Shown in pieces: positions 1 to 47,739 of a stretch of 47,739 nt of DNA; positions within the stretch are counted from its first letter, which is position 1, and every line of letters starts with the position of its first letter. The notes beneath the pieces were generated by a model. That model was not told the DNA's origin. It saw only the letters and a program-made list of their open reading frames with translations, and searched no databases. The translations under genes were made by a program, and so were the position numbers. This stretch comes from Erysipelotrichaceae bacterium (lineage in GTDB: Bacteria > Bacillota_I > Bacilli_A > Erysipelotrichales > Erysipelotrichaceae), in the NCBI GenBank assembly GCA_030525525.1, contig JAUNEN010000016.1:1-47739 (forward strand), in the 5' to 3' direction.

Positions 1-104
1 AAGCATATGAAGTGCTTGGCTGGAAGGCAGAAAAGACACTTGCCGACATGTGCCGTGACGCATGGAACTGGCAGTCGAAGAATCCGGACGGATACGGAAA
101 CTGA
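1..104 (+). CDS. galE: UDP-glucose 4-epimerase, C-terminal end (partial)
   Basis: Only the last 33 codons are in the window; the reading frame enters at base 3 and stops with TGA at 102-104. The visible tail contains the typical GalE ending, with a LGW.AE.TL.DMCRD.W.WQ..NP.GY pattern that matches the C-terminus of bacterial GalE. GalE interconverts UDP-galactose and UDP-glucose in the cytoplasm with bound NAD. The next gene starts three bases after this stop, so the two are probably co-transcribed. Identification rests on the tail alone, but that tail is distinctive. Confidence 0.85.
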   Translation, partial: AYEVLGWKAEKTLADMCRDAWNWQSKNPDGYGN

Positions 105-106
105 GC

Positions 107-706
107 ATGCTTGCCTCTCATCATGAAACACCGAAGGATATCTTTGCGAACTGGCCGGATTCCTATTATGAAGAAGAAAGCCTCGCAAAGCGCAGACAGT
201 ATCTGAATCACATTCTGTCTGAACATCCCGAGTCAGTTTCCGATCAGAACCGCGATGCTCTGCTAAACAGAAGATACGGCGGAAAGGATGAGACCGATCT
301 CTTCATCCGGGCATGGATGATGATCCGCATTCATGAAGGCGACAGAATCACATTCTTAAACAGGAAACACATCGAAAAAGAACTGCGTCACAATCTGACG
401 CAGCTCTGTGTTCTTGATTTTGAGATGAGTGATGAACTGATCAGGGAGTGGCGTGATTTTGCAAGGAAGTATCTGATCATCTGCTGTGAATCATCCTCCT
501 ACCGCTCAACCGCATTCGGTCTGATCCGCATGAGTAATGAGAAGACAGCTTTACGGATCGCAGCCGAAATCGATCAGGTCACACGTGTCATTCCTTCAAA
601 GTTCAATCTTGAAGAAGAATGTTCCGCATTCCGGAAAACCGTGATTGATGTTTACTGTCGTCTGCTTGAAAACGGCGAAAAATACTGGAATCAATATAAT
701 GCATGA
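107..706 (+). CDS. uncharacterised 199-aa protein downstream of galE
   Basis: I do not recognise this with certainty; it may belong to the small Firmicutes families that sit beside galE/galT (DUF6553 is a tentative guess). I place the start at ATG 107, just after the galE stop, because an upstream in-frame start at 62 would lie inside galE. The product is soluble, helical and charged, with no signal peptide or membrane segment. A middle block around residues 65-85 contains RYGGKDETD followed by an aromatic FIRAWMM stretch. It is followed directly by a strong terminator, so it closes the galE transcript. No catalytic motif is obvious. Confidence 0.7.
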   Translation: MLASHHETPKDIFANWPDSYYEEESLAKRRQYLNHILSEHPESVSDQNRDALLNRRYGGKDETDLFIRAWMMIRIHEGDRITFLNRKHIEKELRHNLTQLCVLDFEMSDELIREWRDFARKYLIICCESSSYRSTAFGLIRMSNEKTALRIAAEIDQVTRVIPSKFNLEEECSAFRKTVIDVYCRLLENGEKYWNQYNA

Positions 707-741
707 GCCGGTCAGTTTAAGTGACCGGCCCATGTTTTTTT
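707..741 (+). terminator. Rho-independent terminator after the galE operon
   Basis: Eight-base-pair stem GCCGGTCA/TGACCGGC (707-714 and 722-729) with a 7-base loop, followed by a run of seven or more T. It directly follows the stop at 706 and separates this transcript from the convergent pyrI. Confidence 0.9.
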
Positions 742-751
742 ATTTTCTTTT

Positions 752-1168
752 TTAAGCAGCTTTTGTTTCGCAGTAGACACAGCGGTAGATTCTGTTTTCT
801 CTGTCGCTCAGTCTGAATTCATGCACAATCTCCTGCTCGGTTGTTGAAATGCAGCGGGGATTTTTGCAGCGGATGACATTCTTCAGAACTTCCGGAAGAT
901 CGAGTTTCTTCTTTTCAACGATCTCACCGTTTTTGATGACAACGACTGTTGCCTGGGGATCGACAAATCCGACCAGATCAAGATTCAGATCGATTTCACG
1001 GTCAATCTTGATGATGTCCTTTCTGCCGAGCTTCTGTGAGGAAACATTTCTTAAAAGAGCGACTGAACAGTCAAGTGAGTTGAGATCAAGCAGCTCATAG
1101 AGCTTCATGCCGTTGCCGGCAGTGATGTGATCAATGACGATTCCGTTCTGGATTGAGTCGATATTCAT
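752..1168 (-). CDS. pyrI: aspartate carbamoyltransferase regulatory chain
   Basis: 138 aa, the regulatory subunit of class B aspartate transcarbamoylase. The N-terminal allosteric nucleotide-binding domain begins [15 protein letters not shown] and is followed by a GxKLY element. The C-terminal zinc domain carries four cysteines in the usual CxxxxC...CxxC order (CKNPRC near residue 101 and CVYC near residue 132), which contact the catalytic chain. Its ATG overlaps the pyrB stop codon as ATGA, so translation is coupled and stoichiometry is likely controlled. PyrI normally mediates CTP/UTP inhibition and ATP activation of PyrB. The length is slightly short of the E. coli protein, but all four zinc ligands are present. 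Confidence 0.95.
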
Positions 1169-2088
1169 ATTGTTCCTGCCTCCTTGAGAAGTTTCATGAT
1201 CAATGCCATGCGCATGTATTTTCCGTTGAGAACCTGTTTGAAGTAGCAGGCACGGGGATCATCATCGATTGCCACGCTGATTTCATTGACACGGGGCAGC
1301 GGATGCATGATGATCATATCCTTTTTCGCATTTGTCAGTTTGTCAGGTGTCAGGATGTAGCTGTCCTTGAGACGGAGATAATCTTCTTCATTGAAGAAAC
1401 GCTCTCTCTGCACTCTCGTCATATAGAGAACATCCAGTTCCGGCATCACTTCCGTAAGATCAGTTGTCTGTATATAAGGGATTCCCTTTTTGACAAGAAC
1501 ATCTTTTTTGACGTAGCTCGGAACCTTGAGTTCTTCAGGAGAAATGAGAACCATTTTCAGTCCGCTGTATCTGCTCATCGCATTGATCAGAGAGTGAACC
1601 GTACGGCCGAATTTCAGGTCGCCGCATACACCGACGGTCAGATTTTCGAATGTTCCCTTTTCTCTGTAAATGGTTAACAGATCGGCAAGTGTCTGGGTCG
1701 GGTGATTATGGCCGCCGTCTCCGGCATTGATGATCGGAACCGAAGCAGCTCTTGAGGCAACAAGCGGTGCACCTTCCTTGGGGTGGCGCATGGCGATGAT
1801 ATCGGCATAGCAGCTGACAGTCTTGACGGTGTCGGATACACTTTCACCCTTGGCAGCCGATGAACTCTGCGCTTCGGAAAAGCCGATGACGTTTCCGCCG
1901 AGTTCATACATCGCAGCTTCAAAGCTCAAACGTGTGCGGGTACTCGGTTCAAAGAAGAGAGTCGCCAGTTTCTTTCCGTGGCAGACTTCAGAATAGCGGT
2001 CCGGATGAGCGATGATGTCTTCTGCCGTTGCGATCAGTTCGCTCAGCTCATCGGTGCTCAGATCCAGAATATCGATAATACTTCTCAT
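1165..2088 (-). CDS. pyrB: aspartate carbamoyltransferase catalytic chain
   Basis: 307 aa, full length. It condenses carbamoyl phosphate with L-aspartate to form N-carbamoyl aspartate, the committed step of pyrimidine synthesis. The carbamoyl-phosphate signature [13 protein letters not shown] lies near residue 47, and [12 protein letters not shown] and the MTRVQRERF loop follow in the expected places. The ribosome binding site GGAGGA is at 2092-2097. The gene has its own promoter and a leader-peptide attenuator in the 196-bp gap after carB, and it overlaps pyrI. It draws carbamoyl phosphate from the CarAB encoded immediately upstream. Confidence 0.97.
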
Positions 2089-2106
2089 ACATCCTCCGTT
2101 TCTTTC

Positions 2107-2214
2107 AGTAAAAAAGGTTTCCGCACCTCAGAGAATACGGAAACCTGAAAAGATGAAATCAGTCTGATGATTCATGAATGCATTCGGTTTTTGGCAAGCC
2201 TTGATGTATTTCAT
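2107..2214 (-). CDS. pyrBI leader peptide (35 codons)
   Basis: A short reading frame opens at ATG 2212-2214, preceded by GGAG six bases upstream, and stops at TGA 2107-2109. The frame was set from coordinates. It runs through the whole terminator hairpin at 2111-2149 and ends just beyond its T-run. The second half is rich in U-containing codons (Asp-Phe-Ile-Phe then Arg-Phe-Pro-Tyr) just before and inside the hairpin. This geometry is that of the E. coli pyrBI leader, where low UTP slows RNA polymerase, the trailing ribosome reaches the hairpin and termination is prevented. The peptide itself probably has no function. A two-base uncertainty in my reading near 2151-2160 would affect individual residues but not the coordinate-derived frame. 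Confidence 0.6.
2111..2149 (-). terminator. pyrBI attenuator hairpin
   Basis: On the minus strand the stem AGGTTTCCG/CGGAAACCT, with a loop of about 12 bases, is followed by a run of six T. It lies 23 bases before the pyrB start, inside the leader frame, so it is an attenuator rather than an operon end. Confidence 0.85.
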
Positions 2215-2246
2215 GCATATCTCCAAACGGTCGAAAGACCTTTCAT

Positions 2247-2275
2247 ATATAACTACGGATTGAGATGTTTGTCAA
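2247..2275 (-). promoter_or_regulatory. promoter for pyrBI
   Basis: A perfect -35 TTGACA (2270-2275), a 17-base spacer and a -10 TTATAT/TATATA (around 2247-2252) on the minus strand. It lies immediately after the carB-dapF stop codon. No terminator separates it from the arginine block, so readthrough from upstream is possible as well. Confidence 0.75.
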
Positions 2276-2284
2276 CGCACTTTG

Positions 2285-5200
2285 TTAATATTCAAAGGTT
2301 CCTTCAAATGCAATCTCCGCCCCGCCGGTCAGGATTGCCCTGTCATGTTCAATGCGCACGGACATATCGCCGCCGGGCAGCTTGACTGTGATGTCGGTAT
2401 TTTCTTCGCAATATCCCAGTCTGATCGCTGCGGCAGCCGCCGCACAGGCACCTGTTCCGCAGGCAAGCGTGATTCCGTTGCCGCGTTCATAGACGCGCAC
2501 TCTCAATGTGCAGGGATCCACAACCCGGACAAATTCTGTATTGATTCTGTCCGGGAACATCTCATGATATTCAAACTTCGGACCTTCTTCATCAAGATCA
2601 ATCTGATCGATCTGATCTGCAAAGACAACACAATGAGGATTTCCCACGGACAGACAGGTGATACGGTATTCCTTTTCACCGACTTTCACCGGTTCATCAA
2701 TCACTTCTTCTTTTTCAAAGATCACCGGAATCTGATCTGCCTTCCATTCAATTCTTCCGACTTCAGCAGAGACAGTACCGACCTTTCCGTTTCTTGTAAA
2801 CAGATGAATTGTCCGGATACCTTCTGCCGTTTCAATTTCCAGAACATCCTTGCGCACAATTCCTTTGTCATAAAGATACTTGCCGATTAAGCGCAGATTG
2901 TTACCGGCCATTCTGCCTTCCGAACCGTCCTTGTTGAAACTTCTCATCTTCGCATCGGCAATGTCTGATGTTTCCACAAGCACGATGCCGTCGGCACCGA
3001 TCGATTCATGTCTCGAACATAGTGAGACACATAAGGATTCGGCACCTGAAATCAGGCCGTCCATATTGTTGATGAAGATGTAATCATTTCCGCAGTCCTG
3101 CATCTTTGTAAATGCAATCTGCTCATGGACATGACGCATATGGTTGATATCGACAAGCTCGGTATTATGAACGCTGTAATGAGAGCCGATCATATCCGCC
3201 GATGCATTGGCCGTATCCACACTTGTCAGACACGGTATATTCAGCTGCATTGCTTTTCTGTGCAGCGCTGTATAATCACCCATTGTCGCATCCTTGACGG
3301 CACCGGTATAAATGATCAGGCTGATCTTTCCGGCCTCCATCAATTGTACAATCTCATCGCTTTCACTTGCATTGGCAACGGAAGTCACATCAATGCCCAT
3401 CGAGCGAATTGTTTCGGCAGTGCCATGGGTTGCGTAGATCTTCATGTTCAGATCATTGAATTTCTTCGCCGCATCAAGAATTTCCTGATAATCATAGCTG
3501 TCAACGCTGATCAGGACTCCTGTTTCCTCATTCCTGCGGTTTTCAAAATCACGGAATCCGGCCGCACTCAATCCTTTGTAAAGGGCTTCGCTGAGTGTTC
3601 TGCCGATACCGAGCGCTTCGCCGGTGGACTTCATTTCCGGACCGAGGATCGAATTGGCATCGGCAAGCTTTTCAAACGAGAACACCGGCACCTTGACGCA
3701 ATAGTAAGGCGGAATCCGGTATAAACCGGTCCCGTATCCAAGATCTTTGAGCCTGCTACCGAGCATGACCTTTGAAGCAAGGTCTGCCATCGGCACACCG
3801 GTTACCTTGGAAATATAGGGGACCGTACGGCTGGCTCTCGGATTGACTTCAATGACATAAAGCCTGCCGCCGAACATCAGATACTGAATGTTGACAAGAC
3901 CTTTTGTCTTCATCGCAAGAGTCAGCTTTTCACTGACGGAAATAATCCTCGAAAGATCGCGGTCGTTGAGATTGTAGGGAGGATAGACAGCGATCGAGTC
4001 GCCGCTGTGAATGCCTGCCCTTTCGATATGTTCCATAACACCGGGAATCAATACATCCGTACCGTCTGAAATCGCATCGACTTCAAGCTCAATACCGGGC
4101 AGATACTGATCGATCAGTACCGTGTTTTCATTCTTCTGAGCCAGGATTCTGCCCATATATTCGACTACATCAGCTTCTTCATGAGCGATCGTCATATTCT
4201 GACCGCCGATGACATATGAAGGTCTTAACAATACCGGATAGCCGACATCTTCAGCTGCTTTGAGTGCTTCTTCCATCGTGCGCACCGCTTCTCCTTTGGG
4301 ACGGCGCACATGAAGCTCTTCCAGAAGTGCATCAAAGCGTTCTCTGTCTTCGGCCAGATCAATACTGTCAGCCGTTGTACCGAGAATCTGTATTCCCTGC
4401 TCAGCCAGGAAAGATGTCAGTCTGATCGCTGTCTGGCCGCCGAAAGCAACCACAACACCGACCGGCTTTTCCACATTGATGATATTCATGACATCTTCTT
4501 CGCACAAAGGCTCAAAATAGAGTCTGTCGGCGGTGTCATAATCAGTGGATACCGTTTCCGGATTGTTGTTGACAATGACGGTTTCATAGCCCATTTCCCT
4601 GAGTGTCCAGACAGAGTGCACGGATGAATAGTCAAATTCAATTCCCTGCCCGATCCGGATCGGACCGGAGCCGAGAACCATAATGACTTCCTTTCCGCTG
4701 CGCCTGAATGTCCGTGATTCACAAGCCGTGTCGCTTACCGAATAGAAGTAAGGCGTCTTGGCAGAGAATTCAGCAGCGCATGTATCAACCATCTTGTAGG
4801 AAAGAGACAGCGGTTTTTCAATCTTGTGACCGCTCAGTCTTTCCAGTGCCTGATCCGTATAGCCAAGCCGCTTGCCTTCCAGATAATCTTCCTGTGTGAA
4901 CGCTGAGGCAATATTTTTTTCAAACTCTGCAAGGTCTGCGATTTTATACAGGAACCATTCATCAATCATCGTGATGTCATGGATCTCTTCGACACTGATG
5001 CCTTTTTTGAGCGCTTCAAAAACAGTGAACAGTCTTCTGTCATTCTGATCTTTGAGACGCTCATGCACATCCCTGTTATCAAGAGGCGGTGCGTTGAGGG
5101 TATCAAGACCGATCTCAGCACCTCTGACGGCTTTCATCAAAGCCGCTTCAAACGAAGTACCGATCGCCATAACTTCGCCGGTTGCCTTCATCTGGGTGCC

Positions 5201-6316
5201 GAGCTGTCTGCTTGAGCCGGCAAATTTGTCAAACGGCCATTTCGGGAATTTGACAACAACATAGTCAAGGGCTGGTTCATAACATGAACATGTCTTACCG
5301 GTGATCTCATTGGTGATTTCATCGAGTGTATAGCCAAGGGCAATCTTCGTGCTCACCTTGGCAATCGGATAGCCGGTTGCCTTGGAGGCAAGTGCACTGG
5401 AACGGGAAACACGGGGATTGACCTCGATGATTGCATATTCAAAGCTTTCCGGATTCAGGGCAATCTGAACATTGCAGCCGCCGACGATCTTCAGCTCGCT
5501 GATAATATCAAGCGAGGCACTTCTTAACATCTGGAATTCTTTATCTGCAAGGGTCAGACATGGTGCCGTGACAATCGAGTCCCCGGTATGAATTCCGACC
5601 GGATCAAAGTTTTCCATTGAACAGACAGCGATTGTATTCCCGATCGAATCTCTCAATGTTTCAAATTCGATTTCCTTCCAGCCGGCAATTGATTTTTCAA
5701 CAAGCACCTGGGTGATCGGTGAAAGTTCAAGTCCGGTATGGACAACCGTTCTCAATTCTTCTTCGTCATATACGATTCCGCCGCCGCTGCCGCCAAGCGT
5801 AAAGGCAGGTCTGATGATCACCGGATAGCCGATTCTTTCGGCTGCTTCTGCCGCTTCGTCTTCGGTATTTGCAATTTCCGAAGCAACTACCGGCTGATTG
5901 ATTTTCTTCATTGCCTGACGGAACAGATCACGGTCTTCCGCCCGGTCAATGGCTTCCATATCACTGCCAAGCAGCCTGACGCCGTGCTCACTCAGCCAGT
6001 TGTCTTTGCAAAGCTCCATGGCAAGCGTCAGTCCGGTCTGCCCGCCGAGTCCTGCCAGCAGGGAATCGGGTTTTTCTTTTTCAATGATCCGCTTCAATGT
6101 TTCCGCATTCATCGGCTCAAGATATATTTCGTCTGCCAGATGATGGTCGGTCATGATCGTTGCCGGATTGGAATTGGCAAGGACAACATTGATTCCTTCC
6201 TGCTTCAGCACACGGCATGCCTGGGCACCGGCATAATCAAATTCAGCTGCCTGCCCGATGATGATCGGACCCGAACCGATGACAAGAACTTTTTTGATTG
6301 AACAATCCTTCGGCAT
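2285..6316 (-). CDS. carB: carbamoyl-phosphate synthase large chain fused to a diaminopimelate epimerase-like domain
   Basis: 1343 aa, against about 1070 for ordinary CarB. Residues 1 to about 1060 are complete CarB: two ATP-grasp synthetase halves (GSGPIIIGQAAEFDYAG near 14 and GSGPIRIGQGIEFDYS near 552) and the C-terminal MGS-like allosteric domain. Residues about 1067-1343 are a near-complete DapF: KMQDCGNDY at its start, SVGNPHCVVF in the middle and ACGTGACA at the end (Cys about 1286). The first catalytic cysteine of DapF, in the usual CGNGxR motif, is replaced: the sequence reads MAGNNLR at about 1136-1142. The fusion is in frame with no ribosome binding site at the junction. The start lies one base from the carA stop. 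CarB makes carbamoyl phosphate from bicarbonate, ATP and ammonia; epimerase activity of the tail is doubtful. Confidence 0.93.
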   Translation of the reverse strand: MPKDCSIKKVLVIGSGPIIIGQAAEFDYAGAQACRVLKQEGINVVLANSNPATIMTDHHLADEIYLEPMNAETLKRIIEKEKPDSLLAGLGGQTGLTLAMELCKDNWLSEHGVRLLGSDMEAIDRAEDRDLFRQAMKKINQPVVASEIANTEDEAAEAAERIGYPVIIRPAFTLGGSGGGIVYDEEELRTVVHTGLELSPITQVLVEKSIAGWKEIEFETLRDSIGNTIAVCSMENFDPVGIHTGDSIVTAPCLTLADKEFQMLRSASLDIISELKIVGGCNVQIALNPESFEYAIIEVNPRVSRSSALASKATGYPIAKVSTKIALGYTLDEITNEITGKTCSCYEPALDYVVVKFPKWPFDKFAGSSRQLGTQMKATGEVMAIGTSFEAALMKAVRGAEIGLDTLNAPPLDNRDVHERLKDQNDRRLFTVFEALKKGISVEEIHDITMIDEWFLYKIADLAEFEKNIASAFTQEDYLEGKRLGYTDQALERLSGHKIEKPLSLSYKMVDTCAAEFSAKTPYFYSVSDTACESRTFRRSGKEVIMVLGSGPIRIGQGIEFDYSSVHSVWTLREMGYETVIVNNNPETVSTDYDTADRLYFEPLCEEDVMNIINVEKPVGVVVAFGGQTAIRLTSFLAEQGIQILGTTADSIDLAEDRERFDALLEELHVRRPKGEAVRTMEEALKAAEDVGYPVLLRPSYVIGGQNMTIAHEEADVVEYMGRILAQKNENTVLIDQYLPGIELEVDAISDGTDVLIPGVMEHIERAGIHSGDSIAVYPPYNLNDRDLSRIISVSEKLTLAMKTKGLVNIQYLMFGGRLYVIEVNPRASRTVPYISKVTGVPMADLASKVMLGSRLKDLGYGTGLYRIPPYYCVKVPVFSFEKLADANSILGPEMKSTGEALGIGRTLSEALYKGLSAAGFRDFENRRNEETGVLISVDSYDYQEILDAAKKFNDLNMKIYATHGTAETIRSMGIDVTSVANASESDEIVQLMEAGKISLIIYTGAVKDATMGDYTALHRKAMQLNIPCLTSVDTANASADMIGSHYSVHNTELVDINHMRHVHEQIAFTKMQDCGNDYIFINNMDGLISGAESLCVSLCSRHESIGADGIVLVETSDIADAKMRSFNKDGSEGRMAGNNLRLIGKYLYDKGIVRKDVLEIETAEGIRTIHLFTRNGKVGTVSAEVGRIEWKADQIPVIFEKEEVIDEPVKVGEKEYRITCLSVGNPHCVVFADQIDQIDLDEEGPKFEYHEMFPDRINTEFVRVVDPCTLRVRVYERGNGITLACGTGACAAAAAAIRLGYCEENTDITVKLPGGDMSVRIEHDRAILTGGAEIAFEGTFEY

Positions 6317-6317
6317 A

Positions 6318-7388
6318 TCAGTTCTCCTCCATCATCTTCATAAAACGCTCAAAGAGGAATTCAGTATCTTTGGGACCGGCACAGGCTTCCGGATGAAACT
6401 GCACCGTAAAGCATTTCAGATCAGGATAGTCAATGCCTTCAAGAGTGCCGTCATTGGCATTGATCAGTCTTTTGCATGCACATGCAGGCAGTGAATCCGG
6501 ATCAACCGCATAGCCGTGATTCTGGGTGGTGATATAGGTTCTGCCTGTGATCAGATCCTTCACCGGCTGATTGGCGCCACGGTGGCCGTATCTCATCTTG
6601 AAGGTTTTCGCACCTGCCGCAAGAGCCGCCATCTGATGGCCGAGACAAATCCCGAAAACCGGTTTCACGCCGAGCAGCTTTCTGATTTCTGCAATCACAT
6701 TCACATTGTCCGCCGGGTCGCTGGGTCCGTTGCTTAACATGATCCCGTCCGGATTCATGGCAAGAATTGTTTCTGCAGTTGTATCGGAAGGAACCGTTGT
6801 GACTGTACATCCGCGTTTCGAGAGCTCTCTTGCAATATTCTTTTTGGCACCGAAATCCATGAGAACCACATGGTATTTTTCATCTTCCGCCTTCTCTGTA
6901 AAGATGTGTTCCGTGCTTAATAAAGGCACGATGTTTCCGGAAACACGGTAGGAGATGATTTCATCGAGACTTTGAGGAACAGCATCAAAAATCCCGGCAT
7001 TGATCACACCGTGCTCACGGATCAGAGAGGTGAGTGCTCTGGTATCAATTCCATAGATTCCCGGAATGTTCTTCTCTTTTAAAAATTCATCAAGTGTTTT
7101 CTGACATCTGAAGTTGGAAGGATGTTCACTGTATTCACGTACCGCATAAGCGAAAAGGGCCGGCTTGCCCTCAAGGTCTTCTTCATTGATGCCGTAATTT
7201 CCGATGAGCGGAAATGTCTGCATCACAATCTGACCGCCGTAGCTCGGATCACTGAGAGTTTCAGTATATCCGACCATGCCGGTCGTAAAGACCAGTTCGC
7301 CAATCCGGTTCCCCATTGCACCGAAGCGCCATCCTTCGTATACAGTTCCGTCAGAAAGCACAAGATATGCCTTCTCACGTTTTTTCAT
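6318..7388 (-). CDS. carA: carbamoyl-phosphate synthase small chain (glutaminase)
   Basis: 356 aa, full length. It hydrolyses glutamine and channels ammonia to CarB. The N-terminal CPSase_sm domain begins YLVLSDGTVYEG; the class I glutamine amidotransferase domain carries the triad Cys248 (FGICLGHQ), His332 and Glu334 (QFHPEA). It lies directly upstream of carB with one base between the genes, and 11 bases downstream of argD. Its position inside the arginine block suggests expression is tied to arginine demand, while pyrBI receives separate pyrimidine control. Confidence 0.97.
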   Translation of the reverse strand: MKKREKAYLVLSDGTVYEGWRFGAMGNRIGELVFTTGMVGYTETLSDPSYGGQIVMQTFPLIGNYGINEEDLEGKPALFAYAVREYSEHPSNFRCQKTLDEFLKEKNIPGIYGIDTRALTSLIREHGVINAGIFDAVPQSLDEIISYRVSGNIVPLLSTEHIFTEKAEDEKYHVVLMDFGAKKNIARELSKRGCTVTTVPSDTTAETILAMNPDGIMLSNGPSDPADNVNVIAEIRKLLGVKPVFGICLGHQMAALAAGAKTFKMRYGHRGANQPVKDLITGRTYITTQNHGYAVDPDSLPACACKRLINANDGTLEGIDYPDLKCFTVQFHPEACAGPKDTEFLFERFMKMMEEN

Positions 7389-7399
7389 AATGACCTTCT

Positions 7400-8587
7400 T
7401 TATTGTTCTGACGCGATTTTCTTAAATGCGTCAATGATCACTTCAACTGCTTTTTCAATCAATTCATCCGGTGTATTGAGCGGCGGAAGAAGTCTGACTT
7501 TGTTGCCGCCGGCAGTTAATACAAGGACATGATTCTTCATGCATTCTTTTGCAATATCCGAAGCACTTCCACTCACCGGTTCAATACCGATCATAAGACC
7601 CATACCGGAAACTGCAAGCACGTTGTCTGCTTTGGAAAGCTTTTCGAAAATGTAAGCAGATTTCTTTTCGACTCCCGCCAGCATTTCTTCATCCAGACGG
7701 TTCAGGTTGCTGAGTGCACCTGCACAGACTGCCGGATTGCCGCCGAATGTTGAGCCGTTGTCGCCGGGTTTGAAAATATCCTGAACCTTTTCACCGAGCA
7801 TCGTTGCGCCGATCGGCAGACCGCCGCCAAGCCCCTTGGCAGTTGTCACAACATCGGGAATCAGATCATAGTTCATATAGGCATAGAGCTTGCCCGTACG
7901 GCCGTTGCCTGCCTGTACTTCATCATCGATGATGATCAGGTCTTCTTCCTTTGCAAGCTTTGCAATGCAGGAAACAAATTCCTCTGACAGTGCTCTGACG
8001 CCGCCTTCTCCCTGCACGCATTCAATCATAATTCCTGCCACATGATTCTCTTTGACAAGCTGAATCAGCTCTTCGCAATCATCCGCATGGCAATGGACAA
8101 AGCCCGGCGTCAAAGGCTGAAAGAGCTCGTGGAAGCGGGCCTGACCGGTTGCCGCAAGGGTGGTCAGAGTTCTGCCGTGGAAGCTGTTTTTCAGAGTGAT
8201 GATCGTTGTATATTCCTTACCCTTATGTTCGCAGGCATACTTTCTGGCAGCCTTGATCGCACATTCATTTGCTTCGGCACCGGAATTGGAGAAGAAGACT
8301 TTCTTCATGCCTGTCTTCTGACACAATGCTTCGGCAAGCTTTGCACAGGGACCTGTATAGTAAAGATTTGATGTATGCTGGAATTCATTCAGCTGACTGA
8401 TGACAGCTTCCTTCCATGTATCATCGCAATACCCGAAGAGATTGACCGCAATGCCGCTGCCCATGTCGATGTATTCTTCACCGTTTTCATCATAAGCAAT
8501 TGATCCTTTGCCTTTGACAATATTGATCGGGAATCTTGCATACGTGCCTGCCACATATTTCTGATCAAGATTGATAATGTCGTTCAT
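7400..8587 (-). CDS. argD: acetylornithine aminotransferase
   Basis: 395 aa class III PLP-dependent aminotransferase. It converts N-acetylglutamate semialdehyde to N-acetylornithine. The PLP lysine is Lys251 in TTAKGLGGGLPIGA, preceded by the DDEVQAGNGRTG strand that binds the pyridine ring. The N-terminus (YARFPINIVKGKGSIAYDENG) matches ArgD rather than other class III members. It lies three bases after argB, in the expected order for an argCJBD cluster, and reads on into carA. Confidence 0.95.
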   Translation of the reverse strand: MNDIINLDQKYVAGTYARFPINIVKGKGSIAYDENGEEYIDMGSGIAVNLFGYCDDTWKEAVISQLNEFQHTSNLYYTGPCAKLAEALCQKTGMKKVFFSNSGAEANECAIKAARKYACEHKGKEYTTIITLKNSFHGRTLTTLAATGQARFHELFQPLTPGFVHCHADDCEELIQLVKENHVAGIMIECVQGEGGVRALSEEFVSCIAKLAKEEDLIIIDDEVQAGNGRTGKLYAYMNYDLIPDVVTTAKGLGGGLPIGATMLGEKVQDIFKPGDNGSTFGGNPAVCAGALSNLNRLDEEMLAGVEKKSAYIFEKLSKADNVLAVSGMGLMIGIEPVSGSASDIAKECMKNHVLVLTAGGNKVRLLPPLNTPDELIEKAVEVIIDAFKKIASEQ

Positions 8588-8590
8588 AGT

Positions 8591-9457
8591 TCACTCCTTC
8601 GTGATCATTGTTCCGGCGCCTTCATCGGTCAGGATTTCCATTAATACTGCATGCGGTACACGTCCGTCGATGATGACAGCAGCCTTGACGCCTTCGTTGA
8701 GTGCATCCGTGCAGCATGTGACCTTCGGAATCATTCCTCCGGAAATCACTCTCTGTTCCATCAGTTCTTCTGCTTCTTTGATGCTTAAGGAAGAAATCAG
8801 TGAATCAGGATCATCCCTGTCTTTCATAATGCCTTCGATATCTGTCATCATGATCAGTCTTTCCGCTTTGATTGCCGATGCAATCTTGCCGGCTCCGGTA
8901 TCACCGTTGATGTTGTAGGTATTGCCTTCACGGTCGCAGCCAAGCGTAGAAATGACAGGAATATATCCGCTGTCCAGAAGTGTATTGATGATATCGGCAT
9001 TGATCTTTGTCACATCGCCGACATATCCGTATTTGGGATCGCGGATGACAGCTTCGATGAGTCTGCCGTCCATTCCGGAAAGACCGACTGCCTGTCCGCC
9101 TTTCATCTGCAGCAGGTTGACAAGGGATTTGTTGATCTTGCCGGCAAGCACCATCTGTGCCATGTCGATTGTTTCCTTGTCGGTCACTCTTAAGCCGTCA
9201 ATGAATTCAGGCTTTTTGCCGAGTCTCTGCATCAGGTGTGAGAGCTCAGGGCCGCCGCCGTGAACCAGAACAACTCTGACGCCGACCATGGTGAGCAGGA
9301 CAATATCCTCCATCACCTGTTCTTTGAGTTCTTCGCTTGTCATGGCATTGCCGCCGTATTTGACAACCACAGTTTTTCCGTAGTAGCGCTGAATATAAGG
9401 AAGCGCCTGCACAAGGATATGAGCTCTTGTGCTGTTTGTCAGATCGTCATATTTCAT
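8591..9457 (-). CDS. argB: acetylglutamate kinase
   Basis: 288 aa amino acid kinase fold enzyme that phosphorylates N-acetylglutamate. The N-terminal KYGGNAM motif and the glycine-rich VVLVHGGGPE loop bind ATP and substrate; NINGDTGAGKIA near the end of the central sheet is typical of the family. Its start overlaps the argJ stop by four bases, and argD follows after three bases. ArgB is commonly the arginine-feedback step in organisms that use the cyclic ArgJ route; whether this one is inhibited cannot be read here. Confidence 0.96.
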   Translation of the reverse strand: MKYDDLTNSTRAHILVQALPYIQRYYGKTVVVKYGGNAMTSEELKEQVMEDIVLLTMVGVRVVLVHGGGPELSHLMQRLGKKPEFIDGLRVTDKETIDMAQMVLAGKINKSLVNLLQMKGGQAVGLSGMDGRLIEAVIRDPKYGYVGDVTKINADIINTLLDSGYIPVISTLGCDREGNTYNINGDTGAGKIASAIKAERLIMMTDIEGIMKDRDDPDSLISSLSIKEAEELMEQRVISGGMIPKVTCCTDALNEGVKAAVIIDGRVPHAVLMEILTDEGAGTMITKE

Positions 9458-10677
9458 GTTCTGTAATCTCCGTTGATCTTCACATAGTCATAGGTCAGAT
9501 CGCATCCCCAGCATGTGGCTTCTGCGTCGCCTTCATTCATATTCACATCGATGATCACTTCGTTGTTCTTCAGAATTGCCAGTGCCTTTTCTTCATCAAA
9601 AGCAAGACCTTTTCCGCCCGTGCAGACTGTGATGCTTTCACCGCCGCCGGCAAATGCGATATCCACTTTCAGAGGATCAAAGTCACATCCGGAATATCCG
9701 AGTGCACAGATCACTCTTCCCCAGTTTGCATCACATCCGAAGACTGCCGCCTTTGTCAGTGAGGAGCCGATGACGGATTTGCCGAGAGTGACTGCCTTTT
9801 CTTCACTTTCACATCCGGCAACCCGGCATGTGATCAGATGCTTTGCCCCTTCACCATCCGCTGCCATTCTTCTGGCAAGATCAGTGCAGAGTTTCAGAAG
9901 TGCTTCCCTGAAAACCTGATATGCTTCGCTGCCTTCTGCGACAGGTTCATTGTCCGCCATGCCGTTGGCAAGAATGATCAACGAATCATTTGTGGATGTA
10001 TCGCCGTCAACCGAAATGCGGTTGAATGTGCAGTCGCAGACTTCCTTGAGGACTTTCTTCAAAGTGACACTGTCGATTGCGCAGTCGGTTGTGATATAGC
10101 ACAGCATTGTTCCCATATTCGGATGAATCATGCCGCTGCCTTTGGAAATTCCGCCGATTGTGACTTCCTTGCCGTTGATCTCACAGATCACAGCCTGTTC
10201 CTTCATGACGGTGTCGGTTGTCATGATTGCTTTGGCTGCTTCAGCCGATCCGATATCATCAGAAGTCAGCAGGTCCACGAGCTTCGGAAGTCCTTTTTCA
10301 ATTGCTTCAATATTCAGCTTCATGCCGATCACGCCGGTGGAGCCCACAAGCACCTGATCCTGTGCAATGCCGAGTGCTTCCGCTGCCGCTTTCTGCATCC
10401 GGAGTGCGTTTTCATAATCAGCTTCCGCACATGCATTCGCATTGCCTGAATTTGCAATGATTGCCCGTGCTTTTCCGTTTCTGACAGTTTCAATATCAAG
10501 CAGCACCGGTGCCGCCTTGACTTTGTTTGTCGTAAACAGACCGGCTGCACTGCATTCTGTATCTGATACGATCAGAGCGAGGTCATTCTTTGTTTTTCCT
10601 TCTCTGATCTTTGCGTTGATTCCGTATGCCCTGAATCCTTTCGCGGCAGTGACGCCGCCATGCGTCAATTTCAGCAT
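9454..10677 (-). CDS. argJ: bifunctional glutamate N-acetyltransferase / ornithine acetyltransferase
   Basis: 407 aa, full-length ArgJ of the Ntn-hydrolase type. It transfers acetyl from N-acetylornithine to glutamate, recycling the acetyl group. The self-cleavage site is the KGSGMIHPNMGT/ML motif with Thr190 as the expected new N-terminal nucleophile; the family norm is NMATML, so Gly replaces Ala before the Thr. The STGVIG oxyanion motif is at about 113-118. It starts three bases after argC and overlaps argB. No argA is present in this window, consistent with the cyclic pathway. Confidence 0.96.
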   Translation of the reverse strand: MLKLTHGGVTAAKGFRAYGINAKIREGKTKNDLALIVSDTECSAAGLFTTNKVKAAPVLLDIETVRNGKARAIIANSGNANACAEADYENALRMQKAAAEALGIAQDQVLVGSTGVIGMKLNIEAIEKGLPKLVDLLTSDDIGSAEAAKAIMTTDTVMKEQAVICEINGKEVTIGGISKGSGMIHPNMGTMLCYITTDCAIDSVTLKKVLKEVCDCTFNRISVDGDTSTNDSLIILANGMADNEPVAEGSEAYQVFREALLKLCTDLARRMAADGEGAKHLITCRVAGCESEEKAVTLGKSVIGSSLTKAAVFGCDANWGRVICALGYSGCDFDPLKVDIAFAGGGESITVCTGGKGLAFDEEKALAILKNNEVIIDVNMNEGDAEATCWGCDLTYDYVKINGDYRT

Positions 10678-10680
10678 CTG

Positions 10681-11610
10681 TCACTCTCCTTTGACAAGGC
10701 CGTATGCCTCATCAATTCCAAGTACGATATTCATATTCTGGATGGCTGCTCCGCTTGCCCCTTTGCCGAGGTTGTCGAATACAGCACATAAGAGAATTCT
10801 TTCATCATTGCCTTCGACATGAACGAGCAGATCATCTCTTCCCTTCATGGCTGCTGCACTGATCATTCCGTCTTTTGCAAAATCCTGGTAGCGGATCATT
10901 CCGTCTTTGTAGAGTTCCCGGTAAAGTGCAATGATGTCTGCTTTGTCAGCTTTGATCTGCTCTCTGAATAAAGGAATGATTGTTTCCATGCCGCTGTAGA
11001 AATCAGATACAACCGGTTGGAAAGCAGGTTCATGAACAAGCTTTGTGAGTGCCTTCATCTCTTTTAAATGCTTGTGATACTGTGTCAGACCGTATAAACG
11101 CGGCGCATCGAGAAGCTCATCTCTTCCTTCATCTTCATACTGGGCAATCATCTTCTTGCCCCCGCCTGAATAACCGGTGAGTGAAGTACAGCTAAGAAAG
11201 AGATCATCAGGAATCATTCCTGCTGCGATCAACGGTTCAATCAAAGCGATGAATCCGGTCGCATGACATCCGGGATTTGCAATCCGCTTCGATGTTCTGA
11301 TCTTTTCCTTCTGTCCCACAAGTTCCGGCAGCCCGTATACCCAGCCTTCACTTGTTCTGTGCGCGGTGGAGGTGTCGATCACAACCGCATCGCTTCCTGA
11401 GGCAAGAGCTGCCGATTCTTTTGCGGCATCATCCGGCAGGCAGAGGAATGTGATATCGCTCTTTGCGATTGCGTCTTTGCGCACCAGCGGATCATGACGC
11501 TGTTCATAAGGAACCTGAATGAGTTCAATATCATTACGCTCTGCTAAGCGTTCCCTGATTCTGAGACCTGTTGTACCGGAACTGCCGTCAATAAATACTT
11601 TTGCCATCAT
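10681..11610 (-). CDS. argC: N-acetyl-gamma-glutamyl-phosphate reductase, type 2
   Basis: 309 aa, the shorter type 2 ArgC lineage. It reduces acetylglutamyl phosphate to the semialdehyde with NADPH. A Rossmann start (KVFIDGSSGTTGLRI) is followed by the catalytic Cys115 in ANPGCHATG. The type 1 enzyme is nearer 345 aa with a different N-terminus, so type 2 is the better call. The start overlaps the argH stop (ATGATG at the junction), giving translational coupling. Confidence 0.94.
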   Translation of the reverse strand: MMAKVFIDGSSGTTGLRIRERLAERNDIELIQVPYEQRHDPLVRKDAIAKSDITFLCLPDDAAKESAALASGSDAVVIDTSTAHRTSEGWVYGLPELVGQKEKIRTSKRIANPGCHATGFIALIEPLIAAGMIPDDLFLSCTSLTGYSGGGKKMIAQYEDEGRDELLDAPRLYGLTQYHKHLKEMKALTKLVHEPAFQPVVSDFYSGMETIIPLFREQIKADKADIIALYRELYKDGMIRYQDFAKDGMISAAAMKGRDDLLVHVEGNDERILLCAVFDNLGKGASGAAIQNMNIVLGIDEAYGLVKGE

Positions 11611-13001
11611 TCTGTTCCTTTCTGCATTTCTGCCAGTTTCTGATTGACCAGTTCAATCTGTTCCCTGATGGAAACTCTGGATGTACCGCCCTTGCTGGTG
11701 CGCTTTTCAGCCGCATTGACAAGGTCGATTGCTTCATAGAGATCTTCATCAAACTGATCCCAGTATTTTGAATATTCGGACAGCGGAAGTGTCTCCAGCA
11801 CCTGATCGGTGCGGATGCACTCAGCAACAATCTGTCCCGAAATCTTATAGGCACTTCTGAAGGGAAGTCCCTTTTTCACCATATAGTCAGCCAGATCAGT
11901 CGCATTGATAAATCCTGACTGAGCTGCCCTGAGCATATTGGCGCTGTTGATTTTCATATTGGCAATCATCGGAATATAGACACGTAAGCACATGATGACT
12001 GTATTCACTGCATCAAAGACAGGTTCCTTGTCTTCCTGCATATCCTTGTTATAAGCCAGCGGAATGCCCTTCATCACTGTCAGCAGTGACATCAGATCGC
12101 CATAGACTCTGCCGGTTTTTCCTCTTGTCAGCTCTGCCATATCGCAGTTCTTTTTCTGCGGCATGATCGATGAGCCGGTTGTATAGGCATCCGAGAGTTC
12201 AATGAAGCGGAACTCCCAGCTTGACCATAAGATGATCTCTTCTGAAAATCTTGAGAGATGCATCATCAGAATCGAGAAACAGCTGAGTAACTCAATGCAG
12301 TAGTCACGGTCGCTGACCGCATCCATACTGTTGGCTGAGATGCCTGAGAAACCAAGCAGCTCTGCTTCATATTCACGGTCGGTATCATAGGTTGTCCCGG
12401 CCAGTGCACAGGCACCGATCGGTGATTCATCCATTCTTTCAAGTGCATCATTCAGCCTTGATACATCCCTCAGCAGCATCATTTCATAAGCGAGCAGATG
12501 CTGGGAAAAGAAGATCGGCTGCGCTCTTTGCAGGTGGGTATAGCCCGGCATGATCACATCGATGTATTTCACGCTTGCTTCATTGAGAACTTCGATCAGT
12601 TCTTTGATCAGTTCAATGATCTCTTTCACCTTTGTGCGCATATACATCCGCATGTCCAGGGCAACCTGATCGTTTCTGCTTCTTGCCGTATGCAGCATCT
12701 TGCCTTCATCACCGATTCTTTCAGTGAGTACCTGCTCGACAAACATATGGATGTCTTCGCAGCTTTCATCGATGGCAAGCTTTCCGCTCTTCAGATCGGC
12801 CAGAATTCCGGCTAATCCTTCGATGATATGCTCAGCCGCTTCGGCAGGGATAATTCCCTGCTTTTTCAGCATTGCGGCATGTGCCATGGAACCGGTGATA
12901 TCTTCGTTGTAAAGACGGCAGTCAAAATGAATTGATGAATTGAAATCATCTGCAATCTGATCGGTGATCCCGTCTGTTCTTCCTGCCCACATCTTTGCCA
13001 T
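11607..13001 (-). CDS. argH: argininosuccinate lyase
   Basis: 464 aa fumarase/aspartase superfamily enzyme that splits argininosuccinate into arginine and fumarate. The signature loop GSSIMPQKKN, containing the catalytic serine, is present, as are the HTARSRNDQVA and GYTHLQRAQP substrate motifs. It follows argG by 25 bases and overlaps argC. No argF (ornithine carbamoyltransferase) lies in this window, so the pathway is complete here except for that step. Confidence 0.97.
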   Translation of the reverse strand: MAKMWAGRTDGITDQIADDFNSSIHFDCRLYNEDITGSMAHAAMLKKQGIIPAEAAEHIIEGLAGILADLKSGKLAIDESCEDIHMFVEQVLTERIGDEGKMLHTARSRNDQVALDMRMYMRTKVKEIIELIKELIEVLNEASVKYIDVIMPGYTHLQRAQPIFFSQHLLAYEMMLLRDVSRLNDALERMDESPIGACALAGTTYDTDREYEAELLGFSGISANSMDAVSDRDYCIELLSCFSILMMHLSRFSEEIILWSSWEFRFIELSDAYTTGSSIMPQKKNCDMAELTRGKTGRVYGDLMSLLTVMKGIPLAYNKDMQEDKEPVFDAVNTVIMCLRVYIPMIANMKINSANMLRAAQSGFINATDLADYMVKKGLPFRSAYKISGQIVAECIRTDQVLETLPLSEYSKYWDQFDEDLYEAIDLVNAAEKRTSKGGTSRVSIREQIELVNQKLAEMQKGTE

Positions 13002-13026
13002 GGCACATCCCTCTTTTCTTTCTTAA

Positions 13027-14253
13027 TTACTGATTCTGAAGTTTTTTGTTCAGCATAGCCTGAACTTTGATCGGCAGACCGTAGAGTCTGATGAATCCTC
13101 TTGAATCCGTCTGGTCGTAATCGGATTCACCGAAGGATGCGAGATCTTCACTGTACAGTGAATAGTCGCTCCATACGCCGCCCTTGATGACATTTCCTTT
13201 GTAGAGGATCAGCTTCACCTTGCCGGTGACTGTTTCCTGTGTTTTATCAACGAATGCGCTGAGTGCTTCTCTCAGCGGTGTGAACCACTGTCCGTTATAG
13301 ACAAGATCTGCGAATGTCAGTGCCAGTTCAGCCTTCTTATGAGCAGTCATCTTATCCAGCGTAATGCTTTCAAGATAGGAGTGTGCTTCATAGAGGATGG
13401 TTCCTGCCGGAGTTTCATAAACGCCTCTGCTCTTCATGCCGACAAGTCTGTTTTCAACAAGGTCGAGAAGACCGATGCCGTTCTTTCCGCCGATTTCATT
13501 GAGGGCAAGGATGATTTCCTTGACGCTCATCTTTTCGCCATTCAGCTTCACAGGAACGCCCTGCTCGAATTCGAGTTCGATTTCAGTCGGTTCATCCGGC
13601 GCAGCCATCGGGGAAACGCTCATTTCCAGGAAACCGGGCTTGTCATACTGCGGCATGTTTCCGGGATTTTCAAGGTCAAGACCTTCATGGCTTAAGTGCC
13701 ACATGTTCTTGTCCTTGGAGTAGTTTGTTTCTCTGGAAATCTTGAGCGGAATGTTATGAGCTTCCGCATAATCGATTTCTTCATCTCTTGATTTGATATC
13801 CCATTCTCTCCACGGTGCGATGATCGGCATATCGGGAGCGAAGTGTGCAATCGCAAGTTCGAATCTGACCTGATCGTTGCCCTTGCCTGTGCAGCCATGG
13901 CAGATTGCATCTGCGCCTTCCTTGAGGGCAATTTCTACAAGACCCTTGGCAATGAGCGGTCTTGCATGGCTTGTGCCGAGCAGATAGCCTTCATAGGCAG
14001 CGCCTGCCTTTAAGCAGGGAACGATATAGTCATCTGCATATTCATCGGTGAGATCCAGCACATAGAGCTTGGAAGCACCTGTTTTCAATGCTTTTTCTTC
14101 AAGGCCTTCGAGTTCGTCATTCTGTCCGACATTTCCGGAAACAGCGATGACTTCGCAGTTGTTGTAGTTTTCCTTGAGCCAGGGAATGATGATTGATGTA
14201 TCCAGACCGCCGCTGTAAGCGAGTACGACTTTTTTGATGTTTTCCTTATTCAT
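13027..14253 (-). CDS. argG: argininosuccinate synthase
   Basis: 408 aa. It condenses citrulline and aspartate with ATP. The N-terminal P-loop AYSGGLDTS begins at residue 13 and [15 protein letters not shown] near residue 117 is the citrulline-binding signature. The start at 14251-14253 has GAGGAG seven bases upstream. It is the first long gene of the arginine block and follows a T-box leader and a 30-codon ORF whose stop codon overlaps the argG start. Confidence 0.97.
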
Positions 14254-14338
14254 GTTTTTTCTCCTCTTCTTTCATTTCATTGTCTGTATTTGAACCGGCT
14301 GTATGTATTCTCATGAATTTTCGTCGCTCTTTCATCAT
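14246..14338 (-). CDS. 30-codon ORF between the T-box and argG
   Basis: ATG at 14336-14338 has a near-perfect GGGGAGG four bases upstream, stronger than many genes here. It encodes 30 residues, highly charged, with consecutive Arg-Arg codons (CGA CGA) at positions 5-6 and a Glu/Lys-rich tail. The stop TAA (14246-14248) lies eight bases inside argG, so the ORF is placed for translational coupling. It would be present only on RNA that has passed the T-box terminator. It could be a leader peptide sensing charged Arg-tRNA, a coupling device or a small protein; none can be decided from sequence alone. Confidence 0.5.
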
Positions 14339-14354
14339 TGCCTCCCCATAGAAT

Positions 14355-14626
14355 CAAAAACGCCCTCCGAGCAGTTGCTCAAAGGACGTGTTAACGCGGT
14401 GCCACCTTAATTCCCGTCTTCATCAGAAAACGGACTCTCTTTCCCTTAACGCGGTTTCTACGGGAATCCACTCGGCAAATGCTTCGCAGACCCTGCTCCG
14501 GGACACGTTCTTTCCGCTTTCCTTTACCCTCTTCCACCATACAGGGCTCGCTTGAAAGCTTTTGCGGAGATACTACTTCCCTTCTCAGCTTTACGGGTAT
14601 TATAAATGGTGATTTCAGATTTGCAA
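14355..14626 (-). promoter_or_regulatory. T-box leader of the arginine operon with promoter
   Basis: Minus strand. The promoter is TTGCAA (14621-14626), 16 bases, TATAAT (14599-14604). Stem I elements follow: an AGTA box, and an apical loop with the GGTG motif closed by CCCT/AGGG. The trinucleotide CGT (14505-14507), just after GAA, fits the specifier position and would read Arg. The conserved T-box AAGGTGGCACCGCG is at about 14396-14409. The terminator stem ACGTCCTTTGAGCA with its partner lies at 14360-14389, followed by five T. Uncharged tRNA pairing would stabilise the antiterminator and switch on argGHCJBD-carAB. The specifier assignment is inference. Confidence 0.92.
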
Positions 14627-14702
14627 GCCTTTTCATGAAAATTTCTGTCAGAATTGAAAATTATTTACATGCATTCTGCAACTTTTTGCAATTGCAGGCA
14701 TG

Positions 14703-14731
14703 AAAAAAGGAGAATCTGATGTGGATTCCCC
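14703..14731 (-). terminator. terminator after the ROK kinase gene
   Basis: Minus-strand stem GGGGAATC/GATTCTCC (one G-T pair) with a 7-base loop and six T. It lies 15 bases after the stop at 14746. Confidence 0.85.
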
Positions 14732-14745
14732 CTGTTCTGAAATGC

Positions 14746-15621
14746 TTAAGCTTCTTCCAGAGCCATCATGGCGAGCTTCAGTCCGCCCATGAGTCCCTGA
14801 TCATCATTCAGGCTTGCCGGAACGATGTAAGTGTCAAGATTCTCAAGTTCCTTTGTCTTGAGATATCCGTTCATCATTTCCTTCACATAGTTGCGGATGA
14901 GCGGGAAGAGACTTTCCTGATGCATAACGCCGCCGCCGAGAATGATCTTCTGCGGTGAAAGAACCATGATGTAGTCAACAAGAGCCTGAGCGATGTAATA
15001 AGCTTCGAGATCCCAGACTTCCGGACGGTCAGTCAGTTCAGCACCCGGTTTTCCCCATCTTTCGCCGATGGCAGGTCCTGCCGCCATACCTTCGAGGCAG
15101 TTGCCGTGGAACGGGCAGTGTCCCTTGTATGTGTCATCTTCACGGACTTTGAGCAGAATGTGTCCTGCTTCAGGATGCAGCATACCGTGCAGCATCTTTC
15201 CGTTTGTCATAACACCTGCGCCGACGCCTGTGCCGATTGTCAGATATACTGCATCAGTCAGACTCTGTGCGCATCCCCATGTCATTTCACCGAGCAGTGA
15301 GCCGTTGACATCGGTATCAAAGCCGATCGGGATGTTGAGTTCTTTCTTTAAAGCGCCGACGATATCATAATATCCCCAGCCCGGTTTCGGAGTGGATGTG
15401 ATATATCCGTATGTTTCGGAGTCTTTGTGAAGATCGATCGGTCCGAAGCATGCGATACCGAGTGCTGCGATGTCCTTTGATTTGAAGTATTCAATGATCG
15501 GAGGCATTGTCTCCTCAGGTGTTTTTGTCGGTACGGAAATACGTTCTAAGATTTCGCCGTTTTCATTGCCGACTGCGCAGAGCATTTTGGTTCCGCCTGC
15601 TTCGAGAGTTCCATAAAGCAT
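14746..15621 (-). CDS. ROK-family sugar kinase, probable fructokinase
   Basis: 291 aa. The N-terminal GTLEAGGTK phosphate loop (4-12) and the ROK zinc site His154, Cys169, His172, Cys175 (HCPFHGNC) are present. The IEAGGTKxxCAVG-type start and the HPEAGH motif resemble the B. subtilis fructokinase/GmuE group rather than glucokinase. Asp104 in DTDVNGS is the likely catalytic base. It appears monocistronic, with a short ribosome binding site AAAGGAC and its own terminator. A palindrome lies just upstream. Substrate is inferred from subfamily resemblance only. Confidence 0.85.
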   Translation of the reverse strand: MLYGTLEAGGTKMLCAVGNENGEILERISVPTKTPEETMPPIIEYFKSKDIAALGIACFGPIDLHKDSETYGYITSTPKPGWGYYDIVGALKKELNIPIGFDTDVNGSLLGEMTWGCAQSLTDAVYLTIGTGVGAGVMTNGKMLHGMLHPEAGHILLKVREDDTYKGHCPFHGNCLEGMAAGPAIGERWGKPGAELTDRPEVWDLEAYYIAQALVDYIMVLSPQKIILGGGVMHQESLFPLIRNYVKEMMNGYLKTKELENLDTYIVPASLNDDQGLMGGLKLAMMALEEA

Positions 15622-15636
15622 TTTGATTGTCCTTTC

Positions 15637-15656
15637 GCATATCGTAAGTGATATGC
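15637..15656. repeat. inverted repeat upstream of the ROK kinase start
   Basis: GCATATC, six bases, GATATGC, located 15 bases before the start codon at 15621 and just upstream of the ribosome binding site. It could be a repressor operator or an RNA hairpin. Seven perfect base pairs is modest support. Confidence 0.4.
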
Positions 15657-15811
15657 ATCCCCTTTCTATCCTTTCAATGGATTGTTTCTTTCATTAATCA
15701 TTCTAGCAGAGTTTATACAGAATGGCACTGCTATCAGGCGTGCATTTCATGACATTTTCACATGATGATTTTTACATTTGCAAAGTACACATTCCGGAGT
15801 CCCGAAGGCTG

Positions 15812-15834
15812 AAAAAAAAAGACACCTGAGTGTC
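15812..15834 (-). terminator. terminator after the 196-aa gene
   Basis: Minus-strand GACAC/GTGTC stem with a 4-base loop followed by nine T, directly adjacent to the stop codon of the upstream gene. Confidence 0.85.
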
Positions 15835-15835
15835 T

Positions 15836-16426
15836 TCATTGATTCTCTGTTTTTGCCGGTTTGTTGCGTTCGTAGCTGCCGATCACCTTGCTGATATTTC
15901 TCAGTAACAGCAGCTGCGCTTTGGGTCCGTAAGTCACTCTGATGTATTTCTCATTGTCCTGATTGATCGCTTCATAGGCATAGATGCCGTTTTCTCTTCC
16001 CTTTGCGCTGGGTGTTCTGGCCGGCCTGCCCTGGTATTCAGTTTCCTGAAGATATCCTTCCTGCATGAGCCATGCCGAAACATCAACCGCCTTCATCATT
16101 GCCATGGCCGGATTCTCTGCAAGGGCAGTGACCTTTCTGCAGAATGCAGTGGCCGTGATCGGTTCTTCGGAAAAGACATAGTTTTTCAGCTGCTCGTTTG
16201 TCACATAGAAAGGAACGCTTCCTTTGACGAGCACTGTCGGATTCAGCTGATCATATCTGTATTTTCTCAATACCTGTTCGACATATTCCAGATATGCGCG
16301 TACTTTCGGTTCATTCACCACATCCGCATCAGACAGTCTGTGATTGTCGAGCGGATTGACTCCTCTTGAGAGTGAAGATGTATATTCAATGGCTCTGTCC
16401 AGTATTTTCAGTTCTCTTTCATCCAT
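15836..16426 (-). CDS. uncharacterised 196-aa protein
   Basis: I do not recognise a named family. The N-terminal third (residues 1-60) reads as an amphipathic helical region with LDRAIEYTSSLSRGVNPLDNH, followed by DADVVNEPKVRAYLEYVEQVL. A later block, roughly 110-170, has AWLMQEGYL and RENGIYAY patterns suggestive of a winged-helix-like fold. There is no signal peptide or membrane segment. The gene stands alone between the ROK kinase and the divergent PHP gene, and is followed by a strong terminator. Confidence 0.7.
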   Translation of the reverse strand: MDERELKILDRAIEYTSSLSRGVNPLDNHRLSDADVVNEPKVRAYLEYVEQVLRKYRYDQLNPTVLVKGSVPFYVTNEQLKNYVFSEEPITATAFCRKVTALAENPAMAMMKAVDVSAWLMQEGYLQETEYQGRPARTPSAKGRENGIYAYEAINQDNEKYIRVTYGPKAQLLLLRNISKVIGSYERNKPAKTENQ

Positions 16427-16474
16427 AATGCAAAAACCCCCGTCATCATCATATCACGCAGTTGCATGATTGGT

Positions 16475-16480
16475 TATAAT
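16475..16480 (+). promoter_or_regulatory. -10 element of the PHP phosphatase gene
   Basis: A perfect TATAAT lies 54 bases before the start codon. I see no convincing -35 at the usual distance. Confidence 0.45.
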
Positions 16481-16533
16481 AGTTCTGTAAGGCTGTATTC
16501 AATCAGCTTCATTTTGCGAAAGGAGCACACACT

Positions 16534-17394
16534 ATGCGTGCAGATTATCATTTACACTGCGAATTTTCAGATGATTCGGTTGAAAGGATGGAACACCAGA
16601 TTGAGCGGGCAATTGAGCTTGGACTGGATGAAATCTGCTTTACCGATCATGTGGATTACGGCATCAAGAAAGACTGGAGCGAAGGAAATATCGAATGGCG
16701 GGGAGGAGACGCAAAAAGCTCGGGTGTCATCAAAATGGATCCTCTTGCCAATGTCAATTATCCTGAATACTTCTCCAAAATCGACCGGATGAGAGAGACT
16801 TACAAACAGATCACAATCAAAAAAGGTCTGGAATTCGGCATCCAGACAATCACAACGGACAGATTTGAAAAGCTCTTTCAGACATACAGGGATCAGCTTG
16901 ATTTCGTTCTGCTTTCCATGCATCAGGTCAACAACCTGGAATTCTGGACACAGGATTTCCAGCGCGGGAAAACACAGAAGGAATATAACGAAGAATACTA
17001 CCGTGAAATCTACAATGTTCAGAAGGCATTCAAAAACTACTGTGTGCTTGCCCACCTCGATCTGATTGTCCGCTATGACAAAAACGGTGTCTATCCGTTT
17101 GAAGAAGTTGAAGATCTGATCGCAGAAATCCTGAAGCAGGCAATCGCTGATGAAAAAGGAATTGAGCTGAATACATCCAGCTGGCGCTATCAGCTTGCCG
17201 ATACCCAGCCTTCGAAAAAGATCCTGAAGCTTTACAGGGATCTTGGCGGCAAGATCATCACGGTCGGTTCCGATGCGCATAACACAAAGCAGCTCGCAGA
17301 TCATCTGGATGAAGGTTACGGCATTCTCAAAGACATCGGCTTTGAAGAAATCTGCACCTTCGATCGCATGAAACCGGTATTCCATACAATCTGA
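16534..17394 (+). CDS. PHP-domain phosphatase, probable histidinol-phosphatase
   Basis: 286 aa PHP (polymerase and histidinol phosphatase) family metallo-phosphatase. Metal ligands begin with the YHLH motif (His6, His8), continue with FTDHVDY and LAHLDLIVRYD, and end with GSDAHN near residue 250. The domain order and length match the HisK-type histidinol-phosphatase, which dephosphorylates histidinol phosphate. No other his gene is nearby, so a different phosphomonoester substrate remains possible. The ribosome binding site AAAGGAG is nine bases before the start. It converges on the LysR gene, with a shared hairpin between them. Confidence 0.85.
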   Translation: MRADYHLHCEFSDDSVERMEHQIERAIELGLDEICFTDHVDYGIKKDWSEGNIEWRGGDAKSSGVIKMDPLANVNYPEYFSKIDRMRETYKQITIKKGLEFGIQTITTDRFEKLFQTYRDQLDFVLLSMHQVNNLEFWTQDFQRGKTQKEYNEEYYREIYNVQKAFKNYCVLAHLDLIVRYDKNGVYPFEEVEDLIAEILKQAIADEKGIELNTSSWRYQLADTQPSKKILKLYRDLGGKIITVGSDAHNTKQLADHLDEGYGILKDIGFEEICTFDRMKPVFHTI

Positions 17395-17399
17395 AAAAC

Positions 17400-17449
17400 A
17401 AAAAAAGCAGATCACGCTGCCAGGATAAGTTTACGGAGTCGTGATCTGC
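17400..17449 (-). terminator. terminator between the PHP and LysR genes
   Basis: Ten-base-pair stem GCAGATCACG/CGTGATCTGC (17407-17416, 17440-17449) with a 23-base loop. On the minus strand it is followed by a run of seven T, so it mainly serves the LysR gene; on the plus strand the tail is poor. Confidence 0.75.
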
Positions 17450-17513
17450 TCTGTTATTTAAGCACACATTCACTGTCTTTGCAAATCCGTCTGACGGAAG
17501 AAGGACAGTGCTT

Positions 17514-18476
17514 TTATTTGACTTCTGTTTTCTGATTTTTCTTTCTGCGGGCTGTCTTCACAGTGGAAAGATATTTCTTCAATTCTTCAATATACATGGC
17601 GCCGACTTCGGAAAGAACACTGTTTTCTTTGGTGATATAGCCGATTTCCATATAGGCATTCGGATTATTCTCATCGCCTTTGTAAGGAATTGCGACATAA
17701 TCATCACCGTTTAATTCTTCGCAGATAATTCCCGAGCACAAGGTATATCCGTTCAATCCCACCATCAGATTCAGCATCGTTGCCCGGTCATTGGCTCTGA
17801 TGATACGCGGATATTCATTTGTCGAAAGAATTTCTTCGGCAAAGTAGAACGAGACATCATCTCCCTGATCAAACTGCAGACAGGGATAGTCATAAAGCTG
17901 ATCCAGGCGGATGGATTTTCTCTTTGCCAGAGGATGATCCTTATAGATATAAACATAAGCCTGACAGTCAATCAGATGATGGAATTCAAGATTGTTTGTT
18001 CTCAGGATCTTTGTGATGGCACTCCTGTTGAAATCGGAAAGATAGAGAATGCCGATTTCCGAGCGGATGTTTGCGACATCGGAAATCACTTCTCTTGTTC
18101 TTTCTTCCATGATTGCAAATTCATATTCTGCCGTATCAAATTTCTTGACCATCTCCACATAAGCTTTGATCGCAAAGGAGTAATGCTGGGTGGAAACAGC
18201 GAACTTCTTTTTGATCTGTTCCTTATTTGAATAGCGGTTTTCAAGGTTTTCATACTGGGAATAAACCTGACGGGCATACAGCAGAAATTCTCTGCCGTCG
18301 TTGGTGAGTGTGACACCTCTGCCGCTGCGGTTGAAAATCTGAATGCCGATTGACTTTTCAAGCTCCTGAACAGCACTTGTGAGTGAAGGCTGGGAAATAT
18401 AAAGTGTTTCAGCTGCTTTGTTGATGGAGCCTTTTTCGGCGATGACGATCGCATAAAGAATCTGCTGGATGGTCAT
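17514..18476 (-). CDS. LysR-family transcriptional regulator
   Basis: 320 aa from ATG 18474-18476; an upstream TTG at 18482 is possible, but the GAGG site is spaced best for the ATG. The N-terminal winged HTH reads FAxxxxxGSINKAAETLYISQPSLTSAVQELE-like (residues 10-45), typical of LysR. The rest is a periplasmic-binding-like effector domain with a basic C-terminal tail (TARRKKNQ). It may control the adjacent, broken secreted-protein gene or a distant target; no divergent partner gene exists, so no target can be assigned. Confidence 0.9.
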   Translation of the reverse strand: MTIQQILYAIVIAEKGSINKAAETLYISQPSLTSAVQELEKSIGIQIFNRSGRGVTLTNDGREFLLYARQVYSQYENLENRYSNKEQIKKKFAVSTQHYSFAIKAYVEMVKKFDTAEYEFAIMEERTREVISDVANIRSEIGILYLSDFNRSAITKILRTNNLEFHHLIDCQAYVYIYKDHPLAKRKSIRLDQLYDYPCLQFDQGDDVSFYFAEEILSTNEYPRIIRANDRATMLNLMVGLNGYTLCSGIICEELNGDDYVAIPYKGDENNPNAYMEIGYITKENSVLSEVGAMYIEELKKYLSTVKTARRKKNQKTEVK

Positions 18477-18598
18477 AAACAATTCCTCTTTTCTGAATCA
18501 ATCAAATTCTAGCAGATTGTTTCGGAAACAAAAACTGACATGCCCGCATATAGCTTCAGTCTATACCGCTGAAAAAGGAAGGCTTTTCACCTTCCCGT

Positions 18599-19030
18599 TC
18601 AATGAATCATCTCTGCCAGCTTCAGTGCATCTTCACGTGATAATCCTTCACTCATACGCACCGAATAACTGTATCCGTCTTCCGTAAAGATCATGAGACT
18701 CACCATCTGATCATTCCCTTTCAATGTGACTGTCTTTGAACCGACAGGAATCTCTTCTGCAGAATCATATGCATTGTAATCACCGCTGATATCATCTTCC
18801 CCGGCTGCCTTGCGGATCTGCATGAGTGCATTTCCGTCTTTGTCAGTATATGTCACACCGATCAGATCCTCTGTTGCGATTTCAAAGATTTCTTTCAGTT
18901 CTTCTGTCATCTCCGGTTCATCTGATTCTGTCCACCCACTGAGCATTTATTTGTTTTCTGTTTCTGTATTCATTACTGCACCTGTTAACATTGCGAGTGC
19001 TGCTGCACCTGCGATCATTGCTTTCATCAT
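18599..19030 (-). pseudogene. secreted DUF4367-like protein interrupted by an in-frame stop
   Basis: A good ribosome binding site (GGAGG, 19039-19043) serves ATG 19028-19030, which encodes a signal-peptide-like start of 27 residues (MMKAMIAGAAALAMLTGAV, then NTETENK). This ends in TAA at 18947-18949. The very next codon is ATG in the same frame and continues 115 residues that match the C-terminal part of DUF4367-type proteins (IRKAAGEDDISGDYN, VTLKGNDQ, GLSREDALKLAEMI). The second part has no ribosome binding site of its own and no signal peptide. The simplest reading is a nonsense mutation in a secreted protein; stop-restart at TAAATG is an alternative. Confidence 0.7.
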
Positions 19031-19158
19031 ATTCTTAACCTCCGGGCTTCTTTGCCCTTTCACCTTGATACACAGGATTCATGTATGGCAGGTCACAGAT
19101 TTCCCGGAAATTTTTATGAAAATCTTTTTGCAGATCATGTGTGTCAGGGAAAAGTCAT

Positions 19159-19187
19159 TTGCTTTTATGCATGTTAATCATTAATAT
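19159..19187 (+). promoter_or_regulatory. promoter of the methionine operon
   Basis: TTGCTT (19159-19164), a 17-base spacer and TAATAT (19182-19187). Transcription would begin near 19194, giving a leader of about 170 bases before metA. Confidence 0.65.
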
Positions 19188-19211
19188 ATTGTTAATACCG
19201 GGGAGAATCAG

Positions 19212-19265
19212 GTGAAAACAAACTCGATCAACAACAGCATCCGAATGCGTATGCCGGAGCGATAA
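19212..19265 (+). CDS. metA leader peptide (17 codons, two internal Met codons)
   Basis: GTG at 19212-19214 is preceded by GGGGAG (19200-19205) with a 6-base spacer. The product is MKTNSINNSIRMRMPER, ending at TAA 19263-19265. Two ATG codons lie at 19245-19247 and 19251-19253, the second inside the pairing segment that controls the antiterminator. A ribosome stalled at these codons would free segment 2 to form the antiterminator; a ribosome reaching the stop would mask segment 2 and allow termination. This is the classical logic of amino acid attenuation, here read for methionine. The peptide is inferred, not proven to be translated. Confidence 0.55.
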   Translation: MKTNSINNSIRMRMPER

Positions 19266-19313
19266 CGGCATTCTTTCGTATGTCTGATGCAAATCAACGT
19301 AAACAGAAAGAAT

Positions 19314-19351
19314 ACCGATGTCATGATGAAAAGACATCGGTTTATTAATTT
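19314..19351 (+). terminator. terminator hairpin within the metA leader
   Basis: Nine-base-pair stem ACCGATGTC/GACATCGGT with a 10-base loop and the tail TTTATTAATTT. It ends just before the metA ribosome binding site AAGGGAGGT (19352-19360), so it acts as an attenuator. Confidence 0.75.
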
Positions 19352-19365
19352 AAGGGAGGTTACCT

Positions 19366-20331
19366 ATGCCGATCAGAATTCCGAATGAACTGCCTGCAGC
19401 TGATATTCTTGAATCCGAGAATATCTTCGTCATGCGGGAAACAAGAGCGGAAAGCCAGCAGATCAGACCGCTGAGAATACTTGTGCTCAATCTCATGCCT
19501 TTGAAGATTGTGACCGAAACACAGCTGGCAAGATTACTGGGAAACACACCGCTTCAGGTAGAAATGGAGCTGCTCGCAATCAGCGGCAGACAGCCCAAGC
19601 ACACACCTCAGGAGCACATGCTTGCTTTTTATCAGAGCTTTGAGGATGTGAAGAACAATAACTATGACGGAATGGTCATCACCGGAGCGCCGGTTGAACA
19701 CATGCCGTTTGAAGAAGTGGATTACTGGGATGAGCTATGTGAAATCATGGAATGGTCAACCACCCATGTGCACAGCACCTTCCACATCTGCTGGGGAGCG
19801 CAGGCAGGCCTGTATTATCACTACGGTATTGAAAAGATTGCCCTGCCTGAAAAGATGTTCGGTGTCTTCCCGCATAAAGTGACACATAAGGGGTCCATCC
19901 TGTTCAGAGGATTTGATGATACTTTCATGGTTCCCCATTCCCGCCACACAGCGATCCGCAAAGAAGACATTCTGAATGAACCGCAGCTGAAGATTCTTGC
20001 CGAAAGCGAGGAAGCAGGCGTCTATGCAATTTCAACGGATCTGGGAAGACAGATCTTTATCACCGGTCATTCCGAATATGATCCGGATACACTCGAAAAA
20101 GAATACCTGCGTGACAAAAACGCCGGACTGCCGATTCATGTGCCGTATAACTACTACCCCGATGACGATGATACAAAGAGGCCTGTGTGCACATGGAGAT
20201 CAAGCGCCAACCTGCTTTATTCCAACTGGCTGAACTATTTCGTTTATCAGGAAACACCGTATGACCTCAGCGAAATTGCCAGATTCAACGCGGAAAGAAA
20301 AGCGAGGAAGGCACATCATGAAGATCAGTAA
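19366..20331 (+). CDS. metA: homoserine O-acyltransferase MetA (acetyl type)
   Basis: 321 aa MetA-family acyltransferase. It activates homoserine for methionine synthesis. The nucleophile is Cys142 in [15 protein letters not shown], and the catalytic HSEYD (His235, Glu237) is present. Residue 111 is Glu (TGAPVEHM). In this family Glu111 has been linked to acetyl-CoA use and Gly111 to succinyl-CoA use, so O-acetylhomoserine is the likely product despite the usual 'succinyltransferase' label. It is the first gene of metA-metF-reactivation-metH and overlaps metF by 14 bases. Confidence 0.95.
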
Positions 20332-21178
20332 ACTGCTTGAAGAAGATAAGATCACTCTTTCGTTTGAAGTATTCCCGCCCAAAAGAGCGGAATCCTTCGA
20401 CGCTGTCAAAAACGCTTCCGAAACAATCGCTTCCTTCCATCCTGATTTCATGAGTGTCACATATGGTGCCGGCGGCAGCACTGCCGGTTTTACGGCCGAG
20501 CTGGCAGCTGAGCTGAAAAAGGATACGGGCGTTCCCGTCCTTCCTCATCTGACATGCGTCGGCTCTTCAAAAGAACATGTCGATCATATGGTCGAAACCT
20601 ATGTGAATGAGCAGATTGACAACATCATGGTTTTAAGAGGCGATCTGCCCTCTGACGGCATTGTTGAACATGACTTTGAGCATGCCAGCGATCTGATTGC
20701 CTACATCAAGGAGAAGACGGATCTCTGCATCGGCGGAGCCTGCTATCCGGAAGGACATGTTGAAAGCCGCAATAAAAACATGGATCTGAAATATCTCAAA
20801 GCCAAGGTGGATGCCGGCTGTGATTTCCTGACAACCCAGATGTTTTTTGACAACAACATCTTCTATAACTTTCTCTACCGTGCCCGCGAAGCAGGCATCA
20901 ACGTTCCCATTCTTGCCGGCATCATGCCGATCACCAATGCAAAGCAGCTTGCCCGTTCGGTTGCCCTTTCCGGCACAAATGTACCGGAACGCTTCCGGGC
21001 AATCGTCGATACCTTTGCAGATCATCCTGCCGCAATGAAGCAGGCAGGCATTGTCTATGCTTCAGAGCAGATCATCGATCTGATTGCCAACGGCGTGAAG
21101 CACATCCATGTCTATTCAATGAACAAGCCGGATGTGGCCGAAGGCATTCTCAATAACCTTTCGGAAATCATCAGATGA
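20318..21178 (+). CDS. metF: 5,10-methylenetetrahydrofolate reductase
   Basis: 286 aa. It reduces methylene-THF to methyl-THF, the methyl donor for MetH. I start it at ATG 20318-20320, inside the end of metA, where GAGGAAGG provides the ribosome binding site; the longer frame from 20261 would run far into metA. The TIM-barrel FAD enzyme signature is seen in [12 protein letters not shown] (near 15), PHLTCVG and LRGDLP (near 105), [10 protein letters not shown] (near 180) and GIMPI. The stop overlaps the next gene by four bases. Confidence 0.96.
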
Positions 21179-21795
21179 ATATCAGCAGAAAAGAAATCAG
21201 ACGCTATCTCGGCATGATGAATGCCATCGATGAGGAAACAGACTCTCTGATCGAGGAGTGTGTTGCGCTTCTTGAACAGACTGCGCATCCCCGCTACATT
21301 TATGTCCGTTTCCCTTTGATTTTCCGGGAAGGATATCCGTGTATCGAATCCCACATGATCAGAAGCAGAAATCTTGCGGACAATCTTGCCGGATGCAGGG
21401 AAGTCACAATCATGGCGGTGACATTAGGAGCGGATGTGGACAGACTGATCCAGAGATACAGCATTCTTTCGATGTCGAAAGCAGCTGTTCTTCAGGCTGC
21501 ATCAGCCGCCATGTGCGAAGAGGTGTGCGATCATGTCAACAGAATGATCACCATCGAAGCAAAACGCGATCACATGAAGACGCATCCCCGCTTTTCACCC
21601 GGGTACGGCGATCTGGATCTTTCCACACAGAAGCTGATCTTTTCTCTGATCAACCTGCCGAAGGAAATCGGACTGACACTGAATGACTCACTGCTGATGA
21701 CACCTTTCAAATCAGTGACTGCCTTCATCGGACTTGAAGCGGCCGACACTGATTCTGACAGTTTTGAAGATCACCATGAGGAGGAAGATGAATGA
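21175..21795 (+). CDS. stand-alone methionine synthase reactivation-domain protein
   Basis: 206 aa. It resembles the C-terminal AdoMet-binding activation domain of cobalamin-dependent MetH: RFSPGYGDLDLSTQKLIFSLI (about 139-160) contains the RxSPGYxD core, followed by IGLTLNDSLLMTPFKSVTAFIG. The downstream MetH lacks this domain, so the pair forms a split enzyme, as described for Thermotoga maritima. The protein would help reductive remethylation of oxidised cob(II)alamin. The tail is very acidic (DSDSFEDHHEEEDE). It overlaps both neighbours by four bases, so expression is tightly coupled. Confidence 0.9.
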   Translation: MNISRKEIRRYLGMMNAIDEETDSLIEECVALLEQTAHPRYIYVRFPLIFREGYPCIESHMIRSRNLADNLAGCREVTIMAVTLGADVDRLIQRYSILSMSKAAVLQAASAAMCEEVCDHVNRMITIEAKRDHMKTHPRFSPGYGDLDLSTQKLIFSLINLPKEIGLTLNDSLLMTPFKSVTAFIGLEAADTDSDSFEDHHEEEDE

Positions 21796-24191
21796 AAACA
21801 TTCAGAGAACGAATCGGAAATGAATGGCTGTTTTTTGACGGCGGTACAGGATCTGTTCTTCAGAAAATGGGTTTAAAGGGAGGCGAGCTTCCCGAAGAAT
21901 GGAATCTGAAATATCCGGAAAGAATCATGGAATTGTACAAAGGCTATCTGAATGCCGGCTGCGATATTTTCAATGCCAACACATTCGGTGCCAACCGCCT
22001 TCACTATCCTGACAATGTCGAAGAAATCATCACTGCCGCTGTTGAGCTTGCCAAAAAAGCAAGACATGAATGCGGCAGAGAAGATGCGTTCATCACAATC
22101 GACATCGGTCCGAGCGGCAAACTGCTTGAACCTTTGGGCGATCTCTCGTTTGAAGATGCAGTTGATCTTTTTTCAGAATCGATTAAAGCCGGCTCGAAGG
22201 CAGGTGCCGATCTTGTATTGATTGAAACGATGAATGACACCTATGAGGCAAAGGCTGCCGTCGTTGCCGCAAAGCAGAGCTGCGATCTGCCGGTGTGCAT
22301 TACCCTCACCTTTGATGAAAACGGCAAGCTGCTGACCGGCGGTTCCATTGAAGCTGCAGTTGCCATGCTGGAAGGACTCAAAGTCGATGCGCTTGGCGTC
22401 AACTGCTCGCTCGGCCCGCGGGAAATGTTACCGATTGTCAGAAGACTCACTGCCGCGGCTTCAATCCCGGTCATTGTCAATCCGAATGCCGGCCTGCCTG
22501 TCACACGACACGGCATGACGGTTTATCCGGTCGGGGCCGATGAGTTTGCAGAGTTAATGGATCAGATCACCGATCTCAATGTGCAGGCAGTCGGCGGCTG
22601 CTGCGGAACAACACCCGAACATATCAGAAAGCTGAAAGAAGTCATTTCAAAAAAGCCTTTCAGAAAGCAGACATATAAAAACAGAACGGTCGTTTCTTCC
22701 TGGTCGCGTGAAGTATTGATCGAAGATAAGACAGTGATCATCGGTGAGCGTATCAACCCCACCGGCAAGAAAGCATTCAAGCAGGCACTTCGTGATCACA
22801 ATATCGATTACATCATCACCGAAGGATTGAAACAGGAAGAAGCCGGTGCCGATATCCTCGATGTCAATGTCGGCCTGCCGGAAATCGATGAGCCGGCTTT
22901 GATGACGGAAGTTGTCACAAAGCTGCAGGCACTGACACCTCTTCCCTTACAGCTTGATTCTTCCGATCCCGAAGCACTCGAACGGGCAATGCGCATTTAC
23001 AACGGCAAGCCGATGATCAACTCGGTCAACGGCAAAGATGAAACAATCCGTTCTGTCATGCCGCTGATCGCAAAATACGGCGGTGTGTTAGTCGGGCTTT
23101 GTCTTGATGAAAAGATTCCCGAAACAGCGGACGGACGCATCAATGTGGCAAAGAAAATTCTCAAAGCTGCCGAAGACTATGGGATTGAGCCGAAGGATCT
23201 CATCATCGACGGTTTATGCATGACTGTCTCTGCCGATTCCTCCAGCGCGCTCACAACTCTTGAAACAATCAGACGTGTCCGTGATGAACTTCATGTCAAA
23301 TCCATTCTCGGTGTTTCCAACATCTCCTTCGGCCTTCCCCAGCGCTCTGTCGTCAATGCCTATTTCCTGGCAATGGCAATGAACAACGGCCTTTCAGCCG
23401 CGATCATCAATCCCAACAATGCAGAAATCATGGCCGCTTACCGCAGCACCAATGCGCTGCTTGGCAAAGATCCCAACTGCATGGATTATATTACAGCATA
23501 TGCAGATGCGCCGGTAATGAAAGCACCTGCTGCCGTAAAACCGGCACAGAAAGAAACAGCAGACATCTCCAGAAGCAATCTTCATGAATGCATTGTCAAA
23601 GGCCTGGCATCAAAGGCAGAGCTTGCCGCATCCGAAGCATTGAATAACGGGATCGAGGCACTCCGCATCATTGAAGAAGAAATCGTCCCTGCTCTTGATG
23701 AAGTGGGAAAAGGATATGAATCAGGATCAATCTTCCTGCCTCAGCTGTTGATGAGCGCAGATGCCGCCAAAGCCGCATTTGTGCCGATCAAGGAAAGTCT
23801 TTCCGCATCCGAGCAGACAATCAAGGGCCGTATTATCCTTGCGACCGTCAAAGGCGACATCCATGACATCGGCAAGAATATTGTCAAAGTCATGATGGAA
23901 AACTATGGCTATGAGGTGATTGATCTTGGCAAGGATGTCGCACCGGAAACAATCGTTGAGACAGCGATCAGAGAGAATATCAGACTGGTTGGTTTATCTG
24001 CCCTCATGACAACAACGGTCGGTGCGATGGAGGAAACCATCAAGCTTCTCAGAGAGAGAAAACCCGATACAAAAGTCATTGTCGGCGGTGCTGTCCTGAC
24101 TCAGGAATATGCTGATTCCATCGGTGCCGATGCATATGGAAAAGATGCCATGGCATCCGTACGGTATGCCGACAGCATCTTCACCCACTGA
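21792..24191 (+). CDS. metH: cobalamin-dependent methionine synthase lacking the activation domain
   Basis: 799 aa, against about 1200 for full MetH. The homocysteine domain (1-290) has zinc ligands Cys205 (GVNCSLGP), Cys270 and Cys271 (GGCCGTTP). The methyl-THF/pterin domain spans about 312-580 (IGERINPTGKK at 317). The cap and cobalamin domains fill 590-799, with the axial His691 in GDIHDIGKN. The C-terminal AdoMet domain is absent and supplied by the preceding gene. It transfers methyl from methyl-THF to homocysteine. The nearby cobalamin riboswitch with uptake genes fits its cofactor need. Confidence 0.97.
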   Translation: MKTFRERIGNEWLFFDGGTGSVLQKMGLKGGELPEEWNLKYPERIMELYKGYLNAGCDIFNANTFGANRLHYPDNVEEIITAAVELAKKARHECGREDAFITIDIGPSGKLLEPLGDLSFEDAVDLFSESIKAGSKAGADLVLIETMNDTYEAKAAVVAAKQSCDLPVCITLTFDENGKLLTGGSIEAAVAMLEGLKVDALGVNCSLGPREMLPIVRRLTAAASIPVIVNPNAGLPVTRHGMTVYPVGADEFAELMDQITDLNVQAVGGCCGTTPEHIRKLKEVISKKPFRKQTYKNRTVVSSWSREVLIEDKTVIIGERINPTGKKAFKQALRDHNIDYIITEGLKQEEAGADILDVNVGLPEIDEPALMTEVVTKLQALTPLPLQLDSSDPEALERAMRIYNGKPMINSVNGKDETIRSVMPLIAKYGGVLVGLCLDEKIPETADGRINVAKKILKAAEDYGIEPKDLIIDGLCMTVSADSSSALTTLETIRRVRDELHVKSILGVSNISFGLPQRSVVNAYFLAMAMNNGLSAAIINPNNAEIMAAYRSTNALLGKDPNCMDYITAYADAPVMKAPAAVKPAQKETADISRSNLHECIVKGLASKAELAASEALNNGIEALRIIEEEIVPALDEVGKGYESGSIFLPQLLMSADAAKAAFVPIKESLSASEQTIKGRIILATVKGDIHDIGKNIVKVMMENYGYEVIDLGKDVAPETIVETAIRENIRLVGLSALMTTTVGAMEETIKLLRERKPDTKVIVGGAVLTQEYADSIGADAYGKDAMASVRYADSIFTH

Positions 24192-24203
24192 ACAGATTTA
24201 AAA

Positions 24204-24242
24204 AGCTGAATCATCAGATCATAGGTGATTCAGCCTTTTTTT
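24204..24242 (+). terminator. terminator of the methionine operon
   Basis: Stem GCTGAATCA/TGATTCAGC (24205-24213, 24226-24234) followed by a run of seven T. Being convergent, it may also serve the HAD gene on the other strand. Confidence 0.9.
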
Positions 24243-25060
24243 CATTTATTTCCGAATACGTATTTTTCGATGACTTCCGCCACTGCGCCATGATCGCAAT
24301 CTCTTTCCGTGATCACATCGCATTCCGGTTTCATGGATTCAATCGTATTGGCCACGCCGACTCCCAGGCCTGCCGCTTTGATCATCGCAAGGTCATTGTA
24401 ATTGTCACCGATTGCGATGGTGTCTTTATGATCAATCCCGAGCAGATCTGCCAGTCTCAGCAGTCCGGCACCTTTGTTGACGCCTTTTTTATTGAATTCA
24501 AGATAGCGGTTGGATGAATAGGAAACATCCATGTCATCCGTGATGTCGGTCAGCTCAGCCGCAATGGAGCGCAGATATTCATGATCGGTATTTTCATAGA
24601 GGCATTTGACAATCTCGGTATCTTTGAGGAAATCAATGTTGTCTGTGAAAATTTCCGTGAACTCCTGTCTGTTGTCAAGATATGCAACTTCGCCCGGATT
24701 CATATTATAGGTATAAACCGTATCGAGTGTGTAGACGTGCATGCAGACATCATATTTCAGGCCGCGCTTGTAGAGTTCGCTTGCCTGTTCAAATGTGATG
24801 CCTTCGTAATGAAGCAGTCTGTTTCCTTTGTTTTCGGTAATTGCACCGCCGTTAAAGGAAATGACATACTGTCCTTCCTTTTCATACTGGCCGAGTTCTT
24901 TCAGAGTTCCGAATGCCGTGAAGAACGGTCTGCCTGTGGCGCATACGAAATAGCCGCCGTTATCCATGAATTTTTTAATTGCTTCAATATTCTCTTCGCA
25001 GACGGTGCGGTCTGCCTTAATCAGCGTTTCATCAAGATCGCTTGCAATCAGTCTGTACAT
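24242..25060 (-). CDS. Cof-type HAD-superfamily phosphatase
   Basis: 272 aa from ATG 25058-25060, chosen because GGAGG lies eight bases upstream; starts at 25066 and 25075 are too close to or upstream of that site. It has HAD motif I (DLDETLI, nucleophile Asp), a C2B cap, and motif IV GDNYNDLAMIKAAGLGVGVANT near residue 220. Members dephosphorylate small phosphorylated sugars or cofactors; the substrate cannot be told here. It is the last gene before the methionine operon terminator and is separated from the B12 uptake pair by a terminator. Confidence 0.92.
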   Translation of the reverse strand: MYRLIASDLDETLIKADRTVCEENIEAIKKFMDNGGYFVCATGRPFFTAFGTLKELGQYEKEGQYVISFNGGAITENKGNRLLHYEGITFEQASELYKRGLKYDVCMHVYTLDTVYTYNMNPGEVAYLDNRQEFTEIFTDNIDFLKDTEIVKCLYENTDHEYLRSIAAELTDITDDMDVSYSSNRYLEFNKKGVNKGAGLLRLADLLGIDHKDTIAIGDNYNDLAMIKAAGLGVGVANTIESMKPECDVITERDCDHGAVAEVIEKYVFGNK

Positions 25061-25121
25061 GATCATTTCCTCCAATTATTTCCTACCAACAGTTTAACAG
25101 ATGTGCAGGCATGGCAGAAAC

Positions 25122-25160
25122 AGAAAATATCCTTCCCGGTTTCATTCCGGAAAGGATATT
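25122..25160 (-). terminator. terminator overlapping the end of the ECF S-component gene
   Basis: Minus-strand stem of about 14 pairs with mismatches (AATATCCTTTCCGG against CCGGGAAGGATATT; 25147-25160 and 25126-25139) and a T-rich tail. The stop codon at 25142-25144 lies in the loop. Confidence 0.8.
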
Positions 25161-25666
25161 CCGCTTTTTCGCTTCATAATTTCAAGTGCTCTGTTCAAAG
25201 GTACATAAAGCAGAACACAGATGATGAAATTGGCTGCGCAATGCACAAGATCATAAGGAATTCCGGCAATCCAGAACGAGATTGCTGCTTTGAAGCCGCC
25301 GATAAACACTGTCAAAACCGAACAGAATGCCCCGAATGTCAGTCCGAAAGCCGCCGACAGGGCTGCATATGTCCATACCGATTCTGCATGTCTGCATAAA
25401 TGAGCCAGAAACACAAGAAGCGGCCACATGTAGAAATAGACGATCGACCAGGTTCCGAATCCCCAGTATGTACATTCAATGAATGCAAACAGAATGACAA
25501 CCGGCAGGCTCATGCGCCAGCCGAACTGCTTCGTAAATATAATGACCAGAAGCGTGATCAGCTCCACATTGGCAATTGCATTCAGCGATATTTTCGCAGC
25601 TTCAAGAATTGCCGTCATGACCGCAATATAGATCAGTCTGCGGATCGAAAGGCCTCTTTCACTCAT
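25142..25666 (-). CDS. ECF transporter S component, probable cobalamin uptake
   Basis: 174 aa polytopic membrane protein with about six hydrophobic segments, consistent with ECF S components. The first segment follows a short basic N-terminus (MSERGLSIRRLIYIAVMTAILEAAK). The last ends in a basic tail (RALEIMKRKSG). It needs the shared EcfAA'T module, which is not in this window. It lies behind a cobalamin riboswitch and directly follows a DUF4430 protein, overlapping it by four bases. This makes vitamin B12 or a precursor the most likely substrate, in the manner of CbrT; specificity is inference. Confidence 0.82.
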   Translation of the reverse strand: MSERGLSIRRLIYIAVMTAILEAAKISLNAIANVELITLLVIIFTKQFGWRMSLPVVILFAFIECTYWGFGTWSIVYFYMWPLLVFLAHLCRHAESVWTYAALSAAFGLTFGAFCSVLTVFIGGFKAAISFWIAGIPYDLVHCAANFIICVLLYVPLNRALEIMKRKSGISFPE

Positions 25667-26082
25667 TCCTGATAAATTTCATAGGCAAATCTGAATACAT
25701 CGCCGTCATTGACAGGCTGTGCATCGGCACCATACTGACCGTATTCACCGTTTACATAGATTGCCCAGTATGCGCCGTTGTCATCATACTTTGCTTCAAG
25801 TTTGTTGATGGAATTGATATAAAGTCCGTATTCACTGATGCTTCCTTCATAAGTGAAATCGGTGATTTTCATCAGTTCATCCATCAGTCCCTTCAGATAT
25901 TCAGCATCTGTATCAGTGACGTATTCACTGACTTTGCCGGTATCATCAACAACCTCAACCGTGACGTGCTTCTTGCCTGTCGTCGGCTCCGCTTCCGGTT
26001 TGTTTTTCAGATAGATGCCGAACATCAATGCGGCAGCAACAAGAATACATGCGATTAAAATAAATGGTTTTTTGTCTTTCAT
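25663..26082 (-). CDS. membrane-anchored DUF4430 (transcobalamin-like) protein
   Basis: 139 aa from ATG 26080-26082, with GGAGG at 26092-26096. One N-terminal membrane segment (residues 7-26) is followed by a linker and a DUF4430-type domain. This has VTVEVVDDTGKVSEYV, then a LKGLMDEL helix, GSISEYGLYINSINKLEAKYDDNGAYWAIYVNG-type strands and GDVFRFAYE. DUF4430 resembles the C-terminal domain of transcobalamin and intrinsic factor. Together with the riboswitch and the S component, a surface B12-capturing role is likely. The LIAC near the N-terminus is lipobox-like, but the hydrophobic stretch before it is too short to call a lipoprotein. Confidence 0.85.
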   Translation of the reverse strand: MKDKKPFILIACILVAAALMFGIYLKNKPEAEPTTGKKHVTVEVVDDTGKVSEYVTDTDAEYLKGLMDELMKITDFTYEGSISEYGLYINSINKLEAKYDDNGAYWAIYVNGEYGQYGADAQPVNDGDVFRFAYEIYQE

Positions 26083-26097
26083 CTTCTCATTCCTCCA

Positions 26098-26130
26098 AAA
26101 AGAAAACTCTTCAGAAATCAGACTGAAGAG
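26098..26130 (-). terminator. riboswitch expression-platform terminator
   Basis: Minus-strand stem CTCTTCAG/CTGAAGAG (26107-26114, 26123-26130) followed by TTTTCTTTTT. It ends two bases before the GGAGG of the DUF4430 gene, so it is a regulated terminator of the cobalamin riboswitch. Confidence 0.85.
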
Positions 26131-26174
26131 CGTATCACAAAAAGAAGAGATCATTCCCTTTCTTTGCGGACAGT

Positions 26175-26395
26175 ACCCGTGCAGTCAGTTTCTCGTGACT
26201 ATCGCACTGCTTCGGGCAGGTCTCCCGGCTTGCGGAGCATTGTGAAATTGCCGCCTTCTCAGTTTCCCAATGGCATGATGGCATTCACCCTCCGGATACG
26301 GTGACGAGTTCGTACAGGATTCCCACCTGTTTCCCTTTTCACATGCGGCAGATCACTTTCAGTCATCCCCGCAGCACCCGAAACAATCCATATCA
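26175..26395 (-). ncRNA. cobalamin (B12) riboswitch
   Basis: On the minus strand the element shows AAGGGAA, then CAGGTGGGAATCC, a GTCACCGTA segment in the place of the usual GCCACTGTA, and the B12 box GCCGGGAGACCTGCC (about 26214-26230). These occur in the standard order of the class. It precedes a terminator and the DUF4430/ECF pair, so cobalamin binding should switch off their transcription. Confidence 0.93.
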
Positions 26396-26433
26396 GTTTT
26401 CAGTATCATGTTACACCATAGTCGCCCAAAGAG

Positions 26434-26454
26434 AAAAGAGGCCTCAGCCTCTTT
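26434..26454 (-). terminator. terminator after the PurF-like gene
   Basis: Minus-strand AAAGAGGC/GCCTCTTT with a 4-base loop; the tail is T-rich. It lies just beyond the stop at 26461. Confidence 0.8.
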
Positions 26455-26460
26455 CATCAA

Positions 26461-27876
26461 TCATTCTTTGCCGTTCCAGCAATAAGTACAGAGATTTTCT
26501 TCGTCAATACCGACTGCCTTCACCATATCATCCATGCGGTTGAACTTGAGGGAGGAGAAACCCATCTGCTCTCTCATTCTTTCCAGCATCTTGTGATAGC
26601 GGTCGCTGTCGGGATTTGCATAATCATCCAGAATATCTCTTTCAACATCTCCGCCTTCCTCTTCAGCGATAATTCTTCTGGCAATCAGTTCCATATCGCT
26701 TGTGGATCTTGAGAAGTTGATATATTTGCAGCCGAACATAATCGGCGGACATGCCGGACGGACATGAACTTCCCTGGCGCCGCTTTCGTAAAGGAATGCG
26801 GTTGTTTCTCTGAGCTGTGTTCCTCTGACGATCGAGTCATCAATCAGAAGCAGTCTCTGACCGTCAATCAGTTCATGGACCGGAATCAGCTTCATCTTCG
26901 CAATCAGATCACGCTTTGTCTGCATTGTCGGCATGAAGGAACGCGGCCATGTCGGTGTGTATTTGATAAACGGTCTGGAATGCGGCACATGAGATTCATT
27001 CGCATAGCCGATCGCATGTCCCAGTCCCGAATCGGGAACGCCTGCGACAGTATCGATATCATCTCTAGTCAGGCCATCTCTTCTTGCCATGTATTTGCCG
27101 CAGTCATAGCGCATTGCTTCAACGCTGACGCCTTCATAGCGGCTGGGCGGATAACCGTAATAAGTCCACAGGAACGTGCAGATCCTCATCTTCTTACCCG
27201 GTGCTGCCAGTACCGTACAGCCATCCGGCGTAATGACATCGATTTCACCCGGGCCGAGTTCTCTGCAGTCTGTATATCCGAGTTTCATATAGGCGAAGGA
27301 TTCAAAGGTTGCACAGTATCCTTCTTCTTTTTTACCGATTAAAACAGGCGTTCTGCCCAGTCTGTCTCTGGCGCAGAAGATTCCTTTCGGCGTTAACAGC
27401 AGAATTGACATGGATCCGTCAATCATCTGCTGGGCATATCTGATTCCTTCCACCAGATTGTCCTGCTGGTTGATCAGAGCTGCGACAAGTTCGGTCTTGT
27501 TGATTTCACCGCCGCTGAGCTCCATGAAATGGCTCTTTGAATTGCTGAAGATCTTCTCGACAATTTCATCGGTGTTATTGACCTTGCCGACCGTTGTGAT
27601 TGCATATGTTCCGTGATGGGAACGCACAATCAGCGGCTGGGGATCGTAATCGGAAATACATCCGATTCCCATGTAGCCTTCCATATCGGAAACATCACGT
27701 TCAAATTTTGTTCTGAACGGAGAGTTCTCGATGTTGTGGATTGCGCGGTTGAAGCCGTTCTTTCCATAGACTGCAAGTCCGGCTCTTCTTGTACCTAAGT
27801 GAGAGTGATAATCTGTTCCGTAGAATAAATCGAAGACACAGTCTTCTTTGAGTGCTGCCGCAAAGAATCCGCCCAT
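26461..27876 (-). CDS. PurF-like phosphoribosyltransferase lacking the glutaminase cysteine
   Basis: 471 aa with the two-domain layout of glutamine PRPP amidotransferase. The mature PurF N-terminus should be Cys; here the protein begins MGGFFAAALKED, so the glutaminase nucleophile is absent. The PRPP loop LLLIDDSIVRGTQ (342-354) is intact. Candidate iron-sulfur cysteines are at 233, 376 or 383, 463 and 466. Similar 'MGGFFG' paralogues exist in Bacteroidota and clostridia without an agreed function. It may use free ammonia, act as a regulatory paralogue, or have another substrate. It is monocistronic with its own terminator, and no other pur gene is nearby. Confidence 0.88.
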   Translation of the reverse strand: MGGFFAAALKEDCVFDLFYGTDYHSHLGTRRAGLAVYGKNGFNRAIHNIENSPFRTKFERDVSDMEGYMGIGCISDYDPQPLIVRSHHGTYAITTVGKVNNTDEIVEKIFSNSKSHFMELSGGEINKTELVAALINQQDNLVEGIRYAQQMIDGSMSILLLTPKGIFCARDRLGRTPVLIGKKEEGYCATFESFAYMKLGYTDCRELGPGEIDVITPDGCTVLAAPGKKMRICTFLWTYYGYPPSRYEGVSVEAMRYDCGKYMARRDGLTRDDIDTVAGVPDSGLGHAIGYANESHVPHSRPFIKYTPTWPRSFMPTMQTKRDLIAKMKLIPVHELIDGQRLLLIDDSIVRGTQLRETTAFLYESGAREVHVRPACPPIMFGCKYINFSRSTSDMELIARRIIAEEEGGDVERDILDDYANPDSDRYHKMLERMREQMGFSSLKFNRMDDMVKAVGIDEENLCTYCWNGKE

Positions 27877-27927
27877 AAGTCACCCTTTCCTTTTGCTTCC
27901 TGAAGAAGGAAGTTTTTTAACGCAGGC

Positions 27928-27936
27928 ATTATAGCA
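27928..27936 (-). promoter_or_regulatory. extended -10 promoter of the PurF-like gene
   Basis: TGCTATAAT on the minus strand, a perfect -10 with an extended TG. The -35 is poor. A small hairpin (CTTCC/GGAAG) lies in the leader just downstream. Confidence 0.6.
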
Positions 27937-28016
27937 TGACAGCGCAGAATGTACACTGCTTAATCCATTCTTTTTATGCATGTTTCCGCAGTACAAGCGC
28001 TTTCAGTTCACGCACG

Positions 28017-28043
28017 AAAAAACCGGGATGATATTTCCCGGTT
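28017..28043 (-). terminator. terminator after the M42 peptidase gene
   Basis: Minus-strand AACCGGGA/TCCCGGTT with a 7-base loop and six T, directly at the stop codon of the peptidase gene. Confidence 0.85.
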
Positions 28044-29077
28044 CACAGAGAGAGATATGCTTCAAGAAGTGCGAGTGTATTTTCAGCTCCCTCGACATGG
28101 CTTCTTTCATAACCATGCGAAGCATAGACACCCGGCCCGATCAATGCATGTTTATAATCCTTGCCGGCTGCGATTGCCGCCTGAGCATCCGAGCTGTAAT
28201 TCAGATAGACATCCACTGCATAATTCAGCTTTCTTTCTTCAGAGAGTCTCACAAGTTCGTTTGTTACGCTGTAGTCATACGGTCCATGCGCATCCTTGGC
28301 GCAGATCGAAACCTTGCGCTCACTCCCTTCAAGACCAAGACCGACGCATCCCATATCAACTGCAAGAATCTCTTCCGCATCAGAAGGCAGGCCTGCCTTT
28401 CCGCCATGGCCGACTTCTTCATAAGTTGATAAGAAGAGATATACTTTCCGCTTCAGGGAAAGTTTTCCTTCTTTCACCTTTCTGGCCAATGCAAACAATA
28501 CAGCCGCTGCCAGCTTGTCATCCAGATATCTGGATTTGAGATAGCCGCTTTCCGTGATCACGGTTCTCGGATCAAAGCAGACAAAGCATCCGTTTGTAAT
28601 GCCGAGGGCAAGCGTTTCTTCTTTTGTATGGACATCTTCATCGATGACAATCTCGGTTGTATCAAATGTTCTTTCTTCTGTGCCGACCTTCGGATTGACA
28701 TGGGTGCTCGGATCCAGAAGCTGCAGGCATCCGTCATATACCTTTCCGTTTCTTGCATAGATGCGGACATTTTCTGTTTCGCAGTTGACTGCTCTCAGAC
28801 CGCCGAGATTGGAAATCTTCAGTCTGCCGTTTGCCTTGACTTCGGAAACAATTCCACCCAGTGTATCAAGATGAGCAGTGACAATCACCGGATTTCCTTC
28901 TCCTCCAAGATTGCATAAGACACATCCTTTATTGGTCAGAGATGCTTCAAAGCCGAGCTTTTTAAATTCGGAAACTGCCGCCTCACTGACCTTCTGTGTA
29001 AAACCGGTCGGGCTGTCAATGGCAAGCAGACGCTTCATCACATCGAGCATGTATTCCGTTGTTTCATTGTATTTCAT
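28043..29077 (-). CDS. M42-family aminopeptidase
   Basis: 344 aa from ATG 29075-29077 (MKYNETTEYM); a longer frame to 29149 begins with unlikely residues. It has the M42 di-metal peptidase pattern: VTAHLDTLGG (about 72), the long insertion, DDKLAAAVLFALA (about 182), TYEEVGHGG (about 213) and VDMGCVG. These supply the metal ligands His, Asp, Glu, Glu and Asp. M42 enzymes are cytoplasmic tetrahedral aminopeptidases that finish peptide breakdown. It stands alone between the PurF-like gene and a lipoprotein. Confidence 0.93.
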   Translation of the reverse strand: MKYNETTEYMLDVMKRLLAIDSPTGFTQKVSEAAVSEFKKLGFEASLTNKGCVLCNLGGEGNPVIVTAHLDTLGGIVSEVKANGRLKISNLGGLRAVNCETENVRIYARNGKVYDGCLQLLDPSTHVNPKVGTEERTFDTTEIVIDEDVHTKEETLALGITNGCFVCFDPRTVITESGYLKSRYLDDKLAAAVLFALARKVKEGKLSLKRKVYLFLSTYEEVGHGGKAGLPSDAEEILAVDMGCVGLGLEGSERKVSICAKDAHGPYDYSVTNELVRLSEERKLNYAVDVYLNYSSDAQAAIAAGKDYKHALIGPGVYASHGYERSHVEGAENTLALLEAYLSL

Positions 29078-29129
29078 ATATTGATGATCCTTTCTGTCAG
29101 ACAAGATCATAACAGAAGTGAATCTGCTT

Positions 29130-29627
29130 TTACACTCCCAAGGATTCAATCACAACGCTCGACAGCATCTGATCGGCAAACTCATTCAGTTCATCGCCTT
29201 CCCAGGCTCCCGATCTGGTCAGGGCAAAATCTTTTTCACCGACTTTGAACACTGCAAAATTCCAGTATTTATTGTCATCATAAGTTCCGATTGTCACCGC
29301 TCTGCCGTTGATGGCTGTCTTTTCTTCTTTCAGGCCGGTTCCGCAGACTCCGAAACCCTTCTGAAAGTAAATAATCATCTCTGTTTCCGGATCTCTGCGG
29401 CAGTAAATCCTGATGAAGTTTTCATCTTTTCTGATGTCAAATTCATCCGGAATATACAGGGAAATCCGTTCTGTTTCCGTTTCAATGATCGTCTCTGTTT
29501 CCAAAGCAGGCTCTGCAGAAGCTGTGACATCCGGTGTTTCGGTTTCAGGATTATTCTGCACTGTCTCTGCACTGCTGCAGGCAATCATACAGACAGCAGA
29601 TATTATCATCAGAATTCGTTTCATCAT
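29130..29627 (-). CDS. predicted lipoprotein, function unknown
   Basis: 165 aa. A signal peptide MMKRILMIISAVCMIAC ends in a lipobox (MIAC, Cys17), followed by a Thr/Glu/Pro-rich linker (about 20-50) typical of surface lipoproteins. The globular part has IYCRRDPETEMIIYFQKGFG and a GEKDFALTRSG motif but no family I can name. It is preceded by a good ribosome binding site (GGAGGAATC). The gene lies between the M42 peptidase and a gene remnant. Confidence 0.75.
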   Translation of the reverse strand: MMKRILMIISAVCMIACSSAETVQNNPETETPDVTASAEPALETETIIETETERISLYIPDEFDIRKDENFIRIYCRRDPETEMIIYFQKGFGVCGTGLKEEKTAINGRAVTIGTYDDNKYWNFAVFKVGEKDFALTRSGAWEGDELNEFADQMLSSVVIESLGV

Positions 29628-29677
29628 GAGATTCCTCCTGTATTAAATGTGTCTGTTTTCTGTTTATTCTTACCGAA

Positions 29678-29816
29678 TCATCTTCTTTTTTCATTCAGAT
29701 AAGATTCAAATTCTTTTTCAAAGACCTTCTCTTCTTCACTTCCTCTTTCAGGCAGGTCGATCATGCGGTGCGTATTTGCTGCCCATATTGCCGACGCCGA
29801 TCACTGCTGTTTTCAT
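29678..29816 (-). pseudogene. Gfo/Idh/MocA-type oxidoreductase remnant
   Basis: ATG 29814-29816 has AGGAGA upstream and begins MKTAVIGVGNMGSKYA, the NAD(P)-binding start of Gfo/Idh/MocA oxidoreductases. After about 16 codons the frame runs into a stop, and a different frame continues MIDLPERGSEEEKVFEKEFE to a stop at 29678-29680. The whole remnant spans only about 46 codons against the usual 320-350. So most of the gene has been lost by internal deletion and a frame change. The start and its ribosome binding site are still intact. Confidence 0.65.
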
Positions 29817-29833
29817 CTCAATTCTCCTGTCTG

Positions 29834-30865
29834 CTATTCTTTTGACTTACGGCTGTATTTCACATTGACACTTCCTTCAACCGGAAGATTTGAACTGCCT
29901 GCTTTGCCGTTAACAGAGATTTCAAAGGAAGAGCTGTCTTCATCGCTGCCGCTTCCTGCATTTTTCTTCATGAACTCCCTGCCGGCATTTGTCAGCTTCA
30001 CACCGGTGAACGTCTTCTGAAAATCGATCTCACCGTCTTCGCTGATCCATCTGAAATCCGTGCAGAAGCCAAGATCCTTCAGATATTCATAGGCATCCAC
30101 GATCTCTTCTGTTTTCTTACCGTAGAGAAAAAATTTCGGTACTGCTCCTTCATTGATCATTTCGATGTTTGAAAGATACCTGAGTGCAAATCTCACCGAA
30201 CACGGCGGTTTGGGAACAGTTTCCGGAATTTCCCATTTGCCGTTGATCTTGTCGGCAGCCGGAATAAAGCCGTGCGCGCACAAAGATGCGACAGTCTTTT
30301 TGGTCATATTCCATTTTTCAGCCATTGTTTTTGTATCAGCCATCGCAATTTCTCCTGTCTCCTCCGGGATATATCCGAGCTCTGTGTAAATCATTCCGTT
30401 TCTGCCGGATTCAGATTTCATCAATGAAACACCATGCGCATCCCATTCAAAATTCACCATTCTCTCCTGGATCAGCCGGTCAGCTTTTCCGGAAGCTTTT
30501 CTTAACAATGTGACATGGGGAAGGAATGATTTCCGGTCATAAGGAATTCCGTTTTCTTCCAGCTTTCTTTTCAGTTTTCTGACATATGCGCTCAGATTCT
30601 GATCTTCTTCAAAGATCAATGCATACAGATCATTCAGCTTTCTGATCTCTTTCGGTTTCAGCTGCACATGTTCAAAAGGAATTTCCTCCATAAGATCAAG
30701 GACCTCATCGGGATCATCATATTCACCGATGAAAATGAGTGTCATGTGAAGGTTGTAAAGATCTGTGAAGCGGCCGTAAAAGCCCTGCTTCTTCATTTCA
30801 TCCTGAATTGTTTTCAGCGCCTGAATCTCTGCTTCATCAGGCAGAATTGCCGTAAATAATCTCAT
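29834..30865 (-). CDS. 2H phosphoesterase (ThpR-like) fused to an HTH DNA-binding domain
   Basis: 343 aa. Residues 1-168 are a 2'-5' RNA ligase/RNA 2',3'-cyclic phosphodiesterase (2H family), with His40 in HMTL and His117 in HVTL as the catalytic pair. Stand-alone ThpR ends about where this domain does. Residues 175-225 (MADTKTMAEKWNMTKKTV, then ASLCAHGFIPAADKINGKWEIP) form an excisionase/MerR-like HTH, followed by a second helical region and a disordered Ser/Lys tail. Inside the gene, AGGAGA lies seven bases before Met175 (30341-30343), so the second half may also be translated separately. The start seems leaderless. Fusion or recent gene merging is likely; function is unclear. Confidence 0.85.
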   Translation of the reverse strand: MRLFTAILPDEAEIQALKTIQDEMKKQGFYGRFTDLYNLHMTLIFIGEYDDPDEVLDLMEEIPFEHVQLKPKEIRKLNDLYALIFEEDQNLSAYVRKLKRKLEENGIPYDRKSFLPHVTLLRKASGKADRLIQERMVNFEWDAHGVSLMKSESGRNGMIYTELGYIPEETGEIAMADTKTMAEKWNMTKKTVASLCAHGFIPAADKINGKWEIPETVPKPPCSVRFALRYLSNIEMINEGAVPKFFLYGKKTEEIVDAYEYLKDLGFCTDFRWISEDGEIDFQKTFTGVKLTNAGREFMKKNAGSGSDEDSSSFEISVNGKAGSSNLPVEGSVNVKYSRKSKE

Positions 30866-30871
30866 ATACAG

Positions 30872-30880
30872 ATTATATCA
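30872..30880 (-). promoter_or_regulatory. extended -10 giving a likely leaderless transcript
   Basis: TGATATAAT on the minus strand ends six bases before the ATG of the ThpR-HTH gene, and no ribosome binding site is present. Transcription would start at or next to the start codon. Confidence 0.6.
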
Positions 30881-30915
30881 GAGCAGTTAAAAAGCAGATG
30901 CATGTGCACATCTGC

Positions 30916-31533
30916 TCAATGTTCATTTCTTGTAAGAAGGACTGTATTTACCAGCATGAAGCTGCCGATCACTGCCAGGGTATCAAAGAGATATCCGAAA
31001 ATACTCTTCCCCGACATCATCATCGGTTCCTCTTGTGTTGATGTCAGCTGATCGGAAACAGTGATTGTATATTCTTTTCCGCTTTCCGTCTTTGCAAGAC
31101 ATGTTCCGTCACGTTCAACCGACCCTTCGGCAATATCAACTTTTCCTGAATCCAGATAAATCGAACAGAGCTCCCGGTTTGAACCGTATTTGACAATCCA
31201 GACAGGCACCTTCTCATATGTACTGCCGGCATCATCCGTCACATCTGCTTCATAGCAATATCCGCCGTCAGGCATATTGTACAGAGGATATCGGTTATGA
31301 CTCAGCGATACCAGATAGTTGAACGGAATACTGCTGAGAAGTCCGATGAGCGCCGCAAGCACAAGGAGTACTTTGACGCCGATATTTGAACCGATCGCAG
31401 CACGGTATTGTTTGATTGTATCCTTTGATGCAAAGGAAAAGATGGATGAGATATAAAGGACGGCTGTAAAGAAACAGACAAATCCACACACCTTACCGAT
31501 CGGTGAAGTGATCAGATCAAGCAAAATTTTCAT
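30916..31533 (-). CDS. three-helix membrane protein, unknown
   Basis: 205 aa from ATG 31531-31533, with GGAGG nine bases upstream. Hydrophobic segments are at about 10-32, 50-75 and 180-200, with an extracytoplasmic region between the second and third that includes GGYCYEADVTDDAG and a YTITVSDQLTS strand. I do not recognise the family. It lies upstream of the ThpR-HTH gene and downstream of the AlkD-like gene, with no evident operon partner. Confidence 0.7.
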   Translation of the reverse strand: MKILLDLITSPIGKVCGFVCFFTAVLYISSIFSFASKDTIKQYRAAIGSNIGVKVLLVLAALIGLLSSIPFNYLVSLSHNRYPLYNMPDGGYCYEADVTDDAGSTYEKVPVWIVKYGSNRELCSIYLDSGKVDIAEGSVERDGTCLAKTESGKEYTITVSDQLTSTQEEPMMMSGKSIFGYLFDTLAVIGSFMLVNTVLLTRNEH

Positions 31534-31640
31534 TGATTCAATCCTCCTGAAAACCGGAATACTTAACTGCATTATACAGTATCAAAGCTCTGAATATCTT
31601 TCCGACTCTATGGACGTTTCCGTCTAAAATCAGAACGATT

Positions 31641-32330
31641 TCATTTTCTGACCTTCAGTGTTCTGAGATATGCCTTATGTTCATCGGAAATACGATAGCT
31701 CTCAACACATTTCTGAATGGTTTTGTTATGTGTCCATGCACTCAGTCTTCTTTCTTCGATATAAGGAATCACGGCATCATATTGTTTGGCAAGTGCAGTT
31801 GCGAAATACCACGCGATCATCATGTTGATGTAGTATTCATCAGAAGACACAGCCGCAACCATTTCCGGATAGACCGGATCAAAAACATCATCCAGAAAAT
31901 ATCCCATCAGCATCCGAATCGCAAAACGGACCGTATATGTTTCCTTTGATCCGATCCACCTTCTGATATGCGGCTGAAGCTTTTCCTTGTTTTTTGCAAA
32001 AACAGCCGGTGAAAGCTGATCGCAGGTCGCCCAGTTATCGACATACGGAAGAAAGCGATTGACCTGATTTATACATTCATCAAAATTCTTCAGTTTTGAA
32101 ATCATGAAGGCATGAAGCTGATTTTCATCAAAATATTCATGAGGCAGCTGATTGAGAAAACCTTCCGACTTTCCTTCCTTCATGAGCTGAGAAGCAAAAC
32201 GTCTTAAGTCAGGTGTTCTGACACCGATCATTTCTGTTTCACCGACACCCGGTATCAGTTCCTTCTGAAAAGATGCATATTCTGCATCTCTCATTCTGAA
32301 TAATTCTTTAACGATTTCATCTCTTTCCAT
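31641..32330 (-). CDS. AlkD-like DNA alkylation repair protein
   Basis: 229 aa HEAT-like repeat protein of the AlkD family, DNA glycosylases that remove N3- and N7-alkylated bases without flipping. The active-site pair Trp100 and Asp104 (NWATCDQLSP) matches the Trp-x3-Asp spacing of Bacillus AlkD. IGVRTPDLRRFA near residue 35 and WTHNKTIQKCVESYRI near the C-terminus are family marks. It appears to be monocistronic. A family member that does not act on DNA cannot be excluded. Confidence 0.88.
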   Translation of the reverse strand: MERDEIVKELFRMRDAEYASFQKELIPGVGETEMIGVRTPDLRRFASQLMKEGKSEGFLNQLPHEYFDENQLHAFMISKLKNFDECINQVNRFLPYVDNWATCDQLSPAVFAKNKEKLQPHIRRWIGSKETYTVRFAIRMLMGYFLDDVFDPVYPEMVAAVSSDEYYINMMIAWYFATALAKQYDAVIPYIEERRLSAWTHNKTIQKCVESYRISDEHKAYLRTLKVRK

Positions 32331-32344
32331 AAGAAACCTGAATC

Positions 32345-32815
32345 TTACCTTCTCGGATTCAGCACGCTCTGAATCATCTGCTTCAGGCTTTCTTTTTCAC
32401 CTTCCGACATTCTGTTGGATTTCAGAACATATACATGAATATGAATCAGGTCCTGAATTTCCTTCTGGGTGAATCTGCCGGCAATCAGATAAGGCTGAAG
32501 TGCATCGAAGACAGATGTAACTGATGAAGAATCAGCTTTGCCTTCAACCACACGCGGATATTCTTCACTCAGGATCTTGATCATATATTCAGCTGTCTTT
32601 CTTGCGGATTCCTTCTTTTCCTGCTCATTTTTCTTCCAGATTGCATAGAGCGTCAGAACTGAAGAGATCACTGCGACAAGTGTCCAGACACCGAAATTCA
32701 TTTTGGAAATCAGATGAATATTGAATCCTGCAAGGATGTCAAACGCATCCATGACAAAGCATACAATGATGATGAGCAGATTGATCAAAATACATTTCCT
32801 GACAGTCGATTTCAT
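32345..32815 (-). CDS. two-helix membrane protein, unknown
   Basis: 156 aa. Transmembrane segments at about 8-30 and 40-60 are followed by a charged cytoplasmic region of about 95 residues, including a KKNEQEKKESARKT helix and a SxxQKEIQDLIHIHVYVLK block. I see no enzyme motif. It ends 14 bases before the AlkD-like start and could be co-transcribed with it. Confidence 0.7.
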   Translation of the reverse strand: MKSTVRKCILINLLIIIVCFVMDAFDILAGFNIHLISKMNFGVWTLVAVISSVLTLYAIWKKNEQEKKESARKTAEYMIKILSEEYPRVVEGKADSSSVTSVFDALQPYLIAGRFTQKEIQDLIHIHVYVLKSNRMSEGEKESLKQMIQSVLNPRR

Positions 32816-32890
32816 GATGATGTTCTCCCCGCGGCTTTTTACTCCGCATTCATAACCAAATTATACAATATCCATTGATCAGTAAATGAA

Positions 32891-32916
32891 AATCCTGCCG
32901 TCAGAACAGCAGGATT
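32891..32916 (-). terminator. terminator after the SLH pseudogene
   Basis: Minus-strand AATCCTGC/GCAGGATT with a 10-base loop and a short T tail. Confidence 0.75.
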
Positions 32917-32960
32917 ATTCACAGAATTTATTTGAATGTTTTCATTCAGCTTACAGCTCA

Positions 32961-33589
32961 TTATATGTAGAGGAAAGTGACGCACATTCCTCTTGTGCAG
33001 GTATGGCCGACGCCGAATCTGCCGGTTCCGTCATTCAGGCCAACCGTGATTCCGTTTTCAGCTGCCCAGCTCAATGCATCAAGATAATATGTCCCGGCTT
33101 TTGCATCAGTGAAGGATGCACTCTTTGCAGGTGCAGGAGTATCTGCATATCTCCATAAGAATGTGACAATCTGCTCTCTGGTGCAGTTGTCATCGGGTCC
33201 GAAATTGTTGGTTCCGTAATAACCGGTTGTAATTCTTTGGAAGCAGCCCATGAGATTGCTTTTGCATAATATCTGGAAGGATCGACCATCATCGAATGTC
33301 TTTGAACCTTCTTCTTCAGGCTCTCCTGCCAGTCTGTAAAGGAATGTTACCATCTGTCCTCTGGTGACGTTTTTGTCAGGAGAGAACTGTGTATGGCTTG
33401 TGCCGGTTGTGATCTGAACAGGCTTATGGAAGTAAGCCCAGTAGACAGGTTCATAGAAATATCTTGAATCATCCGCTGCATCCCCGAACATCCACTCGGG
33501 TGTTTCCGTATCACCCGCCTTTGCAACGGTCAATGAAGAAAGACATGCAGGCCGCATAACAGCAGACAGATTATTTTTTTCATATTCAT
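32961..33589 (-). pseudogene. SLH-domain surface protein, frameshifted
   Basis: A ribosome binding site (GGAGGGTGA) serves ATG 33587-33589, encoding the signal start MNMKKIICLLLCGL, which then runs into a stop. SLH repeats continue in another frame (QFSPDKNVTRGQMVTFLYR, then DNCTREQIVTFLWR, and GVGHTCTRGMCVTFLYI). Between repeats one and two, the expected VDPSRYYAKAISWAASK is in a different frame, bounded by a one-base insertion near 33295 and a one-base loss near 33237. Three shifts in all make a functional product unlikely. The last 233 bases are about 88 percent identical, without gaps, to the gene at the right end of the window. Confidence 0.85.
32972..33204. repeat. 233-bp repeat, copy 1
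   Basis: Aligned without gaps to 47507-47739 (offset 14535), at an estimated 88 percent identity by eye. Both copies encode the last SLH repeats of a surface protein on the minus strand. The second copy runs off the window, so the repeat may be longer. Confidence 0.8.
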
Positions 33590-33669
33590 TGTCACCCTCC
33601 TCTTTGTTTGGTTACTTCAATGATTAATGCATGGTGCGTCATCCGCCTCAGGTTTTCCGGCAATATTAA

Positions 33670-33704
33670 AATCTGTGCCTTCAGAATTGACCGGGGCACA
33701 GATT
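33670..33704 (-). terminator. terminator after the 976-aa surface protein gene
   Basis: Minus-strand AATCTGTGCC/GGCACAGATT with a 15-base loop and the T-rich tail TTTAATATTG. Confidence 0.8.
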
Positions 33705-33712
33705 TATCTCAA

Positions 33713-36643
33713 TCAATAAGCTGTTTCTGCGAGGTTGTCTTTTCTTTTCTTCACATCCTGAGATTCAGAAGGCTTTGGCTTTGCAGCAGGCTTTACTTTC
33801 ACTCTGCATTCAGCACTCAGATCATTTTCTGTTTTGATTGTAATAGATGCCGTTCCTTCTTTGAGTGCGTGAATCAGGCCGTTCTCATCAACCTGCAGGA
33901 TGGTTTCATCACTTGATTCCCATGTCACATTTTTCAGAATGTGTTCCGGTTCAAGGACATATTCAAGCTGATGCTTTTCATCTTCTTTCAGTTCGAGTTC
34001 AGTTTCTTCAAGCCTGATGGATGTCGGCTTAAGATCCGGGAAGATGCAGAGAAGATCATGGTCAAGTGCATACTTTGCACCGTATGTATCATGATTGACA
34101 AAAATCATCAGATTCTCATTGTCTTCAAATGCATTCTCTTTGATTTCCTTAACTTTTTCCGAGAGTGTCACCTTCCTGAGATCCGTACCTGCAAATGCAG
34201 ATTCACCGATATAGGTCAGAGAAGAAAGATCCATGTCGCAATCAAGTCTGACATTTTCAAAACAATGATCGCCGATACTTCTGATCTTCTGTTCTGAAAG
34301 ATTCAGATCGGAAAGATTTCCGGCATATCCTTCCCAGCCGCTGTCTCCGTAATACAAAGAGCTGATGAAGAGGTTGAATGTCTGGATATCATGGATATCG
34401 AACATCCGTTCTGTCATATTGTCCTGATCCGAAACAAACAGTGAAAGGAAGCGGATTGTTTCGGAAGACACTTCACTGAATACATTGAGCACAGCCGTCA
34501 GATCTTCAGAAATTTTGCGGAAACTCTGTGCATTCTCAGCATCTGTACCGTGAGTCAGATATTCTTTGAGCTCATTGAGCTTTTCTTTGTTTTCTTCCAG
34601 CCATTCCCTGAATTCTTCTTCATCCAGTTTTTCTGTTTCTTTTTCAAATTCTTCTGTCATTTTTCTGACTGACTCAATTTCACTGATAAAGTCATATTCT
34701 GCTTCATGCAGAACGCACTGCATCAGATGATCCAGCCAGCTTCTCTGCAGAACTGCCATCACATCCTGATGTCTGTACATCAGAACAGAAGAAACAGAAC
34801 GGAAGCTTTTCTTTTCTTCCAGGATTGCTTTGAGATAAGGCTTTGCCTGCTCCATGATCTCGGTGTTATTGAGCGATGAAAGATAAAGATCAATCTCAGC
34901 CGGATTCAGAGCTCTTGCATTGGCAGCCGCAAATCTGCGCATGACATTTGCATTCAGACGCTCATTTTCACAAAGATCTATATCTTCTCCATATCTTCCA
35001 AGTCCCGGATTCCCGACACTCAGATATGAAATCAGATCATCTTTGCGGATGAAGTTATGGATATTGGCAAACTTCCGATCAGTCTCAGTGACTTCTGCCA
35101 CAGGCGGACATGCGAATGTATAGCAAGAGACATTGCATTCATTTGAAAGATCACCGAAGAGTTCCGATTCACTCATTTTCTTAGCCAGCAGATTGGCAAT
35201 CGCACCGCCTGAACCATATCCCGTGATGAAGAAGATATGTTCTGATGCAAGGGTATCTTCAGTTTCAGCTGCGATGATTTCCTTCAGCTTTTCTTCAATT
35301 CTTCCCTGAATTTCAAAGTCCGGATACAGTTCTTTGCCGCTGAGTGCGATCAGGAACAATTCATATTCCTGTTTCTCGGAATCAGTGAAAGTCTGATATG
35401 CAATTGTATACTGATGATCTTCATCGGTATGAATCTGTTCTTCTTCGATTCCCATCTGCTTATACAGGGATACGATCTTTGATTTATCAGATGCGGCAAG
35501 TGATAAAGCCATCGCATTCTTCGCTGCTTCCGGGTTCAGTGAACGCGGATCAGAGAGGAAATTGTCCTGATCGAAAATCATGGAGATCTCATCAGTTCTG
35601 ACTGCTTTTGAGTCAAAGCTGTCGGAAGAATCATCGTGCCACTTCCATGCCTCGCTTAGCGGATATCTTTCATTCAGATACGATTCAGTCGGCTGATAGA
35701 TTCTTTCGATATATGTATTGCCGTTCAGCATGATGGCGGTGTTGAATTCATCCCATGTGTAATCACTGATGCAGATCAGTCCGTCATTGCCGACATTGCC
35801 ATGAAGGACAATCAGACCGTGTTCATCATAGGAAAGAATGATCAGTGAATGTCCGGCTGTTCTCAGATACGCTCCGGGCTCTCTTCTGACATTTGCCTCC
35901 ACAAAAGCTTCATAGGATACCAGTGTCAGTCCTGCCGCATCTTCAACTGTTTCCGAATGTCTGTGTGTCAGATACGGATCTTCGCCGAACAATGTATGGT
36001 AAATGCCGACTGCATAGATGAAACATGACTGACCGGAATGCCTGCGGTTGGCCGCCCAGAGCGTCAGTCCCGGGATCACCGCATGTGTACCGAGTCTTGC
36101 GATCACTTCTTCACGATTGCCGTCAGTTAATCCGATACTTCCCTTCAGTGCATCATTGAGACGTTTGGCAAGTGCAGGCCGCTTTGTATAGTCAAAGCAC
36201 GATACATCGGAAAGTGATGTATATACCGTTCCGGTCGGCGCAACGAAAACTTCTTCACTATCCTCTTCAATGATTTCTTCAGGTTCTTCCTCTTCGGTAT
36301 TCTCTTCCGGGTTTTCTTCTTCTGTCGCAGTTTCTTCCGGATTTTCTTCTTTGACTTCAATCACCGGCTCTTCAAATTCAGGCATGATCAAAACCGGAGG
36401 ATCTGTCGGTTCGGGTGTTTCTTCCGCCGGCGGTTCAGTTTCAACAGGTTCTTCTGTCTCAACCGGTTCTTCCGGTTCAACGGGTTCTTCCGTTTCTTCA
36501 GGGTCACCTTCATTCTCTTCCGGTACTTCTGTATTTACAGGCTCATTTTCATCTGAAATGACTTCTTCGGCCTTTAATGAGATATGAAAAGACGAAAAAA
36601 TCATTACAAATGACAGAATCAGAACGATGATCTTTCTTGTCAC
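33713..36643 (-). CDS. secreted multidomain protein: papain-like, lipase-3-like, LRR, Big2
   Basis: 976 aa from GTG 36641-36643, chosen because AAGGAG is seven bases upstream; an ATG at 36688 lacks one. A signal peptide (to about residue 25) precedes a Glu/Pro/Thr-rich region (25-135). A papain-like fold follows, with Cys207 (SGQSCFIYA), His265 (AGHSLIIL) and Asn283 (HGNVGN). A class 3 lipase-like region has GYGSGGA at 475-481 where GHSxGGA is expected, so the serine is displaced and lipase activity is doubtful. Near the C-terminus are one or two LRR_5 units (about 815-885) and a Big2 domain (about 890-960). No LPXTG or SLH anchor is visible. Confidence 0.85.
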   Translation of the reverse strand: MTRKIIVLILSFVMIFSSFHISLKAEEVISDENEPVNTEVPEENEGDPEETEEPVEPEEPVETEEPVETEPPAEETPEPTDPPVLIMPEFEEPVIEVKEENPEETATEEENPEENTEEEEPEEIIEEDSEEVFVAPTGTVYTSLSDVSCFDYTKRPALAKRLNDALKGSIGLTDGNREEVIARLGTHAVIPGLTLWAANRRHSGQSCFIYAVGIYHTLFGEDPYLTHRHSETVEDAAGLTLVSYEAFVEANVRREPGAYLRTAGHSLIILSYDEHGLIVLHGNVGNDGLICISDYTWDEFNTAIMLNGNTYIERIYQPTESYLNERYPLSEAWKWHDDSSDSFDSKAVRTDEISMIFDQDNFLSDPRSLNPEAAKNAMALSLAASDKSKIVSLYKQMGIEEEQIHTDEDHQYTIAYQTFTDSEKQEYELFLIALSGKELYPDFEIQGRIEEKLKEIIAAETEDTLASEHIFFITGYGSGGAIANLLAKKMSESELFGDLSNECNVSCYTFACPPVAEVTETDRKFANIHNFIRKDDLISYLSVGNPGLGRYGEDIDLCENERLNANVMRRFAAANARALNPAEIDLYLSSLNNTEIMEQAKPYLKAILEEKKSFRSVSSVLMYRHQDVMAVLQRSWLDHLMQCVLHEAEYDFISEIESVRKMTEEFEKETEKLDEEEFREWLEENKEKLNELKEYLTHGTDAENAQSFRKISEDLTAVLNVFSEVSSETIRFLSLFVSDQDNMTERMFDIHDIQTFNLFISSLYYGDSGWEGYAGNLSDLNLSEQKIRSIGDHCFENVRLDCDMDLSSLTYIGESAFAGTDLRKVTLSEKVKEIKENAFEDNENLMIFVNHDTYGAKYALDHDLLCIFPDLKPTSIRLEETELELKEDEKHQLEYVLEPEHILKNVTWESSDETILQVDENGLIHALKEGTASITIKTENDLSAECRVKVKPAAKPKPSESQDVKKRKDNLAETAY

Positions 36644-36814
36644 AGCTTTTCTCCTTGCGTCTGTGCTTCGATAACTTAAAGTTAGCATATTTCACCATCG
36701 GAAAAAAGAGAGAATGGAAACCATAAGATGAAAAAAAGTTCATCTTAAGAATTGATGAGGAATCATGACAGAAAAAGGAAATATATGTAATGACGAAAGT
36801 GAGGATTATAAGTC

Positions 36815-36985
36815 ATGCTGAATATGACATTGAAAGAATTTCTGAGTGCGATTCTGGAGGAAGAGATGCAGGACAGTGAGATTGATCTGATCCTGAAATG
36901 CTATGCAGAAGGAGCATTTGAGCTGATCGATTTCAGGGAAGCTCTTGAATTTTCAAGAAAGGAGCGGATTGAAGCGATGTCCTGA
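36815..36985 (+). CDS. 56-aa acidic small protein
   Basis: ATG 36815-36817 has GAGGA nine bases upstream, and the ORF ends at TGA 36983-36985. The product is acidic and helical: MLNMTLKEFLSAILEEEM, then residues with IDLILKCYAEGAFELIDFREAL. It is followed by a strong terminator at 37007-37036, and codon use is like that of its neighbours. The layout (site, ORF, terminator) supports a real small gene between two divergent/convergent surface-protein genes. No family is recognised. Confidence 0.65.
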   Translation: MLNMTLKEFLSAILEEEMQDSEIDLILKCYAEGAFELIDFREALEFSRKERIEAMS

Positions 36986-37006
36986 TGCAGAGTCACCTCA
37001 CTGAAA

Positions 37007-37036
37007 ACGGAGTAGTTCAGGCTGCTCCGTTTTTTG
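37007..37036 (+). terminator. bidirectional terminator
   Basis: ACGGAG/CTCCGT stem (with flanking A/T) and six T on the plus strand after the 56-aa gene; the A-run before the stem gives a short T tail for the BspA-like gene on the minus strand. Confidence 0.8.
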
Positions 37037-37055
37037 TATCAGATGTAATTCTGTT

Positions 37056-39461
37056 TTATTTTTCCAGCAGATTGTATCTGTGCAGGAATGTTACGATCAT
37101 TGCACGAGTGCACTTACGGCCGACGCCGAATCTGCCCGTTCCGTCATTCAGTCCTACCGTAATGCCGTTGGAGGCTGCCCATGAGATTGATTTGTAATAA
37201 TAAGCATTCTCTTTGACATCCGTGAATGTCTGATAACTTGTAACGGCAGGTTCTCCGGCTGCTCTGTAAAGGAAGGTGACACACTGCTCACGGGTGCAGG
37301 GCTGACCGACTCCGAATCTGCCTGTTCCGTCGTTAAGACCGACCGTAATCTTCTTTTCAGCCGCCCATGTGATCGGCTTGTAATACCATGCGCTCGGTGC
37401 AACATCTGTGAAATGGCTTTCTGTCTCAGGTTCAGGTTCTCCCATGAGTCTCCATAAGAAAGTAACAATCTGTTCTCTGGTACATGTGCCGTTCGGTGAA
37501 AACTTACCGAAGCCGCCGTTGCCGACCGTAATGCCGTTGTCCACTGCCCAATAGACAGGATTATAGAAATACTGTCCGCTGTCTGCCACATCCGAGAAAA
37601 GAACTCTGACAGTGATTTCATCAGTCAGACCGTTTTCTGTTCTTGCGGTTGCCTTTGTGAATCCGACATTCTTCGCAAAAACCACATTCTTATTGATTTC
37701 AATAATATCCGGATTTTCGATTGTCCATGTCAGAAGAGGCTCAGCAACTGTATCCGGGAAATACCAGAGATCAAGTGCTTCCGTCTGTCCTGCAATCAGA
37801 GTCAGATCACCATTGAGGATATCGATCATCTCAGGATAGAGATCGCTGCCGGTAACAGTCAGTTTTGTTTCCTGTGAATAGAAACCAATACCATTTTCAA
37901 GGGTGACATAGCATCTGAAATAGCGATCCGACTCGCTTCTGTCAGCAGTGAAAGTCAATGTGTCAGCGTCTGTACCCGTATACTTTTCACCTTCCAGATC
38001 TTCGAAGCTGTATACGGAATATCCTCTCTGCCACTGGTAGGAAACGATCGGCTCATAGGTTGAGCGGATCGTAAAATTCATTGTTTCACCCGTCTTTGCA
38101 GAAGCATCCTGCGGCTCGGTTACAGCATAGACGTAATGCATATTGATATCATTGAGAGCTGTGTTGTATTCCTCAACAGTGATTTCAGCCCATTGTTCTT
38201 CTGTTCCGACGAAATAGAGATCAAGATCGTCATTGATATTACGGAATGCTTCTTCATTAATATGGCTGAGTACGGAAGAAAGCCATACTTCTTTCAGGGA
38301 TGTGCAGTTGAGGAAAGCACCGTCTCCAATTGAGTCATAATCAAAATATCTGACTTCTTCAAGTGAAGTGCAGTCGGCAAACGCATGTCTGCCAAGATAT
38401 GAGATATGATCAGTTGTGAACTTTTTCAATTTCGGACAGTTCTCGAAGCACTGATCCATGACATTCATTCTTCCGGATGCGTCAACTTCTTCAAGCGCTG
38501 TGCAGTTCTGGAATGCCTGCTGATCCAGTGATGAAATACCTTCCGGAAGAACAATCTTCTTCAATGATGTACAGCCTTTGAAACAAGCAGGGCCGATTTC
38601 CTTGACGCCTTCTTTGACTTCGACATCAGTAAGGCTTGTGCAGTCTTCAAACACAGAATCCGGAAGGTAAATGATATTTGCCGGAATCACCGCAGATCTG
38701 AGTGCCGTGCAGCCTTTGAAAACAGATCCGTTGAACTCAGTCACGCTTTCCGGGATTTCGACTTCTGTCAGTGCAGTATTATTCTCAAAAGCATAGGAGC
38801 CGATTATCTGAATGTTTTCCGGGAGGACAAGCGATTCAAGACCGCAGTTCATGAAGGCATAGGAATCAATCTTCTTCAGCCCTTCAGGCAGGCTGATTTT
38901 CTTCAAAGAACTGCAGTCCGAAAATGCGTCATATCCGATTGTTTCAACATTTTTGCCGAAAACAACATTTTCAAGGCCCTCGCAGTTGGAAAATGTATCT
39001 CTCTCAATCACACTGATTTTATCGGGAATTGTGATTTCCTTCAGCTCAACGCAGCCCATGAAAGCATATTCTCCAAGTTTGCTGAGCTTCTCAGGAAGAC
39101 TGATTCCTGTCAGTTTCCAGCAGCCGGCAAATGCATTCATTCCGATATCAGTCAGACTTTCCGGAAGTGAAACAGAAGACAGACCGTAATGATAAGCGAA
39201 CAGATCATCGGCAATACTGGTGATTCCTTCTCCAACCACAACCCGGGTAATGTCTTCTGTATAATCCGCCCACGGCTGACTGTAGGCGCCGACATCAACC
39301 ATTTTTCCGCTGCCGCTGAGTGTCAGTGTTCCCTCTCCGTCATACTCCCAGGTAATGTTGGAACCGATTGACCCTGAGTCTGCCGCATGCACTGAAGTTG
39401 TATTCACAAAGATCAGAGCCGCAGCGAAAATGAATACGAATAATTTCAGAATTCTTTTCAT
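37056..39461 (-). CDS. BspA-like leucine-rich repeat surface protein with SLH repeats
   Basis: 801 aa. A signal peptide (1-27) precedes about 16 LRR_5/BspA repeats (about 50-430; recurrent LPEGL..I...AF..C..L). A region with Ig-like features (about 450-540) and a Big2-type domain (about 545-620) follow, and then three SLH repeats (about 625-795: FSPNGTCTREQIVTFLWR, GVGQPCTREQCVTFLYR, GVGRKCTRAMIVTFLHR). SLH repeats attach proteins to secondary cell-wall polymer, and LRR_5 proteins often bind host or matrix targets. The SLH repeats resemble those of the pseudogene at 32961 and of the gene at the right edge. It has its own promoter region and a shared terminator. Confidence 0.92.
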   Translation of the reverse strand: MKRILKLFVFIFAAALIFVNTTSVHAADSGSIGSNITWEYDGEGTLTLSGSGKMVDVGAYSQPWADYTEDITRVVVGEGITSIADDLFAYHYGLSSVSLPESLTDIGMNAFAGCWKLTGISLPEKLSKLGEYAFMGCVELKEITIPDKISVIERDTFSNCEGLENVVFGKNVETIGYDAFSDCSSLKKISLPEGLKKIDSYAFMNCGLESLVLPENIQIIGSYAFENNTALTEVEIPESVTEFNGSVFKGCTALRSAVIPANIIYLPDSVFEDCTSLTDVEVKEGVKEIGPACFKGCTSLKKIVLPEGISSLDQQAFQNCTALEEVDASGRMNVMDQCFENCPKLKKFTTDHISYLGRHAFADCTSLEEVRYFDYDSIGDGAFLNCTSLKEVWLSSVLSHINEEAFRNINDDLDLYFVGTEEQWAEITVEEYNTALNDINMHYVYAVTEPQDASAKTGETMNFTIRSTYEPIVSYQWQRGYSVYSFEDLEGEKYTGTDADTLTFTADRSESDRYFRCYVTLENGIGFYSQETKLTVTGSDLYPEMIDILNGDLTLIAGQTEALDLWYFPDTVAEPLLTWTIENPDIIEINKNVVFAKNVGFTKATARTENGLTDEITVRVLFSDVADSGQYFYNPVYWAVDNGITVGNGGFGKFSPNGTCTREQIVTFLWRLMGEPEPETESHFTDVAPSAWYYKPITWAAEKKITVGLNDGTGRFGVGQPCTREQCVTFLYRAAGEPAVTSYQTFTDVKENAYYYKSISWAASNGITVGLNDGTGRFGVGRKCTRAMIVTFLHRYNLLEK

Positions 39462-39559
39462 ATACCCTCCGTTTTTGACTCTTTGAGACAGAGCAAATGA
39501 ACTTTTATAAGAATCATTATTTCATTTCTGTCCCGAAGAGATTTCGTTGAATACATTAT

Positions 39560-42007
39560 ATGTCTTCTGAACTGTGGCTATCGTCATCTATTTACGCAAT
39601 GCGCAGATACCGCTTAAAAACCTATCCATTTGGATGGCATTACGCAGAATTCATCCGATTGCGCAATTCCGGTGTCACGGCAAAACAGATGCTGATTTCC
39701 TGTTTTACATCAAATAAGGTTACAATGATTGAGCATTGTTATAAAAGGATTGTCATGACAGCAGAGATTCATAAAAAACCGGAATACAGATATACATATG
39801 ACAGACTGAACATGCTGTGGGAAAGACATGAAAAGTATCATGAGATGAATACTTTTTCCACGCTTGAAGTGCTTCTTGAAGAACATGAATCATATCAGAA
39901 AGACTTTGATGATGAACTGAAAGAAGAATATGTCAGTCAGAATTATGACCGTTTTCTTGTGCAGCTTTCACTCAATGATCTGCCTTACAGATATGAAACA
40001 ATGAAGCTGATTGAAAAATACGGTACAGCCGGAAAGAATCCGTATGTCAAAGCATTTCTTGATCAGTTTTCCCATCTGGATACCGATCATGACGCATGTT
40101 TCATTTTTCCGGAGAGCTTTTCTTCACAGTTTTTTGTGATCCTTGATGTCTGCCGGAATGCGAAAGAATTCCACCCTGTCCGCAATCTTTTTGAAGATGA
40201 TGAGAAAACTCATTATCTGGCAGTCTTTGACAAGAAGAATATGGATGATGTCCTTCTGATGTATCATCTGCTTTATACAAATTCATCGGAAGATCTCTAC
40301 GGCGGTTATTCTCTTTATGAATACTCTCTTGCCTGGTATCAGAATCACCTGATGATGGACGGGATTGTATTACGGTCTCCCTATCTTCCGGATGCGACTG
40401 CTGTCTATCAGGGAGCGCTTCCCTATTATTTCAATCCAGCCAAAACCGTCTATGTCAGAAGAAATATCGAACACATATTGAATTCAGGATATTTCATTTC
40501 CGAACTTGAATTCTTTCTGTGCCTGATTCGGGAGATCATGCCGGTCTTTGAATGGTGGTATCAGGATCTGACGCTTTATGAACAGAAGGACGGATATCAT
40601 ACCGACTGGAAATTAAGAAGAACAGAAATCAGAACAAGACTCACGGAAGAAGGAATCATACGTCCCAGATGGAAACATGAGCTGACTCTGTTCCATACAA
40701 TCAAAAAGAAATATCCCGATACTCTTTATCAATACCGTCCCGAGTGGCTCGGTCTGCAGTCTCTTGATCTTTATATTCCTTCGATCAGAACTGCAATCGA
40801 ATATCAGGGCATCCAGCATTACAGACCGGTTGAATTTTTCGGCGGGGAAGAAGCACTCACCAAAAGAAATGACCTCGACCGCAGAAAGAAGCAGCTGTGC
40901 ATTGAAAATGATGTCAGATTGATTGAATGGTCCTATGCACTGGATCCGACCGAGCGCAATATTCGTGAAATCCTTGAAAATGAAGAAGATGATCAGCTGA
41001 CCGAATTCCTGAAACTGAAGAGTTTCGATGAATATATGGAAAAGTTTGATCATTTCCTGGATCTTGAAACAGGTGCCGATACCTTTGAAAAAGAGACTTT
41101 TCTGATGGAGAATGATGATCTTTATTCCCATCGTGAAAAAGAATTACTGAGAGAAAAGAAAAAGAAAGACCTGATCAGAGGCCTTCATGAAAAAATCGAT
41201 CTTCTGAAACGTGAGATTGAAACAGAAGGAATCTGGAAACCTGTCAAAGGCAGAGGAAAGATCGAAATCCGCTATCAATATCCTGACGGACGCAGAGGTG
41301 ATATTCTTCATTACCTTGCCGGCATGTATGATGAGCCACTGAGCGTCAGAAACAATGAATATGTCATCAAGGTAAAGCGGAAAGATACAGAAGTGATTGA
41401 ACAGATGGTTCTTTCAAACAGACTGCTGTTCACACAGTTCAGAAAACTCAGAGATAATCCGGCTGTTCTGTTTCTGACAGAGTTCAACCGCATCGCAGAA
41501 ATTGAATCTCTGATGTATCAGGCCAACTGCATCAAAGAAGAATACCGGAGTCTGAGAGCCATTCCTGATGTTGAATTAAAAAAGATTCTGAATGAGTACC
41601 ATAAAAAGCTGAATCACAAGGCTGATGAGATCTATGAATATCTGATTGCCGAAGGAATGAGCCATCCGAGATGGAAATCCGAACAGACAGCATATGCGAT
41701 TGTCAAAGCACATTATCCTGATGCGAAATTCCAGTATCAGCCTGACTTCCTTTTCGGCCAGAGAATCGATATCTTCATTCCTTCGAAAAATACAGCCATC
41801 GAGTATCAGGGAAAGCAGCACTATGAACCGGTTGATTTCTTCGGCGGCAAAGACGGTCAGAAAGCAAATGCCCGAAGAGACATGCGCAAGCTGCGCCGCT
41901 GTAAAGCACATGGCATCGCAATGATCTACTGGGATTATGACAGGCCGTTAAGCGATGATTACTTTGTGAATGAGATCATGCCGCTGATTGAACCGAAAAC
42001 TGCATAA
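39560..42007 (+). CDS. large protein with two PD-(D/E)XK-like nuclease modules
   Basis: 815 aa. Two repeats share the pattern EEGxxxPRWKxExT, YPDxxxQYxP, D-x-IPS, TAIEYQGxQHYxPVxFFGG and a downstream RD/RR..K..C motif. Module A is about 361-460 (Asp403, Glu414, Gln416, His420) and module B about 695-792 (Asp737, Glu748, Gln750, His754). The D...ExQ core fits the PD-(D/E)XK nuclease fold with Gln in place of Lys. Residues 1-350 are not recognised. A basic coiled region links the modules (530-560). There is no ribosome binding site at ATG 39560, so the start could be later. No methylase or helicase is adjacent. It could be a host-defence nuclease. Confidence 0.8.
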   Translation: MSSELWLSSSIYAMRRYRLKTYPFGWHYAEFIRLRNSGVTAKQMLISCFTSNKVTMIEHCYKRIVMTAEIHKKPEYRYTYDRLNMLWERHEKYHEMNTFSTLEVLLEEHESYQKDFDDELKEEYVSQNYDRFLVQLSLNDLPYRYETMKLIEKYGTAGKNPYVKAFLDQFSHLDTDHDACFIFPESFSSQFFVILDVCRNAKEFHPVRNLFEDDEKTHYLAVFDKKNMDDVLLMYHLLYTNSSEDLYGGYSLYEYSLAWYQNHLMMDGIVLRSPYLPDATAVYQGALPYYFNPAKTVYVRRNIEHILNSGYFISELEFFLCLIREIMPVFEWWYQDLTLYEQKDGYHTDWKLRRTEIRTRLTEEGIIRPRWKHELTLFHTIKKKYPDTLYQYRPEWLGLQSLDLYIPSIRTAIEYQGIQHYRPVEFFGGEEALTKRNDLDRRKKQLCIENDVRLIEWSYALDPTERNIREILENEEDDQLTEFLKLKSFDEYMEKFDHFLDLETGADTFEKETFLMENDDLYSHREKELLREKKKKDLIRGLHEKIDLLKREIETEGIWKPVKGRGKIEIRYQYPDGRRGDILHYLAGMYDEPLSVRNNEYVIKVKRKDTEVIEQMVLSNRLLFTQFRKLRDNPAVLFLTEFNRIAEIESLMYQANCIKEEYRSLRAIPDVELKKILNEYHKKLNHKADEIYEYLIAEGMSHPRWKSEQTAYAIVKAHYPDAKFQYQPDFLFGQRIDIFIPSKNTAIEYQGKQHYEPVDFFGGKDGQKANARRDMRKLRRCKAHGIAMIYWDYDRPLSDDYFVNEIMPLIEPKTA

Positions 42008-42055
42008 CAGACATGAATACAGGACATGCCTTTTTGTGACATGTCCTGATTTTTG

Positions 42056-43168
42056 TTACTGTTCAAATGAGAAGCCTTCAAAGACCGGATAGCCGCTGTA
42101 TTCACGGCATTCTTCTTCCCCGCTCAATACACGCATCGCGCCTTCTGCCAATGCTTCCGTTTCAAAGCTGCCCGGATACACAAAGATCGGTGCAATCCAG
42201 GAAAGATCATCTTTCAATTGGGATAAGAGAATCTCATCTCTGGCAAGTCCTCCTGTGATCAGTATCGCATCAACTTTTCCTTTGAGAACGCCCGCCATTG
42301 CGCCTGCCCATTTGACGATTGTATATTCCATCGCATTTAATGCAAGCTCCGCAAACTTATCACCTTTTGCGATCATTTCATCACGGATATATCTGACATC
42401 ATCCGTACCGCATAGTTCAATCAGGCCACCTCTTTTTGTACAGAGGTTTCTGATCTCTTCAAGCGTCTTTCCGTTCTTCGACATTTCACGCACATCCGCA
42501 AAGCAGATATCACCTGTCCGGTTGGGTGAAATCGGTCCCTGACCGTCAGTGATTCTTGTCTGATCGATTGCTTTGCCCTTCTGATGCGCCGCAACCGAGA
42601 TCGCTCCGCCCATATGAATCACAATGTAATTGCAGTCTTCATACTTTACGCCATGCTGTCTGCTGTGGGTGATCGCTGTCTGCTTCATATTGAGCGGATG
42701 AGCTCTTGAAGTCCGGTAGATTCCTTTGACGCCGGTGATTCTTGCTTCATCGCATAATTCGTCCACGCACATCGGATTGACAAAGAATGAAGGAATGCCG
42801 AGCCTGTCGCCGATATGTCTGGCAAGCACAATCCCGAGGGTTGCCGGATGGTTGATTCCTGCCTGATCATTGAGCGCATGTTCATAGGCAATTTCATTGA
42901 TCCGGTAGGTTCCGCCTTCACATGAATAAATCCCGACGCCTCTGCCTGAGACTGCATCCAGTTCATCCAGATTGATATGATTTTCTTTCAGAATGCTGTA
43001 GATCTGCTTTTCACGGATCGGCACCTGATCTTTGAATGAGCTGCAGCCTTTAAAATCATTCTCATCGGTTTTCGCATCCATGTCGAAAATGATCCTGTCG
43101 CCTTTCATGATTCCGATTTTGTTGGACGTGGAACCGGGATTAATGGTCAGAACTGTATATTCTTTCAT
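42056..43168 (-). CDS. buk: butyrate kinase
   Basis: 370 aa, full-length acetokinase-family enzyme. It forms butyrate and ATP from butyryl phosphate and ADP, or works on branched-chain acyl phosphates. The N-terminal NPGSTSNKIGIM phosphate motif and GVGIYSCEGGTYRI, INHPATLGIVLA, and HMGGAISVAAHQKGKAID match Buk more closely than acetate kinase. Phosphotransbutyrylase is not in this window. A TATAAT on the minus strand at 43223-43228 could be its -10. It is monocistronic. Confidence 0.95.
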   Translation of the reverse strand: MKEYTVLTINPGSTSNKIGIMKGDRIIFDMDAKTDENDFKGCSSFKDQVPIREKQIYSILKENHINLDELDAVSGRGVGIYSCEGGTYRINEIAYEHALNDQAGINHPATLGIVLARHIGDRLGIPSFFVNPMCVDELCDEARITGVKGIYRTSRAHPLNMKQTAITHSRQHGVKYEDCNYIVIHMGGAISVAAHQKGKAIDQTRITDGQGPISPNRTGDICFADVREMSKNGKTLEEIRNLCTKRGGLIELCGTDDVRYIRDEMIAKGDKFAELALNAMEYTIVKWAGAMAGVLKGKVDAILITGGLARDEILLSQLKDDLSWIAPIFVYPGSFETEALAEGAMRVLSGEEECREYSGYPVFEGFSFEQ

Positions 43169-43378
43169 ATTCCACCTGTTCTTTCTGTTTATGATTTTTT
43201 AATGGGAATGCTCTTCAGCCATATTATAACCGCAGAATTCAAGCATGCGATATGATTCACCATAAGAGAATCACACAACAGAAATTCTGTGAATATTTTA
43301 TGAAACCATCATAAATTGAAAATCTGCATTTTAAGCTATGCTATACTTAAAAAAAGAAAACGCGGAGGATATCATAAT

Positions 43379-44422
43379 ATGAAAAGAAAGACAATTCTGA
43401 GTCTGCTTTTGATTTTTGTCATGAGTTTTTGTATAGTTCCTGTCAACGCGATGGAATTCCACTGGACACAGGACAGCAACGGCTGGCGGTACATTGACTC
43501 AAACGGCATTCCTGTCAAATCACAATTCAAGAAAATTGACGGTAAGTATTACTACTTTGATGACGGCGGTTACATGCTGACGGGATGGCAGACAATTCAC
43601 TCAAACAAGTATTTCTTCAAAAACAGCGGAGAGATGGCTCACTCTGAATGGGTCGGGCCCAAACATGATCAATGGGTCGATTATTACGGGATCCGCATGT
43701 TCAATATGTGGGTCGATAACGGCAGATACTATGTAGACAATAACGGCTATTGGGACCCGAACAAAAAGGCGAGGTCAACCGGATGGAAGAAAGACAATAA
43801 CGGCTGGTGGTTCTCAACCGGTGACGGTATGCTCGGCTATGCAAAAAACTGCTTCATGGAAATCGACAGACAGATGTATTATTTCAATTCCCAGGGGTAT
43901 ATGATGACCGGATGGCAGCAGCCCAACGGTCCGAGCGGCAAATGGATGTATTTCGGAAATGACGGTGCCCAGCGTCATGAGCAATGGGTCGGCAATTACT
44001 GGGTTGACCGGATGGGATACATGGTTACCAACGCCTGGGTTGATGATGAAAAATATTATGTCGGCGCAAACGGCGCATGGATTCCTGATTACGGCAAACC
44101 GAAATGGAAAAAAGATTCTGTCGGCTGGTGGTATGACGACGGATACGGTGGCTATCCCAAGAGCACCTTCAAAACAATCAACGGACAGACTTACTATTTC
44201 AACAGCAGCGGCTACATGGTCACCGGATGGTTCTCTGAGGACAATTACACCTGGTACTTCCTCAAGAGCGACGGCGCAATGAAGAAAAATGCCTGGGAAG
44301 GAAACTACTGGCTCGGTGAAGATGGAATCATGATGCGCAGTTCATGGGTTGACGGAGGCAGATATTATGTCGGCCCGTCCGGTGAATGGCAGCCTGTTCC
44401 GCCAAGCAAAATGCCTGTCTGA
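43379..44422 (+). CDS. secreted protein made of choline-binding-type repeats
   Basis: 347 aa from ATG 43379-43381, with GAGGAT nine bases upstream. A signal peptide (MKRKTILSLLLIFVMSFC, then IVPVNA) is followed only by aromatic/Gly repeats of the cell-wall-binding kind: YYYFDDGGYMLTGWQ, YYFNSQGYMMTGWQ and YYFNSSGYMVTGW, with WVDNGRYYVDNNG between them. No catalytic domain is present. These repeats bind choline or related wall polymers. A protein made only of such repeats may be a wall adhesin or a competitor for ligand. An extended -10 (TGCTATACT) is at 43338-43346. Confidence 0.9.
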   Translation: MKRKTILSLLLIFVMSFCIVPVNAMEFHWTQDSNGWRYIDSNGIPVKSQFKKIDGKYYYFDDGGYMLTGWQTIHSNKYFFKNSGEMAHSEWVGPKHDQWVDYYGIRMFNMWVDNGRYYVDNNGYWDPNKKARSTGWKKDNNGWWFSTGDGMLGYAKNCFMEIDRQMYYFNSQGYMMTGWQQPNGPSGKWMYFGNDGAQRHEQWVGNYWVDRMGYMVTNAWVDDEKYYVGANGAWIPDYGKPKWKKDSVGWWYDDGYGGYPKSTFKTINGQTYYFNSSGYMVTGWFSEDNYTWYFLKSDGAMKKNAWEGNYWLGEDGIMMRSSWVDGGRYYVGPSGEWQPVPPSKMPV

Positions 44423-44456
44423 TCCTTTCATCTCAGATCTTGAAATCATCTGAAAG

Positions 44457-44490
44457 AAAGCCCATGGTTCACATGAATCATGGGCTTTTC
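44457..44490 (+). terminator. terminator after the choline-binding-repeat gene
   Basis: AAAGCCCATG/CATGGGCTTT stem with a 12-base loop and a T tail (44457-44488). Confidence 0.88.
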
Positions 44491-44514
44491 ATATTGCAGG
44501 CAGCTGAGAAAAAT

Positions 44515-44880
44515 TCAATATCTGACGACAACCGCACCGAATGGTGCAAGCGCAAGTTTGGCAATCTTGAAGAACTGCTTTCCGAACGGAATGCCGATGA
44601 TCGAGATGCAGAGCAGACAGCCCATGCAGAAATTCGCCAGAGCAAGCGGCAGGCCTGAGAAAACAAACCAAAGAATATTGATCAGGAAGGAGACAGCCCC
44701 GCCTTGATAAATCACTTCCTTACCGAAAGGAAAGAACGATATTTCAGCAAGCTTGAAACATTGCAGACCGACCGGAATGCCGACAATCGTGATGCACCAG
44801 AGACAGCCTGCACCAACCCAGCCAAGACCGCTGAGCAGACCTCCGAGGATAAACCAGAGAAAATTACCTAACATACCCAT
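44515..44880 (-). CDS. YccF-domain membrane protein
   Basis: 121 aa with two internal repeats of the YccF (DUF307) type: FLWFILGGLLSGLGWV...GCLWCITIVGIPVGLQ and ILWFVFSGLPLALANF...GCLLCISIIGIPFGKQ. Each repeat contributes hydrophobic segments around an I-P-G/F turn. The function of the family is unknown. It converges on the choline-binding-repeat gene, whose terminator lies about 25 bases from its stop. Confidence 0.93.
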   Translation of the reverse strand: MGMLGNFLWFILGGLLSGLGWVGAGCLWCITIVGIPVGLQCFKLAEISFFPFGKEVIYQGGAVSFLINILWFVFSGLPLALANFCMGCLLCISIIGIPFGKQFFKIAKLALAPFGAVVVRY

Positions 44881-45398
44881 ATGTAAGTCACCTTCTTCCT
44901 ACATCATCGATTGTAGTCTCATTGAAACGGAATGCAAGAAGCCGGATTTTAAGATTCAGAATGAAACCTTCATACTGAAGCGCGTTCAGTTTTCCTCCCT
45001 CCAATCCTGTGGAAAAACCTGAAAAAACGGGAAAAGATCGGGAATTTCATCAAACAGCTGCACAGTACTATTTAAATGCAGGGATCGCAGCGATCCTGCC
45101 GGGAGACGAAACCTGCATGATTCAACCGGCCGGATCAGCGTTTTCCTGCAGGGATTGTAATTTGAGTTAATTGAATCGCCTTTGCTCATCTCTGATCATC
45201 TCACTACTCTCAGATATGAGCGTCCTTCAGCAGCCGTAATTCACATAACCATACAGAATAAAAAATACTCATCGGTCTCTGTATGGCAGCGTGATTCATA
45301 CCTCCTTAGCTGCATGAAGGAAACAAAAACAGAATTCTCAGAGTTTCAGGAGCTCATGATGAATTCTGTTTTTTTTATGGAACTAAGCAGCTGCGTGA
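44881..45398. other. 518-bp intergenic region with hairpins, no clear gene
   Basis: Contents: a perfect inverted repeat GCAGGGATC..GATCCTGC (about 45078-45099), a 67-codon minus-strand frame (44986-45189) without a ribosome binding site, a candidate promoter (TTGCTC, 17 bases, TACTCT; 45182-45210), a long imperfect hairpin (45238-45296) and a terminator with eight T on the plus strand (45329-45376). I see no coding gene with good support. Confidence 0.6.
45211..45377 (+). ncRNA. candidate small RNA ending at a strong terminator
   Basis: A possible promoter TTGCTC-17-TACTCT lies just upstream. The body forms an imperfect hairpin: AATTCAC and CCATACAG (45238-45256) pair with CTGTATGG and GTGATT (45279-45296). 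ACAGAATTC/GAATTCTGT with eight T then ends it (45329-45376). No plus-strand gene precedes this terminator, yet its plus-strand T-run is strong. The hairpin could instead be just the terminator of the minus-strand gene at 45399. Confidence 0.3.
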
Positions 45399-46481
45399 TC
45401 ATTCATCTTTGACATAGATGCGGTTGTTACGCCGTAACCAGTCGCAGAAAGCCATGAATTTGTCATTCGGCCATCCTGCTGTCGAAGAAATGCTGTTCTT
45501 CTGATTTCTGAGTGCAATGTTTCTGACAATCATCGGATCATCCGGATTGACTGCCACTCCTGCACATCTGCAGTATTCATTCAGAAGGCTTTCTGTCACG
45601 ACAGGAATATATTTATCCGGTTCATAGACTGTGATCAGCTTGTTTTTAAAGGTATTGTTGAGTCTGACTGATTCGATTGCATCGTAATCTTCGTTTTCTG
45701 CAGCTTTCAGAAGTGAAACAATCTCTTTTTTGACTGCTTCAAATGCCGCATCGAAATCATCGCCGAAAAGCTTCCGGTAGGTTTTTGAAAGTGCGATGTT
45801 TCCGTCGGGATCATAAAAGATTTCGAACACATTGAAGCGGACATTCCCCATGTTTGAAAGTCCGTTCAGATCATATCTGATCCTTCTGCAGAAAGACTTT
45901 TCGCTTCCGTATCCGTCTTTTCCGATGATGTAATCCTGAAGAGAAAGATTCTGGATTACTTCAGCAGGATAATCATCAAGGAATGATCTGTGAATCTGTT
46001 CTGTTTCCTGATGCCATTCATCGTACCTTTCATAGAAGCTTTCAAATTCATCGATGACTCCTGCCAGATCATGTATTTCTGTCACTTCGGAAGGAACATC
46101 GTTCTGTTTCAGTGCTTTCTGGAAATCAGGGATCTGTTTCTTTTTCTTTTTCGGTTTGGCAGCCTGATCGCCTGTTTTCTTTACAGCTTTCTTGGATGAA
46201 TTCTGGATTGCCCATCTCTGGGATCTCAGCAATTCAAACTCTTCATTTTCTTTTCTGATCTTTTCATTCTCATGATGAAGGTGAAGACGGACTTCTTCCT
46301 CCATTTCATTCTGAAGTGACTCATCTTCAAGCTTCAGGAATTTTTCAAAACACATGGGATATGTAAATTTTTTTACTGCATCATTCGAGACAAAAGAAAC
46401 TTCAACACATGAAGCCGTCTGATTGATGATACTGCCGGTGCCAAACACTTTGTGAATAACTCTCTGCTCAAGAAGATTCAT
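45399..46481 (-). CDS. uncharacterised protein with Tudor-like N-terminus and McrB-N-like region
   Basis: 360 aa. Residues 1-55 (VIHKVFGTGSIINQTASCVEVSF, then KKFTYPMCFEKFL) resemble small beta-barrel (Tudor/UvrD-C-like) domains. A charged coiled and Lys-rich linker follows (60-120; KKKKKQ). Residues about 175-320 contain LQDYIIGKDGYGSEKSFCRRI and KNKLITVYEPDKYIPVVTESLLNEY. The latter resembles the N-terminal regions of McrB-like restriction ATPases, but no AAA module follows. It is likely cytoplasmic and possibly nucleic-acid-binding. I cannot name the family. A TATAAT on the minus strand lies about 100 bases upstream. Confidence 0.65.
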   Translation of the reverse strand: MNLLEQRVIHKVFGTGSIINQTASCVEVSFVSNDAVKKFTYPMCFEKFLKLEDESLQNEMEEEVRLHLHHENEKIRKENEEFELLRSQRWAIQNSSKKAVKKTGDQAAKPKKKKKQIPDFQKALKQNDVPSEVTEIHDLAGVIDEFESFYERYDEWHQETEQIHRSFLDDYPAEVIQNLSLQDYIIGKDGYGSEKSFCRRIRYDLNGLSNMGNVRFNVFEIFYDPDGNIALSKTYRKLFGDDFDAAFEAVKKEIVSLLKAAENEDYDAIESVRLNNTFKNKLITVYEPDKYIPVVTESLLNEYCRCAGVAVNPDDPMIVRNIALRNQKNSISSTAGWPNDKFMAFCDWLRRNNRIYVKDE

Positions 46482-46716
46482 ACTGCCACTCCTCCTTATG
46501 GCTCGATATGGTACTTATGATGTTGCTGATTCATTCACTTCTGTGATGCTTTTTATGAATATATTACATTTTTATTATACTGTCACTTTTTGTTATGGGC
46601 CATAGGTTAAGCAATTTTAAACTGTATGTTTTTAAATATTCATGAAAGTATATGAAGATTGTTACAGAAAACTGAAGAACTGATGCCTGAATCATATAAA
46701 ATGAATACAGGTTCAT
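46482..46716. other. 235-bp AT-rich intergenic region between divergent genes
   Basis: It holds a minus-strand TATAAT (near 46577-46582) that may serve the 360-aa gene and a plus-strand TATAAA near 46695 close to the DUF434 start. No ORF or strong hairpin is visible. Confidence 0.5.
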
Positions 46717-47415
46717 ATGAAAAACGTACGGAGAGGATGGCACGAAGAAGATCTGAAGCTGTTTGGCAGCGATGCCCGGCAGCTGCTTTCAGTATGTGCG
46801 GATGACATCACGTATCTTTTGAACCGGGGATATCCGTACAAATCAGCAGTTACATTTGTCGGAAATCACTGGCTGCTTGCCGAACGGCAGCGCAATGCTC
46901 TGATGCGCATCTGCGTCAATGATGAGATGCTGAAAACACGCAGGCAGAAACAGCTTTCCGAACTTGAAGAAAACTGCACCGTGAATATCGATGCATTCAA
47001 CGCTGTCGTGTTAATGGAAACTGCACTTTCGGAAAGTATGCTGCTAAAAGGACGAGACGGCTGCTATCGGGATCTGTCTGGACTGGCAGGCACCTATGCG
47101 GTCATCAAAAAAACTGACCCTGCCATTGAGTGCATCATTGCAGAGCTTCAAAAGAATCATGTCAAAGATGCAGTCTGGTGGATTGATGCACCGGTATCCA
47201 ATTCCGGAAGGCTCAAACAGCATATTGCCGAAAAAGCTGAAGAAATGAATTTTCCCATCGATATTCAGATGGTCAAAAACGCTGATACTGAACTGATGAA
47301 ACTTGATCATGTAATCTCCGGCGATTCGGTTGTGATTACCGAGTGCATCAGCTGGTTCAATCTGTACGAAAAGCTGATCGCTGATCTCGATCACCCATGG
47401 ATTGTAACAATTTAA
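46717..47415 (+). CDS. DUF434-family protein
   Basis: 232 aa. The N-terminal part reads RRGWHEEDLKLFGSDARQLL, then CADDITYLLNRGYPYKSAVTFVGNHWLLAERQRNALMR, a strong DUF434 match. The rest (about 65-232) carries VNIDAFNAVVLMETAL near 85, VWWIDAPVSNSGRLK, and SGDSVVITEC, the pattern of the associated DUF5616-type domain. The role of the family is unknown; the conserved Asp-Ala-x-N and Asp residues could be metal-binding. A short 5' leader with AGG before the ATG, and a terminator directly after it, indicate a single-gene transcript. Confidence 0.85.
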   Translation: MKNVRRGWHEEDLKLFGSDARQLLSVCADDITYLLNRGYPYKSAVTFVGNHWLLAERQRNALMRICVNDEMLKTRRQKQLSELEENCTVNIDAFNAVVLMETALSESMLLKGRDGCYRDLSGLAGTYAVIKKTDPAIECIIAELQKNHVKDAVWWIDAPVSNSGRLKQHIAEKAEEMNFPIDIQMVKNADTELMKLDHVISGDSVVITECISWFNLYEKLIADLDHPWIVTI

Positions 47416-47452
47416 AAGACTGTGGCAGATCCTTATCTCTGTCACAGTCTTT
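47415..47452 (+). terminator. terminator after the DUF434 gene
   Basis: Long stem AAAGACTGTGxCAGA/TCTGTCACAGTCTTT with an 8-base loop. It is probably bidirectional with the SLH gene that ends at 47475. Confidence 0.85.
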
Positions 47453-47474
47453 CATTGTTTCTGTAATGATTTAT

Positions 47475-47739
47475 TTATTTTTGGCCAAGACTTGCATATC
47501 TGTAAAGGAAGGTCACACACATGCCTCTTGTGCAGGTATGGCCGACACCGAATCTGCCGGTTCCGTCATTCAGACCGACCGTGATTCCGTTTTCTGCCGC
47601 CCAGCTTAATGCGTCAAGATAATATGCGCCTGCTTTTGCGTCTGTGAAGGTTGCGCTCTTTACAGGTGCAGGAGTTTCTGCATATCTCCATAAGAATGTG
47701 ACGATCTGCTCTCTGGTGCAGTTGTCATCCGGTCCGAAA
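47475..47739 (-). CDS. SLH-domain surface protein, C-terminal end (partial)
   Basis: The gene enters from the right edge and ends at TAA 47475-47477. The visible 88 codons contain one and a half SLH repeats: FGPDDNCTREQIVTFLWR, a spacer with YYLDALSWAAENGITVGLND, and GVGHTCTRGMCVTFLYRY. It is intact over this length, unlike the related pseudogene at 32961. The last 233 bases of the window align gap-free with that pseudogene. SLH repeats would attach the protein to the cell wall. Confidence 0.88.
   Translation of the reverse strand, partial: FGPDDNCTREQIVTFLWRYAETPAPVKSATFTDAKAGAYYLDALSWAAENGITVGLNDGTGRFGVGHTCTRGMCVTFLYRYASLGQK
47507..47739. repeat. 233-bp repeat, copy 2
   Basis: Gap-free match to 32972-33204 at an estimated 88 percent identity. 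It covers the SLH-coding end of the partial gene at the window edge. Confidence 0.8.

Follow-up and report, generated by a model that had tools for sequence, protein, structure and literature searches.

The leader upstream of metA in an Erysipelotrichaceae genome is most plausibly a transcription attenuator in which the ribosome senses charged methionyl-tRNA, a reading to which we assign a probability of roughly three in four. The window analyzed here is the whole 47,739-nt stretch of contig JAUNEN010000016.1 (Erysipelotrichaceae bacterium), one contig of a 3.5-Mb draft genome, and its metA locus (L001) was compared with those of its four congeneric relatives (L002 to L005). In the proposed mechanism, RNA polymerase would transcribe a short leader open reading frame (ORF) ahead of metA. 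Were Met-tRNA ample, the ribosome would pass the RMRM codons and reach the stop codon, where its footprint would cover positions 19261-19277; the terminator at 19314-19341 would then form, and transcription would end before metA-metF-metH. Were Met-tRNA scarce, the ribosome would stall at the Met codons and leave 19261-19277 free to pair with 19306-19322, which would pre-empt the 5′ arm of the terminator and allow the operon to be transcribed. We infer that the leader peptide is translated, that ribosomes stall at its Met codons and that transcription terminates at this site in the cell.

Elements of the metA leader and its operon

All elements of the leader and operon lie on the plus strand. 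The gene metA (homoserine O-acetyltransferase, 19366-20331, ATG at 19366; NF047918, over its cut-off) is followed by metF (methylenetetrahydrofolate reductase, 20318-21178; TIGR00676, over its cut-off), a gene for a methionine-synthase activation-domain protein (21175-21795; Pfam PF02965) and a metH-like gene for a B12-dependent methionine synthase (21792-24191; family searches). Because neighboring genes overlap by a few bases each, the leader probably controls the complete methionine operon. A cobalamin riboswitch (RF00174, 26198-26396) lies about 2 kb past the metH-like gene on the minus strand. Upstream of the leader, weak promoter-like hexamers (TTGCTT, 19159-19164; TAATAT, 19182-19187) are separated by a 17-nt spacer that contains the palindrome ATGCATG (19167-19173). 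TTGCTT or TTGATT and TAATAT align in all five leaders, L001 to L005; since a consensus promoter scan did not flag the hexamers, the promoter at 19159-19187 is a putative one.

Between this putative promoter and the first gene lies a short ORF led by a Shine-Dalgarno (SD) sequence, in the same place as in the four relatives. As originally predicted, a purine-rich ribosome-binding site (GGGGAG, 19200-19205) precedes a GTG start codon (19212-19214) that opens a 17-codon peptide, VKTNSINNSIRMRMPER (19212-19265), with TAA as its stop (19263-19265). The proposed stall codons, ATG CGT ATG (19245-19253), place Met at 19245-19247 and 19251-19253; GGCAT (19267-19271) and the terminator were likewise found where predicted. 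Codons for the end product thus stand at the control point, two here and one to three in the relatives. A count of two internal Met codons among 16 is by itself not improbable (P about 0.08 at 3% Met); the weight for a Met leader is carried by conservation and by independent examples.

An intrinsic terminator precedes the structural genes. Its 9-bp hairpin pairs ACCGATGTC (19314-19322) with GACATCGGT (19333-19341) across a 10-nt loop (-12.6 kcal/mol) and is followed by a U-rich tail of only moderate quality, TTATTAATTT (19342-19351; tail score 2.89), and by the metA ribosome-binding site AGGGAGG (19353-19359), which is unpaired in the terminator. A simple promoter/terminator scan, which admits loops of up to 8 nt and so passes over one of 10 nt, did not flag this terminator. 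The competing antiterminator joins a 5′ arm, GATAACGGCATTCTTTC (19261-19277), to a 3′ arm, GAAAGAATACCGATGTC (19306-19322), whose final part doubles as the terminator 5′ arm; the helix (GATA-a-CGG-c-ATTCTTTC with GAAAGAAT-a-CCG-a-TGTC) therefore occupies the complete terminator 5′ arm. Its free energy was -17.6 kcal/mol, against -10.3 ± 2.1 (standard deviation) when the upstream leader was shuffled 300 times with dinucleotides preserved, and no shuffle was as good. The whole leader was likewise more stably folded than expected by chance (z = -2.44), with 3 of 200 shuffles matching it.

Several details of the original prediction needed revision. The pairing of GGCATTCTTTC with GAAAGAATACC (19306-19316) is present, but it contains a C-A mismatch (19269/19314) and forms part of the longer helix, and the overlap with the terminator, put at 3 nt, extends over the whole 5′ arm. 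The stop codon, thought to lie two bases before the pairing segment, is actually inside the antiterminator arm. The proposed ATGCC:GGCAT hairpin does exist, as a weak protector hairpin at 19251-19271 (ATGCCG, 19251-19256, with CGGCAT, 19266-19271) that holds the stop codon in its loop, but it is weaker than the antiterminator and is shared by L001 and L002 only, having lost one pair in L003 and been replaced in L004 and L005.

To relate these pairings to ribosome position, nascent RNA was folded with a ribosome footprint; the resulting values vary with the assumed footprint and serve as illustration. With the ribosome waiting at the conserved CGA-ATG codon, the terminator 5′ arm was captured upstream with a mean pairing probability of 0.67-0.88 in L001 to L005, and with the ribosome at the stop codon and all RNA 5′ of it unavailable, capture was 0.00-0.33 (0.55-0.62 in L004 and L005 if RNA 5′ of the ribosome may pair). 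In the window, capture reached 0.77 with the ribosome at the first Met codon but fell to 0.36-0.37 with it at the second, a drop that weighs against the attenuator reading; at the stop codon, capture was 0.12 (0.41 if upstream RNA may pair). By these calculations, the antiterminator would exclude the terminator, being free when the ribosome stalls and masked when it reaches the stop codon. Capture in the window without a ribosome was 0.77, i.e., untranslated RNA is predicted to favor the antiterminator, so the off state would depend on translation.

Conservation of the leader within the genus

metA was detected in 26 of 70 genus genomes, and the leader element was found in five of these 70 (the window genome and 4 of 69 congeners; L002 to L005 identity, 89-93%), each time upstream of metA, with metF and the activation-domain gene following in 5/5. 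A sequence model of the five leaders, run against 273 family genomes, gave strong matches (97-120 bits) at these five metA loci only, with no further copy above noise (next best 22 bits, E > 1e-4). In the alignment, the purine-rich ribosome-binding site and the GTG or ATG start of L002 to L005 occupy the same place as in the window; across all five leaders, the SD sequence and start lie 30 or 33 nt before an invariant CGAATG, always in frame, and the in-frame motif RM[RPC][MIL] is kept in the relatives. The five peptides (VKTNSINNSIRMRMPER, MIRKYAAENMRMPMPR, MIRKYAAENMRMPLPR, MEKTAFRQNRMCIPEIHAGILLYVYDC and MGRKAFMQKRMRITAHRTGILLYVYNH, start written M except in the first) are otherwise poorly conserved, and peptide length, stop position and pairing register have all changed. 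The leader alignment proposed as a check on the original prediction thus bears it out for the start, the in-frame Met motif, the paired changes of the terminator and an antiterminator over its 5′ arm, both described below, but not for stop position or register, and one relative (L004) has a single internal Met codon; in L003, one Met codon is lost (ATG to TTG). In L001 to L003, the stop codon directly precedes the antiterminator arm or falls within it, and in L004 and L005 it lies beyond the arm; under either layout, a ribosome at the stop codon would mask the arm wholly or partly.

The five leaders share a nearly invariant block, CGGCATYCTTTYGTATGTY, which pairs with the terminator 5′ arm. 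In L002 to L004, this pairing comprises CGGCATC with GGTGCCG or GATGCCG, plus GTATGTTT with AAACATAC, with G-U pairs in places; L005 has the same GTATGTTT:AAACATAC helix with the first helix shifted, and the window uses a shifted register. Antiterminators over the 5′ arm as good as the observed ones arose in 0, 10, 8, 0 and 1 of 300 shuffles (L001 to L005, respectively). The terminator hairpin, for its part, shows paired changes between lineages (ACCGATGTC/GACATCGGT, ACCGGTGCC/GGCACCGGT and CCCTGATGC/GCATCAGGG). This conservation bears on an explanation without attenuation, whereby the hairpin would simply end transcription coming from upstream or contribute to stability, with the operon controlled by a DNA-binding regulator on the ATGCATG palindrome. 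ATGCATG or ACATGCnnGCATGA palindromes, sometimes in two copies, do occur near metA promoters of the genus (L011 to L019), where they are a possible operator for some regulator, and the U-tract is moderate. However, the antiterminator is above chance in 5/5 leaders, and a hairpin that lies between promoter and gene and is maintained through paired changes has no easy alternative account, making this explanation improbable. A DNA-binding regulator could also act in addition to attenuation.

Riboswitch searches at metA and metK

In Firmicutes, control of methionine genes is generally attributed to SAM riboswitches, T-boxes or repressors. Rfam searches of the metA leader at gathering and permissive thresholds returned no aptamer and two chance-level matches only. 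Consistent with the original prediction, neither the S-box (RF00162) nor the T-box (RF00230) matched this leader; the sole T-box in the window (101.8 bits, 14379-14595, minus strand) lies upstream of argG (13027-14253, minus strand). For other Rfam cis-regulatory families, the leaders of the window and its relatives gave no match above gathering and no credible weak match, so that an aptamer of known kind, whose covariation was to count against attenuation, did not appear. Across 19 leader loci scanned against Rfam, including those of other methionine operons described below, no leader had a match, and the Met leaders scanned are not covered by Rfam. A raiA RNA (RF03072, 194.6 bits) was matched at 604-822 on the minus strand of L158, near the metA locus of a G274-related genome.

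An undescribed riboswitch, in which SAM, methionine or homocysteine would bind the conserved CGGCATCCTTTCGTATGTT region and favor the terminator, could account for the roughly 19 nearly invariant nucleotides of the five leaders, and SAM riboswitches are present in the same genomes. We nonetheless regard such an aptamer as unlikely: no Rfam family matches the leader, the register and spacing of the antiterminator, unlike those of an aptamer, differ between L001, L002/L003 and L004/L005, two pairing roles account for the conserved stretch, and the SD sequence, start and reading frame are preserved.

The window genome carries two SAM-I matches, one before metK (L205; G000:C152:39974-40061) and another at L206 (G000:C80:5035-5127). 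The S-box resembles the proposed attenuator in controlling methionine genes through transcription termination, but it senses SAM via an aptamer, whereas the metA leader would read Met-tRNA via the ribosome. Given a SAM riboswitch before metK in the same genome, the two signals would be read separately; if the attenuator reading is true, metK would respond to SAM and metA to Met-tRNA within a single cell.

Met-rich leaders before other methionine operons

Leaders with a Met-rich peptide and a terminator also precede metA elsewhere (e.g., MTRNRRSMRMGRMPQQPA, MLSRSMMMMRMYMPMGMC... and MSKNSYTMMLMCCMMMRGSAFGVY...). The leaders of L036 and L037 (labeled Clostridia/Clostridiales) and L158 (MTRNRRSMRMGRMPQQPA, MARGIVNMCMRRRQRQPA and MARFFREMYMCRWQKQPA, respectively) all end in CAGCCTGCTTGA, a segment that pairs with the terminator 5′ arm in L036 and L037; in L158, the best upstream partner of the 5′ arm differs from this conserved segment. 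An uncultured Clostridia (L068) has MLSRSMMMMRMYMPMGMCTIRHGLNRDAAAPQ, and L111/L180 (in a record labeled Synergistaceae) and its relatives L181, L183, L184 and L185 share M...LMC[CS]MMMR[GR]SAFGVY[NY]GSSR[PS]. As the antiterminator test was not significant in L036, L068 and L252 (73, 86 and 72 of 300 shuffles as good, respectively), the case for these three is built on the Met-rich peptide and the terminator. In operons elsewhere, metA often lies directly behind metY; nothing would be expected right before such a metA, and leaders were then sought before metY. The metY-metA leaders found are Met-rich, often with MMM (MKQNMLSSMMMPSAAFAAS, MKMNMVSSMMMPCAVFGCF, MLKRTYNGFYMMMPITVFSRF, MNMAYDFNMMMPCTVFGSLVC, MNMIHRAVMMMCDTACVNAL, MKTVYTHTTMMMRSTACV, MKNSVYMCMMMFRTALSLR, MLYSASMMMPKLPSRSAPASAAP and others). 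Five of the six MMM leaders tested have an antiterminator segment that starts 8-14 nt after the first MMM base, within the reading frame. A further leader, MRTATVCNSMMMEMYMCGMCKMMCAQKCDSPCVLSV (MRTATVCNSMMMEMYMCGMCKMMC...; L299, minus strand, 286-396 of the reverse complement), is rich in Met and Cys, has 36 codons and a strong terminator, and precedes genes that, judged from their sequence, read as metN-metI-metQ, an ABC transporter of the methionine importer type.

At a stricter threshold, a terminator-coupled Met-rich ORF was found upstream of metA in 5 of 182 cases and upstream of other genes in 3 of 577; two of the latter three are the metY leaders of L064 and L103. Triplets of identical residues in SD-led short ORFs were counted for all 20 amino acids upstream of met operons and controls. 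MMM was the sole triplet clearly enriched before met operons (14/278 versus 5/703 controls, P = 4.5e-5), and Ser was in deficit there. Three of the five MMM controls were the same Met leaders or the metNIQ one. This P value overstates independence because leaders within one group are related, and part of the regions in the MMM count had been chosen on account of a leader already observed in the family. Together with the leader in four congeners and the absence of a known aptamer, unrelated met operons that appear to follow the same logic lend support, at the level of sequence, to the Met attenuator that was originally predicted.

The same translation-coupled attenuator might respond to another signal, namely Arg codons, a general slowing of translation, or nascent-peptide arrest on RM-x-M-P. 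Met specificity at the window locus would hang on one to three codons per peptide, and Arg is about as frequent as Met across the five peptides; Arg beside Met is also common in leaders of unrelated groups. A Met-Pro step (Ile-Pro in L004) follows the control codons in L001 to L004, L036, L068, L101, L103, L251, L259, L262, L281 and L293, a recurrence over several groups that may stem from base pairing or from peptide-specific pausing. In independent groups, however, the residue enriched is Met, accompanied by some Cys, with MMM standing out among the triplets, and all operons concerned serve methionine synthesis or uptake. A signal other than Met is thus doubtful, if somewhat less so than a riboswitch or control without attenuation. 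More speculatively, and with low probability, the recurring step (RMRMP, MPMP, MMMP) may also act as a peptide-dependent pause through which methionine or SAM is sensed on the ribosome; such a pause would have arisen or spread more than once ahead of metA, metY and metNIQ across several bacterial groups, with the SAM riboswitch remaining on metK.

Met-tRNA attenuation at metA would have clear counterparts. Attenuators of the trp/his type (Proteobacteria) and His leaders in Erysipelotrichales, Peptostreptococcaceae and the Bacillus cereus group (PMC9413887) share with the window an SD-led ORF, control codons, an antiterminator that excludes an intrinsic terminator and a cognate operon; His leader attenuators have also been described in bacilli (PMC2965389). 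The former His leaders include the bacterial order of the window, although the window has Met codons, only two of them and none adjacent. In another phylum, Campylobacter jejuni is credited with a MetL leader peptide and the Met-rich CJsORF19 (MMYQMR), the latter preceding a methionine-transport gene; translation there is backed by ribosome profiling (PMC11955535). Streptomyces lividans metL, MSTTSDRTPATEATTTPGARCMCRRMCAF, resembles the L299 leader in that its peptide contains Met, Cys and Arg and a methionine operon, metNIQ, follows, but it has a leaderless start and reportedly lacks a typical Rho-independent terminator (PMC8079986). This kind of switch is hence already known, and what is new, as far as we found, is its occurrence at metA in these bacteria. 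A search of open-licence papers returned no report of Met leaders preceding metA or metY in Firmicutes, though an earlier description elsewhere is possible. If the attenuator reading holds, part of the met genes of Firmicutes would read Met-tRNA charging via a decoy peptide, and the leaders gathered here, well over a dozen from several sequence groups, offer a test set for the origin of such attenuators and the recurrence of Met-Pro. One of the metY leaders, MYKASCNCMMCRDMRWEMRMRFALPV (L064, 2247-2327), combines many Cys with many Met residues, as though both sulfur amino acids were being read.
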